A stretch of 64,000 nt of DNA from an uncultured Eubacteriales bacterium (GTDB taxonomy: Bacteria > Bacillota > Clostridia > Peptostreptococcales > Anaerovoracaceae): assembly GCA_902786355.1 (NCBI GenBank), contig CADABZ010000003.1, positions 1 to 64,000 of the forward strand, written 5' to 3'. The notes under the pieces were generated by a model. It searched no databases, was not told where the DNA came from, and saw only the letters and a list, made by a program, of their open reading frames with translations. Shown in pieces: positions 1 to 64,000 of the stretch. The translations under genes were made by a program, and so were the position numbers. Numbering within the stretch: position 1 is the first letter of the stretch; every line of letters begins with the position of its first letter.

Positions 1-73
1 ACTTGACGAGGACAAGCTCGGGGAGCAGTTAAGTATCCCCGAAGCGAGAACTTACAGAAAAAAGAAGAAGTAA
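1..73 (+). CDS. C-terminal end of an unidentified protein (partial)
   Basis: In the second frame an open stretch runs from the window edge to a TAA at 71-73. It encodes about 23 residues ending in a basic tail (TYRKKKK). The rest lies outside the window, and the tail is too short to assign to a family. Terminator-like hairpins follow. Confidence 0.5.
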   Translation, partial: LDEDKLGEQLSIPEARTYRKKKK

Positions 74-159
74 CAGATAGGAAACGCGGTTGGCAGACCC
101 GTTTACGCGTTGTACGCGTCACGCGAGGAGTGTAAGGGCTATGCCCGTAAAAACAACAA

Positions 160-187
160 CCCCGCGTTTGACGCGGGGATGGTTTTT
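160..187 (+). terminator. Rho-independent terminator
   Basis: A GC-rich stem (CCCCGCG at 160-166 with CGCGGGG at 172-178) is followed by a T run at 183-187. A smaller hairpin (GGGC-TAT-GCCC) lies just upstream. It probably ends the transcript of the gene at the window edge. Confidence 0.7.
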
Positions 188-190
188 CGA

Positions 191-219
191 TTGAGGAATA
201 ATTGAGCGCATGTTATACT
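191..219 (+). promoter_or_regulatory. Sigma-A type promoter of the aminopeptidase gene
   Basis: TTGAGG (191-196) and TATACT (214-219) are 17 bases apart, with a TGn extended -10 element. The predicted leader is about 90 bases and holds an inverted repeat (GTCTGTTTT at 228-236, AAAACAGAC at 260-268). Confidence 0.6.
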
Positions 220-313
220 ATACTTCGGTCTGTTTTAAGGTTGAGTTGATACAATACTGAAAACAGACAGAAATCAGAGCTGCGATCAGACTGCAGCAGG
301 ATGGGGGAGAACT

Positions 314-1693
314 ATGATCCACGATAACGTCTGGACTACTTACAGTGAAAATGATATTAAAGAACTCGAATCACTGAGTTCTGATTATATTGACTTTCTT
401 AATAACGGCAAGACTGAGCGTGAGTGCACACAGCTGCTCATTGAGATGGCCGAGAGAAACGGATATAAAGATCTTAGCAGGATCATAGAGAATGATGAGA
501 AGCTCAGCGCAGGCAGCAAGGTGTATGCTGTCAATATGGGCAAAGCTGTGATGCTTCTCAACATAGGAGAAGACATAGTCAGGGACGGTCTGAACATACT
601 CGGAGCCCATCTTGATTCTCCGAGGCTGGATATTAAGCAGAATCCTCTCTATGAGAGTGACGAGATCGCTTATCTGGATACTCACTATTACGGAGGAGTC
701 AAGAAATATCAGTATGTCACTCTGCCGCTTGCTCTGCACGGAGTAGTCTGCCTGACCGACGGGACAACAGTTAAGATCAGTATCGGAGAGAATGATGATG
801 ATCCTGTTTTCTTCGTAAGCGATCTTCTGATCCATCTTGCTTCAAAGCAGCTTGAGAAAGCAGCAGCTAAAGCCGTGGAAGGCGAGAATCTCGACATTAT
901 AGTCGGATCAAAGCCTCTCATAGGTGAAGAAAAAGATGCAGTCAAGAAGTGCATTCTCAGTCTTCTGAAAGACAACTACGGTATTGAAGAGGATGACTTC
1001 GTTTCAGCAGAGCTTGAAGCTGTTCCGGCCGGAAAGGCAAGGGAAGCAGGTTTTGACAGGAGCCTGATCCTCGGATATGGCCATGATGACAGATGCTGCG
1101 CATATCCGTCTGCTGCCGCGATGTTCGATGTTCCTGATGTCAGAACTACAGCCTGCGGTCTTTTTGTAGACAAAGAAGAGATAGGCAGCGTAGGAGCTAC
1201 AGGAATGGAATCCCACTTCTTCGAGGATATGATGAGGGAAGTCCTTGACAGAATGGGGATATACTCTGAAATCAATCTTACAAGATGCCTGCGCAGAAGC
1301 AGGATGCTTTCATCAGATGTAAGCGCTGCGTTCGATCCACTGTATGCAGATCACTTCGAAAAGCAGAATGCCGCTCATCTGGGACACGGGCTTGTTTTCA
1401 ACAAGTACACAGGATCCAGGGGCAAATCCGGCTCCAATGATGCCAACGCTGAGTATATAGCACGTCTCAGGGCGATCCTCGAAAAACATAACGTTGCATT
1501 CCAGACTGCAGAACTCGGAAAAGTGGATGCAGGCGGCGGCGGTACGATAGCTTACATACTCTCGCTTTACGGAATGGAAGTCATCGACAGCGGTATAGCA
1601 GTGCTGTCCATGCATGCTCCGTGGGAGGCAATCAGCAAAGCTGATATCTATGAAGCATACAAAGGCTACAAAGCTTTCATTACAGAAGGTTAA
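314..1693 (+). CDS. M18 family aminopeptidase
   Basis: Cytosolic zinc aminopeptidase of peptidase family M18 (aspartyl/leucyl aminopeptidase type), releasing N-terminal residues from peptides. The 459-residue length is normal. Metal-ligand and catalytic motifs are visible: GAHLDSPRLD with His99, DKEEIGSVGATG from residue 286, and a C-terminal MHAPWE around residue 434. GGGGGAGAAC just before the ATG supplies a ribosome binding site. It has its own promoter. The downstream exporter gene starts 20 bases after the stop and is probably cotranscribed. The exact peptide preference cannot be read from the sequence. Confidence 0.92.
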   Translation: MIHDNVWTTYSENDIKELESLSSDYIDFLNNGKTERECTQLLIEMAERNGYKDLSRIIENDEKLSAGSKVYAVNMGKAVMLLNIGEDIVRDGLNILGAHLDSPRLDIKQNPLYESDEIAYLDTHYYGGVKKYQYVTLPLALHGVVCLTDGTTVKISIGENDDDPVFFVSDLLIHLASKQLEKAAAKAVEGENLDIIVGSKPLIGEEKDAVKKCILSLLKDNYGIEEDDFVSAELEAVPAGKAREAGFDRSLILGYGHDDRCCAYPSAAAMFDVPDVRTTACGLFVDKEEIGSVGATGMESHFFEDMMREVLDRMGIYSEINLTRCLRRSRMLSSDVSAAFDPLYADHFEKQNAAHLGHGLVFNKYTGSRGKSGSNDANAEYIARLRAILEKHNVAFQTAELGKVDAGGGGTIAYILSLYGMEVIDSGIAVLSMHAPWEAISKADIYEAYKGYKAFITEG

Positions 1694-1713
1694 CAGGAGA
1701 TAACAACACAAGA

Positions 1714-2166
1714 ATGAGACCGGAAATAATAACTTTACTGATGGCAATGGTTCCAGTTATAGAACTAAGAGGCGCGATCCCGTATGGTGTGATCGCCGGT
1801 CTTGATGTGCATGTAGCATTCATCCTGGCTGTCATCGGCAATCTGATTCCTATACCATTCCTGATCGTATTTACACGAAAGGTGTTTGAATGGCTCAGGA
1901 CCAAGAGCCTGAGGCTTGACAGACTGGTCTGCAGGCTGGAAGCCAAGGCAGACAAGAATAAGGAGCTGGTAGAAAGATATAAGTTCTTCGGTCTGATGCT
2001 CCTTGTAGCTATACCTCTTCCGGGGACAGGAGCCTGGACCGGAGCACTTGTAGCAGCTATGATGGATATGAGACTCAAAAAAGCTATGCCTGCCATAATC
2101 GTAGGAGTCATTATTGCCGGTATAATAGTTACTACACTCACATACGGAGCAGGAGCTCTGTTCTGA
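1714..2166 (+). CDS. Small multi-drug export family protein (COG2426-like)
   Basis: A 150-residue integral membrane protein with an N-terminal segment rich in small and hydrophobic residues (PVIELRGAIPYG), a basic amphipathic middle, and a C-terminal hydrophobic pair containing PLPGTGAWTGAL. This pattern is typical of the family annotated as putative small multidrug export proteins, whose real substrates are poorly known. It lies 20 bases behind the aminopeptidase gene and ends just before a strong bidirectional terminator. Confidence 0.75.
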   Translation: MRPEIITLLMAMVPVIELRGAIPYGVIAGLDVHVAFILAVIGNLIPIPFLIVFTRKVFEWLRTKSLRLDRLVCRLEAKADKNKELVERYKFFGLMLLVAIPLPGTGAWTGALVAAMMDMRLKKAMPAIIVGVIIAGIIVTTLTYGAGALF

Positions 2167-2197
2167 TCTTTACTGCACAGAAAACTGCTTATAACAA

Positions 2198-2232
2198 ATC
2201 ACCCGCATTCTTCTGAATGCGGGTGATTCTTA
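2198..2232. terminator. Bidirectional terminator
   Basis: A perfect 13-bp stem (ATCACCCGCATTC at 2198-2210 with its complement at 2215-2227) and a TTCT loop lies between the converging exporter gene and proC. Confidence 0.85.
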
Positions 2233-2248
2233 TATGATCAGCGATCTG

Positions 2249-3049
2249 TTATTTTGTCTTGCCGAGCTCCTGAGCTCTCTCTGTAGCTCTTGCGACTGTA
2301 TCGATGAATGCGCCGCGTACACCGTGCTGCTCGAGAGTGCTTACTCCTACTATAGTGTTTCCGCCAGGGGAGCATACCATATCCTTGAGCTCGCCAGGAT
2401 GCTTTCCTGTCTCAAGAACCATTTTAGCTGCTCCGAAGACAGTCTGAGCTGCAAGTCTCTGAGCTGTTGCTCTAGGAAGTCCTTTCATTACTCCGCCGTC
2501 AGCGAGAGCTTCTATAACGAGGTAAATATATGCAGGACCTGCTCCGGAGAGTCCGCATGCAGTATCTATAAGATGCTCAGGCATCCATTCAACGATACCG
2601 ATGGAGGAGAAAAGCTTCTCTGCGAATTCTTTTTCATCTGCTCTGAGATCAGTTCCGGAATCAAGAGCAAAAGCACCGGCGCCGACAAGGGCAGGGGTGT
2701 TAGGCATGAGTCTGAGAAGTCTGAAATCTCCGGCAGTCCATTTGCGGAGTGTATCAGTTGTAACACCTGCCATGATGGAGATGAGAGCCTTGCCGTCAAG
2801 AGTGTTTCCGAGCTCCTTAAGTCCGCCTTCTGCGTACTGTGGCTTGAGTGAGCAGACAACCATGTCTGATACTGTGCCAAGCTCCTCATTGCTGCTTACA
2901 ATGTTGCATCCGAGTTCTCTGTACTTTGCTTTGATCTGTTCAGAGAGGTCATATACATAAGCGTCTTCAGCTGCAACGACACCTGTTTCGAGTGCTCCGG
3001 AAAGTATTGCGCCGCCCATGGCACCTGCGCCGAGAAATCCGATCTTCAT
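2249..3049 (-). CDS. proC: Pyrroline-5-carboxylate reductase
   Basis: Last step of proline synthesis: NAD(P)H reduction of 1-pyrroline-5-carboxylate in the cytosol. The N-terminal Rossmann motif GFLGAGAMGGAI is intact. The family signature region (LSGAGPAYIYLVIEALADGG) and the C-terminal VCSPGGNTIVGV helix are present. The ATG at 3049 was chosen because GGAGGAC lies just upstream and it places the nucleotide-binding loop at the N-terminus. A longer in-frame start at 3109 would add 20 residues of low-quality sequence. The result is 266 residues, normal for ProC. It appears monocistronic. Confidence 0.95.
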   Translation of the reverse strand: MKIGFLGAGAMGGAILSGALETGVVAAEDAYVYDLSEQIKAKYRELGCNIVSSNEELGTVSDMVVCSLKPQYAEGGLKELGNTLDGKALISIMAGVTTDTLRKWTAGDFRLLRLMPNTPALVGAGAFALDSGTDLRADEKEFAEKLFSSIGIVEWMPEHLIDTACGLSGAGPAYIYLVIEALADGGVMKGLPRATAQRLAAQTVFGAAKMVLETGKHPGELKDMVCSPGGNTIVGVSTLEQHGVRGAFIDTVARATERAQELGKTK

Positions 3050-3309
3050 ATTACGTCCTCCATTATTGATACTTGGATTGATACTTCTAATATTTATACC
3101 GCAGTTCAAACTGCATTACAGGTACATTATATATTATTTGAACTCTTTTTCAATAGATATTATTTGAATAAAAAGCAATAAAAAAGCGGACTGATACAAA
3201 ACCGGCTGATCTTACCTGTTCAACTGAAGCAGGCAGGTATATAAGCTTGTTGGCTGAGTAAATGTCCGCGTATAAACACTGCATGAAAATTGGTCATACA
3301 GTGGAATGT

Positions 3310-3337
3310 AACAGTCCGGAAAAGGTTCCGGACTGTT
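3310..3337. terminator. Hairpin downstream of lexA
   Basis: A perfect 12-bp stem (AACAGTCCGGAA and its complement, loop AAGG) sits directly after the lexA stop. The T tract is weak on both sides, so termination efficiency is uncertain. The remaining 3050-3309 gap is AT-rich and holds no gene I can support. Confidence 0.55.
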
Positions 3338-3338
3338 A

Positions 3339-3980
3339 TTAACTGAGATATCTGAATACACCTCTGACCTTGCCGACGACTGATACATCTCTGGAGATAA
3401 TAGGTTCCATGTTGTCGTTCTCAGGCTGGAGTCTGATGTGGTCTGATTCTCTGTAGAATCTCTTGACCGTAGCACCGGATTCAAAGTCGTCATTGACAAG
3501 TGCTACTATGATCTCACCATCCGATGCCTCATGAGCTTCCTGAACTATGATATAGTCTCCGTCGTTGATGCCTATATTGATCATACTGTCGCCATGAACA
3601 GTCAGGATGAAATTGTTTCCCGAACCGATGAATCTGGCAGGAACAGGCATTTCGTCAACGATGTTCTGCTCTGCGAGTATAGGTTCTCCTGCAGCTACTC
3701 TTCCGATAACAGGAAGAGAAACGATAGACATATCTTCATTGCCTGATGACTGGTTGTGAACAGTTCCCATATCGACAGGAAGTACTGTACGAGGCTTCGC
3801 CGGATCCTTGCGTACGAGCCCTTTTTCCTCAAGTGCTTTGATATCACTGTGGACAGTAGATGTTGACTTGATATTCAGCGCCTGGCAGATCTCTCTGACA
3901 GTAGGTGAGTAACCCTTGGCGGCGATTGTTTTCTTCATAAATGCTAGGATATCCTGCTGCCTCTGTTCGCTTTTTTTCAT
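3339..3980 (-). CDS. lexA: LexA repressor
   Basis: SOS-response repressor and self-cleaving serine protease. The 213 residues comprise an N-terminal winged helix (residues 1-65, YSPTVREICQALNIKSTSTVHSDI) and a C-terminal S24 peptidase domain. The cleavage site Ala97-Gly98 (VAAGEP), nucleophile Ser132 (HGDSMIN) and general base Lys173 (ATVKRF) are all present, so RecA-stimulated autocleavage should work. It lies about 57 bases downstream of a radical SAM gene on the same strand, probably in one transcript. A LexA-box-like palindrome upstream of that pair (4941-4954) suggests autoregulation. Confidence 0.96.
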   Translation of the reverse strand: MKKSEQRQQDILAFMKKTIAAKGYSPTVREICQALNIKSTSTVHSDIKALEEKGLVRKDPAKPRTVLPVDMGTVHNQSSGNEDMSIVSLPVIGRVAAGEPILAEQNIVDEMPVPARFIGSGNNFILTVHGDSMINIGINDGDYIIVQEAHEASDGEIIVALVNDDFESGATVKRFYRESDHIRLQPENDNMEPIISRDVSVVGKVRGVFRYLS

Positions 3981-4037
3981 AATAAGTCGCCTCTTTTCTG
4001 AAGATAAAGCCCCTCCCGGGCAGGGCCTGCGAAGATG

Positions 4038-4868
4038 TTATCTGTATTTCATGCCTACGAGGTCATTGATGTTGAGCTCTTTGCCATACTCGTTCCAGTC
4101 ATCATATATGCGGCCTGTCTGCCTTATTATGATGTCTCCTACAACTCCGTCGACCTTTGCGAACGGCAGAGTCTTGTGATATGTTATCTTGCTTCCGTTT
4201 CTTTCGAAAACATATCCTGTTCTGAAACGTTCTTTTTCAAGTGGATATTTGTATTCGCAGATCTCACTGATAAGCTTGAAGAGGTTATCATTATCTGTAT
4301 CGAATACATTATCGAGGTTCAGATACGAGTAGTTGGCACGGAGCTGGATCTCGTGACCGCTGAATCTGTCCAGGAATTTCATGAGCTTCTCTCTGGTCTC
4401 AGGATCCTTGGCGTCTTCAAAGACAACACAGTTGATTCTGGTCCTGAACTTGAAAAGGTCAAAGATCTCATCCGGACATTCCTTGACATAGTGCTTAAGG
4501 TGTCTTGAAACATTGATACAACTGATCCTGTCTGCATACCTGTTGAGAATATCTGCCACATCCTGTATTGACTGACCTTCGCCTACCGGCATAGTGGTGT
4601 TGATATAGATATGGTGGCCTTCCCTGATATGATCAAGGATGTTCTGAAGAGAATCGAGCTCAGCGAGAGGCTCACCGCCGGTGAGGACAACATCATTCTG
4701 CGGGAAGATCCTGTCCATTAGATCGAGTGCCTGGAAGCATCTCTCAAGATTAAAACCGGATGTGTCACGGTATTCTTTCTTGTTTACACAGAAAGGGCAT
4801 GCATTGTTACAGTCGTACGGAACAAACATGGTCACTGTAGGACCAACTTTAGGAAAAACATTGCTCAT
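4038..4868 (-). CDS. Radical SAM protein
   Basis: A 276-residue single-domain radical SAM enzyme. The CX3CX2C cluster motif (Cys20, Cys24, Cys27 in DCNNACPFC) binds the 4Fe-4S cluster, and TGGEPLA is the GGEP SAM-binding motif. There is no auxiliary SPASM-type cysteine cluster at the C-terminus, so it resembles small activase-like or MoaA/NrdG-like proteins. I do not recognise a specific substrate. It is the upstream partner of lexA. The start at 4868 gives the cysteine motif its normal N-terminal position. Confidence 0.8.
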   Translation of the reverse strand: MSNVFPKVGPTVTMFVPYDCNNACPFCVNKKEYRDTSGFNLERCFQALDLMDRIFPQNDVVLTGGEPLAELDSLQNILDHIREGHHIYINTTMPVGEGQSIQDVADILNRYADRISCINVSRHLKHYVKECPDEIFDLFKFRTRINCVVFEDAKDPETREKLMKFLDRFSGHEIQLRANYSYLNLDNVFDTDNDNLFKLISEICEYKYPLEKERFRTGYVFERNGSKITYHKTLPFAKVDGVVGDIIIRQTGRIYDDWNEYGKELNINDLVGMKYR

Positions 4869-4940
4869 CTGCTACTCCCAACTAAAAAATAAATGCATAA
4901 AAAATGCACGATATAGTGTGTTTGCAAGTATTTTAGCATA

Positions 4941-4954
4941 CGAACAACTGTTTG
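4941..4954. promoter_or_regulatory. Possible LexA (SOS) box
   Basis: CGAACAACTGTTTG closely matches the Firmicutes LexA operator CGAACRNRYGTTYC, with mismatches at one central base and the last base. It lies 72 bases upstream of the radical SAM-lexA pair and about 90 bases upstream of the divergent antiporter operon. It overlaps a second symmetric element (TGTTTGTAAACA). Confidence 0.45.
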
Positions 4955-5042
4955 TAAACACTTGCCGGATATAGTTTTTGATTTATCAAGATGCATAATG
5001 TATACTATGAAATATAAATAAAACAGAGGGAATAAAGGGGAG

Positions 5043-5660
5043 TTGAAGAGAAATAATCCAATTGTTAACTGGCTTTGGACTACAGTGCTTATGATGGCGC
5101 TTTGGTTTATTATGTCCGGAAAAACAGAACCTAAATTCCTTATTCTCGGCACAGCATCAAGTATGCTCATATCCCTGATCTGTCTCAGGACACTTACAGC
5201 GAAGGCTGTCAATACTGAGAGAGAATACTTCCTGCTTAGCGTGAACATTCCGCGCTTCATAGCGTATTTTGCCTGGCTGCTCCTGCAGATTGCATCATCA
5301 GCCTTTTATGTTGCAAAAGTTTCGCTCTTCAGAACTTCGGAGGTCGAGCCTTCAATCGTATGGTTCAGAGCAGATTACGATAATCCTGCAGCAAGGGCAA
5401 TGCTCGCTAACTCTATCACTCTCACCCCGGGCACGATAACGATCGATATAACAGAGGATGGTTATTATTCTGTTCATGCACTGACGGACAAGGTCCGTGA
5501 AGGTGTTATGGACGGATCTATGCAGGCAAAAGTCGCCTGGCTGTACGGGGAGACGATCGACTTTGAACCTGCGTCATTTGACGATGTCAGAGCAGAATCG
5601 CTCAGGAAGAGAGCTGTCCCGACTAAGATGAAATACAGTGGCAGGAGGAAAAGCCAATGA
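5043..5660 (+). CDS. mrpE: Mrp/Mnh antiporter subunit E
   Basis: Membrane subunit of a multi-subunit cation/proton antiporter. The 205 residues begin with two hydrophobic helices (WLWTTVLMMALWFIMSGK and the next segment) and continue into the conserved MnhE core with ANSITLTPGTITIDI. A TTG start at 5043 fits the family N-terminus; AGAGGG and AAGGGG lie upstream, the nearer at tight spacing. It is the first gene of a tightly packed operon running to about 15953 and overlaps the next gene by 4 bases. Confidence 0.88.
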   Translation: MKRNNPIVNWLWTTVLMMALWFIMSGKTEPKFLILGTASSMLISLICLRTLTAKAVNTEREYFLLSVNIPRFIAYFAWLLLQIASSAFYVAKVSLFRTSEVEPSIVWFRADYDNPAARAMLANSITLTPGTITIDITEDGYYSVHALTDKVREGVMDGSMQAKVAWLYGETIDFEPASFDDVRAESLRKRAVPTKMKYSGRRKSQ

Positions 5661-5923
5661 CGACTTACTTCTGGTCCTGCCTGCTTGCAGGCCTTCTGGT
5701 CATACTTATAATCATGCTGATCATGATGTTCAGAAAGAAAACTCTTCTGGACAAGCTTAACTATGTCTTCGCAATGAATACTGTTATCGTGCTTCTGATC
5801 CTGGCTGTGGGATTCAAAGACGGACGTGAAGACATGTATATAGATATCGCACTCAGTTACTCGATACTAGGATTCGTTACTTCTGTTATTCTGGCAAAAT
5901 ATATAGGAGGGCGCAAAAGATGA
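5657..5923 (+). CDS. mrpF: Mrp/Mnh antiporter subunit F
   Basis: An 88-residue protein with three predicted membrane helices. It shows the MnhF pattern: a first hydrophobic helix, a short [12 protein letters not shown] loop, then two further helices. It overlaps both neighbours by 4 bases (ATGA type), which points to translational coupling within the antiporter operon. MrpF is an essential structural part of the complex in characterised systems; its individual role is not defined. Confidence 0.88.
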
Positions 5924-6591
5924 CAATACAGATGATCATTGCTGCTTTCCTCATAATTGCCGGATTCCTTATGATGGCCGCCTCTCTGACAGGCATTATC
6001 AGATTCCCGGACTTCTTCACCAGGCTTCACGCGCAGGGTGTAGGAGATACTCTCGGGGCATTTCTGATCCTCGCCGGAATGGCTGTATACATCGGCGCAG
6101 AGCTGCTTTCTGTCAAGCTGCTTCTGATATTCGCCATTATCGTACTGACCAATCCTATCGGCACCAACCTCATGATCATAGCCGCGATCAACAGAGTCGA
6201 CTATCAGGGCTATGCTACGGAGCTCGAGGGGAATACAGAACCAGAACCGGAACCAGAGCCGGAACCAGAGCCTGAGCCAGAACCGGAACCTGAGCCAGAA
6301 CCGGAACCAGAGCCAGAGCCGGAACCAGAACCTGAGCCGGAACCAGAACCTGAGCCGGAACCAGAACCTGAGCCGGAACCAGAACCTGAACCAGAAACGA
6401 AACCAGAAACAAAGCGGCAGCAGAAGAAAAAGAATCAGTCCGGAAAGAAACCACGCAGGCGCAAACCTTCAATGAAGATGAAAAAGAGCGAGCTTGTCGA
6501 GGAAGCCGTGAAACGCGGCATTGAGATCCCTGAAGGGGCTACCAAGAAAGTGATTCTTGATCTTATATACAGTAATAAGAAACAGAAATAG
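5920..6591 (+). CDS. mrpG: MrpG-like subunit with Pro-Glu repeat and helical C-terminal module
   Basis: Residues 1-105 form a normal MrpG: three membrane helices with [18 protein letters not shown] and [10 protein letters not shown]. Ordinary MrpG proteins end soon afterwards at about 100-120 residues. Here a (Pro-Glu)n repeat of roughly 27 pairs follows, then a strongly basic stretch, then a roughly 40-residue helical module ([20 protein letters not shown]) resembling SAP/HeH-type helix-extended-helix folds. Nearly the same module ends the protein at 11024-12163 in this operon. The extension is probably cytosolic and could bind another subunit, a membrane-associated partner or nucleic acid. 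Its function is unknown. Confidence 0.85.
6238..6396 (+). repeat. Pro-Glu coding tandem repeat
   Basis: Tandem CCAGAA/CCGGAG/CCTGAG hexamers encode alternating Pro and Glu. The 3' half is a cleaner 18-base repeat (unit CCGGAACCAGAACCTGAG). All units are multiples of three, so length changes would keep the frame. Confidence 0.9.
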
Positions 6592-6601
6592 AAAGGCTGA
6601 T

Positions 6602-6841
6602 ATGACACTAATACTTCAGGCAGTGCTTCTTGCAGGACTGATAGGAATAACGATAGCGATTATATTCGGCAAGGACCTCATGGTCTCTGTCGTGATTTAC
6701 TGCGCTTTCAGCTTCCTTACCATGCTCCTGTACAATATCATGGGAGCTCCTGATGTAGCATTCACTGAAGCAGTAATAGGCGTTATATCCACTGTATTCT
6801 TCATCATAATCCTCAGGTCGATAGACAGAAAGACTAAATGA
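6602..6841 (+). CDS. DUF4040 (MbhD/MrpA C-terminal type) antiporter subunit
   Basis: A 79-residue protein with three hydrophobic helices and the DUF4040 signature region (LLYNIMGAPDVAFTEAVIG). In Bacillus-type Mrp this domain is fused to the C-terminus of MrpA; here, as in membrane-bound hydrogenase (Mbh) operons, it is a separate gene. The ATG at 6602 was preferred to the upstream 6557 start because it gives a clean hydrophobic N-terminus and avoids overlap with the previous gene. It overlaps the next gene by 4 bases. Confidence 0.85.
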   Translation: MTLILQAVLLAGLIGITIAIIFGKDLMVSVVIYCAFSFLTMLLYNIMGAPDVAFTEAVIGVISTVFFIIILRSIDRKTK

Positions 6842-7608
6842 GAAAAACGATTACCGTGATCTTGTTAATAGTTGCAGTAATAATGCCTTTCCTGGCATTC
6901 GATATACTGCCGGTGATAGGGGACCCTCAGTCGGCCCCTAATACTCACGTGTCCGATTATTATATCGAACATGCCATTGAAGAGTGCAATTCACCTAACA
7001 TGGTCACAGCAGTCATCGTAGACTACAGGGCATTCGATACAATGTTCGAAACAACAGTAATGTTCCTGGCAGGCCTGTCTGTTGTCATAATCCTTGCCAA
7101 CAGACCTAAGAAGAGGATACCGGCACATTCCTCTCTCAAAAGAGTCAGGCATTCAGGAGGCAGACCTGTCTTCGAGACCGTCAACAAGGATGTAATGATC
7201 TCTGTTATAGAACCACTCATACTCATATATGCGATATATGTCCTGTTCCATGGAGAGGTCAGTCTGGGAGGAGGTTTCCAGGCGGGAGCTCTTATAGGAA
7301 TGACATATCTGCTGGATGTCATGGTGGTCAAGAGAGATAAGCCTATCTTCAATCTTTCCAAGACAAAAGCAGCAGCGATCGCAGGATTCGGACCGCTTAT
7401 ATATGCACTTACAGGCATCGTCACTATTCTGGGCGGAGGCCTTTACCTTGAATACAACAAAATACCCCTGTCTGTGCACCAGGCAGAGCTTCATTCTATC
7501 GGCATTACAGCTGTAGAGATAGGAGTAACTATAGGGGTAGCCGGAACGATAATCACAATTCTGAGCGCACTTATGGAGAGGACATCTTTCGATGATGACA
7601 ACGATTAA
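6838..7608 (+). CDS. mrpB: MbhE-MnhB fused antiporter subunit
   Basis: A 256-residue membrane protein with two parts. Residues 1-90 (a leading helix, the VSDYYIEHAIEECNSPNMVTAV loop ending in the ETTVMF helix) match the MbhE/MrpA-tail domain. Residues from about 118 (VMISVIEPLILIYAIYVLFHG, then LGGGFQAGALIG) match MnhB. The MrpA tail and MrpB are therefore fused to each other rather than to MrpA. It is coupled to the neighbouring genes by overlaps at both ends. Confidence 0.85.
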   Translation: MRKTITVILLIVAVIMPFLAFDILPVIGDPQSAPNTHVSDYYIEHAIEECNSPNMVTAVIVDYRAFDTMFETTVMFLAGLSVVIILANRPKKRIPAHSSLKRVRHSGGRPVFETVNKDVMISVIEPLILIYAIYVLFHGEVSLGGGFQAGALIGMTYLLDVMVVKRDKPIFNLSKTKAAAIAGFGPLIYALTGIVTILGGGLYLEYNKIPLSVHQAELHSIGITAVEIGVTIGVAGTIITILSALMERTSFDDDND

Positions 7609-8005
7609 TGCCTTTCTGGCAGCAAAAGGAATATATATGCTTACACTGGCGCTGCTTGCTCTGGGAGTGGCAGGTATTATCGTGTGCAATAATTATATGA
7701 AAAAGCTCATCTGCATGAATGTTATGCAGGTTGCTGTCATATTCTTCTTCCTCTGCCTCGGACAGAAGTCTCCGGGCACCATTCCAGTGGCGGTGGATAC
7801 TGCTGTAAAAGCGTCTGAATATATCAATCCGCTGCCTCACGGCCTGATGCTGACAGCCATCGTAGTCAGTCTCGGTACGACAGGTGTAGGACTTTCACTG
7901 CTTCTGAGGATCAGAGAGAAGTACGGAACTATAGAAGAGGATGACCTGCTGAGAAGAGAAGAGCTTATGACAAGAAAGAAAAAGGACGGAGGAGACAGAA
8001 ATTAA
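7592..8005 (+). CDS. mrpC: Mrp/Mnh antiporter subunit C (NuoK-like)
   Basis: A 137-residue, three-helix homologue of complex I subunit NuoK. Family features include the LICMNVMQVAVIFFFL helix and PLPHGLMLTAIVVSLGTTGVGL, containing the PHGLMLTAIVV block conserved in MnhC. A charged cytosolic tail (RKKKDGGD) ends the protein. It overlaps the 3' end of the previous gene by 17 bases, and the next gene starts 2 bases after its stop. Confidence 0.92.
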   Translation: MMTTINAFLAAKGIYMLTLALLALGVAGIIVCNNYMKKLICMNVMQVAVIFFFLCLGQKSPGTIPVAVDTAVKASEYINPLPHGLMLTAIVVSLGTTGVGLSLLLRIREKYGTIEEDDLLRREELMTRKKKDGGDRN

Positions 8006-8006
8006 T

Positions 8007-9485
8007 ATGACTGAGAACATACCTGTTCTGATAATACTTCTGCCTCTGTGCTCGGCATTGCTTTGTCTGGCGCTTACTGCCGCCGGAAAGAATCTTGGCA
8101 TTATTTTCGTCAAGATTTCATGCCTGGCATCTTTTATGCTGTCCTGTATCCAACTTCAGATGGTTGTGACCGGAGGGACGATCCACTACGCGATAGGAAA
8201 CTATGCTGCGCCTTTCGGGATAGAACTTGTCATCGATTCGCTGAATGCAGTTCTTCTCGTATGCTTCTCGCTCATCGGCTTCCTGACGCTGATATTCGCA
8301 GACAACTTCGGAGACAGGAAGAGACCGATGCTTGTCGGCGGAGCATGCGCAGAGACCGCACTTCTTATTACCGGTCTTCTCGGAATGACATCAACAGGAG
8401 ATGTGTTCAATCTGTACGTATTCCTTGAGATCACATCTCTTTCGGCATACTGCCTCATATCTCTTGGCGGAAGCAGGGGCGTTGTATCTGCCTTCAGATA
8501 CATGCTTGTCGGAACGATAGCTGCCACATTCTATCTTCTCGGCATCGGTGTACTGTACGCAGTTACAGGAACCCTCAACATGGGGGATATGAAAGAGATA
8601 CTGAGCCAGGGCGGACATGATGATGCAATGCTGACCGCCATGTGCTTCCTTATCCCTGCTTTTGGCATCAAGATGGCACTGTTCCCGTTCCATGGATGGC
8701 AGCCTTCTGCCTACACCCATGCTGAGCCGGGAAGCAGACCTCTGATAACCGGAGTCATGGGAAAGGTCCCTGCGATCGCTATGTTCAGATTCATATACTG
8801 CATATATGGCACGGATTTCAGATTCGTCAGGATAGCACTGATCATACTTGGAGTCTTCTCTGTTGCCGGAATGCTGTATGGATCTCTCATGGCAATGGGA
8901 CAGACTGATCTGAGGAAGGTGCTGGCGTACTCGTCAGTAGCTCAGATGGGCTATATTTCGCTTGGATTCGCTATAGGTACTCCGATCGCACTGGCAGGCG
9001 CTTTCCTGCATATGATCGGCCATGCCTTTATGAAAGGCGGCCTGTTCTTCTGCACAGGAGCTATAAGATACAAATACGGAACTACGGATATCAATGACTT
9101 CGGAAGAATATACAAGCAGATGCCTCTGACCTGCGGACTTCTTACGGTGGCTGCATTGTCCATGATAGGCATCCCGCCGACAGCAGGCTTTTTCAGCAAA
9201 TGGTATCTTGCTCTTGGCGCAGCCGGCCAGCAGGACTGGATATACATCGCAGTACTGGTAATATCCAGCCTTCTCAACGCTGTATATTTCTTCAGACTGA
9301 TAGAGAAAGTATTCATACGCCAGAGCTCAGAACTCAAAATGAGATGGAAGAGCGAAGCGCTTGAGCTGCCTGTATCTGTCATCCTTCCGATAGTTGTATG
9401 CTTCGTCGCTATTCTCGGCATAGGGTTATTCAATGTCAGGATCGTGGACATACTTCTGATGACGCTTGAGGGGGTGGGACTATGA
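8007..9485 (+). CDS. mrpD: Antiporter subunit D, proton-conducting (NuoM/N-like), first copy
   Basis: A 492-residue polytopic membrane protein of the complex I antiporter family. Key channel residues are visible: the TM5 glutamate in YVFLEITSLSAY, the TM7 lysine in FGIKMALFPFHGW, and the later HMIGHAFMKGGLF histidine/lysine helix. It probably couples cation export to proton flow together with the other subunits. It overlaps the next gene by 4 bases. Confidence 0.92.
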   Translation: MTENIPVLIILLPLCSALLCLALTAAGKNLGIIFVKISCLASFMLSCIQLQMVVTGGTIHYAIGNYAAPFGIELVIDSLNAVLLVCFSLIGFLTLIFADNFGDRKRPMLVGGACAETALLITGLLGMTSTGDVFNLYVFLEITSLSAYCLISLGGSRGVVSAFRYMLVGTIAATFYLLGIGVLYAVTGTLNMGDMKEILSQGGHDDAMLTAMCFLIPAFGIKMALFPFHGWQPSAYTHAEPGSRPLITGVMGKVPAIAMFRFIYCIYGTDFRFVRIALIILGVFSVAGMLYGSLMAMGQTDLRKVLAYSSVAQMGYISLGFAIGTPIALAGAFLHMIGHAFMKGGLFFCTGAIRYKYGTTDINDFGRIYKQMPLTCGLLTVAALSMIGIPPTAGFFSKWYLALGAAGQQDWIYIAVLVISSLLNAVYFFRLIEKVFIRQSSELKMRWKSEALELPVSVILPIVVCFVAILGIGLFNVRIVDILLMTLEGVGL

Positions 9486-10990
9486 TCAATCTCATGGCTC
9501 TTGAATACAGACCTCTTATAGCAGTCCTCATATCTCTGACAGCTTCAGGCCTCATATATGTTCTCGGAGAGCATATCAGGCCGAATGCAAGAGAAGGGAT
9601 CACCCTGACAGCGGCAGTCCTCAAAATAGCTGCAGTATATTCAATGATTCCTGCAGTACTGGCCGGAAAAACTATAAAGCTGGAGCTGTTCAGTATCGTT
9701 AAAGGTGTTTCATTCGCGTTCAATGTGGATCCCGCCGGCATGGTTTTTGCATGCGTGGCATCCACGCTGTGGATACTGACTTCCATCTACTCCATAGGTT
9801 ATATGAGAGGTCACGGAGAGAAAAATCAGACCGGATACTATGCGGCATTCGCTATGTGCCTGTGCGCAGCGACCGGCCTCTGCTTCGCGGCTAATCTGAT
9901 CACATTCTTCATATTCTTTGAAGTACTGACAGTAGCTACATATCCTCTGGTAGTCCATTACAGGGATGCAGAGGGAACTGTATCAGGCAGGAAGTATCTG
10001 GCTTACACTCTTATCAGCGGTCAGATATTCTTCGCAGGCATAGTCATCATATATGCAACAGCCGGAACGATGGACTTTGTTCCTGGCGGATTCATCAAAG
10101 AGGGAATGCTTCCTATGCCTTGGGCACTCATCGTATTCTTCATGATGGTTGGTGCCGGCATAGTAAAAGCAGGCGTAATGCCTCTTCACAGCTGGCTGCC
10201 TGCAGCGATGGTCGCACCGACACCTGTCAGCGCTCTTCTTCATGCTGTAGCGGTCGTCAAGGCCGGAGCTTTCTGCACTCTGAGGGTCGTCCTGTACGTC
10301 TTCGGTCCTGAAGCGGCAAAAGCCTGCCACGGAGCTGATATCCTCGCATGGATGGCGGTATTTACGATAATAGTTTCTTCGTTTATTGCAATGAGGAAGT
10401 ACAATCTCAAGGCGAGACTGGCTTTCTCCACTGTAGGGCAGCTCTCATATATCATACTCGGTATATGCATTTTAACGCCTTACAGCACAGCAGGAGCTTT
10501 GTATCACATAGTAGCTCATGCATTCATGAAGATCACACTGTTCATGGCGGCAGGAGCGATATTCGTTACGACACACAAGAAGGACATACGTGAGATGGTG
10601 GGAATAGGCAGGCGCATGCCTGTAACTATGATGGCCTTCACGGCTGCTTCTATCGGCATTGCAGGCTTCCCGTTCTTTGTTGGTTTTGTCAGCAAAGCCA
10701 ATATCATCATGGGAGCTGTAGCTATGGGCAAGCCTGTATTCGTGGCTACACTGATTGCAAGTGCACTGCTTGCACTTACGTATCTCATGCCTGTCGTTTT
10801 CATAGCTTTCAAGAAAAACGTAGACAACCCTGATTTTGCTGAGTACGGCGAAGCATCATATGCAATGCTTATTCCGCTTGTAATAACAGCAGTCATTTCA
10901 ATAATTCTCGGTATCGCCCCTAATGCCGGTCTGCATCTTTTCGATCTGTCACTTATGGCCGGCAATCAGATATTTACACCGCTGATGTAG
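9482..10990 (+). CDS. mrpD: Antiporter subunit D-like, proton-conducting, second copy
   Basis: A 502-residue paralogue of the preceding subunit with the same architecture. The TM5 glutamate (FFIFFEVLTVATYPLVV), TM7 lysine (GAGIVKAGVMPLHSWLP) and HAFMKITLF helix are intact, so it should be a competent proton channel. Two MrpD-like subunits side by side are more typical of Mbh/Mbs-type complexes and some clostridial Mrp operons than of Bacillus Mrp. Confidence 0.9.
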   Translation: MINLMALEYRPLIAVLISLTASGLIYVLGEHIRPNAREGITLTAAVLKIAAVYSMIPAVLAGKTIKLELFSIVKGVSFAFNVDPAGMVFACVASTLWILTSIYSIGYMRGHGEKNQTGYYAAFAMCLCAATGLCFAANLITFFIFFEVLTVATYPLVVHYRDAEGTVSGRKYLAYTLISGQIFFAGIVIIYATAGTMDFVPGGFIKEGMLPMPWALIVFFMMVGAGIVKAGVMPLHSWLPAAMVAPTPVSALLHAVAVVKAGAFCTLRVVLYVFGPEAAKACHGADILAWMAVFTIIVSSFIAMRKYNLKARLAFSTVGQLSYIILGICILTPYSTAGALYHIVAHAFMKITLFMAAGAIFVTTHKKDIREMVGIGRRMPVTMMAFTAASIGIAGFPFFVGFVSKANIIMGAVAMGKPVFVATLIASALLALTYLMPVVFIAFKKNVDNPDFAEYGEASYAMLIPLVITAVISIILGIAPNAGLHLFDLSLMAGNQIFTPLM

Positions 10991-11023
10991 ATAATCAGGC
11001 GGGGCATTAATTCCGGAGCATGT

Positions 11024-12163
11024 ATGCTTATTGAAACTCTTGAGTATCTGGGAATAGCGTTCATCTGCTCAGTGATCCTGATCATACTGAGCAAGATCAT
11101 ACTGCAGTATCTCATTAGGAGACCTGCAGACTATTATGATGCCCAGGAACTTCTGCAGGAAGAGATGATGCTCAATGATGCCGGCATAAGTATTACAACG
11201 GAGCATGATACTAATCCGGAAGGCGAGATCCTTGAAGAGACACATCTTGAGTCGCAGCTCGGTTACTATGATGCGCCGAAACCCGAAGAAATCCTTGCAG
11301 AGGTACCTGAATCAGTCACTGAAAGTCTTGAGGACATACATGTACACACAGAGACGCCATCTGAGGGCGAGGATGAATCCGAAGAGATGCTCGATGCTTA
11401 TGAAACTACAGATGACAGTTCTGAAGATATCAGTATAGATGAGATCGAGGCTGAGGCTGCTGCAGAACCGGAAGCAGAGGAAGAACCAGCAGCTGAGGCC
11501 GAGCCAGAACCAGAGGCAGAGGAAGAGCCTGCAGCTGAGGTCGAGGCAGAACCAGAGGCTGAAGAAGAGCCTGTCGCAGAGCCTGAGCCTGAGGTTGAAG
11601 TCTATACAGAACCGGAGGCAGAAGAAGAGCCTGCGGCTGAGGCTGCTGCAGAACTGGAAGCAGAGGAAGAACCAGCAGCTGAGGCCGAGCCAGAACCAGA
11701 GGCAGAAGCTGTTGCAGAACCGGAAGCAGAAGAAGAGCCTGAGCCTGAGCCAGAACCTGAACCGATTGGCTTCAGCATAAAGGCAAGGACTACGAGAGAG
11801 CGTAAGCCTATACGGAAAGCTGAACCTGAACCGGAAGAGCCGGCTGCTGATGATTCCGGCGATGATGAAGTCCGCGGATGGGATGAAACGTATGATGAGA
11901 TAAGAGACAGTCTCCAGCAGGCATACTCCAGATCAGAAGCACGGAAAAAACCTCCGAAAGATGATGCCGGAAATACGGACAAGGAGCCTTCTGACAGATC
12001 CGGAAAGAAGAAAAAGAAAAACAGGCACAGAAAACAGAAGCCTTCTATGAATATGAACAAGAAGACTCTGACTGAGATTGCTCTCTCTAAGGGTATAGAG
12101 ATCCCTGAGGGAGCGACCAAGAGAATGATACTTGATCTGATACAGGAAGAGAAAAAGAAGTAA
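11024..12163 (+). CDS. Single-span Glu/Ala/Pro-rich membrane protein with MrpG-like C-terminal module
   Basis: A 379-residue protein inside the antiporter operon. An N-terminal membrane helix (residues about 8-28, YLGIAFICSVILIILSKIIL) precedes a very acidic low-complexity region (about residues 60-250, Glu-Ala-Pro runs). A basic stretch (KKKKKNRHRKQK) and a final helical module (residues about 340-379) follow. That module matches the C-terminus of the MrpG-like subunit, sharing [15 protein letters not shown] and ILDLI. I do not know a named family with this layout. Its position before the last antiporter subunit and 1-base overlap with it suggest a dedicated accessory subunit. Confidence 0.75.
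   Translation: MLIETLEYLGIAFICSVILIILSKIILQYLIRRPADYYDAQELLQEEMMLNDAGISITTEHDTNPEGEILEETHLESQLGYYDAPKPEEILAEVPESVTESLEDIHVHTETPSEGEDESEEMLDAYETTDDSSEDISIDEIEAEAAAEPEAEEEPAAEAEPEPEAEEEPAAEVEAEPEAEEEPVAEPEPEVEVYTEPEAEEEPAAEAAAELEAEEEPAAEAEPEPEAEAVAEPEAEEEPEPEPEPEPIGFSIKARTTRERKPIRKAEPEPEEPAADDSGDDEVRGWDETYDEIRDSLQQAYSRSEARKKPPKDDAGNTDKEPSDRSGKKKKKNRHRKQKPSMNMNKKTLTEIALSKGIEIPEGATKRMILDLIQEEKKK
11446..11767 (+). repeat. Glu/Ala/Pro coding imperfect repeats
   Basis: Imperfect repeats of GAA/GAG-GCA/GCT-CCA codons encode units like EPEAEEEPAAEAE. A block of about 33 bases (gaagcagaggaagaaccagc and flanks) occurs twice, near 11470 and 11658. All differences keep the reading frame. Confidence 0.7.
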
Positions 12164-13929
12164 TGGCAGGATTATCGAGCGAAAAATTAATGATGATGCT
12201 TCATCCGGGGATCATAATGATCGCGTTCGGTTTTATTGTCATGCTTATGCCGAGAAGCTTCAGGAAACCTCTGTCGGTTATAGCACCGCTGGCGGCGACC
12301 TGGGCATTCCTGCAGATGAGTGAGAAGAGCAGTCTTCCGTATGAGCTTGCATCATATATCAAAATGGAGTTCATACATATGGACAGCCTCGCCTGGGCAT
12401 TTATGCTGGTGTTCTGCATAATAGCAATACTCAACAGTATATACGGCCTTAAAGTGCAGCACAGATATGAATGCGGCATGTCAATGGTATACGCAGGCAG
12501 CGTCATGGGCGTTATTCTGGCAGGGGACTGCATATCTCTTATAGTTTTCTGGGAGATCTCAGCTTTCGCATCTATGTATGTTGTCTATTGCAAGCATGAC
12601 AGAGTAAGTGCCAGGGCTTCGTTCAGATATTTTCTTGTTCACGCTTTCGGAGGCAACATGCTGCTTGCAGGCCTCATTATCTATATGTTCCACTATGGAA
12701 ATGATCTTGAGCACCTCGGTGTCTGCGTAGGAGAGCCTTGCTTCTGGCTGATAGCCATCGGTGTGGCAGTCAACGCAGCGATACCGCCTCTGCATGCATG
12801 GCTGCCGGATGCATATCCTGAGTCTACAGCTACCGGAACTGTGTATCTGTCATCATATACGACAAAAGCTGCTATATACCTGATGATAAGGCTTTTCGCA
12901 GGGATGGAGAGCCTTGTATGGGTCGGCGCTATAGTTGCCATATACGGCGCCTGCATGGCGATCATGGAAAATGGTATACGCCGGCTTCTGGCTTACCACA
13001 TCATAAGCCAGCTTGGAATGATGATCGCTGCAGTCGGTGCTGGAGGTGAGCTTGGTATCGATGCGGCCACAGCACATGCTTTTACGAACATACTTTTCAA
13101 GGGAGTCCTCATGATGGGTGCCGGAGCTGTGATCTATTCGACAGGACGAAGCAATATCACAGAGCTTGGCGGTCTTGCCAGGAAAATGCCTGTTACAGCG
13201 GCATGCTTCTTTATATCTTCACTGGCGATTGCCGGTCTGCCGGGCCTGTCAGGTTTTGTCAGTAAAGCTCTCATCATGGATGCCGTGCATGAGGGAGGAT
13301 ATACGATACCTGCGCTTCTTCTGACGGCAGGCGGCGTCGGAACTCTTCTTTCAATAACACTCAAGATCAACTGGTTCGTATTCTTCGGGCCGTGCGAGGA
13401 TGAGGCTGCATCAGAAGTAACAAATCCTGTGCCTTGGACAATGAACATTGCAATGATAATGGGCACAGCCGCAACGATTGCAATAGGCCTGTTCCCGGAT
13501 AAGTTCTATGCTCTGATGCCTTACAGAACCATCGTAGAGCCTTATCATTTGGGGCATGTGCTTGAGTACATTGCCATCTTCATAGGAGGCTCGATACCGT
13601 TCTTCCTCTACATCAGGAAGATGAAGCCTCATGATGAGATCACTCTGGACTTTGACTGGTTCTACAGAAGACCTTTCAATGCCCTTATCAATTTTGTTGC
13701 GAAAGTTCTTGAGAGGATCTTCAGATGGTTCGATATCCATGCTACGAGGACTGCAAACTATCTGAGACTTCACTTCGGTGATCCGACACTGTGGACTTCA
13801 CAGAGCCGGAATGTCAGGATCAGGAACTTCTCATTCGAAAACGAAAACAGACTTGTCGGCGACATAATCACTGTTATCGTCGCGGTATTCGTTACGATGC
13901 TTATAATAACAGCGATAGCTGTAAGGTAG
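12163..13929 (+). CDS. mrpA: MrpA/NuoL-like large antiporter subunit (hydrogenase-4 type)
   Basis: A 588-residue polytopic subunit of the NuoL/HyfB/MbhH family. The TM5 glutamate is present (LIVFWEISAFASMYVVY). The TM7 lysine usual in AKSAQxPLHxWLP is replaced in VNAAIPPLHAWLPDAYPE, a variant I recall from hydrogenase-4/MbhH-type proteins. A later lysine (SSYTTKAAIYL) is retained. The protein lacks the DUF4040 and MbhE tail of Bacillus MrpA; those are separate genes upstream. A C-terminal membrane anchor (ITVIVAVFVTMLIITAIAV) follows a long amphipathic stretch. Confidence 0.87.
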   Translation: MAGLSSEKLMMMLHPGIIMIAFGFIVMLMPRSFRKPLSVIAPLAATWAFLQMSEKSSLPYELASYIKMEFIHMDSLAWAFMLVFCIIAILNSIYGLKVQHRYECGMSMVYAGSVMGVILAGDCISLIVFWEISAFASMYVVYCKHDRVSARASFRYFLVHAFGGNMLLAGLIIYMFHYGNDLEHLGVCVGEPCFWLIAIGVAVNAAIPPLHAWLPDAYPESTATGTVYLSSYTTKAAIYLMIRLFAGMESLVWVGAIVAIYGACMAIMENGIRRLLAYHIISQLGMMIAAVGAGGELGIDAATAHAFTNILFKGVLMMGAGAVIYSTGRSNITELGGLARKMPVTAACFFISSLAIAGLPGLSGFVSKALIMDAVHEGGYTIPALLLTAGGVGTLLSITLKINWFVFFGPCEDEAASEVTNPVPWTMNIAMIMGTAATIAIGLFPDKFYALMPYRTIVEPYHLGHVLEYIAIFIGGSIPFFLYIRKMKPHDEITLDFDWFYRRPFNALINFVAKVLERIFRWFDIHATRTANYLRLHFGDPTLWTSQSRNVRIRNFSFENENRLVGDIITVIVAVFVTMLIITAIAVR

Positions 13930-13937
13930 GTGCAGCA

Positions 13938-15953
13938 GTGGAGATCATAAGAGCAAAACATTCAGGTTTCTGCTTCGGTGTAGACAGAGCTATCAATCTG
14001 GCATTTACAGAGGCAGAGAAAAAAGGCAGAAAGGGCAGACTGCTCTGCTGCGGCCATCTGATCCACAATAGAGCTGTTGTGGAGAAACTCGAGTCGATGG
14101 GCGTCACCGTCATCGATTCTCTCGAGGAAGCAGCTGCAGGAGATACTGTTATCGTCAGATCACACGGAGAACCGCAAGAGTTCTATAAGGAAGCTGAATC
14201 ACGCAATATACAGCTTATAGATACAACCTGTGTATTCGTCAAGAAAATTCATGACATAGTCAGAGAAGCTCATGAAAACGGCAGACCTGTTATAGTGATC
14301 GGAGACCGTTCGCATCAGGAAGTTAAGGCAACGACAGGGTGGTGCGGCTATGAGGCGACAGTCATAGGCAATACAGAAGAAGCTGAGAAATATGCTGCTC
14401 TGGCAGCGAGTAACGATTCTGATCAGAATACACCGGTGATCGTATGCCAGACTACTATCCGCCATGAGCTTATGCAGGAAATAATTGGCGTATTTGACAG
14501 ATATGGATTGAATTATGACCTGAGAAGGACTATCTGCAATGCCACACGGGACAGACAGGAGAGCTGCCGTGAGCTTGCGAAACAGGTTGACCTGATGATA
14601 GTTATAGGCGACAAACACAGTTCGAATTCACGAAAACTATTCGAAATCGCCGGCAACAATTGTGAAAACAGCATATTTATAGAAAATGCTGAGGATTTTC
14701 TATTGAAAGATGGGGAAAAATATACTAAAATTGGCTTTATAGCGGGCGCGTCTACGCCCGAATGGATTATCAAGGAGGTTATTTCTAGAATGAGCGATAA
14801 TGTCACTAAGAATATGGAACAGAATCCTATGATGGATTTCATGGATGACATTGAGAAATCTTTACGTTTACCAAAGCCGGGCGATGTAATTGACGGCAAG
14901 GTTGATCAGGTTATGGACGATGCAGTTATCGTCAACATGGGATGCAAGAAGGACGGAATCCTCAGAGCAGATGAGGTCGTTCTCGAAGAAGGTCAGAAGC
15001 TGTCAGATATTTTCAAGGAAGGCGACGACATCCAGGCTAAGGTTATCAAGTCAGATGAGGGAGAAGGCGGAATCCTTCTTTCCAAGAAGAGACTCGTTGC
15101 TGTTGAGAACTACACAGAGCTTGAAGAAGCTATGGAGAATAAGGAAGTCATCAATGTTAAGCTTGTAAGAGCCGTAAATGGCGGTGTCATCGCAGCTTAC
15201 AAAGAGATCACAGGCTTCATCCCTATGTCCCAGCTTTCTGACAGATACATCGAAAACGCTGACGAGTTCCTCGGACAGAATGTCGATGTAAGAGTTATCA
15301 GAGTTGATACTAAGCGCAACAGAGCAGTGTTCTCACGAAAGGCAGTTCTTGTTGAGGAAAAGCGCAAGGCTGTAGCTGAAGTATGGAGCAACCTGAATGT
15401 CGGCGATATCGTCGAAGGTAAGGTAATGAGATTCACTGACTATGGTGCTTTCGTAGATATCGGCGGAGTAGACGGACTTCTCCACATCTCAGAGATTTCA
15501 TGGGGCAAACTCAGACATCCTGAAGAAGTCCTTAAGATCGGCGACATCATCAATGTCAAGATCCTGTCTCTCAACGAAGAAAAGGGCAAGATCTCACTCG
15601 GTCTCAAGCAGACTCAGCCAGAACCATGGTCACTCGTAGGAGATAAGTATCAGGTCGGCGATGTTCTCGACGGTAAGGTTGTACAGACCAAGGAGTACGG
15701 AGCATTTGTTGAACTTGAAGCTGGACTTGATGGTCTTGTACACATCTCTGAGATCGCTAACAAGAGAGTTGAGAATGTAAGCGATGAACTCAAGGTCGGC
15801 GAGACAGTCAAGGTCAAGATCATGGAGATCGATCCAGAGAAGAGAAGAATCAGCCTGAGCATCAAAGCTGCTATACCTGCAGAGGATGCAGCTGAGGAAC
15901 CTGCAGAAGAGCCTGCAGAGGATGCAGCTGAGGAAGCTAAGGACGAAGAATAA
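13938..15953 (+). CDS. ispH-rpsA: IspH (HMBPP reductase) - ribosomal protein S1 fusion
   Basis: A bifunctional 671-residue protein. Residues 1-280 are IspH, the last enzyme of the MEP isoprenoid pathway. The 4Fe-4S ligand regions are KHSGFCFGV, DTTCVFVKKIH (the usual TCP is TCV) and RRTICNATRDRQ, with the active-site GHLIHN histidine. Residues about 310-645 carry four S1 RNA-binding domains, followed by an acidic Glu/Ala/Pro tail. Such fusions are known in Clostridia. The GTG at 13938 follows AAGGTAGG and puts the first cysteine motif at residue 12 or so. It lies 8 bases after the antiporter operon, so it is probably cotranscribed. An in-frame ATG with an AAGGAGG site at the domain junction may give free S1. 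Confidence 0.93.
   Translation: MEIIRAKHSGFCFGVDRAINLAFTEAEKKGRKGRLLCCGHLIHNRAVVEKLESMGVTVIDSLEEAAAGDTVIVRSHGEPQEFYKEAESRNIQLIDTTCVFVKKIHDIVREAHENGRPVIVIGDRSHQEVKATTGWCGYEATVIGNTEEAEKYAALAASNDSDQNTPVIVCQTTIRHELMQEIIGVFDRYGLNYDLRRTICNATRDRQESCRELAKQVDLMIVIGDKHSSNSRKLFEIAGNNCENSIFIENAEDFLLKDGEKYTKIGFIAGASTPEWIIKEVISRMSDNVTKNMEQNPMMDFMDDIEKSLRLPKPGDVIDGKVDQVMDDAVIVNMGCKKDGILRADEVVLEEGQKLSDIFKEGDDIQAKVIKSDEGEGGILLSKKRLVAVENYTELEEAMENKEVINVKLVRAVNGGVIAAYKEITGFIPMSQLSDRYIENADEFLGQNVDVRVIRVDTKRNRAVFSRKAVLVEEKRKAVAEVWSNLNVGDIVEGKVMRFTDYGAFVDIGGVDGLLHISEISWGKLRHPEEVLKIGDIINVKILSLNEEKGKISLGLKQTQPEPWSLVGDKYQVGDVLDGKVVQTKEYGAFVELEAGLDGLVHISEIANKRVENVSDELKVGETVKVKIMEIDPEKRRISLSIKAAIPAEDAAEEPAEEPAEDAAEEAKDEE
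14772..14792 (+). promoter_or_regulatory. Internal ribosome binding site and in-frame ATG between IspH and S1
   Basis: AAGGAGG (14772-14778) is followed 11 bases later by ATG (14790), which is in frame with the fusion and begins MSDNVT, exactly where the linker to the S1 domains starts. Use would yield a free S1-like protein of about 387 residues. Confidence 0.45.
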
Positions 15954-15975
15954 TCGTCAATTTTCCATATGTAAC

Positions 15976-16014
15976 AAAGACCGGGTTCATCAGAGTCCGG
16001 TCTTTACCTTTTGA
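15976..16014 (+). terminator. Rho-independent terminator after ispH-rpsA
   Basis: A 9-bp stem (AAAGACCGG / CCGGTCTTT) is followed by ACC and TTTT. It separates the antiporter-ispH operon from the MurT-like cluster. Confidence 0.75.
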
Positions 16015-16036
16015 TTAGGGAGAGATCATAATAAAC

Positions 16037-17404
16037 ATGGATTTCAGATTTTTCAGAGCAATGATCACCGGCAAGACCGGCAATATCGCGATCAGCATGA
16101 TCGACAGGAACAGGGGGACCACATGGGCAGGAAGAAAAGCTCTTGAGATCGATCCGGATCTTCTTACACGTTTTGCCGGCATCGATCCGGAAAGAGTTAT
16201 TTTCGTGACCGGAACCAACGGTAAGTCGACAGTCAGCAACATGATCACTCATATACTGAGGAGCAAAGGCTACAAGGTAATCTCTAATTCTGAGGGGGCT
16301 AATCTTAAGACCGGTGTAGCTGCAGCGCTTGTCAAAAAGGCATCTCTGTCCGGTACAGTCAGAGCGGATTACTGCGTTTTTGAAACTGATGAAAGATATC
16401 TTGCTCAGATCAGGGATCAGCTGCCATGCAGCAATCTGCTGGTGACTAATCTGCAGAAAGATCAGGTCCAGCGCAACGGCGATCCTGACTTTGTCTACAG
16501 AAAGATCGCTGCTGTAGCAGATAAGCACAAAATGAGGCTCTTCCTTAACGGGGATGAGCCGAGATCGTGCTCGCTTGCAGATCACTCAGACAATGTTGTA
16601 TTCTACGGTGTCAGCAGGCACTCTATGGCATTCACCAAGGATGATACCTTCGTAACTCTTCCGTGTCCGAAGTGCCACAGCCGTATACGCTTCGGCTATT
16701 ATAATAACGACGGCATGGGTGCTTTTAAATGCGACAGATGCGGCTATACGAACAATAACGGCAGAGAAGCTGCACAGTACAGAATCACTGAAGCTGATTT
16801 TGATGCCGGTACATTCAGGATGGGTGAAACGGCTTTCCTGATGCCTTATAAGCAGACATATATGCTGTACAATTATGCAGCGGCAACAGCTGTATGCAGA
16901 GAGCTCGCCGGAATAACTGAGGCTGAGTCTGCAGCGGCGATCAGAAGCTTCAAAGTTCCTGAAGGACGTATCGAAGAGATCACTTCCGGCAGTCAGACGA
17001 TAAAGTACTACAGATTCAAGCAGGAGAATCCTGAGACGCTTCAGAATTTCCTCAGCGCTGTCGCAGCTGATCCGGAAGAGAAGGTAGTGATCATCGGATT
17101 CGGCACTGTAAGCGACTACGATCCTTATTATGTCAATTCATTCTATGCTTTTGACTGTGACTACTCCGTCCTCAAAAAAGCAAACGTCAGAAAATATATC
17201 TTTGTTACAGATACTATAGCTTATGATGCTGCAAACTGTTTCATCTACGGAGGGGTAGATCCTTCAATGATAGAGATACTGCCTACCAGCGATGAAGAGG
17301 AAATATTCGATGCTATCAAAACCTGTGGCTGCAGCAACATATATCTTAACGTCAAGCTTCACATGTATGAAGAGCTGAAAGAATACGCACGCAAGGAGAT
17401 GTAA
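16037..17404 (+). CDS. MurT-like Mur ligase, first copy
   Basis: A 455-residue homologue of MurT, the ATP-using half of the MurT-GatD enzyme that amidates D-glutamate in lipid II. It has the family N-terminus (RGTTWAGRKALEIDP), the Mur ligase P-loop VTGTNGKST (residues 57-65), an inserted Cys4 zinc ribbon (CxxC at about 210-213 and 232-235) and a C-terminal DUF1727-type domain with FKQENPETLQNFL. The acidic DGxD-type region of canonical MurT, near the GatD interface, is not evident. The next gene is a GatD homologue 3 bases downstream, the normal pairing, but that partner lacks catalytic residues, so ordinary glutamine-dependent amidation is doubtful. Confidence 0.85.
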   Translation: MDFRFFRAMITGKTGNIAISMIDRNRGTTWAGRKALEIDPDLLTRFAGIDPERVIFVTGTNGKSTVSNMITHILRSKGYKVISNSEGANLKTGVAAALVKKASLSGTVRADYCVFETDERYLAQIRDQLPCSNLLVTNLQKDQVQRNGDPDFVYRKIAAVADKHKMRLFLNGDEPRSCSLADHSDNVVFYGVSRHSMAFTKDDTFVTLPCPKCHSRIRFGYYNNDGMGAFKCDRCGYTNNNGREAAQYRITEADFDAGTFRMGETAFLMPYKQTYMLYNYAAATAVCRELAGITEAESAAAIRSFKVPEGRIEEITSGSQTIKYYRFKQENPETLQNFLSAVAADPEEKVVIIGFGTVSDYDPYYVNSFYAFDCDYSVLKKANVRKYIFVTDTIAYDAANCFIYGGVDPSMIEILPTSDEEEIFDAIKTCGCSNIYLNVKLHMYEELKEYARKEM

Positions 17405-17407
17405 GAC

Positions 17408-18187
17408 ATGGCAGACAGAAAGATCAATATCGCCTGGATGTATCCTGACACTCTCTACCTCCACGGAGAGAGAGGAAATATAATGGCTCTGGTGCGCTTT
17501 GCCATGGAGCTTGGTCTTACACCTCATGTCAGAAGGATAGATCTTGGAACTAAGGACTTCGATCCTATGGAATATGATATCCTGTTCTACGGACCGGGAG
17601 AAATATCGTCATTCCGGAGTGTGATCCGTGATATTTCGGGATATAAGAGAAGTATCGCAGAATACATCTCTTCAGGAAAGGTGCTCATAGCAACCGGAAC
17701 TTCGATGGCTATGTTCGCAGAACGTATCATCAGATCCTCTCCTGATACAGAGAATGGCGCCGGAGAGGTGATAGACGGCCTCTGTGTCATTCCGGCAGAT
17801 GCTTTTGAGAGAGAATACGTATACGGAAACGATCTGCTTATCAGGGCTGAATACGGCGGCTATTCAATGGAGCTGATCGGCAATCAGATACAGATGACAG
17901 ATATCAGCTTCACTGAAAGCGGTCAGTACAGACGTTTCGGAACTGTCATATACGGCAGAGGCAATAACGGCCATGACGAACTTGAAGGTGCTGTACACGG
18001 CAACTCCATATTCACTAACATGCTTGGACCGATGCTTGTAAGCAATCCATGGCTCACAGTACAGATACTGAGGATGGCTGCTGCAGCAAAAGGCACAGAG
18101 GTCCTCGCTCTGGATCCTGATTACAGCCTTGAGATCAGATCCATGGAACTGAAGAAAAATTTCATTGATGATAAAGAATCTATATAA
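17408..18187 (+). CDS. GatD-like glutamine amidotransferase homologue lacking catalytic residues, first copy
   Basis: A 259-residue protein aligning with GatD along its length: INIAWMYPDTLYLHGERGNI at the start, GTVIYGRGNNG near residue 178 and LGPMLVSNPWL near 206. In active GatD the nucleophile lies in an ICGGYQ-type elbow near residue 94; here the segment is LIATGTSMAMF (residues 93-103), with no cysteine. The usual ENH segment reads IGNQ (Gln160), and the HGP histidine is replaced (LGP, Leu206). It should therefore not hydrolyse glutamine. It may be a structural or regulatory partner of the MurT-like protein. This is a reading by eye against the remembered family pattern. Confidence 0.82.
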   Translation: MADRKINIAWMYPDTLYLHGERGNIMALVRFAMELGLTPHVRRIDLGTKDFDPMEYDILFYGPGEISSFRSVIRDISGYKRSIAEYISSGKVLIATGTSMAMFAERIIRSSPDTENGAGEVIDGLCVIPADAFEREYVYGNDLLIRAEYGGYSMELIGNQIQMTDISFTESGQYRRFGTVIYGRGNNGHDELEGAVHGNSIFTNMLGPMLVSNPWLTVQILRMAAAAKGTEVLALDPDYSLEIRSMELKKNFIDDKESI

Positions 18188-18220
18188 TACAATCATCAGC
18201 GAAAGGAAACATATACATAC

Positions 18221-19564
18221 ATGAATACACTTAGATTCTATCTGGCACTGTGGGCATCCAAGCTGTCAGTTATACTGATCAACATCATAGCAAAGGGAAG
18301 AGGAACCAATCTTCCCGGCCAGGTCGCTCTTGCGATAGATCCGCAGTTTGTCAGGCATCTTCGCGGCATAGACCCGGCAAAAGCAGTTTTTGTCACCGGG
18401 ACTAACGGAAAGAGCACTACAGTAAACATGCTGCATCATGTCTTCACTTCATCCGGAAGAAGTGTAGCAGCTAATCTCGACGGAGCCAACATGCTTACCG
18501 GAGTCGCTACTGCACTCATCAAGGACAGCACTCTTTCCGGAAAAGTCCGCTCTGAATATGTGATCATGGAGACTGACGAGCGTTATCTGAAGTTCATACG
18601 CAGACAGCTTCCTGCAAAGCAGCTTGTGATCACCAATATACAGAAGGATCAGACCCAGAGAAACGGCGAGCCGGGAGTCATATTCCGGAAGATTTCGGAG
18701 GCCATGGGCGACGATCTTACAGCTTTTGTCAATCAGGACGAGCCAAGGTCTTTTGCTCTTGGCAGCTATGCCGGAAGGACTGTCAGCTACGCTGTCCGTG
18801 AGAACAGCAAATCCTACCATAAGGAAGAAGACTTCTTCTCGGTCACTATGCCATGCAGCAGATGCCATGAGCCTATCGTTTTCCGTGCACACAATATTGA
18901 GAATGTAGGGCCTTTTGTATGCCCGTCGTGCGGATACGGAGCTGAGAAGGAGGCAGATTACATCGCAGATACTGCAGACTTTGAAGGAGGCAGCTTCACA
19001 GCAGGCGGAAAGAGTTATCCGTTCAATTTCAGCACTCCGTACTTCCTGTACTGCTACATCTCGGTTCTCGCTGTATGCCGTGAAATGGGCCTGACTGAGG
19101 ATGAACTCTACAAAGGCTTTGAATCTTTCTCAGACCTCAGGGGAAGGCTTGCAGATAAGGAGATCGCAGGCAAGACACTTCACTACATCAAGATGAAGCA
19201 GGAAAACCCTGAGACCATACAGTCATCTCTCAACCTGGTCGCTGAGGATAAGAACAGGAAGATCTTCCTCTTCGGTCTGGATGAGACTCTGGACTATTAC
19301 CCGCCGTTCACCAATACACTCGCGCTGTTCGACGTAGACTTCCAGCCGGTCCTCGATTCCGGACTGGAGCATTTTGTGTGCATGTCGGAGGCAATAGGAC
19401 GCGCTGCAGCGGTCAGAATGATGTATGACGGGTTCGACTCTGAACACATGACTGTCAGACCTTCAGGATATGAAGAGGACGTTAAAGCGGCACTGGAGCC
19501 GCTTGGAGACTATCCTGTGTATCTTGTCGAAGAGATCCCGTATTATAAGAAACCGAAAAAATAG
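18221..19564 (+). CDS. MurT-like Mur ligase, second copy
   Basis: A 447-residue paralogue of the ligase at 16037. The P-loop FVTGTNGKSTT is intact, the Cys4 ribbon is present (CxxC near 212 and 234), and the DUF1727-like domain contains MKQENPETIQSSL. The copies share the same motifs but differ clearly throughout, so the duplication is not recent. Its C-terminal region (GLDETLDYYPPFTNTLALFDVDF) again lacks an obvious canonical DGxD block. The arrangement ligase-GatD-ligase-GatD suggests two heterodimers or one heterotetramer with different substrates. Confidence 0.85.
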   Translation: MNTLRFYLALWASKLSVILINIIAKGRGTNLPGQVALAIDPQFVRHLRGIDPAKAVFVTGTNGKSTTVNMLHHVFTSSGRSVAANLDGANMLTGVATALIKDSTLSGKVRSEYVIMETDERYLKFIRRQLPAKQLVITNIQKDQTQRNGEPGVIFRKISEAMGDDLTAFVNQDEPRSFALGSYAGRTVSYAVRENSKSYHKEEDFFSVTMPCSRCHEPIVFRAHNIENVGPFVCPSCGYGAEKEADYIADTADFEGGSFTAGGKSYPFNFSTPYFLYCYISVLAVCREMGLTEDELYKGFESFSDLRGRLADKEIAGKTLHYIKMKQENPETIQSSLNLVAEDKNRKIFLFGLDETLDYYPPFTNTLALFDVDFQPVLDSGLEHFVCMSEAIGRAAAVRMMYDGFDSEHMTVRPSGYEEDVKAALEPLGDYPVYLVEEIPYYKKPKK

Positions 19565-19578
19565 AAAAAGGAAGCTTT

Positions 19579-20421
19579 ATGTCATCAGATTTCAATAAAT
19601 TCAATGATATCAGAAAGAGCGTGAAGGACAGGACTGCTGTCCTCAGTAATCTTGAGGCACTCGGACTGCCGGAAGATACCCGCGCTCTCAATATACTCTG
19701 GATGTACCCCGATGTTCTTAATGTTTTCGGCGGCAGAGGCGACCTTATGGCGCTGATGAGGGTATGCACGTCAATGGGAGTGCCTGCGAGGATGAAGAGG
19801 CTTGACCATCTTGCTGATGCTATACCGTTTGAATGGGCTGATATGATCTATTACGCCAGCGGAGACCTTACCTGCATGGAGGATATCCTGAAGGTAACTT
19901 TGCCTGTAAAAGACGATCTTAAGGCATTTGCAGAGCGAGGCGGGATGATAGCTGCGGTAAGCAGCAGCGGAGTCATACTTGCGGATAAGTATGTCAGAGC
20001 TGACGGCACAGAGATCATAGGGACAGGACTGCTTTCGATGACCATGACAGAACGTGAGAAGGTGCACGGAGATGATCTGTGGTTCCGGACAGGATCCGGC
20101 ATGGAGGTCACAGGCAATCAGATACAGCTTCTTGATGTAAGCCTTGCTGAAGGCCAGAAGGCTTTCGGGACAGTCATCTACGGCCGCGGTAATGACGGAA
20201 ACGGCGAAGAGGGTGCACGTACGGGCAACGTCATATATACAGGATGTGTAGGACCTGTTCTCGTCAGAAATCCATGGCTGGCAGCAGATCTCATAGAAAC
20301 TGCTGCAGATGCTGCCGGAGTAAAACCTGCAGGAGGAGAATTCAGCCTTCCTGATGAAGCGATAGAGCAGGAGCTTCTGTCAGCCGAAGAGGCCAGAGCA
20401 TTTATAAGAAAAAAGATGTGA
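19579..20421 (+). CDS. GatD-like glutamine amidotransferase homologue lacking catalytic residues, second copy
   Basis: A 280-residue paralogue of the protein at 17408 with an N-terminal extension of about 32 residues. Shared blocks are LNILWMYPDVLNVFGGRGDL, GTVIYGRGNDG and VGPVLVRNPWLA. The nucleophile elbow reads MIAAVSSSGVILA (residues 123-135) without cysteine. The histidine positions read TGNQ (Gln181) and CVGP (Val224). Both copies have lost the same catalytic positions, which suggests loss before duplication and retention for a non-glutaminase role. It lies 14 bases after the second MurT-like gene. Confidence 0.82.
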   Translation: MSSDFNKFNDIRKSVKDRTAVLSNLEALGLPEDTRALNILWMYPDVLNVFGGRGDLMALMRVCTSMGVPARMKRLDHLADAIPFEWADMIYYASGDLTCMEDILKVTLPVKDDLKAFAERGGMIAAVSSSGVILADKYVRADGTEIIGTGLLSMTMTEREKVHGDDLWFRTGSGMEVTGNQIQLLDVSLAEGQKAFGTVIYGRGNDGNGEEGARTGNVIYTGCVGPVLVRNPWLAADLIETAADAAGVKPAGGEFSLPDEAIEQELLSAEEARAFIRKKM

Positions 20422-20474
20422 TCATTCACCAGGCTGCATATCCGGCGGAGAAGATCAGAAAAGAGGACATATCA

Positions 20475-21689
20475 ATGAAAGACAGAAAAGACCTGCTTCC
20501 GGTACTTATCGGAGGTGATTTTGCCGCTTACAGTCAGGCAAGGACATTTCACGAAGCTTATGGGGTAAAGTCACTGGCTGTTACTACAGCCGGCAACATT
20601 CTCAATACCAGGACGAGTATTCTTGAGACTATTGTTGAGCCTGAACTTACACAGACACCTGTTTTCTTGAAGAAGATGAAGGAGATCGCAGAGAACTATC
20701 CTCAGAAGCACAAGATAGTCCTCGGATGCCGCGACTGGCAGGTCAGGATAGTCATAGAGAATAAAGATGAACTGGAAGAGATGGGATTTATAGTTCCATA
20801 TATCGACAGACCGCTTCTCGATCAGCTTGTGCTCAAAGAGCACTTCTATGAGCTGTGCGACAGATATGGTGTGGCATATCCTAAGACTTTCGTATATGAT
20901 TTCAGTAATCCGGGACCTGTAGAGCTGGATTTTGATTTTCCGGTCATAGCGAAGCCTTCAAACAGTGCAGCTTACTACAATACATACTTCGAAGGACAGA
21001 AGAAAGTATATAAGATCGGAACCATGGAGGAACTTCTTGAGCTCCTCGAGCGCGTAGGGAAGTCGGACTATCCTGATAAATTCCTGATACAGGAGTTCGT
21101 CCCGGGAGACGATACAGGCATGCATCTTCTGACATGCTACTGTGACCGCAACAGCAAGGTCCGTCTCATAGCAGCCGGACACACTATGATGGAAGACCAT
21201 GAAGAGAATTCGATCGGAAACCCTGCCGCGATTCTGTCAGAGGTGCTTGATACAAAAGTCACGGACAGCGCTGTAAGACTCCTTGAGTCAGTCGGATATA
21301 TCGGTTTTGCCAATTTTGACATCAAGTATGATCCGAGAGACGGAGTGTATAAATTCTTCGAGATCAATACAAGACTCGGAAGCAGCAGTTACTATGTGAC
21401 AGGTGCGGGGTACAATACGGCAGAGTGGTATGTGAAGGAATGGCTGGATGGAGAAAGCTTTGACGGATGCATCACTGCAGACAGGCCGCATCTCTACACC
21501 AAGATACCACAGTCGATAATACACGGATATGTGAAGGACAGAGGGCTCAGAGAAGAGGTCGCAGAGCAGTATAAAGCATGCAGAGTCAGCAATCCGATAG
21601 ACTACCGCTCTGACAGGAACCTTCTGCATCATGCATATGTCAGATACTTTATGCACAGACAGAAGAAGCGTTTTCTTACCTATTTATAG
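20475..21689 (+). CDS. ATP-grasp carboxylate-amine ligase, D-aspartate ligase-like
   Basis: A 404-residue ATP-grasp enzyme. The N-terminal pattern (PVLIGGDFAAYSQARTFHEAYG) resembles AslA-type D-aspartate ligases, which add D-Asp to the peptidoglycan lysine. ATP-grasp features follow: FPVIAKPSNS, the strand KFLIQEFVPGDD, and the metal-binding FFEINTRLGSSSYY. The ATG at 20475 was chosen because GAGGAC precedes it; a GTG at 20418 overlaps the previous stop. It closes the MurT/GatD-like cluster and is related to the C-terminal half of the fused protein at 61186. The true substrates are not known; an amino acid and a peptidoglycan precursor are plausible. Confidence 0.8.
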   Translation: MKDRKDLLPVLIGGDFAAYSQARTFHEAYGVKSLAVTTAGNILNTRTSILETIVEPELTQTPVFLKKMKEIAENYPQKHKIVLGCRDWQVRIVIENKDELEEMGFIVPYIDRPLLDQLVLKEHFYELCDRYGVAYPKTFVYDFSNPGPVELDFDFPVIAKPSNSAAYYNTYFEGQKKVYKIGTMEELLELLERVGKSDYPDKFLIQEFVPGDDTGMHLLTCYCDRNSKVRLIAAGHTMMEDHEENSIGNPAAILSEVLDTKVTDSAVRLLESVGYIGFANFDIKYDPRDGVYKFFEINTRLGSSSYYVTGAGYNTAEWYVKEWLDGESFDGCITADRPHLYTKIPQSIIHGYVKDRGLREEVAEQYKACRVSNPIDYRSDRNLLHHAYVRYFMHRQKKRFLTYL

Positions 21690-21718
21690 ACGAACAGTAT
21701 AAAACACAGGGGGCATAA

Positions 21719-23230
21719 ATGTTCAATCCTTTTAAAGACACAAGCAAGAGTTATAACGGGAAGAGGACCCTTGCAGGGATATTATGTGTCATCGCAGGCA
21801 CATTCATCCTTACAAGTTTTCTTCCTCCGGAGGTAGAGAATTTCGGATTTTTCTCAACTCTGCCGGCGATTTTCCTTATCACTTATATATTCATCACACA
21901 GCGTATAGTAGAGTCTCTGATCCTCGCTTCACTTATGGGTGTCATCATGGTCTCACGGCCTGAGACAGTAGGTGAAGGCACATGGCTCGGGAATATCTTC
22001 ACAGATTTCAGTGATTCACTTCTGGCTACCATGATGGATGAGGATATCGCATGGCTTATAATCGTCTGTGGACTTATGGGAAGCATAATACAGCTTATTG
22101 AAAAAGCAGGCGGAGCATATGCGTTCGGAGAATGGGTAGCGAAGAGAGCCAGGACCAAAAAGTCTGCTCTTATCTGGACGTGGATACTCGGAATAGTGAT
22201 ATTCATCGATGATTATCTGAATTCGCTTACTGTAGGAGCCTGCATGACACCTGTTACAGACCGTCACAGGGTCCCGAGAGAGTTTCTTGCGTACGTAGTA
22301 GACTCAACGGCAGCACCGCTCTGTGTACTGATCCCGATATCAACATGGGCGGTATTCTGCGGACGTATTCTGGAGGCTAATGACTGGGCACCTGCAGGTG
22401 AAGGACTCAAGTATTTTATCAAGACGATCCCGTTCAATTTCTATGGATGGTTCGCAGCTCTTATCGTGCCTCTTGTCATCCTGGGAGTCATTCCGATCGT
22501 CGGACCTATGAAGAAAGCCTTCAAAAGAGTCGAAGAGGGAGGACCGCTTGCGCCTGAAGGAAGTGAGAAGATAGATATCCATGCAGGAGCATCTATGGAC
22601 GTACCTGAAAATCCAAGCATCTGGAACATGGCTCTTCCTATCGCAGTGCTGATCATCTCTACTGTCGCTCTCGATATGGATATGCAGGCGGGCGTTCTCG
22701 TTACTATGGCGTTCATGTTCGTCTTCTACCTGGCTCAGGGTGTTGTCGATGCTGAAGAATTCATCGATGTATCCCTTGAAGGACTCAAGAACATGATACT
22801 TCCGCTGATCCTGATGGTGCTGGCATTCCTGTTTGCTGAAGTCAGCAGCCAGATACATTTTACTCTGTATGTGATCGAAACAGCTACGGCGATCGTATCA
22901 CCTAAATTCCTGCCGCTCGCTGTTTTCATAGCACTGTCGATCACTGAATTCATCACCGGAACCAACTGGGGCATGTATATTATCGCTCTGCCTATAGTTA
23001 TTCCTCTGGCCACTGCAACGGGTGCTGATGTGACTCTTGCGGTCGCAGCTGTACTCAGCGCCGGAGTATTCGGTTCTCATATTTGCTTCTACTCAGACGC
23101 TACAGTCATAACATCGGCTGCTACAGGCTGCAATAATTTCGATCACGCTACCACACAGCTTCCGTATGGATTCCTGGGTGCAGCTTTGTCAGCGATATGC
23201 TTCCTTATAGCAGGACTGATCATGAACTGA
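21719..23230 (+). CDS. NhaC family Na+/H+ antiporter
   Basis: A 503-residue polytopic transporter with about 11-12 hydrophobic helices. Family features include FIDDYLNSLTVGACMTPVTDRHRVPREFLAYVVDST, as two conserved intramembrane stretches, and SITEFITGTNWGMY in the C-terminal half. It exchanges Na+ (or a small organic cation) for protons across the membrane. It begins 29 bases after the ATP-grasp gene and is followed 27 bases later by a potassium channel gene, so the block may be one ion-homeostasis transcript. Confidence 0.87.
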   Translation: MFNPFKDTSKSYNGKRTLAGILCVIAGTFILTSFLPPEVENFGFFSTLPAIFLITYIFITQRIVESLILASLMGVIMVSRPETVGEGTWLGNIFTDFSDSLLATMMDEDIAWLIIVCGLMGSIIQLIEKAGGAYAFGEWVAKRARTKKSALIWTWILGIVIFIDDYLNSLTVGACMTPVTDRHRVPREFLAYVVDSTAAPLCVLIPISTWAVFCGRILEANDWAPAGEGLKYFIKTIPFNFYGWFAALIVPLVILGVIPIVGPMKKAFKRVEEGGPLAPEGSEKIDIHAGASMDVPENPSIWNMALPIAVLIISTVALDMDMQAGVLVTMAFMFVFYLAQGVVDAEEFIDVSLEGLKNMILPLILMVLAFLFAEVSSQIHFTLYVIETATAIVSPKFLPLAVFIALSITEFITGTNWGMYIIALPIVIPLATATGADVTLAVAAVLSAGVFGSHICFYSDATVITSAATGCNNFDHATTQLPYGFLGAALSAICFLIAGLIMN

Positions 23231-23257
23231 TCACTGCAGAAACTGGATTCTTGAGAA

Positions 23258-24475
23258 ATGAAAGAACAGGAAAACGGAATCGAAAAATTAAGAACACGAG
23301 TGTTCAATATGGTGTCGGTCGGAGTCGTAGATGACCCGATCAATCAGGGATATGATATAGTCAGCACTACGCTGCTGCTTATCAATATCTTTGTGAGCTT
23401 TGCGATGACATTTGAAGACTTTTATAAGGCTCACTCTGTCGAACTGAAATGGATCGAAGCGGTGACAGTGCTCTTTTTCGCTATAGATTATTTCCTGAGA
23501 CTTTTCGCCGCACCAAGAATGTATCCTGATAAAACTCCGGGAAAGGCCATGCTGTCCTATGTATTCTCAGGATACGGTATAATAGATCTTATGTCTTTCC
23601 TGCCGTACTATCTGCCATGGTTCTTCCCGGCCGGAGCCACAGTATTCAGGCTCTTCAGAGTGGCAAGGATATTCAGGCTTTTCCGTATCAATGCTTATTA
23701 TGACTCACTGGGAGTCATCGGAAGAGTACTGATCGGCAAGAAAAACCAGATACTCGCATCCATTTTCATCATTGTTATGCTGATAATGGCATCAAGCCTG
23801 TGTATGTACAGCGTAGAGCATGAAGCTCAGCCGGATGTCTTCAAGAATGCTTTTTCAGGCATGTGGTGGGCAACATCAACCATGCTGACTGTAGGATATG
23901 GTGATATATATCCTATAACAGTTCCGGGGCAGATCCTCGGTATCCTGCTTGCTTTTCTGGGTGTCGGACTCGTTGCTATCCCTACCGGTATCATATCCGC
24001 GGGATTCGTTGAAGAGTATCAGAAGGTCAAGAGACTGCAGGACATCGAGAAGGAAGAAGCGATACATTTCATTGAGATAGAGCTGAAATCAAATGACCGC
24101 TGCACCGGCAAGATGATCAAGGAGCTCGGTATGCCGAGAAGCATGCTCATAGCGACGATCATAAGAGACGGAATGACGATCATACCGAGAGGAAGTGTTG
24201 TCCTCTGCGAGGGAGACAAGCTGATCATATGCGCTGAATCTGTCAAGGATGACTATCTGAATGAACTCAAGGAGATCGAGCTCAGAAGGAACCACCACTG
24301 GAATGGCAAAAAGATAAAGGAACTTGATATCTCGAGGCAGTCATTCATCGTTCTGATCGACAGAAAGGGGAAAATGCTTATTCCTGACGGTGAACTGACG
24401 CTGCGGGAGGGAGATAAGGTGCTTCTCTATTCCAAGGAGAGCAAACAGAAATTAGAGGATTTTGCCAGATTCTAG
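23258..24475 (+). CDS. Voltage-gated-type potassium channel with two TrkA_C domains
   Basis: A 405-residue channel. Residues 1-255 give six membrane helices with an arginine-rich S4 (FRLFRVARIFRLFRI) and the K+ selectivity filter MLTVGYGDIYP. The cytosolic tail has two tandem TrkA_C-type domains, about residues 265-325 and 335-400, each ending in a GDKL/GDKV block. The nucleotide-binding RCK_N domain that normally precedes TrkA_C is absent, so ligand control probably differs from Kch/MthK. It converges with the TrkH gene, only 3 bases apart. Confidence 0.9.
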   Translation: MKEQENGIEKLRTRVFNMVSVGVVDDPINQGYDIVSTTLLLINIFVSFAMTFEDFYKAHSVELKWIEAVTVLFFAIDYFLRLFAAPRMYPDKTPGKAMLSYVFSGYGIIDLMSFLPYYLPWFFPAGATVFRLFRVARIFRLFRINAYYDSLGVIGRVLIGKKNQILASIFIIVMLIMASSLCMYSVEHEAQPDVFKNAFSGMWWATSTMLTVGYGDIYPITVPGQILGILLAFLGVGLVAIPTGIISAGFVEEYQKVKRLQDIEKEEAIHFIEIELKSNDRCTGKMIKELGMPRSMLIATIIRDGMTIIPRGSVVLCEGDKLIICAESVKDDYLNELKEIELRRNHHWNGKKIKELDISRQSFIVLIDRKGKMLIPDGELTLREGDKVLLYSKESKQKLEDFARF

Positions 24476-24478
24476 ATC

Positions 24479-25942
24479 TTATCTGCTTCTGTCAGGCTTC
24501 CAGAAGCTTTTGAAGAACAGCATCAGGACAGGGAATATCTCAAGCCTTCCGCACAGCATCTCAAAACACATTACAAGTTTTGACAGAGGCGAGAACTCTG
24601 CTGACAGGACACCGGAGCCTGCAAAAGCCCGTCCGGTATTGGTGAGCATAGCCTGAGAATAATTGAGAGCATCAAGTATGCTCTCATTTTTGTTGTCAAG
24701 AGAGATGACGAGAGCGGATAAGATATATATAAGCATGAAGAGGAATATAAAAATATTGGCCTGGACAAGCTGCTCAGGTTTTATGGTATCCCTGCCGAAA
24801 CGAAGCGGCCTGACAGCTTTCGGATGCGAGTATCTGAAGAGGCCGAAAGAGACGGTCCTCAGACCAATCTCCATACGCGCCTGCTTGATGCCTCCTGCAG
24901 TGGAAACAGCGCACCCGCCCAGGAATATCTGCAGCACTATAAGCGCCTGACACAGAAGAGGCCAGCTGCCGCAGTCTGCGACGATATAGCCGGATGTTGA
25001 AAGGAATGAGACTGTCTGCATCAGAGATTCTCCTGCGGCTTTGGCTGCAGGGGTATGATCTGTGAGGATGATCACGGCGGATATGACTGCCGCAGTGATC
25101 AGTATCCTGGAAATATACATGATATTTTCCATTATCCTGCTGCCGGACACAGTGCGTCTGGTCAGCAGCATGATGAAGAAGGATATATTGATCGATCCCA
25201 TGAGTGCGAAGATGGTGATGATGATCCTGACAGCAAGGCTCTGACCGGTGATAACACCTCCTGAGATATGCAGGAGGCCGGCAGTGCTTATATTGCTCAA
25301 AGCCGTCAGAAGTGCTGCAGAAGCAGGCATGCGTGCGATGAGAAGCAGAACAAAATGTACAGCTGTCAGTGCGGCATATACATTGATTATGAGCCTGTAG
25401 GTGTTTCTGAATGCTGCAGAGGAGGTAAGGAATTCCGGACCCGGTATTTCGGCGGATATGACGCCCGTGCCTCTGAAGCCGCGGCCTGCGAAAAGGCTGG
25501 CTGTGATCAGAATAATTCCTATTCCTCCGAGCCAGTTGAGTATAGAGTGCCATAGCTGCAGTGAATACGGGAGCAGGCTGATATCTGAAGAGCTTATACC
25601 TGTTGCAGTAAGACTTGCTGCAGCATCGAACAGAGCATCGATAAAAGCAATATCTGAAATGCATGCAGAATACACCCCTCCGGTCATCAGGATCAGTGCG
25701 AGCCAGGTGAATATTACAGCCATATAGTTGATCCTCGGGTGGACTGTATATGTGCCCGGAGAAGTAAAATGCCTTGCAATAAAACCTGCTGCTGTGAATA
25801 TGCAGGCGGCAGCAATAAGAGGGCGGAGAGTATGCTGCTCTCCCATGACAAGAGCGGCGATGACAGGAGGCAGTATGCTGAGGCCGTACACCATTACCGC
25901 AGATGAAATTATTCTGATCAGATAGTTTGTGTCTTTATTCAT
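24479..25942 (-). CDS. trkH: TrkH family potassium transporter, second copy
   Basis: A 487-residue membrane protein of the Trk/Ktr pore family with four pore repeats. The selectivity-filter glycines can be seen in SLTATGISSSD, NISTAGLLHIS, FLSTSGYIVAD and MLTNTGRAFAG, more divergent than in the upstream copy. It overlaps that copy by 1 base. The C-terminal MLFFKSFWKPDRSR matches TrkH ends. It probably imports K+ together with the TrkA protein of the same operon. No strong terminator is seen in the 3-base gap to the convergent channel gene. Confidence 0.9.
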   Translation of the reverse strand: MNKDTNYLIRIISSAVMVYGLSILPPVIAALVMGEQHTLRPLIAAACIFTAAGFIARHFTSPGTYTVHPRINYMAVIFTWLALILMTGGVYSACISDIAFIDALFDAAASLTATGISSSDISLLPYSLQLWHSILNWLGGIGIILITASLFAGRGFRGTGVISAEIPGPEFLTSSAAFRNTYRLIINVYAALTAVHFVLLLIARMPASAALLTALSNISTAGLLHISGGVITGQSLAVRIIITIFALMGSINISFFIMLLTRRTVSGSRIMENIMYISRILITAAVISAVIILTDHTPAAKAAGESLMQTVSFLSTSGYIVADCGSWPLLCQALIVLQIFLGGCAVSTAGGIKQARMEIGLRTVSFGLFRYSHPKAVRPLRFGRDTIKPEQLVQANIFIFLFMLIYILSALVISLDNKNESILDALNYSQAMLTNTGRAFAGSGVLSAEFSPLSKLVMCFEMLCGRLEIFPVLMLFFKSFWKPDRSR

Positions 25943-27420
25943 CAGACTCTGTCAGGCCTCCAGAAATATTTAGTGAAAAGAACCATGAAAGTAAACAGCT
26001 CAAGCCTTCCTGCGATCATAAGAAGTGAAAGCAGTATCGTGCTGAAATCCGAATAGAAGTGGAAATTGCACACCGGACCAGCGAGATCGAGTCCCGGTCC
26101 GACATTGCTGATGCAGGTAAGAGCTGCTGTAAAATTCGTTACGAGATTGCCGTCTCCTGTGGCCGAGAGAAGAAGGGTAGCTCCCGTCAGTGTGAATATA
26201 TATGCTGTCAGAAAAGCCAGAATATATGTAAGAGTTTCAGGCATCATCCTGCGGCGGTTATACTTGATATCATCTATGATGTTCAGATGAAGGATACGCA
26301 TTATCTCGTGTTTTATCATCCTGAGGAATACTATGACCCGGACAACCTTGATACCCCCGGCAGTAGATGAGCTGCATCCTCCGGAAAACATGAGGAGAAC
26401 AAGTATCATCTGTGCGAAAGCAGGCCACAGTATGAAATCGGCCGATGCATATCCGGTTGTCGTCATTAACGTGACAGCCTGGAATGCAGCATCAGTCAGA
26501 GCTTTTCCAAAGTCGGTGTATCTGCCTGCGGTCATAAGCGATGCAGTTATCATAGCTATAGATGCCAGCAGAATTATGCAGTATGCTCTGAATTCATCAT
26601 CTCTGAGCGTCTTGCGGAGATTGCCTCTTAACGCAACGAAGAAGAGGTTGAAGTTAGTACCTGCGAGGAACATGAATACAGTAAGGATCCAGTAGATGTA
26701 ATAGCTGTTGAAATGCATGACTCCGTCATTGTATGTTGAATAGCCGCCTGTGGCCATGCATGTCATAGCGTGGCATACGGCATCATACAGTCCCATGCCG
26801 CCCGGAATAAGAAGGACAGTAAGAGCGATCGTAAGGATGATGTAGGCGGTATACATGAGCCTTGCGGTACCTGAGAAACGCGAAGAAACTTTAGTCATTA
26901 CCGGACCCGGAGTCTCGGCGCCTGCTATGCTCTGTCCCTTGATCCCGAAGTCAGGAAGGAGGGCAGCAAAAAGCACCATGATCCCCATGCCTCCGATCCA
27001 CTGTGTCAGGCTCCGCCAGAACAGTATGGATTTTGGCAGGGACTCGATCTCTTCAAGAATAGTAGAGCCGGTGGTGGAGAATCCGGAGCATGTTTCGAAA
27101 AAGGCATCTGCAGCATCAGGAATGCTTCCTGTGATCAGATATGGAAGGGCTCCGATGACCGAGGCAACGAGCCATGCAGAGGATGCGATCATATAACCGT
27201 ATCTCTGCCTGAGCCTGCTGTCATGAAAACGGAGTCCGCTCGTCTTGCGGAATACAGCCCCCGGAACTGCGCAGACAGCGATAGTTATAAGAAAAGCGGC
27301 AGCACAGCCTGTTTCTCTGTATATCAAAGCTACCAGGAGGGGCGCCGTGAGACACCCGGCCAGGAATATAAGAAAATATCCGTAAAAGCCAAGTACTGCC
27401 TGTTTCATGTGCTGTAACAA
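25942..27420 (-). CDS. trkH: TrkH family potassium transporter, first copy
   Basis: A 492-residue Trk pore subunit. All four filter regions are canonical: CSGFSTTGSTI, CMATGGYSTYN, LMTTTGYASAD and ISNVGPGLDLAG. It follows trkA by 10 bases and overlaps the second trkH by 1 base (gene order trkA-trkH-trkH). Two pore proteins sharing one TrkA may differ in affinity or ion preference (K+ or Na+ coupling); this is inference from the filter differences. Confidence 0.93.
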   Translation of the reverse strand: MLQHMKQAVLGFYGYFLIFLAGCLTAPLLVALIYRETGCAAAFLITIAVCAVPGAVFRKTSGLRFHDSRLRQRYGYMIASSAWLVASVIGALPYLITGSIPDAADAFFETCSGFSTTGSTILEEIESLPKSILFWRSLTQWIGGMGIMVLFAALLPDFGIKGQSIAGAETPGPVMTKVSSRFSGTARLMYTAYIILTIALTVLLIPGGMGLYDAVCHAMTCMATGGYSTYNDGVMHFNSYYIYWILTVFMFLAGTNFNLFFVALRGNLRKTLRDDEFRAYCIILLASIAMITASLMTAGRYTDFGKALTDAAFQAVTLMTTTGYASADFILWPAFAQMILVLLMFSGGCSSSTAGGIKVVRVIVFLRMIKHEIMRILHLNIIDDIKYNRRRMMPETLTYILAFLTAYIFTLTGATLLLSATGDGNLVTNFTAALTCISNVGPGLDLAGPVCNFHFYSDFSTILLSLLMIAGRLELFTFMVLFTKYFWRPDRV

Positions 27421-27430
27421 CTATGTAATA

Positions 27431-28795
27431 TCAGAATGATGAAAGAAATGAGGTTCTCCTGAACAGCTTTTCAACATATCCGATGTGAGATACAAGGCAT
27501 ACAAGGATGACCCTGTCACCGGGAAGGATACGTGTATTACCATCAGGAATAATGGCCTCTGAGCCGCGGTGGATAGCTGCGACCAGAATGTATTCAGGGA
27601 ATCTGAAGTCCTTGAGCGGTATATTGACACAGCTCATGCCGGATTCAACGTGTATCTCCATGAGCTCAGCCTGTCCCTGAAGCAGTACGGAGGATATGAC
27701 TCTCTTGCTGCCGCGGATAGACTTCAGTATCGTTGATGCAGTTATATCAAGCGGATTGAGGACCATATCCAGATCGAGAGTTGAGATGAGATCATTGTAG
27801 CTCTCGTGGCTGATCTTGGAGATAACGTCTTCAACGCCGTGTTTTTTTGCTGTGAGGGCCAGAAGTATGTTTTCCTCATCGTAGCCCGTAGCAGTGACAA
27901 AAGCGTCCATCTGGTCGAAATCTTCTTCTGCAAGGAGGTTGATATCTGCACCATCGCCGTTGAGGACCATAACGTTGCGGAGCTGCTCTGCGAGGTAGTG
28001 GCAGCGCTTCTTGTCCTTTTCTATGATCTTGACCTGTGAGCCGTACTCGGCAAGCCTTCTGGCCAGATAATACCCGGTCTTTCCGCCGCCTATGATCATA
28101 ACCTTGCGTGCATCAGAAGAACGGAGCTTCGTATGGACTATCTTAGCCAGGGCGAAGACCTTCTGCTTGTTGCCGATCAGATAGATGAGATCGTCTGCTT
28201 TGACAACATCATTACCATGAGGAATGATCAGTTTGCCGCCGCGGGAAATGCTGACCATGATCATATCAGGCATCATAGCCCTGAAATCGATCAGTGACTT
28301 TCCGACGAGCATTGGAAGGCGGGAAGCTTCGAACTCGATAAGACCGATATTCTGAGATGTATAGATGCCTTTGCTCAGGGTGTATTTTTCAATGAGGTAA
28401 CGATATATTTCAGAAGTGATGAGTATATCCGGATTGACCAGCATATCGATACCCAGATGCTCGCATATGAAATCTATCTGGCTCATATGTTCAGGATCCC
28501 TGACTCTTGCAGCGACGCGGGGGCACCCGAGAGTTTTGGCAAAACATGCGGCCAGTATGTTGGTATCGTCCGATGTTGTGCAGCTGAAAAGGAAGTCGTA
28601 CGTGTCGACATTGATCGATCTGAGCAGCTCGATGGTCTTTGCATCGCCTGTTACTGTATACACGTCATACTGCTGTGAAAGTGTGTTGAGCTTTTCTTCG
28701 TTAGTATCGATAAGCGTGATATCGTAATCGCCGTCAAGAAGTGCTTCTGTTATCCGGATACCGAGTTTTCCGGCTCCGAGAATAGCTATCTTCAT
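27431..28795 (-). CDS. trkA: Trk potassium transporter peripheral subunit TrkA
   Basis: A 454-residue cytosolic regulator with two RCK units. Each has a Rossmann NAD-binding domain (ILGAGKLGIRI at residue 4; IIGGGKTGYYLARRLAE near 230) followed by a TrkA_C domain. This is the standard long TrkA that forms the gating ring on TrkH. It is the first gene of the minus-strand trkA-trkH-trkH operon; its promoter should lie in the AT-rich 122-base gap shared with the divergent HAD gene. Confidence 0.95.
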   Translation of the reverse strand: MKIAILGAGKLGIRITEALLDGDYDITLIDTNEEKLNTLSQQYDVYTVTGDAKTIELLRSINVDTYDFLFSCTTSDDTNILAACFAKTLGCPRVAARVRDPEHMSQIDFICEHLGIDMLVNPDILITSEIYRYLIEKYTLSKGIYTSQNIGLIEFEASRLPMLVGKSLIDFRAMMPDMIMVSISRGGKLIIPHGNDVVKADDLIYLIGNKQKVFALAKIVHTKLRSSDARKVMIIGGGKTGYYLARRLAEYGSQVKIIEKDKKRCHYLAEQLRNVMVLNGDGADINLLAEEDFDQMDAFVTATGYDEENILLALTAKKHGVEDVISKISHESYNDLISTLDLDMVLNPLDITASTILKSIRGSKRVISSVLLQGQAELMEIHVESGMSCVNIPLKDFRFPEYILVAAIHRGSEAIIPDGNTRILPGDRVILVCLVSHIGYVEKLFRRTSFLSSF

Positions 28796-28917
28796 TTTAA
28801 AACTCCGTTCGTTAGATTAAACTATAGATATAGAATCAAATATGCGTTTATTATATAATACCCGTTAGGCTCAGGCTTTATATTATAACAGAACAGCATG
28901 ATCAGGAGAATATATAA

Positions 28918-29739
28918 ATGAATATAAAGATGGTTGCCCTGGATCTTGACGGAACCACTCTTAACAGCAGGCGCGAGATCACGGAACGTACAAGAAGAAG
29001 TTTTGAAAAAGCTGCAGAAAAAGGCGTGCATATCGTAGTGTCAACAGGACGTACATACAGTGCTCTGCCTCCTCAGCTCGAAGAGATACCTTCGATAAAG
29101 TATGCCATCACATCAAATGGTGCTCATATCAATCTGCTCGAAAGCGGAGAGAGCATATTTGATTCTTTCATATCAGAGAAAGCAGAGAAGGAGATCCTGA
29201 GACTGTACAGGAAATACGACTGTGAGATCGAGATATTCGTAGACGGACAGGCTTTTATGGACGAAAGCTATTACGAGTACATAAAAAAGTACGGACTCAA
29301 GCACCGCAGTGCTGAATATGTGCTCTGGAGCCGCAGGCCTGTAAAGGGTATCGCTAAGAAGCTGACAGATAATTCAGGAAGGATAGAAAATGTCAATTAT
29401 TGCTTCAGCTCAACCGATGAACTCGAAAAAGCAAGGGCGGAGGTAGAAGCCATTCCTGAGGCAACCATAACATCATCTTTCCTGACCAATCTTGAAGTGG
29501 GAGGACCTGATACCAGCAAGAAAGCAGCCCTTGAAGAACTCATGAAAAGGCTGGGCATAGACAGAAGCGAGCTTATGTGCTGCGGTGATGCTCCTAACGA
29601 TATAGCTATGATAGAGTTTGCCGGACTCGGTGTCGCTGTAGGAAATGCATGGGGCGGAACAGCAGAACACGCTGACTATATTACCGGCACAAATGATGAA
29701 GACGGGGTAGCACAGGCGATAGAGAAGTTCGTACTGTAG
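28918..29739 (+). CDS. Cof-type HAD-IIB phosphatase
   Basis: A 273-residue haloacid-dehalogenase-type phosphatase, probably acting on sugar or nucleotide phosphates. Motif I is ALDLDGTTLNS near the N-terminus, motif II is VSTGRTYSAL, and motif IV is MCCGDAPNDIAMIEFAG. The IIB cap domain lies between. AGGAG stands upstream of the ATG. A strong terminator follows. Substrate specificity cannot be deduced. Confidence 0.92.
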   Translation: MNIKMVALDLDGTTLNSRREITERTRRSFEKAAEKGVHIVVSTGRTYSALPPQLEEIPSIKYAITSNGAHINLLESGESIFDSFISEKAEKEILRLYRKYDCEIEIFVDGQAFMDESYYEYIKKYGLKHRSAEYVLWSRRPVKGIAKKLTDNSGRIENVNYCFSSTDELEKARAEVEAIPEATITSSFLTNLEVGGPDTSKKAALEELMKRLGIDRSELMCCGDAPNDIAMIEFAGLGVAVGNAWGGTAEHADYITGTNDEDGVAQAIEKFVL

Positions 29740-29766
29740 AGGATTACAGAAACTGAAAATCTTAAG

Positions 29767-29794
29767 AACATGGCAGTTGTGCCATGTTTTTTTG
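29767..29794 (+). terminator. Rho-independent terminator
   Basis: A perfect 9-bp stem (AACATGGCA / TGCCATGTT, loop GTTG) runs into seven T residues, ending the HAD phosphatase transcript. Confidence 0.88.
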
Positions 29795-29948
29795 TGTTCT
29801 TTTTATGACGCGTGAGATTTCTGCAGGAATGAGGGATGATCCTGTTCGACAGTTTTCTGCAATAGTGCTACCATTCGCGTACCGGCAGGAGAAGCGGCTG
29901 CCGGGGCATGCCGAAGACCATTCAGACAGATCCATGGAGGTAAGTGAA

Positions 29949-30284
29949 ATGAGGAAATACTGCAGACGGATCGGAGATCATGGAGAAGAATTTGCTGCCA
30001 GGATGCTTGAGGATTCCGGGTTTCGGGTCATCCATCGGAATTACAGATCCAGGACGGGAGAGATTGACATCATCGCGCTCAAAGACGGGGTCATGCATTT
30101 TGTAGAGGTCAAGACAAGGACCGATGATGAATACGGTTACCCGTCGGATTCAGTTACTGAAAGCAAGCGCAGCAGCATCAGACGCACGGCTGAGTGCTAT
30201 CTCTCTGAGAGGCATGCAGTCTGGCGCGAGATCTCTTTCGATGTAATGGAAATATCAGTTAATCTGATCGAGAACTGCATGTAA
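29949..30284 (+). CDS. yraN: YraN family protein (UPF0102, endonuclease-like)
   Basis: A 111-residue protein of the restriction-endonuclease-like fold. Motifs: GEEFAARMLEDSGFRVIHRNYR, then GEIDIIALKDGVMHFVEVKTR, the D-x(n)-ExK core. It is usually found next to comM/dprA, as here. The ATG at 29949 follows GGAGGT with 7-base spacing and gives the family-typical length; an open frame extends upstream to 29784 but adds unrelated residues. Biological role unproven. The gap to comM is 10 bases. Confidence 0.9.
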   Translation: MRKYCRRIGDHGEEFAARMLEDSGFRVIHRNYRSRTGEIDIIALKDGVMHFVEVKTRTDDEYGYPSDSVTESKRSSIRRTAECYLSERHAVWREISFDVMEISVNLIENCM

Positions 30285-30294
30285 GGAGTTATCA

Positions 30295-31842
30295 ATGTTC
30301 AGCAGAATCAGAACAGCAGTATGCAGAGGCATAGAGGGGAGACCTGTATATGTCGAGACAGATATATCAAGAGGACTGCCGGCCACGATAATAGTAGGCC
30401 TGGCTTCAGTGACGGTCATGGAAGCCAGGGAAAGGATCAGAAGCGCGATCATCAATTCTGAGTTTGAGTATCCGAGGGGCAGGATAACTGTCAATCTCAC
30501 TCCCGCGGGTTTCCGCAAGAACGGCAGTGGTCTTGATCTGCCTATTGCGATCGGGATACTGACCTCATGCGGCTATGTGGATCAGAGTAAAGCTTCGGAA
30601 TACGGTCTGATCGGAGAATTATCACTGGAAGGGAGTGTGCTCGGCACAGATGGTGTGCTGCCTATGCTCATAGGCCTGAAAGACTGCGGGATCCGCCGGG
30701 CCGTTATACCTGCGGCCAATACTATTGAGGCATCACTGATCGACGGCATGGAGATATATCCCGTCAGTACGCTTACGGAGACTGTAAGACTGATCAACGG
30801 ATGGGGACACAGGAGAGCTCCTGCCGACGTCGGGAGCGAGAGAGAGTCGCTGATAGCCAGAGCCCAGACGCGTTCTTCGGCTGCAGGAGACTTCGGAGAT
30901 ATACACGGTCAGGAGAATGCCAAGAGAGCACTGACTATAGCTGCAGCCGGACGGCACGGACTTCTCATGGTAGGAAGTCCCGGATGCGGCAAAACTATGC
31001 TTGCCAGCAGACTTCCGGGGATAATGCCCGAAATATCAGAAGCCGAAAGAATAGAGACAGCTATCATATACTCTGCTGCCGGGATAACAGACGAAGAAGG
31101 GAACATCCCGCTCGTGCGTCCGTTCCGGCATCCTCACAGCACTATCGGCAGAGCCGGCCTCGTCGGAGGAGGGAGCATTCCTGTACCAGGCGAGATAACC
31201 CTGGCGCACAACGGAGTCCTGTTTCTTGATGAGGTATGTGAGTTCGGCCGTGAGGTAATAGAATCGCTGAGGACACCAATCGAAGAAAAGCGCATAGTAC
31301 ATTTCCGAAGAGGCGAAAGCTACACATTCCCATGCAGATTTCAGCTGGTGATGGCTTCAAATCCCTGCCCGTGCGGGTTTTACGGTGACAGTGAGAAGGT
31401 CTGCAGATGCAGTGAAGCTCAGCTGGCAGGATACAGAAAGAAGCTGAGCGGCCCGATGATGGACAGGATAGATATGCGCATCAGCATGGAGCGGGTGGAG
31501 TATGACGATCTGAAAGGAACAGATAAGGCCCGAAGCGAAGTGAACAGTGAGGAGATGCGGAGAGCTGCCGGCACCGGGATAGAATTTGCAAGGGAACACG
31601 GAAGGCATATAAGCAATGCAGATATGAGTGACAGAGACATACATATGTACTGCAGCCTCGGCAGGAAAGAAGACCTGTTCATGAGCAATGCATACAGATC
31701 GCTCTGTATGTCTCCGAGATCGTATAACAGGACTCTTAAGGTTGCCCGGACCATAGCTGATATAGCCGAAAGCGAGAATATAACAGAAGAACATCTTGCT
31801 GAGGCCCTTAGTTACCGCATAACCGAGAGCGTCAACAGCTGA
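30295..31842 (+). CDS. comM: YifB/ComM family Mg-chelatase-like AAA+ ATPase
   Basis: A 515-residue ATPase. It has an N-terminal ChlI-like domain (VYVETDISRGLPATIIVG), a central AAA+ core with Walker A GSPGCGKTM and Walker B LFLDEVCEF, a zinc-type CPCGFYGD region, and a C-terminal domain with RSYNRTLKVARTIADL-like sequence. ComM is a hexameric branch-migration helicase that helps integrate incoming DNA in natural transformation; its neighbour dprA also acts there. Present in many non-competent bacteria as well. Confidence 0.94.
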   Translation: MFSRIRTAVCRGIEGRPVYVETDISRGLPATIIVGLASVTVMEARERIRSAIINSEFEYPRGRITVNLTPAGFRKNGSGLDLPIAIGILTSCGYVDQSKASEYGLIGELSLEGSVLGTDGVLPMLIGLKDCGIRRAVIPAANTIEASLIDGMEIYPVSTLTETVRLINGWGHRRAPADVGSERESLIARAQTRSSAAGDFGDIHGQENAKRALTIAAAGRHGLLMVGSPGCGKTMLASRLPGIMPEISEAERIETAIIYSAAGITDEEGNIPLVRPFRHPHSTIGRAGLVGGGSIPVPGEITLAHNGVLFLDEVCEFGREVIESLRTPIEEKRIVHFRRGESYTFPCRFQLVMASNPCPCGFYGDSEKVCRCSEAQLAGYRKKLSGPMMDRIDMRISMERVEYDDLKGTDKARSEVNSEEMRRAAGTGIEFAREHGRHISNADMSDRDIHMYCSLGRKEDLFMSNAYRSLCMSPRSYNRTLKVARTIADIAESENITEEHLAEALSYRITESVNS

Positions 31843-31859
31843 GCTTACAGGAGAGTACT

Positions 31860-32723
31860 ATGAAAGAAGGAATCATGCGTATCGACATCAATTCTTCAGA
31901 CTATCCGGCCAGACTGAGAGATATTCCGGATCCGCCCAGGCAGCTTTTCTGCATGGGTGATGTTTCTCTGTTTGATTTTGATACGATCTCAGTAGTCGGA
32001 TCCAGGAAGTACACACTTTACGGCAAGACTGTTGCACATATGATAGGAAAGCGGCTCGGAGAGTGTGATGTGCCGGTCGTGTCAGGACTCGCATATGGTA
32101 TAGATGCTTTTGCACATGAAGGAGCTCTTGCTGCAGGAGGCAAGGTCATAGGGGTGCTTCCGGGAGGACTTCTCAATGTCGCACCAGCCGGTAACATACC
32201 TCTTCTGAGAAGAGGCCTTGATGGCGGAGGACTCATGATAAGTGAATATGAGCCGCATGATCATGCAGAAAAATGGAAATATCCGCGCAGGAACCGCATA
32301 ATAAGCGGACTCAGCAGGTGTACTGCTGTGGTGGAAGCCAGTATGAACAGCGGCTCTCTTATAACTGCCCAGCATGCTATGGAGCAGGGGCGGGCCGTGT
32401 TTGCGGTGCCCGGGAATATCAACAGTCAGTTCAGCATCGGATGCAATCTGCTCATAAGGGATGGAGCTTATCCTCTCATAATCATTGATGATCTCATCAG
32501 GTATCTCGGAAGAGATCCTGCTGCTGTGACAGAAAAGCAGCTTTCTATGGGTGATGATGAACGTGCAGTTTTCGACTCTGTGCAGAGGTACAACGGAGCT
32601 TCACCAGACAGGATAGCTGAGGATACAGGCATGAAGACTTCATCAGTCAATTCGATCATTACGGTAATGGAAATCAAAGGACTTCTCCGTACATATGCAG
32701 GCAGGATATATATAGCAGAATAA
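31860..32723 (+). CDS. dprA: DNA-processing protein DprA
   Basis: A 287-residue Rossmann-fold protein that binds single-stranded DNA and loads RecA during transformation. It shows VVGSRKYTLYG, SGLAYGIDAFAHEGAL, GVLPGGLLN and RNRIISGLS, the characteristic DprA/Smf core, and a C-terminal winged-helix-like segment (ASPDRIAEDTGMKTSSVN). It is shorter than DprA proteins with an N-terminal SAM domain. It follows comM by 17 bases. Confidence 0.94.
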   Translation: MKEGIMRIDINSSDYPARLRDIPDPPRQLFCMGDVSLFDFDTISVVGSRKYTLYGKTVAHMIGKRLGECDVPVVSGLAYGIDAFAHEGALAAGGKVIGVLPGGLLNVAPAGNIPLLRRGLDGGGLMISEYEPHDHAEKWKYPRRNRIISGLSRCTAVVEASMNSGSLITAQHAMEQGRAVFAVPGNINSQFSIGCNLLIRDGAYPLIIIDDLIRYLGRDPAAVTEKQLSMGDDERAVFDSVQRYNGASPDRIAEDTGMKTSSVNSIITVMEIKGLLRTYAGRIYIAE

Positions 32724-32820
32724 TTTTGGTCTTGCAAAACGATATCGTCGTATAGTAAAGTATTTTTCCGTAAGGAAGAGATTATTTCATATTATATATA
32801 GATAAAAGGAAGATAACTAA

Positions 32821-34962
32821 ATGGCAACAACTCAGAAGACTACTGTAAAGAAATCTGCGGCCGGAAAGACATCAGCCAGGAAAAGCACTGGCAGGAAGAC
32901 TGCGGCAGCAAAGAAACAGGACAGGACCCTTCTGGTAGTAGAGTCACCGTCCAAAGCTAAGATAATAGGTAAGTACCTTGGATCGAAGTACAAGGTGCTT
33001 GCATCTGTAGGTCATGTAAGAGATCTGCCGAAAAGCAGGCTGGGTGTTGATGTGGAGAATAACTTCGAGCCTGAGTACATCAATATCAGAGGAAAGGCAG
33101 ATACGATCAAGGAACTCAGAAAGGAAGCCCAGGCATCCAGCAAAGTCCTGCTTGCAACGGACCCTGACCGTGAGGGAGAAGCTATATCTTGGCATCTTGC
33201 ATATCTGCTCGGTATAGACGAGGACTCTGACTGCAGAGTAATGTTCAATGAGATCAACAAGCAGACAGTCAGAGATGCTATCAAAGAGCCTAAGCCGATA
33301 GACAAAGCTCTTGTTGACGCGCAGCAGGCAAGAAGGGTGCTCGACAGACTCGTAGGCTATCAGATAAGCCCTCTGCTGTGGAAGAAGGTCTCAAGAGGCC
33401 TTTCAGGCGGACGTGTACAGTCTGCAGCCCTCAAGCTTATATGCGACAGAGAGAACGAGATCAATGCTTTCATACCGGAAGAATACTGGTACATAGCAGC
33501 AGATTTCGGTGACGGCTTTGTTGCTGAACTCAGCAAGATCAGCGGAAGAAAGGCGAAGGTGACTTCTGAAGAGAAGACGCTTAAGATCAAAGCTGAACTT
33601 GACGAAGGGAAGTATATTGTCAAATCCATCAAGGAAGGCAAACGTCAGAACAAACCATACGCGCCTTTCACTACTTCGAGCCTGCAGCAGGATGCATCCA
33701 TTAAGCTGGGATTCCAGACATCCAAGACAATGCAGATTGCTCAGCAGTTATATGAAGGCGTTTCACTCAAAGGAATAGGCGCAAGGGGTCTTATAACATA
33801 CATAAGAACAGATTCTGTAAGAGTTTCTTCACAGGCTAAGGAAATGGCCGGCAGCTACATCGAAGAGAAATTCGGAAAAGAGTACACATCAAATAACGTA
33901 TACTCCAACAGAAATAAGGCTATGCAGGATGCTCACGAAGCGATAAGACCTTCGGATATAACTCTTGAGCCTGAGATGATCAGAGATTCTCTGACTGCTG
34001 ATCAGTTCAAACTTTATGATCTGATCTGGAGGAGATTCATTGCTTCACAGATGGCTGCGGCAAAGTACGACACTGTGACCGTAGATATCGAGAACGGCAA
34101 ATACGAGTTCAGAGCCAGCGGATCAAGAATGACTTTTGACGGCTGGAGAAAAGTATACAATACTCAGAATCAGGACAGTGAAGTCACTGTGCCGGCTATA
34201 CATGAAGGGGACATTCTCGAACTTTTAAAGCTTATCACAGAGCAGAAATTCACCCAGCCTCCTGCAAGGTTTACTGAGGCAAGCCTCGTCAAGGAGATGG
34301 AGGACAAGAATATTGGCAGACCTAGTACGTATGCTTCCATCATCTCTGTACTCATAACAAGGAAATACATAAAGCGCATCAAAAAGAGCCTTCAGCCGAC
34401 GAAGCTCGGTTTTGATGTTATCGGCATACTTCAGGATTACTTCGCGGACATAGTGGATGTAGAGTTTACCGGGGAGATGGAGGATAAGCTCGATGCCATA
34501 GAACTCGGAGATACCGATTGGAAGAGCGTTATTGCAGACTTCTACAAAGGCTTCAGCAAAGAACTCGAAGCTGCAGACAGAGAGGTAGAACGTATAGAGA
34601 AGGAAGTAGTCCTCTCAGACGAAGTATGCGAGCTCTGCGGTAAACCTATGGCCATCAAGGAAGGACGTTTTGGCACTTTCCTTGCATGTACGGGGTATCC
34701 TGAGTGTAAGAATACAAGACCTATCATCAAGACTACCGGAGTCAAATGCCCGAAATGCGGCAAGGATATCGTTGAAAAGAGGGGGCGCAAGACAGGCAAG
34801 GTGTTCTACGGCTGCAGCGGTTATCCTGAATGCGATGTTTCATACTGGGACAGACCGACAGGAAGAATGTGCCCGCAGTGCGGCTCGATGATAGTGGAAA
34901 GCAAGGGTAAAACGGCTAGATTCAAATGCTCCAATCCGGAGTGCAGATATAAGGAGAAATAA
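32821..34962 (+). CDS. topA: DNA topoisomerase I
   Basis: A 713-residue type IA topoisomerase that relaxes negative supercoils. It has an N-terminal Lys/Ala/Thr-rich extension of about 35 residues, a Toprim domain (LVVESPSKAKIIGKYLG, TDPDREGEAISWHL), and the active-site tyrosine in GLITYIRTDS (Tyr327). Three C-terminal Cys4 zinc fingers follow: CELCGKPM, CPKCGKD and CPQCGSM with their partners. The basic N-terminal tail is unusual in length but common in high-GC species; it may add DNA affinity. The next gene starts 1 base after the stop. Confidence 0.96.
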   Translation: MATTQKTTVKKSAAGKTSARKSTGRKTAAAKKQDRTLLVVESPSKAKIIGKYLGSKYKVLASVGHVRDLPKSRLGVDVENNFEPEYINIRGKADTIKELRKEAQASSKVLLATDPDREGEAISWHLAYLLGIDEDSDCRVMFNEINKQTVRDAIKEPKPIDKALVDAQQARRVLDRLVGYQISPLLWKKVSRGLSGGRVQSAALKLICDRENEINAFIPEEYWYIAADFGDGFVAELSKISGRKAKVTSEEKTLKIKAELDEGKYIVKSIKEGKRQNKPYAPFTTSSLQQDASIKLGFQTSKTMQIAQQLYEGVSLKGIGARGLITYIRTDSVRVSSQAKEMAGSYIEEKFGKEYTSNNVYSNRNKAMQDAHEAIRPSDITLEPEMIRDSLTADQFKLYDLIWRRFIASQMAAAKYDTVTVDIENGKYEFRASGSRMTFDGWRKVYNTQNQDSEVTVPAIHEGDILELLKLITEQKFTQPPARFTEASLVKEMEDKNIGRPSTYASIISVLITRKYIKRIKKSLQPTKLGFDVIGILQDYFADIVDVEFTGEMEDKLDAIELGDTDWKSVIADFYKGFSKELEAADREVERIEKEVVLSDEVCELCGKPMAIKEGRFGTFLACTGYPECKNTRPIIKTTGVKCPKCGKDIVEKRGRKTGKVFYGCSGYPECDVSYWDRPTGRMCPQCGSMIVESKGKTARFKCSNPECRYKEK

Positions 34963-34963
34963 A

Positions 34964-35515
34964 ATGATCCAGTTTCATGCAACAACCATATGCTGCGTAA
35001 AGAGACCTGACGGCGATATAGCAATAGGCGGAGACGGACAGGTAACAATGGGCGAGACGACCATAATGAAAAACGGCGCCAAAAAAGTCAAGAAGATCTA
35101 TAAAGACAGAGTCCTTACAGGCTTCGCCGGTTCGGTCGCAGACGCTTTTAACCTTACAGAAAAATTCGAAAACAAGCTCGGAGAGCATGCAGGCAATCTC
35201 AAGAGAGCTGCAGTTGACCTGGCTCAGTACTGGAGAACAGATAAGGCTATGAGAAATCTCGAAGCTCTTATGATAGTAGCTGACAGCGAGGATCTGCTTG
35301 TCATCTCCGGAAATGGTGAAGTCATAGTTCCTGACAAGAATGTCGTAGCTATCGGTTCCGGCGGAAACTATGCTTATTCTGCTGCTGTTGCACTGTATGA
35401 AAATACTGATATGGATGCGGAGACAATAGTCAGAAAGTCGCTTGAGATAGCATCCAACATATGTGTATACACTAATAACAATATCTCTGTAGAGAAGCTG
35501 GGGGAGGATAAGTAA
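34964..35515 (+). CDS. hslV: HslV (ClpQ) protease subunit
   Basis: A 183-residue N-terminal threonine protease of the HslUV complex. A short propeptide (MIQFHA) precedes TTICC, so the mature enzyme probably starts with the catalytic Thr. GGDGQVTMG, GFAGSVADAFNL and AIGSGGNYA are family blocks. It overlaps the start of hslU by 1 base, the normal pairing. Confidence 0.95.
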   Translation: MIQFHATTICCVKRPDGDIAIGGDGQVTMGETTIMKNGAKKVKKIYKDRVLTGFAGSVADAFNLTEKFENKLGEHAGNLKRAAVDLAQYWRTDKAMRNLEALMIVADSEDLLVISGNGEVIVPDKNVVAIGSGGNYAYSAAVALYENTDMDAETIVRKSLEIASNICVYTNNNISVEKLGEDK

Positions 35516-36942
35516 TGGCAGATATCAAGAACATGACTCCTAAGCAGATCGTAGCAGAACTCGACAAATACATAATAGGCCAGGATGAGGCCAAGAAATA
35601 TGTTGCGATCGCTCTTAGAAACAGATACAGAAGAAGTCTTCTCTCCGAGGATATGCGTGAGGAGATCACACCTAAGAACATTCTCATGATGGGGCCTACA
35701 GGCGTCGGAAAGACAGAGATCGCCCGCAGACTCGCAAAACTCATGGACGCACCTTTTGTCAAGGTTGAGGCAACCAAGTTCACAGAAGTCGGTTATGTCG
35801 GCAGAGATGTCGATTCAATGATCAGAGATCTTGTTGAAGCCAGCATGAGGCTAAGCAAACAGAAGAGAATGGATGAGAATACCGAGATCGCCGACAAGAT
35901 CGCGGAGGATATCATCGTCAAAGCTATGATCCCGGGCGGCCCTGAAGAAAAGCAGAGCGGCGGTGTTCAGCTTGGCAATATATTCGGGAATCTCGGATAC
36001 AAGACACAGAAGCAGGAATACGAGGAACGCCAGAAACAGCAGTATGAACAGAGCCAGGAGTACTCAGATATCCAGATGGCGCGTGAACAGGTAAGATCAC
36101 AGCTCAGAAGCGGAGTCCTCGAGGATGAGATCGTAGAGATCGAGGTCGATGATGTGCCGAAGACCAATCAGCTCGATATGCAGAATGAGGGCATGATAGC
36201 GATCGGAAATATCTTCGACAACATGCTGCCTAAGAAGACAAAGCGCAAAAAGTGCAAAGTCAAAGACGCCAGAAGGATACTGAGGGAGCAGGAAGCTCAG
36301 AAGCTGATCGATATGGATCAGGTAACTGATGAGGCTCTCGAGAACGCAGAGCAGAACGGCATTATTTTTATCGATGAGATAGATAAGATCGCCAGCGGCG
36401 GCAGCATGAGATCGGGCGCTGATGTTTCAAGAGAGGGCGTGCAGAGAGATATCCTTCCTATCGTTGAGGGAAGTGTCGTTAACACAAAATACGGCCCTGT
36501 CAAGACAGATCATATGCTATTCATAGGAGCAGGCGCTTTCCATGTGTCTAAGCCTTCAGATCTGATCCCAGAGCTGCAGGGAAGATTCCCTATCAATGTC
36601 GAACTTAAGAACCTCGACAGAGAGGATTTCAGGAAGATCCTTACAGTGCCTGAAAATGCTGTTACAAAGCAGCAGAAAGCTCTTCTTGAGACTGAAGGGG
36701 TACACGTAGAGTTCACAGAAGACGGCATCGATGAGATCGCCAATCTCGCATTTCTCATGAATGAAGAGACTGAGAACATAGGAGCGAGAAGACTCCATAC
36801 TATCATGGAGATCCTTCTTGAGGATATAAGCTACAATCTCCCTGATCCTGAGCTGACAGAAGTAGTCATAGACAGAGAGATGGTGCAGGATAAGCTCCAT
36901 GAAAAGATCAAAGAAGTCGATGTAGACAGATATATTCTCTAG
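35515..36942 (+). CDS. hslU: HslU (ClpY) unfoldase ATPase subunit
   Basis: A 475-residue AAA+ ATPase that unfolds substrates for HslV. Walker A is GPTGVGKTE (residues 60-68), the pore motif is in TEVGYVGRDV, and Walker B is IIFIDEIDKI. The inserted I-domain (about residues 110-260) is highly charged, with a Gln/Glu-rich stretch. The arginine finger and sensor 2 (ENIGARRLHT) are present. It ends YIL, a typical HslU C-terminus. Confidence 0.96.
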   Translation: MADIKNMTPKQIVAELDKYIIGQDEAKKYVAIALRNRYRRSLLSEDMREEITPKNILMMGPTGVGKTEIARRLAKLMDAPFVKVEATKFTEVGYVGRDVDSMIRDLVEASMRLSKQKRMDENTEIADKIAEDIIVKAMIPGGPEEKQSGGVQLGNIFGNLGYKTQKQEYEERQKQQYEQSQEYSDIQMAREQVRSQLRSGVLEDEIVEIEVDDVPKTNQLDMQNEGMIAIGNIFDNMLPKKTKRKKCKVKDARRILREQEAQKLIDMDQVTDEALENAEQNGIIFIDEIDKIASGGSMRSGADVSREGVQRDILPIVEGSVVNTKYGPVKTDHMLFIGAGAFHVSKPSDLIPELQGRFPINVELKNLDREDFRKILTVPENAVTKQQKALLETEGVHVEFTEDGIDEIANLAFLMNEETENIGARRLHTIMEILLEDISYNLPDPELTEVVIDREMVQDKLHEKIKEVDVDRYIL

Positions 36943-36981
36943 ATCACAGGAGGCAGAGCTTCCTCCGGAGTTCCTATTATC

Positions 36982-37614
36982 ATGTTATTGTACAATTCTA
37001 TCTATGAATACGGATGCGCTGAATACGTCGTGGAAAAATCACGCTTCATTGCTCATGCAATGCCCGTCTCATCTCTAGAGGAGGCGAGAGCTTATGTTGC
37101 CTCTGTCAAAGAAGAATACCGTGATGCAACTCACAACGTACCGGCAATAATAACGGGACCGAAACAGGAAATCCAGTGGGCCAGTGACGACGGAGAACCA
37201 AGCGGGACATCAGGTCTTCCTATGCTTAAACTGATAGCAGCGGAGGGCCTGACCAATCTTGCTGTTGTAGTGACAAGATATTTCGGAGGGATCAAGCTGG
37301 GGACCGGCGGACTTGCAAGAGCATACACAACTGCTGCAAAAGCAGGGCTGGATGCCGCGGGCCGCTGCAGTGTTATGGAAAGCTCGCTTCTGAGATATGA
37401 GTTCGAATACTCCTATCTCAGCAAGATCCAGAATCTGGCAGGAGAGGGGCGTTTTGAGCTGCTTGATCCTGAATACAGCGATGTAGTAAGAGCGGGCATC
37501 AGATGCCTGTCAGAGAATGATGCGGAGGTGAGAGGCATCATGACCAACCTTACGAGCGGGCAGGCCAGACTCCTCTCAGAAGAAAAAGGCATAATGCGTG
37601 TAAAAATCCGGTAA
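36982..37614 (+). CDS. yigZ: YigZ/IMPACT family protein
   Basis: A 210-residue protein with the UPF0029/IMPACT N-terminal domain (VEKSRFIAHAMPV; WASDDGEPSGTSGLPML; VTRYFGGIKLGTGGLARAY) and a C-terminal DUF1949 domain (EFEYSYLSKIQNL). Bacterial homologues are associated with ribosomes or act as peptidase-like proteins of unclear function. It follows hslU after 39 bases. Confidence 0.92.
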   Translation: MLLYNSIYEYGCAEYVVEKSRFIAHAMPVSSLEEARAYVASVKEEYRDATHNVPAIITGPKQEIQWASDDGEPSGTSGLPMLKLIAAEGLTNLAVVVTRYFGGIKLGTGGLARAYTTAAKAGLDAAGRCSVMESSLLRYEFEYSYLSKIQNLAGEGRFELLDPEYSDVVRAGIRCLSENDAEVRGIMTNLTSGQARLLSEEKGIMRVKIR

Positions 37615-37658
37615 CACGCACCCGGAAAAAATTGATAAAAAAATGATAAAAATTCCGG

Positions 37659-37687
37659 TTGACACGGTATATATGCTGTGCTAATAT
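37659..37687 (+). promoter_or_regulatory. Strong sigma-A promoter of the tRNA array
   Basis: A perfect TTGACA (37659-37664) and TAATAT (37682-37687) with 17-base spacing lies about 20 bases before the first tRNA, following an AT-rich stretch of A tracts like an UP element. Confidence 0.88.
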
Positions 37688-37707
37688 AATGAGGCGTCAA
37701 AAAAGAC

Positions 37708-37783
37708 GGGCGCATAGCTCAGCTGGGAGAGCACCTGCCTTACAAGCAGGGGGTCATAGGTTCGAGCCCTATTGCGCCCACCA
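37708..37783 (+). tRNA. tRNA-Val (anticodon TAC)
   Basis: Cloverleaf by eye: acceptor GGGCGCA/TGCGCCC, anticodon stem CCTGC/GCAGG with loop CTTACAA, T loop GGTTCGAGC, encoded CCA. First gene of the array. Confidence 0.95.
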
Positions 37784-37794
37784 TACACCTTTAT

Positions 37795-37871
37795 GGCCGG
37801 GTAGTTCAGTTGGTTAGAATGCCAGCCTGTCACGCTGGAGGTCGACGGTTCGAGCCCGTTCCCGGTCGCCA
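37795..37871 (+). tRNA. tRNA-Asp (anticodon GTC)
   Basis: Acceptor GGCCGGG with CCCGGTC, anticodon stem CCAGC/GCTGG with loop CTGTCAC, T arm GGTTCGAGCC, encoded CCA. Confidence 0.95.
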
Positions 37872-37875
37872 TTAT

Positions 37876-37950
37876 GCTGATGTGGCTCAACGGTAGAGCA
37901 GCTGATTTGTAATCAGCAGGTTGGGGGTTCGATTCCCTCCATCAGCTCCA
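37876..37950 (+). tRNA. tRNA-Thr (anticodon TGT)
   Basis: Acceptor GCTGATG/CATCAGC, anticodon stem GCTGA/TCAGC with loop TTTGTAA, T arm GGTTCGATT, encoded CCA. It lies 4 bases after tRNA-Asp. Confidence 0.95.
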
Positions 37951-37953
37951 GGA

Positions 37954-37998
37954 AACGGAAGGTGCAGGTTTTAAAAAAAGGACTTGCATCTTCCGGAC
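37954..37998 (+). other. Long inverted repeat inside the tRNA array
   Basis: CGGAAGGTGCA near 37955 pairs with TGCATCTTCCG near 37987, around an A/T-rich loop. It may be a processing hairpin or a weak attenuator in the 112-base gap between tRNA-Thr and tRNA-Tyr. Confidence 0.45.
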
Positions 37999-38062
37999 AA
38001 AAATTTCATAATAATACTTGTGATTCTTACCGGATGTATCCGGGAGATGATCAGGCAAATTT

Positions 38063-38147
38063 CGAGGGATTCCCGAGTGGCCAAAGGGGGCGGACTGTAA
38101 ATCCGTTAGCTCAGCTTTCGATGGTTCGAATCCATCTCCCTCGACCA
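38063..38147 (+). tRNA. tRNA-Tyr (anticodon GTA)
   Basis: A class II tRNA with a long variable arm. Acceptor CGAGGGA/TCCCTCG, anticodon loop containing GTA in CGGACTGTAAATCCG, encoded CCA. Confidence 0.93.
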
Positions 38148-38152
38148 AATAT

Positions 38153-38227
38153 GCGGAAGTGGCTCAGGGGTAGAGCATCGCCTTGCCAAGGCGAGGGTCG
38201 CGAGTTCGAATCTCGTCTTCCGCTCCA
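38153..38227 (+). tRNA. tRNA-Gly (anticodon GCC)
   Basis: Acceptor GCGGAAG/CTTCCGC, anticodon stem TCGCC/GGCGA with loop TTGCCAA, encoded CCA. Confidence 0.95.
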
Positions 38228-38232
38228 CTTGT

Positions 38233-38306
38233 GCGGATGTAGTTCAATGGTAGAACTTCAGCCTTCCAAGCTGATAGCGTGAGTTCGATTCTCATCATCC
38301 GCTCCA
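38233..38306 (+). tRNA. tRNA-Gly (anticodon TCC)
   Basis: Acceptor GCGGATG/CATCCGC, anticodon stem TCAGC/GCTGA with loop CTTCCAA, encoded CCA. A TTTCTTTTTT tract follows. Confidence 0.95.
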
Positions 38307-38338
38307 TTTCTTTTTTATAACACAAGTTGGGTATTTGT

Positions 38339-38415
38339 GGGTCCATAGCTCAGTTGGATAGAGCAACGGCCTTCTAAGCCGTGTGTCCGGGGTTCGAATC
38401 CCTGTGGGCTCACCA
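38339..38415 (+). tRNA. tRNA-Arg (anticodon TCT)
   Basis: Acceptor GGGTCCA/TGGGCTC with two G-T pairs, anticodon stem ACGGC/GCCGT with loop CTTCTAA, encoded CCA. Confidence 0.93.
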
Positions 38416-38451
38416 ATTTTTATACGGTTTGACTGCTACTCTATATAATAG

Positions 38452-38526
38452 TGGGGTATAGCCAAGCGGTAAGGCAACAGACTTTGACTCTGTCATTCGT
38501 AGGTTCGAGTCCTGCTACCCCAGCCA
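38452..38526 (+). tRNA. tRNA-Gln (anticodon TTG)
   Basis: Acceptor TGGGGTA/TACCCCA, anticodon stem CAGAC/.TCTG with loop containing TTG, encoded CCA. The T1-A72 pair is typical of tRNA-Gln. Confidence 0.94.
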
Positions 38527-38531
38527 ATTGT

Positions 38532-38607
38532 GACCCATTAGCTCAGGCGGTAGAGCACTTGACTTTTAATCAAGGTGTCCGGAGTTCGAATCTCCGATGG
38601 GTCACCA
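38532..38607 (+). tRNA. tRNA-Lys (anticodon TTT)
   Basis: Acceptor GACCCAT/ATGGGTC, anticodon stem CTTGA/TCAAG with loop CTTTTAA, encoded CCA. Confidence 0.95.
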
Positions 38608-38633
38608 ATTCACTTTTATCCCAACTATTAAGT

Positions 38634-38722
<89 letters not shown>

Positions 38723-38770
38723 AGGAGATCATAGAGGCTTAAGAGCTTCTGCGCAGACGAATCTGCGAAT

Positions 38771-38862
38771 GGAGAAGTACTCAAGAGGCTGAAGAGGACG
38801 GTTTGCTAAACCGTTAGGGTTCGATAAGGGCCGCATGGGTTCGAATCCCATCTTCTCCGCCA
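38771..38862 (+). tRNA. tRNA-Ser (anticodon GCT)
   Basis: Class II tRNA. Acceptor GGAGAAG/CTTCTCC, anticodon stem ACGGT/ACCGT with loop TTGCTAA, long variable arm, encoded CCA. A small hairpin (CGCAGA-CGAA-TCTGCG) lies just upstream at 38752-38767. Confidence 0.94.
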
Positions 38863-38869
38863 CATTTAT

Positions 38870-38945
38870 AGGGGTATAGCTCAGTTGGTAGAGCAGCGGT
38901 CTCCAAAACCGCGTGCCGAGGGTTCGAGTCCTTCTGCCCCTGCCA
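38870..38945 (+). tRNA. tRNA-Trp (anticodon CCA)
   Basis: Acceptor AGGGGTA/TGCCCCT, anticodon stem GCGGT/ACCGC with loop CTCCAAA, encoded CCA. Confidence 0.94.
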
Positions 38946-38970
38946 ATTTACTAGAGAAAAATTAACTCTT

Positions 38971-39047
38971 CGGGGTGTAGCGCAGTTTGGTAGCGCAACT
39001 GGTTTGGGACCAGTGGGCCGCGGGTTCAAATCCTGCCACCCCGACCA
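38971..39047 (+). tRNA. tRNA-Pro (anticodon TGG), copy 1
   Basis: Acceptor CGGGGTG/CACCCCG, anticodon stem ACTGG/CCAGT with loop TTTGGGA, encoded CCA. Its 77 bases are identical to the next tRNA. Confidence 0.95.
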
Positions 39048-39081
39048 CGCTTCATTATGAAGCACATATAAGAGTATAGAT

Positions 39082-39158
39082 CGGGGTGTAGCGCAGTTTG
39101 GTAGCGCAACTGGTTTGGGACCAGTGGGCCGCGGGTTCAAATCCTGCCACCCCGACCA
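39082..39158 (+). tRNA. tRNA-Pro (anticodon TGG), copy 2
   Basis: Identical over all 77 bases to copy 1, with an unrelated 34-base spacer between them. A recent duplication or gene conversion is likely. Confidence 0.95.
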
Positions 39159-39176
39159 TGTTTACTCAATACTTGT

Positions 39177-39252
39177 GGGCCATTAGCTCAGAGGTTAGAG
39201 CAACCGGCTCATAACCGGTCGGTCCTTGGTTCGACCCCAAGATGGCCCACCA
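39177..39252 (+). tRNA. tRNA-Met (anticodon CAT, elongator type)
   Basis: Acceptor GGGCCAT/ATGGCCC fully paired at position 1-72, so elongator rather than initiator. Anticodon stem ACCGG/CCGGT with loop CTCATAA, encoded CCA. A tRNA-Ile with modified C34 cannot be fully excluded. Confidence 0.85.
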
Positions 39253-39271
39253 TCTTTCTTCAATATGATAT

Positions 39272-39347
39272 GCCCAGATAGCTCAGTAGGTAGAGCAGGA
39301 GACTGAAAATCTCCGTGTCCTTGGTTCAATTCCGAGTCTGGGCACCA
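39272..39347 (+). tRNA. tRNA-Phe (anticodon GAA)
   Basis: Acceptor GCCCAGA/TCTGGGC, anticodon stem GGAGA/TCTCC with loop CTGAAAA, encoded CCA. Last gene of the array. Confidence 0.95.
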
Positions 39348-39351
39348 CAAT

Positions 39352-39377
39352 AACTCTGATCGTTCAGAGTTTTTTTC
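39352..39377 (+). terminator. Terminator of the tRNA array
   Basis: AACTCTGA-TCGT-TCAGAGTT stem followed by a run of seven T residues, directly after tRNA-Phe. Between here and 39580 I see only another small hairpin (GGAGCC/GGCTCC at 39532-39548). Confidence 0.88.
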
Positions 39378-39579
39378 TTGCTCAGATTTCCTTCCTCAGG
39401 CGCTGTAAAACGGTCTCAAATCGCTTATTTCCCACTTCTTATTTAAAGCTGTTAAGGTTAGGCTTAATACCTGTAAAGTTTAGTTGACTCTTTTTTTAGC
39501 TAAACCTAAAATGTCCATATCACGTAAAGTCGGAGCCCGTGCGGCTCCTGTTTCAGGATAATTTACAGGCGGGATCAGT

Positions 39580-39789
39580 ATGGAAAACAAACTTGCACAA
39601 ATCAGAAAAGAAAAGAAGATCGGACAAGGATATCTTGTCGACAGGCTGGGTGTAAGCAGGCAGACGATCAGTTCAATAGAAAACGGGAGGTGTACGCCTT
39701 CGCTTGAGCTGGCTCTTGATCTGGCGAACCTGCTTGGACTTCCTCTGGAGGAACTATTTATACATGAGAACAGGTTTTCTCAGAGCTGA
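39580..39789 (+). CDS. Small XRE-family transcriptional regulator
   Basis: A 69-residue protein that is almost only a helix-turn-helix: KLAQIRKEKKIGQGYLVDRLGVSRQTISSIENG, then SLELALDLANLLGLPLEELF. This compact YozG-like type binds DNA as a dimer. Regulatory targets are unknown; it stands alone between the tRNA array and the convergent DUF3810 gene. The start fits the HTH but has only a weak ribosome binding site. Confidence 0.85.
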   Translation: MENKLAQIRKEKKIGQGYLVDRLGVSRQTISSIENGRCTPSLELALDLANLLGLPLEELFIHENRFSQS

Positions 39790-39831
39790 CAGCGATAAGT
39801 CCATGATCATGGCTGTACAGGATCATATGTA

Positions 39832-40929
39832 TCACATCTGATCCCTGTACCATCTGATCATCAGGTCAGTGACCTGACCGTATGTCAGGACACCATTCTC
39901 CTGTCCATTGGATCTGAGATATGTATCATTGACCTTATCCTGGATATCAGAAGCACGGTTCTCATGTTCATGCCAGAATAAATAGTTGCTTGTAAGCTCC
40001 CTGATGGCTCCATCAGGGAGTTTTTCATATATTGAATCAAATGCCTCAGGATCCGTATTCTTCAGAGCTCCGCCGGCATAGCTCCAGGCTATCAGCCAGC
40101 CGCTTCTTTCGAAAGCCGGATCATCTGAATTTATGCAGGCAAGCCATCCTATATAATTCGCTTCTCCTTCGTCCATGAACCCCCTGAGATGTGACAGCTC
40201 GTGGCATGATGTGAACGGCATTTCAAGTCCTGGCATCTGTCCGTTGACATTTGCCTCTACAGTGAAAGGTGAGTATATCCCGCTGACTCCCATCATTGAG
40301 AATAAAGGTGACATGAAAGTAAGCAGCTTTGGCTCAGGATAGTAACCCGACAGCTCAGGATACTGTGAACTGAGAGATTCCATTGCGGATACTGCTTTGC
40401 TGCGAAGCTCGCCTCCCTCAGGGTATTCATCTGTGTCCTGTTTGTAACAATCACTCAGCTTTTCGGCAGTGTAATCACAGAATTCCGCAAGATCCCCTGA
40501 GCTTATATCTGTGCTGTCAAAACTGCTTTCAGAGATAAAAAGATCGCGGTAATAATTGACTCCGCAGTTTGCCGAGTAGAGAAATAACAGGATCGCAGCG
40601 AGGAGCATAAGATGGCGTACGAAAACGGCTGCTGATCGCTTCTCAGCGCTTTTCCGTCTTCTTATTATAGATATGACATCAGCTGCCAGTACTATCGGCA
40701 GAAGGGCACACAGCATCTCGGACGCCGAAAAAGGCAGGATGCCGAAGATCCTTCCCGTAAATGAAACTATCAGCGGATAGACAGTAACGGAATACCACTG
40801 AGCGAATCCCGGCATCATGCGGGCGGCGCACAGCAGAAAAGCTGAAAGCAACAGCAGCAATACAGCTGCGATAATATCTTTTTTACCGGTCTTTTCTCTT
40901 CTCATACTGAACATGATAACCTCCTTCAC
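39832..40929 (-). CDS. DUF3810 family membrane-anchored metalloprotease-like protein
   Basis: A 365-residue protein with three N-terminal hydrophobic helices (within residues 15-135) and a large external domain. CHELSHLRGFMDEGEANYIGWLA contains an HExxH-like motif (HELSH) with a downstream glutamate (EGEAN), the pattern of a zinc metallopeptidase; this is the DUF3810 hallmark. Function is not established. GGAGGT lies just upstream of its ATG, next to a perfect 14-base palindrome. Confidence 0.82.
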   Translation of the reverse strand: MKEVIMFSMRREKTGKKDIIAAVLLLLLSAFLLCAARMMPGFAQWYSVTVYPLIVSFTGRIFGILPFSASEMLCALLPIVLAADVISIIRRRKSAEKRSAAVFVRHLMLLAAILLFLYSANCGVNYYRDLFISESSFDSTDISSGDLAEFCDYTAEKLSDCYKQDTDEYPEGGELRSKAVSAMESLSSQYPELSGYYPEPKLLTFMSPLFSMMGVSGIYSPFTVEANVNGQMPGLEMPFTSCHELSHLRGFMDEGEANYIGWLACINSDDPAFERSGWLIAWSYAGGALKNTDPEAFDSIYEKLPDGAIRELTSNYLFWHEHENRASDIQDKVNDTYLRSNGQENGVLTYGQVTDLMIRWYRDQM

Positions 40930-40931
40930 AG

Positions 40932-41024
40932 CTATTGTTCAATAGTTTCACATCCTCTTGCTTAAGCAAAATCGCCATATATCACGGAAAACGGCAGAAA
41001 ATCAACTCTTTCTGCCGTCTTTTT
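40932..41024. promoter_or_regulatory. Divergent intergenic region with palindromes and a terminator-like hairpin
   Basis: Between the DUF3810 gene and the tad operon lie CTATTGTTCAATAG (40932-40945), TTGCTTAAGCAA (40958-40969) and a perfect 10-bp stem ACGGCAGAAA/TTTCTGCCGT (40991-41018) followed by CTTTTT. The first two look like operator sites; the hairpin could attenuate transcription into the tad operon. Confidence 0.5.
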
Positions 41025-41092
41025 GATGCCGTAATCTGTACTGAATCCAGTTCCGATTAGAAGTATATTACCTGTACGGGAGGAACCAGAGC

Positions 41093-42019
41093 ATGAAAGT
41101 CGTGATCATGATGAGAGACAGGGAATTCCGCGATGCTTTTGCGGAGATGGTGTCGGAGAACGTCAGGGATATATATGCCATAGTGAACGGCAGCACAGGG
41201 ACCCACAAGGAAGCAGTAATACTGACCGACATAATGCCTCATGAGCTTGAAGATGAAGCTATTGAAAAACTGAAAAGAAGAACGCTCTTCCTTTCATCCG
41301 TGCCGGTCAGAAAAGATCACGATGTCCGCTGCCATGTCATTTTCAAATACAGCGGCATGACAAGTATCATCTCTGAACTGGCATCGGTCTATGCGGAATG
41401 GACCGGAGACAGCGGATCTCTTGCCGCATCTACAAGGGTCATAGCTGTACTGAGTGAGGCTGATCAGCTGTGCGCAGAGAGATGCCGGACTCTCGCAGCC
41501 CAGATCATATATAACCATGGAGACTCGGTTCTCATCATACCGATGGGATATATCAACGGTCATATACAGAAAACCCATCCAGATGAAGGCGGTGCATTCA
41601 GACGGATGATGTACATGATCGATGAGGGCAGGGATTACAGACCTGAAAGCTTCACTGAATGTGACAGCTACGGGATCAGTTACATGAGACTGCCGGCAGG
41701 CATCAATCCGGTCTCAGGTCTCGATGAGGATTTCCTGATCAGGCTTATAGGAAGTGCAGGATCCCACTTTGACACAGTCATACTGGATATAGGCTCATGC
41801 TTCAGAGACGAGAATCTTAAGATGATCAGCAGAGCCGATAATATCATTTTCTTCGGAAACGGCAGAAACATAGGGGAGATATCGGACTATACCGGTGCGA
41901 AGGCAGCAGAGCGGATCCGGAAGATAGACAGTGCAGATACTAAGGACGAAACGATAGAGATCGACGACTATGTAAAGGAGATATATGGAGAGCCTTTCAA
42001 AAAGGGAGATAGTACTTAA
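41093..42019 (+). CDS. TadZ/CpaE-like pilus assembly protein without a Walker A loop
   Basis: A 308-residue protein heading the Tad operon. Its order (receiver-like N-terminal domain of about 115 residues, then a ParA/MinD-like domain with FDTVILDIGSCFRDE) fits TadZ/CpaE, which localises the pilus machine. At the expected P-loop (RVIAVLSEADQLCAERC, near residue 121) there is no GKT signature, so ATP binding is doubtful. GGGAGGAACC upstream supports the ATG. It overlaps the TadA gene by 35 bases. Confidence 0.65.
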   Translation: MKVVIMMRDREFRDAFAEMVSENVRDIYAIVNGSTGTHKEAVILTDIMPHELEDEAIEKLKRRTLFLSSVPVRKDHDVRCHVIFKYSGMTSIISELASVYAEWTGDSGSLAASTRVIAVLSEADQLCAERCRTLAAQIIYNHGDSVLIIPMGYINGHIQKTHPDEGGAFRRMMYMIDEGRDYRPESFTECDSYGISYMRLPAGINPVSGLDEDFLIRLIGSAGSHFDTVILDIGSCFRDENLKMISRADNIIFFGNGRNIGEISDYTGAKAAERIRKIDSADTKDETIEIDDYVKEIYGEPFKKGDST

Positions 42020-43253
42020 ATACTCAGAAGAGATCGACAGCATGGTCAGGGATATAAGACGCTGGATCACGGATAATGATCCTCCTCCGGAGCCGGACAG
42101 GATATTGAGCCGTACAGAAGATGTTTTCTTCAGTTCAGGCCTTCCGGAGAGGACTGCTATCAGAGAGATGAGTGCGGTCATTTCAGCTGTTTATGTGAGA
42201 GTCTCAGGCAAATACGGACTTCTCAAAACCCTCCTTGAAGATCCGTCTATCAACGAGATCATGGTGAACGGACCGGACATGATCTTCGTAGAGAAAGACC
42301 GGAAGCTTATCAGGGTAGATGATTCTTTTACATCCGGCGAAGAACTCGAAGAAGTCATAAGGATGTTCGCGTCAGATGTACACAGAGAGATCAACGAAGC
42401 GAATCCTATAGTTGATGCCAGGCTGCCTTCAGGCTACAGAGTCAACGGCGTGCTCAGGACCGTAGCTCTCAATGGCCCGATACTGACCATACGAAAGTTC
42501 AGAGAAAGAGAGATCGAGATGGATGACCTGATAGGTCTGGGGAGCATAACACAGGAGTGTGCAGATGATCTGAGAGCTCTGGTCAGGAGCGGCTACAACA
42601 TATTCATCAGCGGCGGAACATCTTCAGGGAAGACTACATTTCTGAATGCTCTCAGTGCATCGATAGACCCCTCAGAGAGGGTGATCATAATCGAGGACTC
42701 GGCAGAGCTTCAGATCACACATATAGACAACAAAGTCCACCTCGAATGCAGAGCGCCCAACTCAGTAGGAAAAGGTGAAGTCACTATGGCCAGTCTTATA
42801 AGGACGAGCCTCAGGATGAGGCCTGACCGGATAATCGTCGGAGAGGTAAGAGGCCGGGAAGTAGTGGATATGATCCAGGCGATGAATACCGGGCATGACG
42901 GCAGCATGAGCACCGGCCACGGGAATTCCATCAGGGGAATGCTCAACAGACTTGAGACTATGTATATGACAGACTCACAGATGAGCGTAGCTTCGGTAAG
43001 AAATCAGATAGCCAACGCTGTGGATGTGTTCGTACATCTGAGAAGAGATGCTGACGGCAAACGAAGAGTCTGCGAGGTGGCCGAGATGATAGGCATAGAA
43101 GACAGCGAATACATTGTGAGCTATCTCTACACTACGGGAGAAGACGGAAAGCTCAGATCTACAGGAACAGGTCTTAAGGACAGAGAGAGGCTTATAAGAG
43201 CAGGCATGGGAGAACGGATGAATGACAGATCTCAGAACATACAGCTTCAATAA
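41985..43253 (+). CDS. tadA: TadA/CpaF pilus secretion ATPase
   Basis: A 422-residue type II/IV secretion ATPase driving Flp pilus assembly. Walker A is SGGTSSGKTTF (about residue 210); Walker B and His boxes lie in RPDRIIVGEVRGREVVDM and STGHGNS. The N-terminal domain holds EIMVNGPDMIFVE, a CpaF hallmark. The start overlaps the preceding gene; a downstream start is possible. It overlaps the next gene by 32 bases. Confidence 0.92.
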   Translation: MESLSKREIVLKYSEEIDSMVRDIRRWITDNDPPPEPDRILSRTEDVFFSSGLPERTAIREMSAVISAVYVRVSGKYGLLKTLLEDPSINEIMVNGPDMIFVEKDRKLIRVDDSFTSGEELEEVIRMFASDVHREINEANPIVDARLPSGYRVNGVLRTVALNGPILTIRKFREREIEMDDLIGLGSITQECADDLRALVRSGYNIFISGGTSSGKTTFLNALSASIDPSERVIIIEDSAELQITHIDNKVHLECRAPNSVGKGEVTMASLIRTSLRMRPDRIIVGEVRGREVVDMIQAMNTGHDGSMSTGHGNSIRGMLNRLETMYMTDSQMSVASVRNQIANAVDVFVHLRRDADGKRRVCEVAEMIGIEDSEYIVSYLYTTGEDGKLRSTGTGLKDRERLIRAGMGERMNDRSQNIQLQ

Positions 43254-43965
43254 GACCGAGAGCATTATCTTCTATATCTGCGCAGGAGCAGCAGGCCTTC
43301 TGATCTCATATCTGATGTACAGGAACATTCTTTTCGCACCTGTAATAATCCCGCTGATCCCGAAACTCAGAGAGATGGCAGAGACAGCACTCGCTGACAG
43401 AAGGAGACAGAGATATGTGGATGAATTCAAGGATTTTCTGTTTATGGCTTCAACAGCTATCGGTGCAGGAAGATCCATGAAGGATGCCATAGCCGAAGCG
43501 ATACCGTCGCTTAAAAGGATACACGGAGAGAATTCAATTCTTTCAGGCGAGCTTGGAAAAGCATACGAAAGGATGAACGTCGGTGGAGAACACGATATTA
43601 CCGTCCTTATGGATCTTGCTTTTGCAAGCGGAGTCGAAGACGTATATGACTTTGTGACCATATATTCGATATGCAAGTCTACCGGTGCAAGCCTGATAGT
43701 AGCACTTAGCAAAGCTGCAAGTGTGATCATCGACAAAATGACAATAGACCGGGAGATACAGGAGCTTGTGAGGCGCAAGAAGAGTGAAGGGCTCGTAATA
43801 TTCATCATGCCGGTCATAGTTATCCTGTTTCTGAATCTCTTCGCACCGGATTACATATCGCCTCTGTATGAGACGCTTGCAGGAAGACTGATCATGACAT
43901 CGGTCGTCGCAGGTGCTGCAGGGATTTATTCGATGATACAAAAGATCGTAAGGATAGAGATTTAG
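43222..43965 (+). CDS. tadB: TadB-like pilus inner-membrane platform protein
   Basis: A 247-residue T2SF-type protein. A leading membrane segment, the cytosolic FKDFLFMASTAIGAGRSMKDAI domain and two C-terminal helices are typical of TadB. It forms, with the next protein, the membrane platform on which TadA acts. The 32-base overlap with tadA suggests the true start could be slightly downstream, but no better site is evident. Confidence 0.85.
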   Translation: MTDLRTYSFNKTESIIFYICAGAAGLLISYLMYRNILFAPVIIPLIPKLREMAETALADRRRQRYVDEFKDFLFMASTAIGAGRSMKDAIAEAIPSLKRIHGENSILSGELGKAYERMNVGGEHDITVLMDLAFASGVEDVYDFVTIYSICKSTGASLIVALSKAASVIIDKMTIDREIQELVRRKKSEGLVIFIMPVIVILFLNLFAPDYISPLYETLAGRLIMTSVVAGAAGIYSMIQKIVRIEI

Positions 43966-44970
43966 ATGGACGGATTCAGAAATATTATTCAGACAATAAG
44001 AAGCGATCAGGTCATAACAAGGAGACTGTACGCAGTGACTTTTGCAGCAGCGCTGTTCTTCCTCGTGCTTGCTGTAAAAGGCCCTGAAGAGCAGGGCAGA
44101 CTCGTTACAGACAGCAGCGGCAATATACATGAGATACACCGTTATTCTGCATCAAGATCGGAAAGATATGATGTCACTGTATACATCGGTCAGGGCAGTG
44201 AACTGATCTCAAAAGATGTGACCGTGATCCTCAGAGCACTCGAAGAAGAGAAGAAGCTGGCCATCGATAAGAAAGAAACCCGTGACGCAGAGCTGGATGC
44301 TGAGATAGACCGGATGCTTACGGAGATAGAGTTCTCAGAAGATATGACAGTCAGGCTTCCGTCCAGGCTGTCTGACGGAACTTCAGTCGTATGGAAAGCT
44401 GTAAGACAGAAAGACCGTACCGGAATCATTCTCATACCGTTTATGTACATTATTCTGTGTGCTGCTGTGATCAAATCCGGACTTGATGCATCAGCTGATG
44501 AAGAGGGTACAGCGAGAAAAGAGATCATGAGAGGCTTGCCGAGATTCTGTAATCAGCTGTTTCTCATGATGAATGCAGGCATGATACTCAGTGATGCGTT
44601 CGAGACGATATGCGAAAGCTATATCGCATACGGCAAGGAAAACATGTCGGTCTTTGAACAGGAGCTTTCAGCTATATACACAGAAAACAAAGACCACAGG
44701 ACAAGTACGGCAGCACTTCTCTCGGAATATGCTGCAAAGCACAATGTCAAGGAAATGATCCGGATCGCGACGATACTAACCGAGAACGAGCGGAGAGGAA
44801 GTGATGTTATAGAGAATCTGAGCAGAGAGAGCAAGTATCTGTGGGATGACAGAAAGATAGTAGCCCGTGAAAGCGGGAAGATGATCGATACTAAAATGTC
44901 ATGGCCTCTTGGACTTCTGCTCATTCTACTGATAGTTATCACTATGGCGCCGGCCCTTCTCAGTATGTGA
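43966..44970 (+). CDS. tadC: TadC-like pilus platform protein
   Basis: A 334-residue T2SF-like protein starting directly after the tadB stop. It has an N-terminal helix (YAVTFAAALFFLVLAV), a long external charged stretch, a second helix (IILIPFMYIILCAAVI), then RGLPRFCNQLFLMMNAGMILSDAF and a final helix pair. The domain order matches TadC, although the external region is larger than usual. Confidence 0.78.
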   Translation: MDGFRNIIQTIRSDQVITRRLYAVTFAAALFFLVLAVKGPEEQGRLVTDSSGNIHEIHRYSASRSERYDVTVYIGQGSELISKDVTVILRALEEEKKLAIDKKETRDAELDAEIDRMLTEIEFSEDMTVRLPSRLSDGTSVVWKAVRQKDRTGIILIPFMYIILCAAVIKSGLDASADEEGTARKEIMRGLPRFCNQLFLMMNAGMILSDAFETICESYIAYGKENMSVFEQELSAIYTENKDHRTSTAALLSEYAAKHNVKEMIRIATILTENERRGSDVIENLSRESKYLWDDRKIVARESGKMIDTKMSWPLGLLLILLIVITMAPALLSM

Positions 44971-45005
44971 TGAGGGGTGCGGGTAAGAAAAGGAGGAAAA
45001 CTTAT

Positions 45006-45191
45006 ATGATCAGCAAATTAAAAAATGCAGCTGTCAGACTTGATATGGCTGTACGAAACAAGAAGGGTATGGAAATGGTGCAGGTTGCGATCCTGGTAGC
45101 GATAGCGGTCGCTGTCGGCATTATTTTCAAATCATCTGTGACAGAATTTGTAAACCGCATATTCGGAAACCTCGATGCGGCAAATTTCTGA
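45006..45191 (+). CDS. Flp-type small pilin-like protein
   Basis: A 61-residue protein: a short basic leader ending in KKGMEMVQ, then a hydrophobic helix (VAILVAIAVAVGIIFKSSV). The G-M-E arrangement resembles a prepilin peptidase site (Gly with Glu at +5 or so) of Flp pilins. The ATG at 45006 has GGAGG 9-14 bases upstream. It is the best candidate for the major pilin of this locus. No prepilin peptidase gene was found in the window. Confidence 0.75.
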   Translation: MISKLKNAAVRLDMAVRNKKGMEMVQVAILVAIAVAVGIIFKSSVTEFVNRIFGNLDAANF

Positions 45192-45255
45192 TCCGCAGAA
45201 CGGAGAGATGTAAGTTCAGTTTGCAGCTAATTTCAGTGAGGTCGGGAGATGGAAG

Positions 45256-45645
45256 ATGTGTATACGATCATTACGCTTGTCCTGCTCCAGGCTGTTGAAA
45301 AACAGGCACGCAGTTTGCTTATGCCGGACAATACGCAGCAGGAAAGGGACTGAACTTGTAGAAGCCGCTGTATCCTTCCCCATACTTATTCTCAGTGCAA
45401 TGCTGATGCTCAGGATGTTCGTATTCTGTCTTGAGATACTGAGTACAGGAGTTCATGAGCATCTGGCCATGCTTGAAGCCTGGGACAGTTACCGGGGCGC
45501 AGGGATAAGCGGTTACTGCACAGAAAAAGACGTAGGAATGCTGAGAGGCGGCATCCTGCAGATGGATGTCAGCAAGAATATCAGCATCCGTACTTATCTT
45601 ATCAATGAGGACGTTCTTGTAAGAGCAGGTGAGTTACTTGATTGA
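45256..45645 (+). CDS. TadE-like minor pseudopilin
   Basis: A 129-residue protein with a basic leader then RKGTELVEAAVSFPILILSAMLMLRMFVF, the TadE pattern (E-A-A within the start of a membrane helix). The remainder is a short exported domain. It is followed, with overlap, by a Tad-associated DUF5702-like protein. Confidence 0.75.
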   Translation: MCIRSLRLSCSRLLKNRHAVCLCRTIRSRKGTELVEAAVSFPILILSAMLMLRMFVFCLEILSTGVHEHLAMLEAWDSYRGAGISGYCTEKDVGMLRGGILQMDVSKNISIRTYLINEDVLVRAGELLD

Positions 45646-46939
45646 CCGGATTCGAAAAATATCTTCTGGAATAAAGGGGTCGTCGACTGTATTTATGGCT
45701 ATGGTATTCGTCACTTTTGCTGTATGTACAGCAGGAGCAGTGATCATCGCCAGAAATCTTACAGTCATGAGCGAATGCCAGACTTTCGGTCGTATATGGA
45801 CACGGGCAGTCCTTTCAGAATATGACAGACATCTTCTTGAGGACTACGGATTAATGGCTTATTGGGGAAATGACACAGAAGTAGGCATAAAGATAGATGA
45901 TTATCTTGATTACTCAGCCGCAGGAAAACTCGACATTTCGCTGGGAAGTACCGGATCGGATCTTACAGGATATGAACTCGGAGAACCTGATAATTTCAGA
46001 GATGCGCTGAGAAAAGGAGCAGCTGCATCTGCTGTCAGTTCGCTGATCGGAGGTAATGAAAGAAAACCGTCAGTAAGGGAGACAGGACGAAGTATAGGAA
46101 ACAAAGTAGTTCTTGACACTCTCCCGTCGGGAGGGATAGGCGGATCTGTAGGAGGTGATTCTCTTGCAGAGCGCGCGCAGGAGCTCGGAGATGAAGAGGG
46201 TGTAAGAAGCGCCGCGGCCTCATCAGGTGCCGAAATAGCATTCATCTGGAAATACTTTTCCAGCTGCGTGACTGTACCTGATGACAAACCTCATTATTTC
46301 AACAATGAGATGGAATACGTGATATGCGGCCGCCCGGATGATGATGCCAACTATGAGTCGTGCCGGAGGAGGCTTTTTCTGATGAGAAATGCTCTCGATC
46401 TGATCTCCCTTTATAAAGATCCTGCCAAAGTGGAACTTATCGTTTCTGTAGCAGAACTGATAACCCCCGGACCCCTGGGAGCAGCTACTCAGCTTCTTCT
46501 GGCAGAGGCATGGGCAGCCCTTGAGGCAGAATCAGACCTTGATACCCTCTATGAAAACGGCAGAGTCCCGGTGTTAAAGACTCCTGAGCAATGGGTCACA
46601 GATCTTAGTGCTGTGCTGGACAGCGGGAAAGTCAGGGGAGAGCTGGATGAAGAATCACGAAAGCTTCTTGATGAAAAACGGGATGAGATAGACAGCATGT
46701 CAGCTGCGGAAAATGCAGCAGAGGTGCTGACTGAAGGACTCACTTACGATGATCACCTCCTGATAATGATCATGTGTCTTAGCAGCAACAAGAGATTGCT
46801 CAGACTGATGGATATCGTGCAGATCAACATGAAATACAGATATTACAGAGATTTCAACCTGATGGAGTATTACATCGGCGTCAGATTTGATCTGACAGCG
46901 AATGGCAGAGACTATGTTTTCGAGGATGCATACAGATAA
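45629..46939 (+). CDS. Tad-associated exported protein (DUF5702-like)
   Basis: A 436-residue protein with an N-terminal helix (STVFMAMVFVTFAVCTAGAVI) and RAVLSEYDRHLLEDYGLMAYWG, which resembles DUF5702 proteins of clostridial Tad loci. The body is extracytoplasmic and rich in charged helices. Start is uncertain: GTG at 45629 overlaps the previous gene, while a TTG at 45638 has a better placed AGGTGAG. Role unknown, probably pilus biogenesis or a surface component. Confidence 0.7.
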   Translation: MSYLIDRIRKISSGIKGSSTVFMAMVFVTFAVCTAGAVIIARNLTVMSECQTFGRIWTRAVLSEYDRHLLEDYGLMAYWGNDTEVGIKIDDYLDYSAAGKLDISLGSTGSDLTGYELGEPDNFRDALRKGAAASAVSSLIGGNERKPSVRETGRSIGNKVVLDTLPSGGIGGSVGGDSLAERAQELGDEEGVRSAAASSGAEIAFIWKYFSSCVTVPDDKPHYFNNEMEYVICGRPDDDANYESCRRRLFLMRNALDLISLYKDPAKVELIVSVAELITPGPLGAATQLLLAEAWAALEAESDLDTLYENGRVPVLKTPEQWVTDLSAVLDSGKVRGELDEESRKLLDEKRDEIDSMSAAENAAEVLTEGLTYDDHLLIMIMCLSSNKRLLRLMDIVQINMKYRYYRDFNLMEYYIGVRFDLTANGRDYVFEDAYR

Positions 46940-47720
46940 AACGATATATCTATACAGAAGATGGCAGGCGCGTCTTGGCAGCCGCAGAGGCAGCTATATC
47001 GCAGAAGCAGCCGTTGTGCTGCCTGTATTCATCATAGCCGTTATTGTAATGAACTCTGTGATCCTCATGTACGCATGCATAGAAAGATGCACTTTCACTG
47101 CAGCAAGTGAAATGAGGAAATGCAGTGCTGAAGCAGCCCTGTCAGATACTGCTGCTCTGCTTCCATTCAGGATCAAGACAGAAATACAGGAAGATCACAG
47201 ACAGATACAGAATGCCAGAGTGACGGATTACGGATACAGGGTCTCCCGATGGGGCCAGGATGAGCTGATAGTCCTGACTATCGATATGGATCTGAGAACC
47301 GCGAATCCGCTGGGACTTAAGGCAAGAGCAGATTATGACCTGTCAGTGGTCACAAGAGCTTATGTGGGAAAGATAAGAAACAACCCGGCCATGACTGCTT
47401 CAGAGATGGAAAGCGGAAGCTCTGAGCCTGTCTTCGTTTTCCCCAAGAGAGGAGAAAGGTATCATTCAGGCGGATGCGGATTTCTGAGGGCAGCATCAAC
47501 ATCAGGCGTGCTGACTTCAGCTGTAAGGTCAAAATACAAGCCGTGTCCGCTGTGCAGGAGCGGAAAGGCGTCATACGGATCGAGGATCTACTACTTTCCG
47601 GCAGCCGGTGAAGATTATCATCTTGGAGGCTGTCCGTCACTTCAGAGAAATTACATTGAAATAGATAAAAGAGATGCACTGGAAAGAGGATATACTCCGT
47701 GCTCAAAGTGCGGAGGATAA
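46902..47720 (+). CDS. TadE/G-like protein with two C-terminal YHxGGC-CxxC modules
   Basis: A 272-residue protein. Residues 28-60 (RRGSYIAEAAVVLPVFIIAV) are a TadE-type pseudopilin leader and helix. The C-terminal third holds two similar modules: RYHSGGCGFL ... YKPCPLC and DYHLGGCPSL ... YTPCSKC. This Tyr-His-x-Gly-Gly-Cys plus Pro-Cys-x-x-Cys pattern resembles small metal-binding or Ada/nuclease-tail domains seen elsewhere as single units. The start is uncertain (46902, 46914 or 46926). Confidence 0.68.
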   Translation: MAETMFSRMHTDKTIYLYRRWQARLGSRRGSYIAEAAVVLPVFIIAVIVMNSVILMYACIERCTFTAASEMRKCSAEAALSDTAALLPFRIKTEIQEDHRQIQNARVTDYGYRVSRWGQDELIVLTIDMDLRTANPLGLKARADYDLSVVTRAYVGKIRNNPAMTASEMESGSSEPVFVFPKRGERYHSGGCGFLRAASTSGVLTSAVRSKYKPCPLCRSGKASYGSRIYYFPAAGEDYHLGGCPSLQRNYIEIDKRDALERGYTPCSKCGG

Positions 47721-47735
47721 AACGCGGAGGACAAC

Positions 47736-48269
47736 ATGAATACTATCAGACACGGGATGACAGGCTTTCATATACCCGCGTATATGGAAGAGATACTTAC
47801 GCATAACTACTGTCCGTATTTCGTAAGGATGACGATAGTCAGGGAAGGCGACTCCTACAGACTCTCATACAGACCTGGCAAATACGAGAAACTCAACACT
47901 GCAGCGCTCGATACATACAGAAGAGCAATGCTGATCAGATCAGTGATATCGATAGGCGAAGCGACCAGAAACTATCTGATCGGTCCTGAAAACTATCTTC
48001 TTGAGCCGGAACTTATATATTCGGCAGCCAACAGCACGCTGGCAGGAAATATGAAAATACTGTTCTATCCGGATATCAAAAAGCTGAGCTTCCCGCATAA
48101 ACTGATGCTCTTTACAGAGAGGATCAAGAATAACAGCATCCGTGATGAGCGTGAACTGTTCAGCCAGTTCACCGATATCATGGAGACGGGAGATATCAAT
48201 AAGGGCAAGATGTTTCTGGAAAAACATCTGCTCAGAATAGAAAACAGAACATTTAATAAGGCCGGTTAA
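47736..48269 (+). CDS. Hypothetical protein, DUF6382-like
   Basis: A 177-residue soluble protein without a signal peptide or membrane helix. The order (YRLSYRP, then RSVISIGEATRNYLIGPENYLLEPELIY, then ILFYPDIKKLSF) resembles the N-terminal DUF6382 domain that elsewhere precedes FHA domains in Tad loci. The FHA part is absent. GCGGAGGAC supplies a ribosome binding site. I do not know its function. Confidence 0.55.
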   Translation: MNTIRHGMTGFHIPAYMEEILTHNYCPYFVRMTIVREGDSYRLSYRPGKYEKLNTAALDTYRRAMLIRSVISIGEATRNYLIGPENYLLEPELIYSAANSTLAGNMKILFYPDIKKLSFPHKLMLFTERIKNNSIRDERELFSQFTDIMETGDINKGKMFLEKHLLRIENRTFNKAG

Positions 48270-48290
48270 CCGGATAAGAGGAAAGATAAA

Positions 48291-51200
48291 ATGAGAAAGA
48301 CGATCAGAATAATAACAGCTGTGATGCTGATAATAATGATGACTGCTACGTCTTTTGCTCTGGCAGAAATTCCTGAGGAGCAGCCACAGAATTCATCATC
48401 AGTGACAGAAGTATCAGATGAAGCTGCTGATAAAACTGATGAGAAAGAAAACCCTTCAGAGCTGAGTGAAACAGAAGATGCGGCTCAGGATGAAGAGGTG
48501 ATCACGGAGACAGCAGAAGGCAATACCGAAGATGGAGAAGTCTCTGCACAGCCTGAAGAGGCTGAAGCGCCGGCAGAGGAGACAACAGTAACCGAAGAAG
48601 CTCCGGCTGAGGAAGCCGGTAAGGTTTCAGTAAAGACTTCATCACCGGTCAGAAAAAGTGCAGCTGCAGTAAAGAGCGCAGGCTCAGGCGAGCCCTTTGC
48701 TTTGAAATCTATCTCCTGGAAGATGACATCATACCATGAGTTCTTTGGTGTCGGATATCACCAGAGGAAGATCACCCATATCAATGATACAGATGTAAAT
48801 TCCACTAATGACATGAAATCTTCATATGCATTCTGTGTTGAACCTAATGAGGTCGGACCGGAAGGCTGGGATGCGGGTGTAGGAGCCTCATTCAAAGCAG
48901 AAGACGGCAAAAACGGGATCAGGATACACACTTTCAATGCAGATAATGCCGGCGATTTCGCGATGATGAGGAAGATGTGCTACTATCTGCCGGGAAGTTA
49001 TGGCTGGAATTCAAAGACTTCAAAATGGTACAAAACCTACATGAATTCAGTATCAGAAAATGATTTCACTGAATATACACTGAGTGCTACGATACTGGCA
49101 AAGCAGTGGGCCAAAGACGCAGATGATCCTGAAGGCAATGCAAACTACGGATACAGGAGTCTCAGTGATAAAGGCAAGGAACTTGTTGATAAGTTCCTCA
49201 GGGAGGTGCCGGCTCTGGCCGATCCTCCGGCAGACTTTCTGGCGTTTTATGTAGAGAAGGAAAACACTCAGGACATCTGGGGAAGTCTGTATGCCGAACC
49301 TGAGAGCGGGGAAATCACACTGACCAAGAAGTCGGCATATCCTTCGCTGACAGATGCTCTTCCGGGCAATTACTCTCTTCAGGGTGCAAAATACTATGTG
49401 TACACAGATTCGTCCTGCAAGACAAGAGCAAAGGACCTTTACGATAATGATATAGTTCTCGAAACTGACAAGAAAGGCAGCGTCAAGGCTGTCGGGGCAG
49501 CTGTTGGCGATTACTGGATAAAGGAAGTTTCGGCTTCAAAAGGCTTCAGTCTCGACAAGAACGTATACCATGTCAAGGTGACTTCAGATAAGACATCTGA
49601 AGCAGCTTCTACTGAGCAGCCTGTATATGCATCATTTACCGCGCTGCTGGAAAAACAGAGCGAAGAATACGGATACAGACGGCTGACAGGCGCTGAGTAC
49701 ACACTCACATACTATGATGTGGATCCTTCAACGAAAGACGTCTCAGGCCTCAAGCCTGCTAAAACCTGGGTGTTTCGCACAAGGGAGGGGAAAGATCCTG
49801 ACAGCAATGCTTCTGTAGCCTGCATAGACTTCAGCAAGGACAAGCCTGTGAGCGGCGGAAGCATGTATAAAGCCGGAGATAATGCTGTAATGCCTCTTGG
49901 TGTCTTTACCCTGAAAGAGACAAAAGCACCTAAAGGGCTCGCTGCTGATCCGAATACTTATCTTGGATGCTGCAAAGCATCAGGCGATTCATCTGCAAAT
50001 GTGACGATAAATGGCTCCGATACTCTGTATGTGGATTACAGCGGCAGATTCAGGCTGCTTAATACAGAACTGGAGAAGACCGTAAAGCTTATAATACAGA
50101 AAAAAGATGCAGAGACCGGAAAAACTGAGCCGCAGGGACAGGAAAGCGAGTCAAGAAAAGCTGCATATGCATCACTTGAAGGAGCGGTGTATAAAGTCTA
50201 TATGAATGATCCTGCGGAGGACGAAGACCCTGAAGTTGGTGAGATGATCACTGACCAAAGCGGAAGAGCGGAGCTGTCCACTGATAAAAGGACAGGAAAA
50301 GGACTTATGCCTGGGATCTACTATATTAAGGAGATAAAGGCATCGCCCGGATATGTTGCGGATTCATTAACTGAGAAAGAGCAGAAGAACAAGTATCAGG
50401 ATGGAATGCATATAGTGAAAGCCAGAGCGGATGATGATCCGGATACTTCTGTATGCGAATATACAATTGATTCGATGGAAGCACCGCATCATACACTGAT
50501 ACACAAGACAGACGTGACGACCGGAAAAGAACTGCCGGGGGCCAAGCTTCAGGTCCTTGACTCAGAGGGGAACATCGTTGAGGAATGGGTCTCAACTGAT
50601 AAACCCCACGATATCATCGCTCTTCCTGACGGAAAATACACACTGCGCGAACTTACTGCACCATATGGCTATGAGATCAGAGAAGATGCAGTATTTGAAG
50701 TAACGGCGGATAAAGTAATCAGTGAAGCAGTGATGAAAAACCAGCCTGTCAATGTGACTACGACTGCAAAGCATGCTGCAACAGATGCTCACAGCGGAGC
50801 AGCGTCAGGAGAGGCAAAGATCACAGATACTGTGAAGATGGAAGGCCTGTGCAAAAACGGGACCTACAGGATAGAAGGAACCCTTATGGACCGGAGGACA
50901 GGTAAGCCTGTAACTGATGAAAAGGGTGAGCCTTTGACGGAAGAAGCAGAATTCGCAGCAGATGCGGAAAATGTATCAGTTGATCTTCTGTTCGGGTTCG
51001 ATCAGAAAAAGTTTTCGAAGGGTGCGACTGTGGTCGTATTTGAAAAACTGTACAGGGTCGAGGCTCCTGACGAAGGCGGGGAGAGGAAAGTCACTGAGAT
51101 ACAGAAGCATGAAGACATCAATAACGAAGATCAGAGCATCCATTACGGAGGTATAGCTTCGACTGAAGCAACAGACAGAAGGAGCAGTACACACAATATC

Positions 51201-51632
51201 TCACCGGACAGAGAAACAGTTATTGTAGACCATGTAAAATATAGCAATCTCTCTGTGAAAGACAGCTATATCCTGACCGGAGAGCTATACGATAAAACGA
51301 CAGGGAAGCTTACGGGCATAAAAGCAACCGGCGAGTTTTCACCGGAAGCTTCAGAAGGACAGACGCAGTTGGAATTCTGCCTGGATACTTCTGAGCTTCA
51401 GGATCATACCCTTGTGGTGTTTGAGAAACTGTACGTCAGGACATCTTCTGAGGACAAAACTGTACTGATAGACACCCATGAGAATCCTGACGATAAAGCA
51501 CAGACTGTGCATGTAGATAAAAGACCGGCAGGACCGAAGACAGGAGATAATACCGTCCTGCGTGCGTATCTGATGCTCGGTGCTGCGGCACTGTCATCAC
51601 TGATACTGATGATCAGAAAGAGTCTTGAATGA
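48291..51632 (+). CDS. VaFE-repeat, LPxTG-like wall-anchored surface protein
   Basis: An 1113-residue exported adhesin-like protein. It has a signal peptide (residues 1-25, cut after ALA), then an acidic Glu/Thr-rich region to about 120, and a thioester-domain-like region with YAFCVEPNEVGP. Several Cna_B/SpaA-like beta domains (KETKAPKGL, YIKEIKASPGY, LRELTAPYGY) and two VaFE-type domains (each ending in VFEKLY) follow; VaFE and Cna_B types form internal ester or isopeptide bonds. The C-terminus GPKTGD, a hydrophobic helix and a basic tail is a sorting signal with Gly in place of Leu. No sortase gene lies in the window. Confidence 0.85.
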   Translation: MRKTIRIITAVMLIIMMTATSFALAEIPEEQPQNSSSVTEVSDEAADKTDEKENPSELSETEDAAQDEEVITETAEGNTEDGEVSAQPEEAEAPAEETTVTEEAPAEEAGKVSVKTSSPVRKSAAAVKSAGSGEPFALKSISWKMTSYHEFFGVGYHQRKITHINDTDVNSTNDMKSSYAFCVEPNEVGPEGWDAGVGASFKAEDGKNGIRIHTFNADNAGDFAMMRKMCYYLPGSYGWNSKTSKWYKTYMNSVSENDFTEYTLSATILAKQWAKDADDPEGNANYGYRSLSDKGKELVDKFLREVPALADPPADFLAFYVEKENTQDIWGSLYAEPESGEITLTKKSAYPSLTDALPGNYSLQGAKYYVYTDSSCKTRAKDLYDNDIVLETDKKGSVKAVGAAVGDYWIKEVSASKGFSLDKNVYHVKVTSDKTSEAASTEQPVYASFTALLEKQSEEYGYRRLTGAEYTLTYYDVDPSTKDVSGLKPAKTWVFRTREGKDPDSNASVACIDFSKDKPVSGGSMYKAGDNAVMPLGVFTLKETKAPKGLAADPNTYLGCCKASGDSSANVTINGSDTLYVDYSGRFRLLNTELEKTVKLIIQKKDAETGKTEPQGQESESRKAAYASLEGAVYKVYMNDPAEDEDPEVGEMITDQSGRAELSTDKRTGKGLMPGIYYIKEIKASPGYVADSLTEKEQKNKYQDGMHIVKARADDDPDTSVCEYTIDSMEAPHHTLIHKTDVTTGKELPGAKLQVLDSEGNIVEEWVSTDKPHDIIALPDGKYTLRELTAPYGYEIREDAVFEVTADKVISEAVMKNQPVNVTTTAKHAATDAHSGAASGEAKITDTVKMEGLCKNGTYRIEGTLMDRRTGKPVTDEKGEPLTEEAEFAADAENVSVDLLFGFDQKKFSKGATVVVFEKLYRVEAPDEGGERKVTEIQKHEDINNEDQSIHYGGIASTEATDRRSSTHNISPDRETVIVDHVKYSNLSVKDSYILTGELYDKTTGKLTGIKATGEFSPEASEGQTQLEFCLDTSELQDHTLVVFEKLYVRTSSEDKTVLIDTHENPDDKAQTVHVDKRPAGPKTGDNTVLRAYLMLGAAALSSLILMIRKSLE

Positions 51633-52202
51633 TTACATATAATCACGGATGAGCGGCTCGATCCTGTAGTACGGAAGACCTACTACGTTGTCGTAATCAC
51701 CCTTGATGTGGTCGATATGTTTGCTGAAATATCCCTGTATCGCATATGAGCCGGCTTTATCGTACGGCTCTTCCATGGAGATATACTCATAGATATCATC
51801 ATCAGAATAGTTTTTGCAGTGTACCTCGGTTATATCACTGAGGACACTGCACGAACCCGTGTCAGTATCTATGATAGCTACGCCAGTCACAACATAGTGG
51901 ACTGTTCCTCGTATCTTATCGAGCATGCGAAAAGCATCTTCAGCATCTTTCGGCTTGCCCATTATCTGGTCTTTCCAGACTAATGTGTCGGCGCCGATGA
52001 TTATATGACCGGGATATTTCTCATGGACAGCTTCATAGCAGGCCATGGCCTTGCGTTTTGCAAGCATTTCAACAGCATCTGTCATGCTGATGCCTTCAGG
52101 AAGAGTTTCGTCAGTGTCGGCCGGTATGACGATAGCATTGATCCCGTTTTTGCGAAGGATCTCTATTCGTCTCGGTGATTTTGATGCAAGAATTATTCTC
52201 AT
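51633..52202 (-). CDS. maf: Maf family nucleoside-triphosphate pyrophosphatase
   Basis: A 189-residue Maf protein, hydrolysing (d)TTP, UTP or modified nucleotides to monophosphates. ASKSPRRIEIL at the start, the DETLPEG loop and IIGADTLVWKDQIMGKPKDAEDAFRML are family motifs. It converges with the surface-protein gene: its stop abuts that gene's stop, with no separate terminator visible. Confidence 0.93.
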   Translation of the reverse strand: MRIILASKSPRRIEILRKNGINAIVIPADTDETLPEGISMTDAVEMLAKRKAMACYEAVHEKYPGHIIIGADTLVWKDQIMGKPKDAEDAFRMLDKIRGTVHYVVTGVAIIDTDTGSCSVLSDITEVHCKNYSDDDIYEYISMEEPYDKAGSYAIQGYFSKHIDHIKGDYDNVVGLPYYRIEPLIRDYM

Positions 52203-52342
52203 AATCAGTAATATAGGTGAATTTGCCGGTGATATGTGCTATAACAGATTGTGCAGATCATGAAAGATCTGTCTTTCGTGAAAGATTATAATTGTCAGAC
52301 CGCTGCGAAGCAACGGCTATTGAAATTTTTACACTTAATGGC

Positions 52343-52371
52343 TTGACTTTATAGTGGACAGTGCATATAAT
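52343..52371 (+). promoter_or_regulatory. Sigma-A promoter of infC-rpmI-rplT
   Basis: TTGACT (52343-52348) and TATAAT (52366-52371) are separated by 17 bases, upstream of a roughly 140-base leader. The region before it (52254-52286) holds two small palindromes, CAGATC-ATGAAA-GATCTG and TCTTTC-GT-GAAAGA. Confidence 0.85.
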
Positions 52372-52379
52372 ATCTGAGG

Positions 52380-52482
52380 TCAAAGCAGAAGTTATCCGCT
52401 TCTCGCCTTGCAGACTAGCGTTGGCAGGGCTCAATATAGAGATGATTCTATTGATGCGGATACTTATGTGTCCGCATTTTTT
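52380..52482 (+). promoter_or_regulatory. L20-type leader with intrinsic terminator
   Basis: The leader contains CTTCTCGCCTTGCAGACTAG then TTGGCAGGGC, complementary GCCTTGC/GGCAGGGC segments, and ends in a strong terminator hairpin (ATGCGGATAC-TTAT-GTGTCCGCAT, 52454-52476, then T run). This fits the known feedback of ribosomal protein L20 on infC-rpmI-rplT by transcript attenuation in Firmicutes. Confidence 0.7.
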
Positions 52483-52521
52483 ATACGTACTGTTCCCCAT
52501 GGATTATTGGAGGTAAGAACA

Positions 52522-53052
52522 ATTAGTACTAAGGACAATAAACAGACTCAGATCAATGATGAAATCAGAGCATCTGAAGTTCGTCTTATCAACGAAAAAG
52601 GCGAAATGGTAGGCATCGTCAGCATTGACGAGGCTCTGAATCTTGCTGAAGCGGCTGATCTTGACCTTGTCAATATCTCGCCGAACGCAGTTCCTCCTGT
52701 ATGCAAGATACTTGACTACGGGAAGTACCGCTATGAACAGCAGAAGAAAGAAAAGACTGCTAAGAAGAATCAGCATGTGACAGAGATCAAGGAGATCAGA
52801 CTCAGCGCATCCATCGAGGATCATGATGTCCAGGTCAAGGCAAAGACCGCTACTAAGTTCCTGCAGGACGGAGACAAGGTAAAGGTCAGTCTGAGATTCA
52901 GGGGCAGAGAGCGTGATTACACACAGCTGGGATTTGATGCAATGGCTAAGTTCGCTGATCTGGTATCAGATTACGGCGTCATCGAGAAGCCTGCCAAGAT
53001 GGAAGGCCGCAGGATGAACATGTTCCTGGCACCGAAAAAAGATAAAAAGTAA
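52522..53052 (+). CDS. infC: Translation initiation factor IF-3
   Basis: A 176-residue factor that keeps ribosomal subunits apart and proofreads the start codon. The start is ATT at 52522: GGAGGT lies 7 bases upstream, and it gives the usual N-terminus (STKDNKQTQINDEIRASEVRLI). A non-ATG start is a hallmark of infC and lets IF-3 repress its own translation. Both domains are intact (NISPNAVPPVCKILDYGKYRYE; GVIEKPAKMEGRRMNMFLAPK). Confidence 0.95.
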   Translation: MSTKDNKQTQINDEIRASEVRLINEKGEMVGIVSIDEALNLAEAADLDLVNISPNAVPPVCKILDYGKYRYEQQKKEKTAKKNQHVTEIKEIRLSASIEDHDVQVKAKTATKFLQDGDKVKVSLRFRGRERDYTQLGFDAMAKFADLVSDYGVIEKPAKMEGRRMNMFLAPKKDKK

Positions 53053-53076
53053 ACAGTTTACATAGGAGGACCCAAA

Positions 53077-53277
53077 ATGGCTAAGAACAAGATGAAGTCA
53101 CACAGAGGCGCTATGAAGCGTCTGCACCTTACAGGCTCCGGCAAGGTCAAGAGAAATAAGGCATATAAGAGCCATATCCTTACCAAGAAGACAGCCAAGA
53201 GGAAGAGAGGCCTTCGCAAGGCTACAACTCTCACAAGTGCAGATCTGAAGCGTATGCTGAGATCAATGGCTAAATAA
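53077..53277 (+). CDS. rpmI: 50S ribosomal protein L35
   Basis: A 66-residue basic protein with [21 protein letters not shown] and the typical [20 protein letters not shown] region. It lies between infC and rplT in the conserved order and is preceded by AGGAGG. Confidence 0.97.
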
Positions 53278-53295
53278 TTCAGGAGGTAATGAACT

Positions 53296-53649
53296 ATGGC
53301 AAGAGTTAAGAAGGGCGTTAATGCTCATAAGAGACATAAGAAAATTCTTAAGCAGGCTAAGGGATTCTACGGAAGAAGAAAGAACACATTCAGAGCTGCT
53401 AACCCTGCAGTAATGAGAAGCCTGAGATCTGCATATGCAGGACGTAAGAACAAGAAGAGAGAATACAGAAGACTTTGGATCGCAAGAATCAATGCTGCTT
53501 CCAGAGCTAACGGCATCTCCTACAGCAAGCTCATGAACGGACTTAAGAAGGCCGGCATCGAGATCAACCGCAAGATGCTCTCCGAGATGGCTATCTATGA
53601 TGCAGCAGGATTTGCTACACTCTGCGAGACAGCTAAGAAGTACTGCTAA
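53296..53649 (+). CDS. rplT: 50S ribosomal protein L20
   Basis: A 117-residue primary rRNA-binding protein ([41 protein letters not shown]) and likely feedback regulator of this operon through the leader. AGGAGGT precedes the ATG. Confidence 0.97.
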
Positions 53650-53663
53650 TACGACGATGTAAG

Positions 53664-53702
53664 ATGTGTCAGAAGGGAGAACCTTTTGACACATTTTTTT
53701 TA
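53664..53702 (+). terminator. Terminator of infC-rpmI-rplT
   Basis: ATGTGTCAGAAGG pairs with CCTTTTGACACAT (53682-53694), one mismatch, and is followed by eight T residues. Confidence 0.88.
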
Positions 53703-53723
53703 CAAGGACCGGAGGTTATCATA

Positions 53724-53933
53724 ATGAGTTACTTCATAAGCCATATAGGGGTCATATTTCTGGCGGCATGCTTCATTGCCGTCTGCGCAGTGGCATGGTG
53801 GTATCTGACAGACAAGAATGCCAGACTCAAAAGACAGCGTGCCGAGGCGCGCAAGGCTGCAGCTGCAGCCGCAGCAGTCGCAGAGCGCAAAAAAGACGAA
53901 AAAGAAAACGGACAGGACCCTGAAGCAGAGTAG
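53724..53933 (+). CDS. Small single-span membrane protein
   Basis: A 69-residue protein with one membrane helix (residues 6-27, SHIGVIFLAACFIAVCAVAWWYL) and a Lys/Arg/Ala-rich cytosolic tail that is likely helical (RAEARKAAAAAAAVAERKK). GGAGGT lies upstream of the ATG at 53724. It is unrecognised; it sits 14 bases before the beta-helix glycosidase gene. Confidence 0.6.
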   Translation: MSYFISHIGVIFLAACFIAVCAVAWWYLTDKNARLKRQRAEARKAAAAAAAVAERKKDEKENGQDPEAE

Positions 53934-53947
53934 GAGCGGGCAGAAGT

Positions 53948-55969
53948 ATGAAGATCTATGTAGATGCCAGCGCAGCACCGGGCGGCAGCGGTACGCAGGA
54001 GGCACCATTCAGAACTATCCAGGCAGCAGCAGATATCGCTGTGCCTGGAGATGATGTTATTGTAATGCCCGGGATCTACAGGGAAAATGTCGATCCGAAA
54101 AATGCCGGAACCGAGGATGCACGCATAGTCTACCGTTCTGCTCAGCCGCATAAGGCTGTTATCACAGGAGCAGAGGCCCTGAGCGGATGGAAGAAGGACG
54201 GCGGTATCTGGACGGCCAGGGTGAACAACAGCATATTCACTGAGCGTAACCCTTATACAACAAGAGTCAGCGGAGACTGGTTCATGGCAGAATTCATCGC
54301 CCACACAGGCGATGTGCTGCTCAATGGCAAGTCGATGTATGAAGCTCTGTCTGTATCAGATGTCAGGAAGGGGCAGCCTTCTGCTGCTTCGTGGGACAGG
54401 GATTTCTCTGTCTATCAGTGGTATGCAGAGCAGGACGGAGATGAGACAGTTTTCTATGCGAATTTCCAGGACATGGATCCCAACACAGAACATGTCGAGA
54501 TCACTGTACGCTCAGCGTGTTTTGCTCCTCAGAAGGAAGGCACAGGCTATATAACGCTCAGCGGCTTTACCGTATGCTGTGCTGCGACCCAGTGGGCTCC
54601 ACCTACAGCTTTTCAGGAAGGAATGATCGCTCCGCACTGGTCCAGGGGCTGGATCATCGAGGATTGCGAAGTCTATGAATCCAAATGCAGCGGCATCTCT
54701 CTGGGCAAATATAGACAGAAAACCAACGATAATAAATGGCTCAACTGGAAATACAAAGACGGGACACAGACAGAGCGTGAGTGCATATGTCTGGCGCAGG
54801 CAGAAGGATGGTCAAAAGAAACTGTCGGATCGCATATCGTAAGGAGATGCGATATCCATGACTGCGGGCAGACCGGCATCGTCGGACATCTCGGCGGAGT
54901 CTTTTCACTTATCGAGGACAACCATATCCATCATATCAACAATAAGCAGAATCTTGCCGGCGCTGAGATCGGCGGGATAAAAATGCATGCTGCTATAGAT
55001 ACGGTGTTCAGGCACAATCACATCCACCACTGCACACGCGGCCTGTGGCTTGACTGGCAGGCACAGGGGACAAGGGTGACTCAGAACCTGATGCATGACA
55101 ATACCATCCCTGTGATGGAGGAGGCACCGGAAAAACCGGACCTGGCGATAACACAGGCACTGGGCGAGGACATTTTTGTCGAAGTGTCACACGGGCCTAC
55201 GCTCATAGATAACAATATCCTGCTTTCCGACCGCGCTGTTAAGATCGCATGCCAGGGTGTGGCAGCAGTCCACAACATCATCGCCGGAGGGCTTGTTTCA
55301 GTTGGAATGGGCACCGATAACGGAGCTCTTACACTGGCATCTCCAAGGTATACTCCGTATCATCTCCCTCACAGGACGGAAGTTGCCGGATTTATGACAT
55401 TCCTGCACGGTGATGACAGATTCTACAACAACATATTCATCCAGAAGCCGGTAAGACCTGTGATGAAAATGCTGATGGATACGATGAGCGGGGACCGGAA
55501 TGCCTGGGATGACTGCAATGTTATGGCAGGAACATTCAGATTCGACGGATATATGACCTTTGAGGAATGGGACAGGGAATTCGAAGGCTACTGCGGCATG
55601 GGTTCACCTGCGAGCGACCGCTACTATATTCCGCTGCCGGTATGGGCGGAAGGAAACATATACTGTAACGGTGCAAGGCCATGGGAAAAAGAAAAAGGCG
55701 CAGTGGTCGACACTGAGCATGAGATAACGATCCGCCTTGAGGAACACAGCGACGGATGGCATCTTTTTACCAACCTTGCAGATGCTGTCACACAGGATGC
55801 GCCTCATATGATCGATACAGATACTCTGGGCATGGCCTTTGAACCTGAGCAGAGATTCGAAGATCCGGACGGAAGCCCGATAACTTTCGATACCGATTAC
55901 TTCGGGAACAGAAGAGAGACCGTCACCGCAGGACCGTTCGCGATTCTTGAAAAACACTATATGTTGTGA
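53948..55969 (+). CDS. Right-handed beta-helix glycosidase, GH120 beta-xylosidase-like
   Basis: A 673-residue protein without a signal peptide, so probably cytosolic. The N-terminal YVDASAAPGGSGTQEAPFRTIQ and VIVMPGIYREN are the usual opening of beta-helix carbohydrate enzymes. The core segments EIGGIKMHAAIDTVFRHNHI, GLWLDWQAQGTRVTQNL and EDIFVEVSHGPTLIDNN recall GH120 beta-xylosidases, in which an Asp (nucleophile) and a Glu (acid/base) occupy LWLDW-like and FVEV-like positions. Here about 20 extra residues separate these two. It probably cleaves xylo-oligosaccharides taken up by the cell. A pectate-lyase-like role is less likely. Confidence 0.68.
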   Translation: MKIYVDASAAPGGSGTQEAPFRTIQAAADIAVPGDDVIVMPGIYRENVDPKNAGTEDARIVYRSAQPHKAVITGAEALSGWKKDGGIWTARVNNSIFTERNPYTTRVSGDWFMAEFIAHTGDVLLNGKSMYEALSVSDVRKGQPSAASWDRDFSVYQWYAEQDGDETVFYANFQDMDPNTEHVEITVRSACFAPQKEGTGYITLSGFTVCCAATQWAPPTAFQEGMIAPHWSRGWIIEDCEVYESKCSGISLGKYRQKTNDNKWLNWKYKDGTQTERECICLAQAEGWSKETVGSHIVRRCDIHDCGQTGIVGHLGGVFSLIEDNHIHHINNKQNLAGAEIGGIKMHAAIDTVFRHNHIHHCTRGLWLDWQAQGTRVTQNLMHDNTIPVMEEAPEKPDLAITQALGEDIFVEVSHGPTLIDNNILLSDRAVKIACQGVAAVHNIIAGGLVSVGMGTDNGALTLASPRYTPYHLPHRTEVAGFMTFLHGDDRFYNNIFIQKPVRPVMKMLMDTMSGDRNAWDDCNVMAGTFRFDGYMTFEEWDREFEGYCGMGSPASDRYYIPLPVWAEGNIYCNGARPWEKEKGAVVDTEHEITIRLEEHSDGWHLFTNLADAVTQDAPHMIDTDTLGMAFEPEQRFEDPDGSPITFDTDYFGNRRETVTAGPFAILEKHYML

Positions 55970-55997
55970 TATTCTGTAAAAGGAATATCACTTTTTT
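55966..55997 (+). terminator. Rho-independent terminator
   Basis: GTGATATTC pairs with GAATATCAC (55983-55991) and is followed by six T residues; the stem overlaps the stop codon of the glycosidase gene. Confidence 0.88.
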
Positions 55998-56060
55998 GAT
56001 TATCGCACTATCCGGAAATACATCATTAAGTGCTGAAATGCGAGATGGAGGTTGTCAGTT

Positions 56061-56507
56061 ATGAAATGCCCGTACTGCAATTATGAGGATACCAAAGTCG
56101 TAGATTCGAGACCGGTTGAAGATGGGCTTGCTACAAGAAGAAGGAGAGAATGTGCAAAGTGCCACAGGAGGTTTACCACATTCGAGAAGATCGAGAATTC
56201 ACTCCTTGTAGTAGTCAAGAAAGACGGGACGCGTGAGAGCTTTGATAAGAACAAGATCATCAACGGCATCATGAAGGCATGTCAGAAGACAAAGGTAACT
56301 TACGATGATGTCCAGAAGATCGCTGACAATATCGAAAGAGGACTCAGCAATACGATGGAGAAAGAGATCCAGTCAACGATGATCGGAAGACTCATCATGG
56401 ACGAGCTCAAGAGGATAGATCAGGTAGCTTACGTGCGTTTTGCATCTGTATATCAGGAATTCAAGAGCGTTGATACATTCATAGACGAGATCAACAAGCT
56501 CAGATAG
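56061..56507 (+). CDS. nrdR: Transcriptional repressor NrdR
   Basis: A 148-residue repressor of ribonucleotide reductase genes. Its N-terminal zinc ribbon has CPYC and CAKCHRRFTTFE; an ATP-cone domain follows (VVKKDGTRESFDKNKI). The ATG at 56061 has GGAGGT at 56047-56052. No nrd gene or clear NrdR box pair was noticed nearby. Confidence 0.96.
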   Translation: MKCPYCNYEDTKVVDSRPVEDGLATRRRRECAKCHRRFTTFEKIENSLLVVVKKDGTRESFDKNKIINGIMKACQKTKVTYDDVQKIADNIERGLSNTMEKEIQSTMIGRLIMDELKRIDQVAYVRFASVYQEFKSVDTFIDEINKLR

Positions 56508-56563
56508 GATGCGCTTTCGCACAGAGATATCAGTACACAGGAAGAACAGAGGAACATACTGAA

Positions 56564-57235
56564 ATGCTTAGAGTAGCAATTGACGGTCCGGGAGGCACAG
56601 GCAAAAGCTCCATAGCCAAAGCCATCGCATCCTTATTCGGGCTTGAATACATAGATACAGGAGCGATGTACAGATCGATGGGTCTCAAAGCGCTCAGGAA
56701 AGGCGTGTCTCCGGATGATGAAGAGGCCGTTAAGAAGATGCTTGAAGACACCACGCTCGATTTCCGTGACAATCACATGTATCTGGACGGAGAAGATGTC
56801 GGAGGCCTTATAAGGACTAACGAGATCTCCATGGCAGCATCGAATATATCAAAGCTGCCGTGCGTCAGAGCCAAGGCAGATGAGCTCAGCAAGCACCTTG
56901 CCGCTACCAGAGACGTGGTCATGGAGGGACGTGACATCACGACTGTCGTTATTCCGGATGCCGAGGTCAAGATATTCATGACAGCTGCACCGGAGATAAG
57001 AGCTGAGAGAAGATACAGACAGCTGCTGGAAGCAGGCAAACCGGCAGACTATGATCAGATCCTAGAGGAGATTCAGAAGAGAGACTATCAGGATTCGCAC
57101 AGAGAACTCAATCCGCTCAGGCAGGCTGAGGATGCCGAATTCCTCGATACATCTGAAATGGACATAGATCAGGTGATCAAAGCTGTATCAGATATCATAA
57201 CCGCAAAGACCGGAGTCAGACCGGCAGAAGTCTGA
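56564..57235 (+). CDS. cmk: Cytidylate kinase
   Basis: A 223-residue (d)CMP kinase. The P-loop is IDGPGGTGKSS (residues 7-16), EGRDITTVV follows in the NMP-binding region, and the C-terminal part carries the lid with RRYRQL and the Arg/Asp-rich RDYQDSHRELNPL. It is unlinked here to ispH-rpsA, to which it is often adjacent in other Clostridia. Confidence 0.95.
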   Translation: MLRVAIDGPGGTGKSSIAKAIASLFGLEYIDTGAMYRSMGLKALRKGVSPDDEEAVKKMLEDTTLDFRDNHMYLDGEDVGGLIRTNEISMAASNISKLPCVRAKADELSKHLAATRDVVMEGRDITTVVIPDAEVKIFMTAAPEIRAERRYRQLLEAGKPADYDQILEEIQKRDYQDSHRELNPLRQAEDAEFLDTSEMDIDQVIKAVSDIITAKTGVRPAEV

Positions 57236-57290
57236 TTTCTGCAGATAATCATTCAACTTCAGACAGACTGCATCAATAATTCACAGAGTA

Positions 57291-57322
57291 TTCAGGCCTC
57301 GCTTCAGTGAGCGGGGCCTGAA
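57291..57322 (+). other. Long hairpin between cmk and radC
   Basis: TTCAGGCCTCGCT pairs with AGCGGGGCCTGAA, about 13 bp with one mismatch. It is not followed by a T run, so it may be a processing or weak termination element rather than a standard terminator. Confidence 0.5.
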
Positions 57323-57365
57323 ATATGATATCATCAAAATGTGTGATTCCCGGAAAGGGAAAAAG

Positions 57366-58049
57366 ATGCAGATAAAATCAATGCCCGAAAACGAGAGACC
57401 CCAGGAAAAACTGCTTTTCGCAGGCCCGGGAGCTCTCAGCAACGCAGAGCTTCTGGCTCTCATAATCAGAACAGGCACGGATAAGCTGTCAGCTCTTCAG
57501 CTTGCAGAAGAAGTGATCTCTGCTGTTTCAGAAGATGCAGGAGGCCTTGCTTCTGCTGATGTGCGGGAGCTTATGAATATCCGCGGGATAGGTGCGGCCA
57601 AGGCATGCTCGGTTGCAGCATCAGTTGAACTCTCAAAGCGCCTGCTTAGCGGATGCGTAGCAGAGAGAGCTGCCGGCCCGGCAACTGCACACGATGTGTA
57701 TGAGCTTCTGTGTAAGGATATGATGAGTGAGAAGAGGGAGCTTTTCGTATCACTTCATCTCAACACGAAGATGCAGATCGAGTCGAAGCATATCGTTTCG
57801 ATAGGATGCCTGGACTCAGCACCGGTGCATCCGAGAGAGGTCTTCAGACCTGCAGTGAGAAGCGGTGCGGCGGCAGTCATAGTCGCTCATAATCATCCGA
57901 GCGGTGATCCTGAGCCGAGCAAAGAAGACAAAGCCGTCACAGAGAGGCTTCTCAAAGCATCATCCGTTATGGGGATAAAGCTTCTCGACCATATCATTAT
58001 CGGCCATGGCAGATATGTAAGCCTGAGAGAAGCAGGCCTTATTCCATGA
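57366..58049 (+). CDS. radC: RadC/YsxA family JAB-domain protein
   Basis: A 227-residue protein: an N-terminal helix-hairpin-helix region (ELMNIRGIGAAKA) and a C-terminal JAMM metalloprotease-like fold with HNHPSGDPEPSKED. Once called a DNA repair protein, its actual function is unclear. The ATG at 57366 follows AAAGGGA; an earlier ATG at 57339 lacks a site. Confidence 0.93.
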   Translation: MQIKSMPENERPQEKLLFAGPGALSNAELLALIIRTGTDKLSALQLAEEVISAVSEDAGGLASADVRELMNIRGIGAAKACSVAASVELSKRLLSGCVAERAAGPATAHDVYELLCKDMMSEKRELFVSLHLNTKMQIESKHIVSIGCLDSAPVHPREVFRPAVRSGAAAVIVAHNHPSGDPEPSKEDKAVTERLLKASSVMGIKLLDHIIIGHGRYVSLREAGLIP

Positions 58050-58135
58050 GAGAGACAGAACCGGCCTGAGCGGGCAGGCCATCACATAAACAGTTCAACA
58101 GTACAGGCTAATAAACAAACTACAGAGGTAAAGCT

Positions 58136-59755
58136 ATGAGTATAAGAACAGAAAGCATCAAAGTGATCGATTTTATCGATGCCCTGGGACTTGCAGGCAT
58201 CCTTACATCAGTGGACGGCGAATCAGCTTGCTCATCAGTTATATCCTACGTTACAGATCCTGATAAAGCTGCAAGAGCCGGCAGAGAAGTCACCGGCGTC
58301 ACCTACAATTCACGCGAAGCAGCACCCGGATCGCTTTTCGTATGCAAGGGGGCGCATTTCAAGGAAAAATATCTTGAGGATGCAATAGAAGCAGGTGCGG
58401 TCTGCTACGTCAGGGAAGACCCGAAAGGAAGCGGCGGACTTACATGCAGCATAACAGAAGATACCAGCTTCGAAAAAAGGCCGGGCTGCATCGGCATAAC
58501 TGTCAGCGATATCCGAAAGGCTATGCCGGTAATAGCGGAGACATTCTACGGAAGGCTCTCAGATGAGCTCTGCATGATAGGCATAACAGGAACCAAGGGC
58601 AAATCCACCACTGCCTATTTCGTCCGCTATATCCTTGACGACTATATGGCTGCAACCGGAGGCAAGAGGACTGCTATCTGTTCAGGTATAGACAACTATG
58701 ACGGAGTCATCGAAGAAGAATCACATCTGACGACTCCTGAGATCATGGAGCTGTATCAGCACATGAACAACGCTCTTTCAAGCGGGATCGGATACATGAC
58801 TATGGAAGTTTCCAGCCAGGCTCTCAAGTATGACAGAGTCGACGGTATCATGTTCGACGCAGGAGCATTTCTCAATATAGGATCAGATCATATCAGTGCT
58901 ATCGAGCACCCGGATTTCAATGATTATCTTGAATCCAAGCTGAGACTGTTCTCGCATTGCCGCAGGGCCTGCATCAATCTTGACTGCGAGGAGCAGGAGA
59001 GGATACGCAAGGCATCTGCAGACTGCCCGGATGTCATAACATTCAGCCAGAAGGACAGCAGCGCGAACGTATACGCGTATGATGTGGTTTCGAAAGAAGG
59101 CAAGGTAAGCCTGCATATCAGACTCAGGGACGTCAAGGGCGCGGAAGATTTTGATGAAGAGTTCACACTCGGTACATTCGGGACTATCAATGTCGAGAAT
59201 GCTCTTGCAGCAGTAGCGCTCACAGCCCTTGCCGGTGTTCCTGCAGAATATATGAAGTCAGGACTTGCCAAGGCCAAGTCTCCGGGCAGAATGGAAGTGT
59301 TCTACAGTGAAGACGGCAAGCGCATAGCGATAGTCGATTACGCACACAACAAGCTCAGCTATGAGAGATTCTTTGAAACTATCAAAGATGAGTTCCCGGG
59401 CAAAAAAATGATGATCGTCTTCGGCTGCCCGGGCGGCAAGGCTTTTGCAAGACGTGAGGAGCTCGGAACTATCGCGGGCCGCAGCTGCTCATATACGATA
59501 GTTACGGAAGAAGATTACGGCGAAGAAGATGTCAACAAGATCTGCCGCGAGATAGGAAAGTTCGTTGCCGCTGCCGGAGGAAAATACGAGATCATCACAG
59601 ACAGAGTCGAGGCTATCAAAAAGGCCATTACTCTGATGGATGATGACACGATTCTCTTCCTGCCGGGCAAAGGGCGCGAGACAAGAGAAAAGCGCGGCAT
59701 AGAGTATATCGATACTCCTTCGGATGCAGACGTCGTGATCGAGTACATGAAATAA
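58136..59755 (+). CDS. murE: MurE-like UDP-MurNAc-tripeptide synthetase
   Basis: A 539-residue Mur ligase adding the third amino acid of the peptidoglycan stem. N-terminal TYNSREAAPGSLFV, P-loop ITGTKGKSTTAYF, the LTTPEIMEL and MEVSSQALKYDRV blocks, and PGKGRET near the C-terminus define MurE. The DNPR motif of meso-diaminopimelate enzymes is replaced by TEEDYGEEDV, and VFGCPGGKAFARREELG matches the streptococcal/lactobacillal branch, which uses lysine or another diamino acid. Substrate is therefore not mDAP (inference). It lies 18 bases before a FemAB gene. Confidence 0.88.
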   Translation: MSIRTESIKVIDFIDALGLAGILTSVDGESACSSVISYVTDPDKAARAGREVTGVTYNSREAAPGSLFVCKGAHFKEKYLEDAIEAGAVCYVREDPKGSGGLTCSITEDTSFEKRPGCIGITVSDIRKAMPVIAETFYGRLSDELCMIGITGTKGKSTTAYFVRYILDDYMAATGGKRTAICSGIDNYDGVIEEESHLTTPEIMELYQHMNNALSSGIGYMTMEVSSQALKYDRVDGIMFDAGAFLNIGSDHISAIEHPDFNDYLESKLRLFSHCRRACINLDCEEQERIRKASADCPDVITFSQKDSSANVYAYDVVSKEGKVSLHIRLRDVKGAEDFDEEFTLGTFGTINVENALAAVALTALAGVPAEYMKSGLAKAKSPGRMEVFYSEDGKRIAIVDYAHNKLSYERFFETIKDEFPGKKMMIVFGCPGGKAFARREELGTIAGRSCSYTIVTEEDYGEEDVNKICREIGKFVAAAGGKYEIITDRVEAIKKAITLMDDDTILFLPGKGRETREKRGIEYIDTPSDADVVIEYMK

Positions 59756-59773
59756 ACGTTTCCGGAAGGACAT

Positions 59774-61081
59774 TTGGATCAGATGAACAATTATACTTTT
59801 GATGAAAATCTAAGCAGGGAAGAATTCGGCTCGCTCCGGGATAATAAAAGCGTCAAGACACATTTTCTCGGTTCATACGCATGGGGCGAAGTATCAGGTG
59901 AGGGCAACTGGGTGCCTTACTATACCGGCGTCAGGAAAGACGGCGAGATAGTCGCAACGGCTCTTATCCTGCAGAAAAGGCTGGTCGCAGGCTATTCATA
60001 CTGCTATATACCAAGAGGCTTCACTATGGACTGGAGCGACACAGAGCTCCTGAGATACATGACAGCTGCTGTTAAGGATTTCTGCCGCAGACATAAGTCT
60101 ATCTTCTTCAAGATAGACCCGGATATCAGATACCATGTGATAGATGACAATGGCAGACCGGTTGACGGAGAGAATAATGAGAGACTGGTCAGAGAGCTTG
60201 AGGATCAGGGATATGAGCATCTGCCGCTGACATATTTCTTTGACAGCGAGCAGCCGAGATTCACATTCAGGATCAGGACAGACAGGGATATCAAAGACAT
60301 CCGCAGCGGATATGACAAGATCGTAAAGCGCAGACTCAGGCAGGCTGCAGCTGACGGAGTAGAGATCGTCGAGGGCGGCAGGGAAGATGTCGATGAGTTC
60401 GTCAGACTCATGACCATGACTGAACAGAGACAGGGCTTCTTCTCACATCATCCTGACTATTATCAGAAGTTCTACGATATTCTCAGCAAAGAGGATATGG
60501 CAGGCCTGTATTTCGCAAAGATAGATATTCCTGCGCTCACAGCCAGACTCATTAAGGAAGAAGAGGATCTTGCCGCCGAAAAGACTTCACTGGAGTCTTC
60601 TGAAGGTCCTAAGAACAAAAAGACCGAGGGAAGGATCAAGAGCATCAATGAAAGACTCGGAGCAATATCACGCCAGCTTGATTCACTTAAGGACAGTCCG
60701 CAGAAGGTCGTCACTGCATCAGCTCAGCTGCTCGTCACATACGGAGATAAAGTATGGACCCTTTATGCAGGAAATGACATGGAATACGGAAAGTTCTACA
60801 GCAATTATGCGATGTTTGACTATTGCGTTGAGACAGCTCAGAAGACAGGCGCGCAGTTCCTGGACGCTTTCGGGACAGTCGGAAAGCCGGGCGTCGATGC
60901 ACAGCTTGACGGACTTCACGAGTTCAAAAAGCGCTGGGGCGGTGAATATACTGAATTCATAGGTGAGTTCAATTACATAACCAACAGACCTGTGTACCTC
61001 GCATACAGCATACTCATCCCGATACGCAGAGCGATTGTAAGCAGAAGACTTCTGAAGGAAGTCGCATCCGGAAACAGATAA
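59774..61081 (+). CDS. FemAB family peptidyltransferase (peptidoglycan cross-bridge)
   Basis: A 435-residue aminoacyl-tRNA-dependent transferase of the FemX/FemAB type. These enzymes add amino acids to the stem-peptide side chain of lipid II. It has two GNAT-like halves and a charged coiled-coil arm (about residues 258-310, LIKEEEDLAAEKTSLE and after), the tRNA-binding-like insertion of Fem proteins. The TTG at 59774 was kept; ATG at 59783 is an alternative. Genomic pairing with the lysine-type MurE supports a cross-bridge role. Confidence 0.88.
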   Translation: MDQMNNYTFDENLSREEFGSLRDNKSVKTHFLGSYAWGEVSGEGNWVPYYTGVRKDGEIVATALILQKRLVAGYSYCYIPRGFTMDWSDTELLRYMTAAVKDFCRRHKSIFFKIDPDIRYHVIDDNGRPVDGENNERLVRELEDQGYEHLPLTYFFDSEQPRFTFRIRTDRDIKDIRSGYDKIVKRRLRQAAADGVEIVEGGREDVDEFVRLMTMTEQRQGFFSHHPDYYQKFYDILSKEDMAGLYFAKIDIPALTARLIKEEEDLAAEKTSLESSEGPKNKKTEGRIKSINERLGAISRQLDSLKDSPQKVVTASAQLLVTYGDKVWTLYAGNDMEYGKFYSNYAMFDYCVETAQKTGAQFLDAFGTVGKPGVDAQLDGLHEFKKRWGGEYTEFIGEFNYITNRPVYLAYSILIPIRRAIVSRRLLKEVASGNR

Positions 61082-61101
61082 CAGAACACTCATTGAAACT
61101 G

Positions 61102-61149
61102 AAAAGACCTCCATTTTGCCGGCGTTGACCGGCGAAAGGGAGGTCTTTT
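61102..61149. terminator. Bidirectional terminator between converging wall genes
   Basis: AAAAGACCTCC (61102-61112) pairs with GGAGGTCTTTT (61139-61149) around a second CCGG/CCGG stem. It has T runs on both strands, serving the FemAB gene and the convergent fused ATP-grasp gene. Confidence 0.85.
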
Positions 61150-61185
61150 GTATTCAGTATGATCAGAAGGACAGAGCGTCCGCTG

Positions 61186-63582
61186 TCACTGATCTTCTTT
61201 CTCTGTATAGTACCTGCGGTAATTGCGTATGCTTCTCGCATCCAGCTTCAGATCGTGAATGAGACGCTTCGGATGCTTTTCACCGGCGTTTCTGAATGTT
61301 CCGCCGTATCTGCCCTGACGCACGAGCTCAAGAGCCCTGGATCTCATTTCCTTATCTTTAATGTACTTTCTGACTATGCTCAGCGGCACATCAGCCCAGA
61401 GGACTTCGTCATAGGATCTCTCGGTCCCTGATCCGGCATTCAGTATGACATCCTCAGCCACACATTTTGCCAGATTATGGCCTGCAAGAGTCACATAATA
61501 GCTGCTGCGTCCCATTCGAGGGTTGAAGTCAAACACCTTGAAGGTGCCGTCGCGCCTGTCGTATTTGAGATCCACATTGAAGTATCCGAAATAAGGAACT
61601 GCAGATACGAGCTTTTCTACTGTGTCATATACGCTGTCGTCGCCTGATGCGAGGATGACGGTATAGTTTCCGATCGCCATAGGATAGTAATCCTCGAGCA
61701 GAGGCTGTCCCATCGAGAGAAGAGCAGCCGTGCCGTCTGTGCGGATGTATCCGTTGACGACTCGCATATTATCGTCACCTCCCGGGATGAACTCCTGTAT
61801 GAGCATCGCACCGCTGTATCCGGCATCATATGTTGAGGCTGCCGCTGCACTGAGCTCTTCCGGCGAGTTGATGATGAATGCTTTCTTCTGGCCTTCAAAA
61901 GGATGAGCGTTGTAATCATCAGCATCGTCCGGCTTGAGGACAAGCGGATATCCGAAAGGAAGCTCCGGAAGAGATGCATCACGGATGACGACCGTCTTCG
62001 GATACGGGATCCCGGCTTTTTCGCATATGCTGTAGAATTTTACCTTGGAATTGACAGCATCTACCGCCTCATAATCAGGGCATACCGATACATAGACAGG
62101 GTCGAGTCTGTCACGGCATTTTGACAGAAGCCTGGTATAGCTGTCTCCGCATGAGAGGAGCAGAGCCCTGCGTCCGCCGAACATAGGAGCGGCATCGTTG
62201 AGAACGGAGACAAAAGTCTCAGGTTCAGTGAAATCAGGGGTGCAGTGCACTTCGATGAAGGCTGAATGTGCAGTGTCGCTGAGAGGATAGTGGCCGAATG
62301 CATAGCTGCTGATGCCGTATGCCTCATGAAATGCTCTTGCCATGTTGTAGGCGTTGGTCTCTGTTCCGAGGAGAACAGGAACAAACCTTGAGCCTGTGTC
62401 TGTCATATCAGCGATCCTTTCGATGTCTGCCATTTCATGTCTTGTAGGAAGCAGCACTATACCTTCAGATATCCTGGATGCTTCAGGGCAGGAAGCTGCT
62501 GCCTCATCGCATCTGAACACTTCTCTGTCAGTAACACCCGGGAAAAGCAGGGGACGGCCCCATGTGCTGCTGTAAAAACCGCTTCTGTTAAGCATTGAGG
62601 AGAGACTCTCAGCCTCGGCCTCGCTGCCGGCTATCAGAGGGAACCACAGAAGAGGTTGGTCTGTATCAAGAGCAGCCTTCGGGACTTCGATCCCGGCACC
62701 TGAGCTCCTGAAATAATCACCGTAATACTTCACTGCCCTGGATCTCAGCTCTTCATTCTGATCGAGATCAGACATAGCAGATATGACGCGGGCTGCAGTC
62801 ACTGAGCCTGGTACTGTAGGGTCAAGGAGAGTATCTCCGCTGAGTTCTTCTGCTGAGATCCCCGGAATGAAAGCTCTTCTGTCTGTCCAGCGCTGCCTCA
62901 GAGGCCGCCTTATCTTCATAGGCAGGTGATTGAGTATGCGGAATCTCGTGAGGTACTGAGGGACGGCTTTCTCCACCCGTGTATCTGCCGCAGGCAGTGA
63001 CAGGAAGCTCTGGACGAGAGCTTCTCTGAGGACCTGATCTGACATTTCAGGAGATATCCATACGGCTCCGCCGAAAAGTGAATCGAGCATTTTCTCAAGA
63101 CCGAATGAATGCACGGAAATATCCGCAGCCGGAGCGCCGTCAGGTGTCCTTGCCATGCGGCAGACACACTGCGCACAGTCCTCGATGACTACGGCGCCTG
63201 CACTGCGTGCTTTTGCCGCTGAGCGGTTGAATGAATCGTTATCTATAATGCCGAATGTATGCTGGATGACTACAGCGCGGGTGCGGCTGTCAGCTGAAAG
63301 CTTCTCAGGATCAAGCGAGAGCGTGGCAGCTGAGATATCCTGGTATTTTATGTCGAGATGCCCTGCGAGAACAGCCTCAGGTACCGTAGAGCATGTAAAA
63401 GGCTGTATAATGACATCTCCTAATCCGGAATGCCTTCTGATCTGTTCAAATACAGTCTGCATCGCTTCTCTGGCACGGAAGGTGAGAAACCATTCATCAG
63501 GATCTGTGCCGGTGCGCCTGGCAAGAAGGATCCTGAGATCTCTGCATTCTGATGTTTCATTATTTCTTATATCCTGCATCAT
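61186..63582 (-). CDS. PLP aminotransferase-like domain fused to D-aspartate-ligase-like ATP-grasp domain
   Basis: A 798-residue two-part protein. Residues 1-395 resemble DegT/DnrJ-type PLP enzymes: VVIQHTFG, VIEDCAQCV (Asp135) and HSFGLEKMLDSLFGGA with probable Schiff-base Lys164. Residues 400-798 are an ATP-grasp ligase of the type at 20475: VPVLLGTETNAYNMARAFHE, YPLVLKPDD, MLIQEFIPGGDDN and FDFNPRMGRSSYY. The two ATP-grasp proteins share the AFHEAYG and NPRxGxSSYYVT blocks. An amino-acid racemase or aminotransferase feeding the ligase is plausible. ATG 63582 has GGAGG; upstream ATG 63651 does not. Confidence 0.8.
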   Translation of the reverse strand: MMQDIRNNETSECRDLRILLARRTGTDPDEWFLTFRAREAMQTVFEQIRRHSGLGDVIIQPFTCSTVPEAVLAGHLDIKYQDISAATLSLDPEKLSADSRTRAVVIQHTFGIIDNDSFNRSAAKARSAGAVVIEDCAQCVCRMARTPDGAPAADISVHSFGLEKMLDSLFGGAVWISPEMSDQVLREALVQSFLSLPAADTRVEKAVPQYLTRFRILNHLPMKIRRPLRQRWTDRRAFIPGISAEELSGDTLLDPTVPGSVTAARVISAMSDLDQNEELRSRAVKYYGDYFRSSGAGIEVPKAALDTDQPLLWFPLIAGSEAEAESLSSMLNRSGFYSSTWGRPLLFPGVTDREVFRCDEAAASCPEASRISEGIVLLPTRHEMADIERIADMTDTGSRFVPVLLGTETNAYNMARAFHEAYGISSYAFGHYPLSDTAHSAFIEVHCTPDFTEPETFVSVLNDAAPMFGGRRALLLSCGDSYTRLLSKCRDRLDPVYVSVCPDYEAVDAVNSKVKFYSICEKAGIPYPKTVVIRDASLPELPFGYPLVLKPDDADDYNAHPFEGQKKAFIINSPEELSAAAASTYDAGYSGAMLIQEFIPGGDDNMRVVNGYIRTDGTAALLSMGQPLLEDYYPMAIGNYTVILASGDDSVYDTVEKLVSAVPYFGYFNVDLKYDRRDGTFKVFDFNPRMGRSSYYVTLAGHNLAKCVAEDVILNAGSGTERSYDEVLWADVPLSIVRKYIKDKEMRSRALELVRQGRYGGTFRNAGEKHPKRLIHDLKLDARSIRNYRRYYTEKEDQ

Positions 63583-63611
63583 CGTTCCTCCGTCAGTAAA
63601 TGTATGGGAAA

Positions 63612-63640
63612 ATTGTAACATAGGGCGCTCTGCAACACAA
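63612..63640 (-). promoter_or_regulatory. Promoter candidate for the fused ATP-grasp gene
   Basis: On the minus strand, TTGTGT (63635-63640) and TACAAT (63612-63617) are 17 bases apart, about 30 bases upstream of the ATG at 63582. It lies back to back with the RNase Y promoter. Confidence 0.55.
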
Positions 63641-63650
63641 TTGATGACCA

Positions 63651-63679
63651 TTGACTAGACAGTTTTGTATAGGTATAAT
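63651..63679 (+). promoter_or_regulatory. Sigma-A promoter of the RNase Y gene
   Basis: TTGACT (63651-63656) and TATAAT (63674-63679), 17-base spacing. The leader of about 150 bases has inverted-repeat elements (GTTCCGGCTCGC and GCGAGAGC ... GGAAC), so it may be structured. Confidence 0.82.
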
Positions 63680-63838
63680 ATTTGGGTAAATTTATGCAAT
63701 TTGACAGCTGTAAGGTTCAGTTCCGGCTCGCAGATAATTCTATGATACATGCGAGAGCTGATAATGCTTGGAACGGGACATTGCCTGCAGCGAAGCAACT
63801 GTATATATTACAAATCTTAACAACATAAGGAGGTGCTT

Positions 63839-64000
63839 ATGACACCATTAGCTATTATCGTCAGCATCGTCCTCCTTATTGTCGGTATACTGATTGGTTA
63901 TATCTATCGCAAGAATATTGGAGAGAAGGCAATCGGAAGCGCTGAGATGCAGGCGAAGAACATACTGCTCGATGCGCAGAATACTGCAGAGAATCTGAAG
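63839..64000 (+). CDS. rny: Ribonuclease Y (N-terminal part, runs off the window)
   Basis: Only the first 54 residues are present: MTPLAIIVSIVLLIVGILIG, a membrane helix, then the start of a charged coiled coil (EMQAKNILLDAQNTAENLK). This is the usual start of RNase Y, the membrane-bound endoribonuclease that begins mRNA decay in Firmicutes. AAGGAGG precedes the ATG. The catalytic KH and HD domains lie beyond the window. Confidence 0.85.
   Translation, partial: MTPLAIIVSIVLLIVGILIGYIYRKNIGEKAIGSAEMQAKNILLDAQNTAENLK

Follow-up and report, generated by a model that had tools for sequence, protein, structure and literature searches.

The 64,000-nucleotide stretch analyzed here (the window), from an uncultured gut bacterium of the Eubacteriales, contains five closely packed genes on the plus strand at positions 16037–21689, in the order MurTa–GatDa–MurTb–GatDb–ATP-grasp (Table 1). 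A first-pass annotation had noted this order, together with the loss of catalytic residues in both GatD-like proteins and the retention of P-loops and zinc ribbons in the MurT-like proteins, all of which alignment and profile searches have confirmed. Decay of the five genes into pseudogenes is ruled out by dN/dS ratios (0.04–0.05 for MurTb, which has one suspicious change). Pattern scans found nine terminator-like sites, compared with 5.6 ± 2.4 in shuffled sequence, and promoter-like sites in a number at chance level. The FemABX-type enzyme encoded after murE is probably a further bridge builder.

Table 1. Features of the window
Feature	Coordinates	Strand	Remarks
Terminator-like 13-pair stem	15976..16005	+	Between ispH–rpsA and murTa; weak T tail; pattern scan only
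MurTa (window-clade MurT, type a)	16037..17404	+	Mur-ligase-like; PF08245 and PF08353 above cut-off; aligned to S. aureus MurT
GatDa (window-clade GatD, type a)	17408..18187	+	Class I glutaminase fold; AlphaFold model and structure matches
MurTb (window-clade MurT, type b)	18221..19564	+	Features as in MurTa (Mur-ligase-like, P-loop, Cys4 zinc ribbon, D349 equivalent is N)
GatDb (window-clade GatD, type b)	19579..20421	+	N-terminal extension of ~30 aa
ATP-grasp ligase, AslA (D-aspartate ligase)-like	20418..21689	+	Comparisons started from the ATG at 20463
MurE	58136..59755	+	EDYG in place of DNPR
FemABX-type peptidyltransferase	59774..61081	+	Directly 3' of murE; PF02388 E 3.2e-75; NF047883 E 2.3e-19, under its cut-off

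Both MurT proteins share with the lipid II isoglutaminyl synthase MurT–GatD a Mur-ligase middle domain with its P-loop (GTNGKST in MurTa), the MurT C-terminal domain and a zinc ribbon whose four cysteines are conserved in both copies. Of the 29 MurT positions with strong conservation, 27 are retained in both, including the residues for ATP, acceptor and zinc, except that the adenine-pocket asparagine (N267 in S. aureus) is a cysteine at residue 278 of MurTb. The glutaminase triad has fared differently. The S. aureus and S. pneumoniae enzymes have Cys94, His189 and MurT Asp349 (S. aureus numbering), whereas the window pairs lack all three: the cysteine and histidine are replaced by T and L in GatDa and by S and V in GatDb, Asp349 aligns with an asparagine in both MurT copies, and the loop around it is remodeled. 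An intact glutaminase site, which the first-pass annotation had named as evidence against its reading, was found in neither GatD. Scores against the NCBIfam equivalogs are far under cut-off (113 and 112.5 of 800 bits for NF045635, 69 of 400 for NF045636). Across 94 MurT–GatD pairs, Asp349 is present in all 33 that have the GatD cysteine, mostly the 30 best-scoring loci, and lost in 51 of the 61 without it.

Phylogenetic analysis placed these pairs in a single clade (support 100/100) with two old sub-lineages, type a (100/99) and type b (93/90). Because the two types fall in separate old clades, a recent tandem duplication is ruled out, and the cluster is not "doubled" in the sense first suggested. 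The full five-gene set, for which a search for conserved co-occurrence had been proposed, recurs in three further loci (L003–L005) and was seen nowhere else, but the MurT–GatD clade itself is far wider. A GatD neighbor accompanies MurT in every window-clade locus read except one (G097). No ordinary murT–gatD pair was found in the window's genome. In one further genome (G417), an intact canonical pair adjoins the type-b pair, so type b presumably does something else there. In the archaeal system of MurT and the MurT-like protein of pseudomurein makers, some archaea likewise have two MurT copies, and in species with a MurT-like protein only there is no GatD (PMC11915815); the window clade differs in its GatD partner. 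The genomes compared lay outside the Actinobacteria, one of two further lineages classically known for group B walls, the other being Erysipelothrix.

What kind of wall do these organisms build? The MurE encoded in the window is not of the usual meso-DAP kind, since EDYG replaces DNPR. Of the 17 window-clade genomes that could be read, three (G139, G028 and G191) have DNPR in their best MurE match. Group B cross-bridges attach at the D-Glu alpha-carboxyl, and the walls of Acetobacterium woodii and Eubacterium limosum probably belong to this group. Type a is the sole MurT–GatD or MurT_C found in the genomes taken as A. woodii and E. limosum ATCC 8486; RnfC of the former is identical at 432/432 residues to PDB 9eri_C, which we take to come from A. 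woodii. Our literature search turned up no original structure paper on either wall; for Eubacterium, a review gives A variants and B2alpha (PMC11382707). A lost glutaminase is by itself no proof of group B, because two other Clostridia clades have also lost the GatD cysteine and histidine and mostly keep the DAP motif (best MurE match DNPR in 7 of 10 genomes, and in 2 of 2 canonical ones); we have discarded it as a sign of such walls. The FemX- and AslA-like genes suggest A-type bridges too. We count these genes, the three DNPR genomes and the lost Asn267 equivalent of MurTb against a group B reading.

A second line of evidence comes from a gene resembling ornithine racemase (Orr). At 5 of 10 type-b loci (G014, G030, G078, G133 and G191), gatD overlaps or directly precedes such a gene, which in G133 sits under a longer antisense open reading frame and was found with tblastn; the other five have no racemase nearby. 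Three of the adjacent genes were scanned against the Orr model NF040742 and gave full-length matches (E 1e-101 to 1e-123), and two more were identified by blast; with scores of 338–411 bits, below the 480-bit cut-off, their substrate is only putative. In a sample of Eubacteriaceae, the racemase occurs in 28/28 type-a genomes (assigned by tree or best blast match in 27 cases and by score only for G396), in 0/6 canonical-only genomes, in 0/2 with canonical and type b, and in 2/4 in which no MurT was found. In the class-wide sample, a full-length Orr-like match is present in all 8 window-clade genomes and in 34 of 235 others, the latter being the conservative count; splitting at the NCBI 480-bit cut-off, a choice made post hoc, gives 8/8 versus 13/235. 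Fisher p values for this association overstate independence because the genomes share ancestry. The link has its gaps: the racemase is missing from G417 and G418, both of which carry type b, none is adjacent at 16 type-a loci outside the window genus (two of them with 1.5 kb flanks only), and the two other dead-GatD clades show no such link. Within the window's own family, co-occurrence was set aside as uninformative, with some racemase match in 133 of 148 genomes; given this base rate, the Orr-like gene of the window's genome, which lies on another contig than the cluster (G000:C30:3905-4978), proves little.

The fifth gene encodes an ATP-grasp enzyme whose fold matches L-amino-acid ligase and PylC and which is 33% identical to a Lactobacillus curvatus ligase encoded beside an amino acid racemase. 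In 11 of the 14 genomes read, its relatives adjoin a racemase of the Asp/Glu family; murE is often adjacent to them too. These features recall the D-aspartate ligases AslA/AslFm of L. lactis and E. faecium, a likeness judged from fold, homologs and gene neighborhood; in L. lactis, aslA and racD share one operon (PMC4155827). The window gene, in contrast, adjoins the MurT–GatD pairs, and no aspartate racemase lies in the window or in the stretches of its genome examined. The gene follows the pairs in 4/4 loci holding both types, but apart from these it and window-clade MurT hardly ever occur together in the window's family (1 of 15 such genomes, the window's, versus 68 of 133 others). The enzyme, of putative activity, resembles AslA and not cyanophycin synthetase.

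Taken together, the explanation that we incline, if narrowly, to accept is that window-clade MurT–GatD couples the alpha-carboxyl of D-Glu to a D-diamino acid, a step in building group B cross-bridges. GatD would have become a pseudo-glutaminase within the old clade, while MurT may still phosphorylate the alpha-carboxyl in a peptidoglycan precursor, linked to a lipid (or to a nucleotide). In place of glutamine-derived ammonia, an amino acid would then provide the attacking amine through its amino group; D-ornithine or D-lysine, supplied by the ornithine-racemase-like enzyme, is the most likely one, and the product would be a group B (2-4) cross-bridge. GatD may be kept as a structural partner that MurT requires, and could also bind the amino acid to be added. 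The AslA-like ligase of the window genus would join both types, between which the labor may be divided, and would probably add D-Asp, giving a branched bridge as the product of the cluster. We advance more tentatively, as rather doubtful in its entirety, the bolder proposal that the complex is the missing group B ligase, that its remodeled, conserved dead pocket holds the D-diamino acid, and that a pair of these complexes and a D-Asp ligase give the window genus a branched bridge of mixed A/B type. The first-pass annotation had proposed that the reaction no longer uses ammonia but some other amine, possibly an amino acid, and had named group B peptidoglycan first among the options; that the genomes taken as A. 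woodii and E. limosum have no MurT_C but type a, and the racemase associations, lend this genuine though indirect support, but glutaminase loss reaches beyond group B.

The main competing explanation, which we consider unlikely though the most serious, is that these pairs still yield D-isoglutamine, now from free ammonia, with GatD as scaffold only; where the gut is rich in ammonia and amino acids are fermented, the glutaminase could be dispensed with. Carbamoyl phosphate synthetase I, which is among the fold matches of the GatDa model, has a dead glutaminase domain as just such a scaffold. The loss of GatD activity leaves room for ammonia as the substrate, since the S. aureus complex with GatD C94G still amidates lipid II with NH3 at pH 8.5 (PMC3266927), and MurT requires GatD even when ammonia is supplied (PMC6085368). 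The two other dead-GatD clades, mostly with DNPR motifs, fit this explanation as well. It leaves unexplained, however, the racemase genes at half of the type-b loci and the contrast of 28/28 type-a with 0/8 canonical-MurT Eubacteriaceae; were E. limosum and A. woodii group B, they would be amidating a carboxyl belonging to the bridge, and G417 also holds a canonical pair.

Two further alternatives appear to us quite improbable, and equally so. In Micrococcus-type and B1-type walls, glycine or another neutral amino acid is added to the D-Glu alpha-carboxyl, and the window clade could do the same, the racemase serving another step. The same donor-site remodeling is expected for any amino acid, and the loci and genomes that lack the racemase fit, but the racemase genes coupled to five loci and the match at the level of the family favor a D-diamino acid. 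Alternatively, the type-b pair of the window genus may act on another carboxyl, for example the free one of a bridge D-Asp from the ATP-grasp ligase, or be a regulatory partner of MurTa. The N267-to-C change, common to MurTb and its G417 counterpart, and the distribution of the ATP-grasp gene are in its favor; the retention of all other strongly conserved positions in MurTb and its low dN/dS argue against it. A separate cyanophycin- or polyglutamate-like polymer, an option raised at first and favored by the adjacency of Mur-like and ATP-grasp genes, is very improbable, and its cyanophycin-like form is ruled out: cyanophycin synthetase carries both domains in one chain, whereas the window has separate genes, scores of 23 and 18 bits fall far short of the TIGR02068 cut-off of 850, and the AslA-like enzyme has relatives that adjoin murE and racemases.

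To our knowledge, no enzyme has been published for the group B step at the D-Glu alpha-carboxyl, and none was found among the open papers listed in our search. A testable candidate, now named for both A. woodii and E. limosum, would open up this question. If the D-diamino acid ligation proposed here is true, an ammonia-channeling amidotransferase can become a ligase for amino acids, and the MurT/GatD annotation, which in genomes of Clostridia is now taken to mean D-Glu amidation, would have to be read differently.

On sequence evidence, the glutaminase of both MurT–GatD pairs in the cluster is dead, the catalytic triad having been lost from both halves of the complex. One study places the Staphylococcus aureus triad at GatD Cys94, GatD His189 and MurT Asp349, and reports that an Asp349 to Asn change abolishes or severely reduces amidation (PMC6113224). 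In our alignment, the window equivalents are T or S for Cys94, L or V for His189, and N for Asp349 in both MurTs (MurTa and MurTb, of the type-a and type-b pairs). The doubled, glutaminase-dead cluster of the first-pass annotation is borne out more strongly than it was put. Among 94 pairs from the family sample, the class sample and named loci, the MurT Asp is present in 33/33 pairs whose GatD has the Cys (mostly the 30 best-scoring loci, a non-random set) and lost in 51/61 whose GatD lacks it. The CGG motif is absent from all 22 type-a GatDs at L153–L174 and present in all eight GatDs of ordinary, canonical pairs at L145–L152. Two further Clostridia clades have GatDs without Cys and His (L021–L030, L072, L081 and L083; L069, L071, L073–L080 and L084).

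Features of the window discussed here
Feature	Position	Strand	Remark
MurTa-GatDa-MurTb-GatDb-ATP-grasp ligase	16037-21689		five genes, one direction; intergenic gaps at most 33 bp
tRNA genes	37708-39344		16 clustered genes (Rfam)
L20 leader	52377-52489		Rfam
FemABX-type (FemAB-family) gene	59774-61081	+	directly after murE
821-aa protein	61186-63651	-	DegT-aminotransferase-like plus ATP-grasp domain, the latter 33% identical to the cluster ligase; frame of similar length in G113

MurTa and MurTb retain the P-loop, DE pair, GAN loop and zinc Cys, and of 29 conserved positions, at which 93% or more of 91 other sequences agree, each departs at only one: MurTa has C for R at 401, and MurTb has C for N at 278, which corresponds to Asn267 in the adenine pocket. 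The GatD fold is preserved in the structure model of GatDa. The cluster lies between an ispH–rpsA fusion gene upstream and an NhaC-like antiporter gene downstream, and its five-gene order recurs in three public records: L004 and L005 carry the label Mogibacterium, and L003 that of an uncultured Clostridiales. Rough dN/dS values, from the 11/15 comparisons with finite dS (dS above 1 in all), are 0.03–0.16 for the cluster genes.

We searched overlapping samples of 148 family, 243 class and 398 phylum genomes, and 40 genomes of f51, the family of G224. The window MurTs fall in a single clade with a long stem (support 100/100). Inside it are two subclades, type a supported at 100/99 and type b at 93/90, the latter short of the starred level; G353 and G382 belong to neither. 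Within the sample of the window's family, type a occurs alone in seven genomes, type b alone in seven, and both only in the window genome; outside the class, one of the phylum genomes searched, G547, has a window-clade MurT. In f51, a single low-scoring MurT_C is present in 28/40 genomes; tree or best blast match assigns 27 of them to type a, and score alone assigns G396. Six others have a canonical MurT only, two a canonical plus a second MurT, and four none. The second MurT is type b by tree in G417 (L237, L239), where it has its own GatD, carries the N267 to C change of MurTb and accompanies a canonical pair whose Cys and His are intact; in G418 (L151, L238), blast assigns the two MurTs to these same kinds. 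We identified G406 as E. limosum ATCC 8486, and G224 as A. woodii from an RnfC identical at 432/432 residues to PDB 9eri, whose organism we take to be A. woodii.

Which amine might replace ammonia? An ornithine-racemase-like (Orr-like) gene overlaps or directly follows gatD at 5/10 readable type-b loci outside the window genus (G014, G030, G078, G133, G191), with a murE-like gene 5' of murT on the same strand in G014 and G030. Three of these five racemases were scanned against NCBIfam, and the sole match was ornithine racemase, below the model cut-off. No Orr-like gene lies near the type-b loci of G032, G108, G097, G417 and G547 (the G418 locus stops at a contig end), nor near any of 16 type-a loci outside the window genus. 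In G097 (L245), the type-b MurT directly follows murE, and no adjoining GatD was found. Across f51 genomes, the racemase is present in 28/28 with the low-scoring MurT alone, 0/6 with canonical MurT only, 0/2 with both kinds and 2/4 without MurT; in the class sample it is present in 8/8 window-clade genomes and 34/235 others, co-occurrences whose p values overstate the case because the genomes share ancestry.

The walls of E. limosum and A. woodii themselves are presumably of group B, bridged by a D-diamino acid. In group B the bridge is carried on the D-Glu alpha-carboxyl, so a window-clade MurT is a natural candidate for the bridging enzyme where it is the sole MurT and the wall is group B. 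For Eubacterium, a review gives A variants and B2alpha (PMC11382707). At the DNPR position of MurE, whose usual meso-DAP form is DNPR, the best match has DNPA in three genomes of f51 and EDPS in another; in the window genome it has EDYG. Counting the best match per genome, some genomes having a second MurE, DNPR occurs in 3/17 readable window-clade genomes (G139, G028, G191; G108 and G030 unreadable), 2/2 canonical genomes and most (7/10 read) of those from the two further dead-GatD clades.

MurT is thought to activate the alpha-carboxyl of D-Glu as an acyl phosphate. We propose that window-clade MurTs would do the same, and that an amino acid would replace ammonia as the incoming amine; the donor side of the complex is remodelled and carries conserved residues particular to the clade. 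GatD would be kept because MurT requires its partner even when ammonia is supplied (PMC6085368; PMC3266927). The main rival is that these pairs amidate D-Glu with free ammonia, as GatD C94G supports NH3-dependent amidation at pH 8.5 (PMC3266927); we give somewhat more weight, though not by much, to the linked racemase genes and to the group B hosts. The suggestion that the activated carboxyl is redirected to another amine is partly supported. The pairs are probably ligases that put an amino acid on the D-Glu alpha-carboxyl.

Relatives of the ATP-grasp ligase (E < 1e-20) occur in 69/148 family genomes, including the window's: 10/53 with any MurT, 59/95 without, and 1/15 with a window-clade MurT. 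An Asp/Glu-family racemase adjoins the gene in 11/14 genomes read (exceptions: the window genome G000, G067 and G088), and murE often comes next. An Orr-like gene lies 5' of it in G002, G010, G073, G022, G007 and G025, and the run Orr-like racemase, AslA-like ligase, Asp/Glu-family racemase is found at L127–L131, followed by murE, and at L122, which ends before the murE position. A Latilactobacillus curvatus protein 33% identical to the window enzyme adjoins an amino acid racemase; the L. fermentum counterpart has none adjoining. Given these neighbours and the single operon described for L. lactis aslA and its racemase partner racD (PMC4155827), our preferred reading of the window enzyme is a D-amino acid ligase of the AslA-like kind, with D-Asp probably its substrate. 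PylC is among its fold matches, and one PylC entry contains lysine joined to D-ornithine, which makes D-Orn a second candidate.

The FemABX-type gene is likely a further cross-bridge enzyme; its position fits a branched bridge and also permits a plain A-type one. Our simplest guess is that a branched bridge explains why the window genus has both types together with a D-Asp ligase. We regard the cluster as a variant of the known MurT–GatD system with a specific predicted function.
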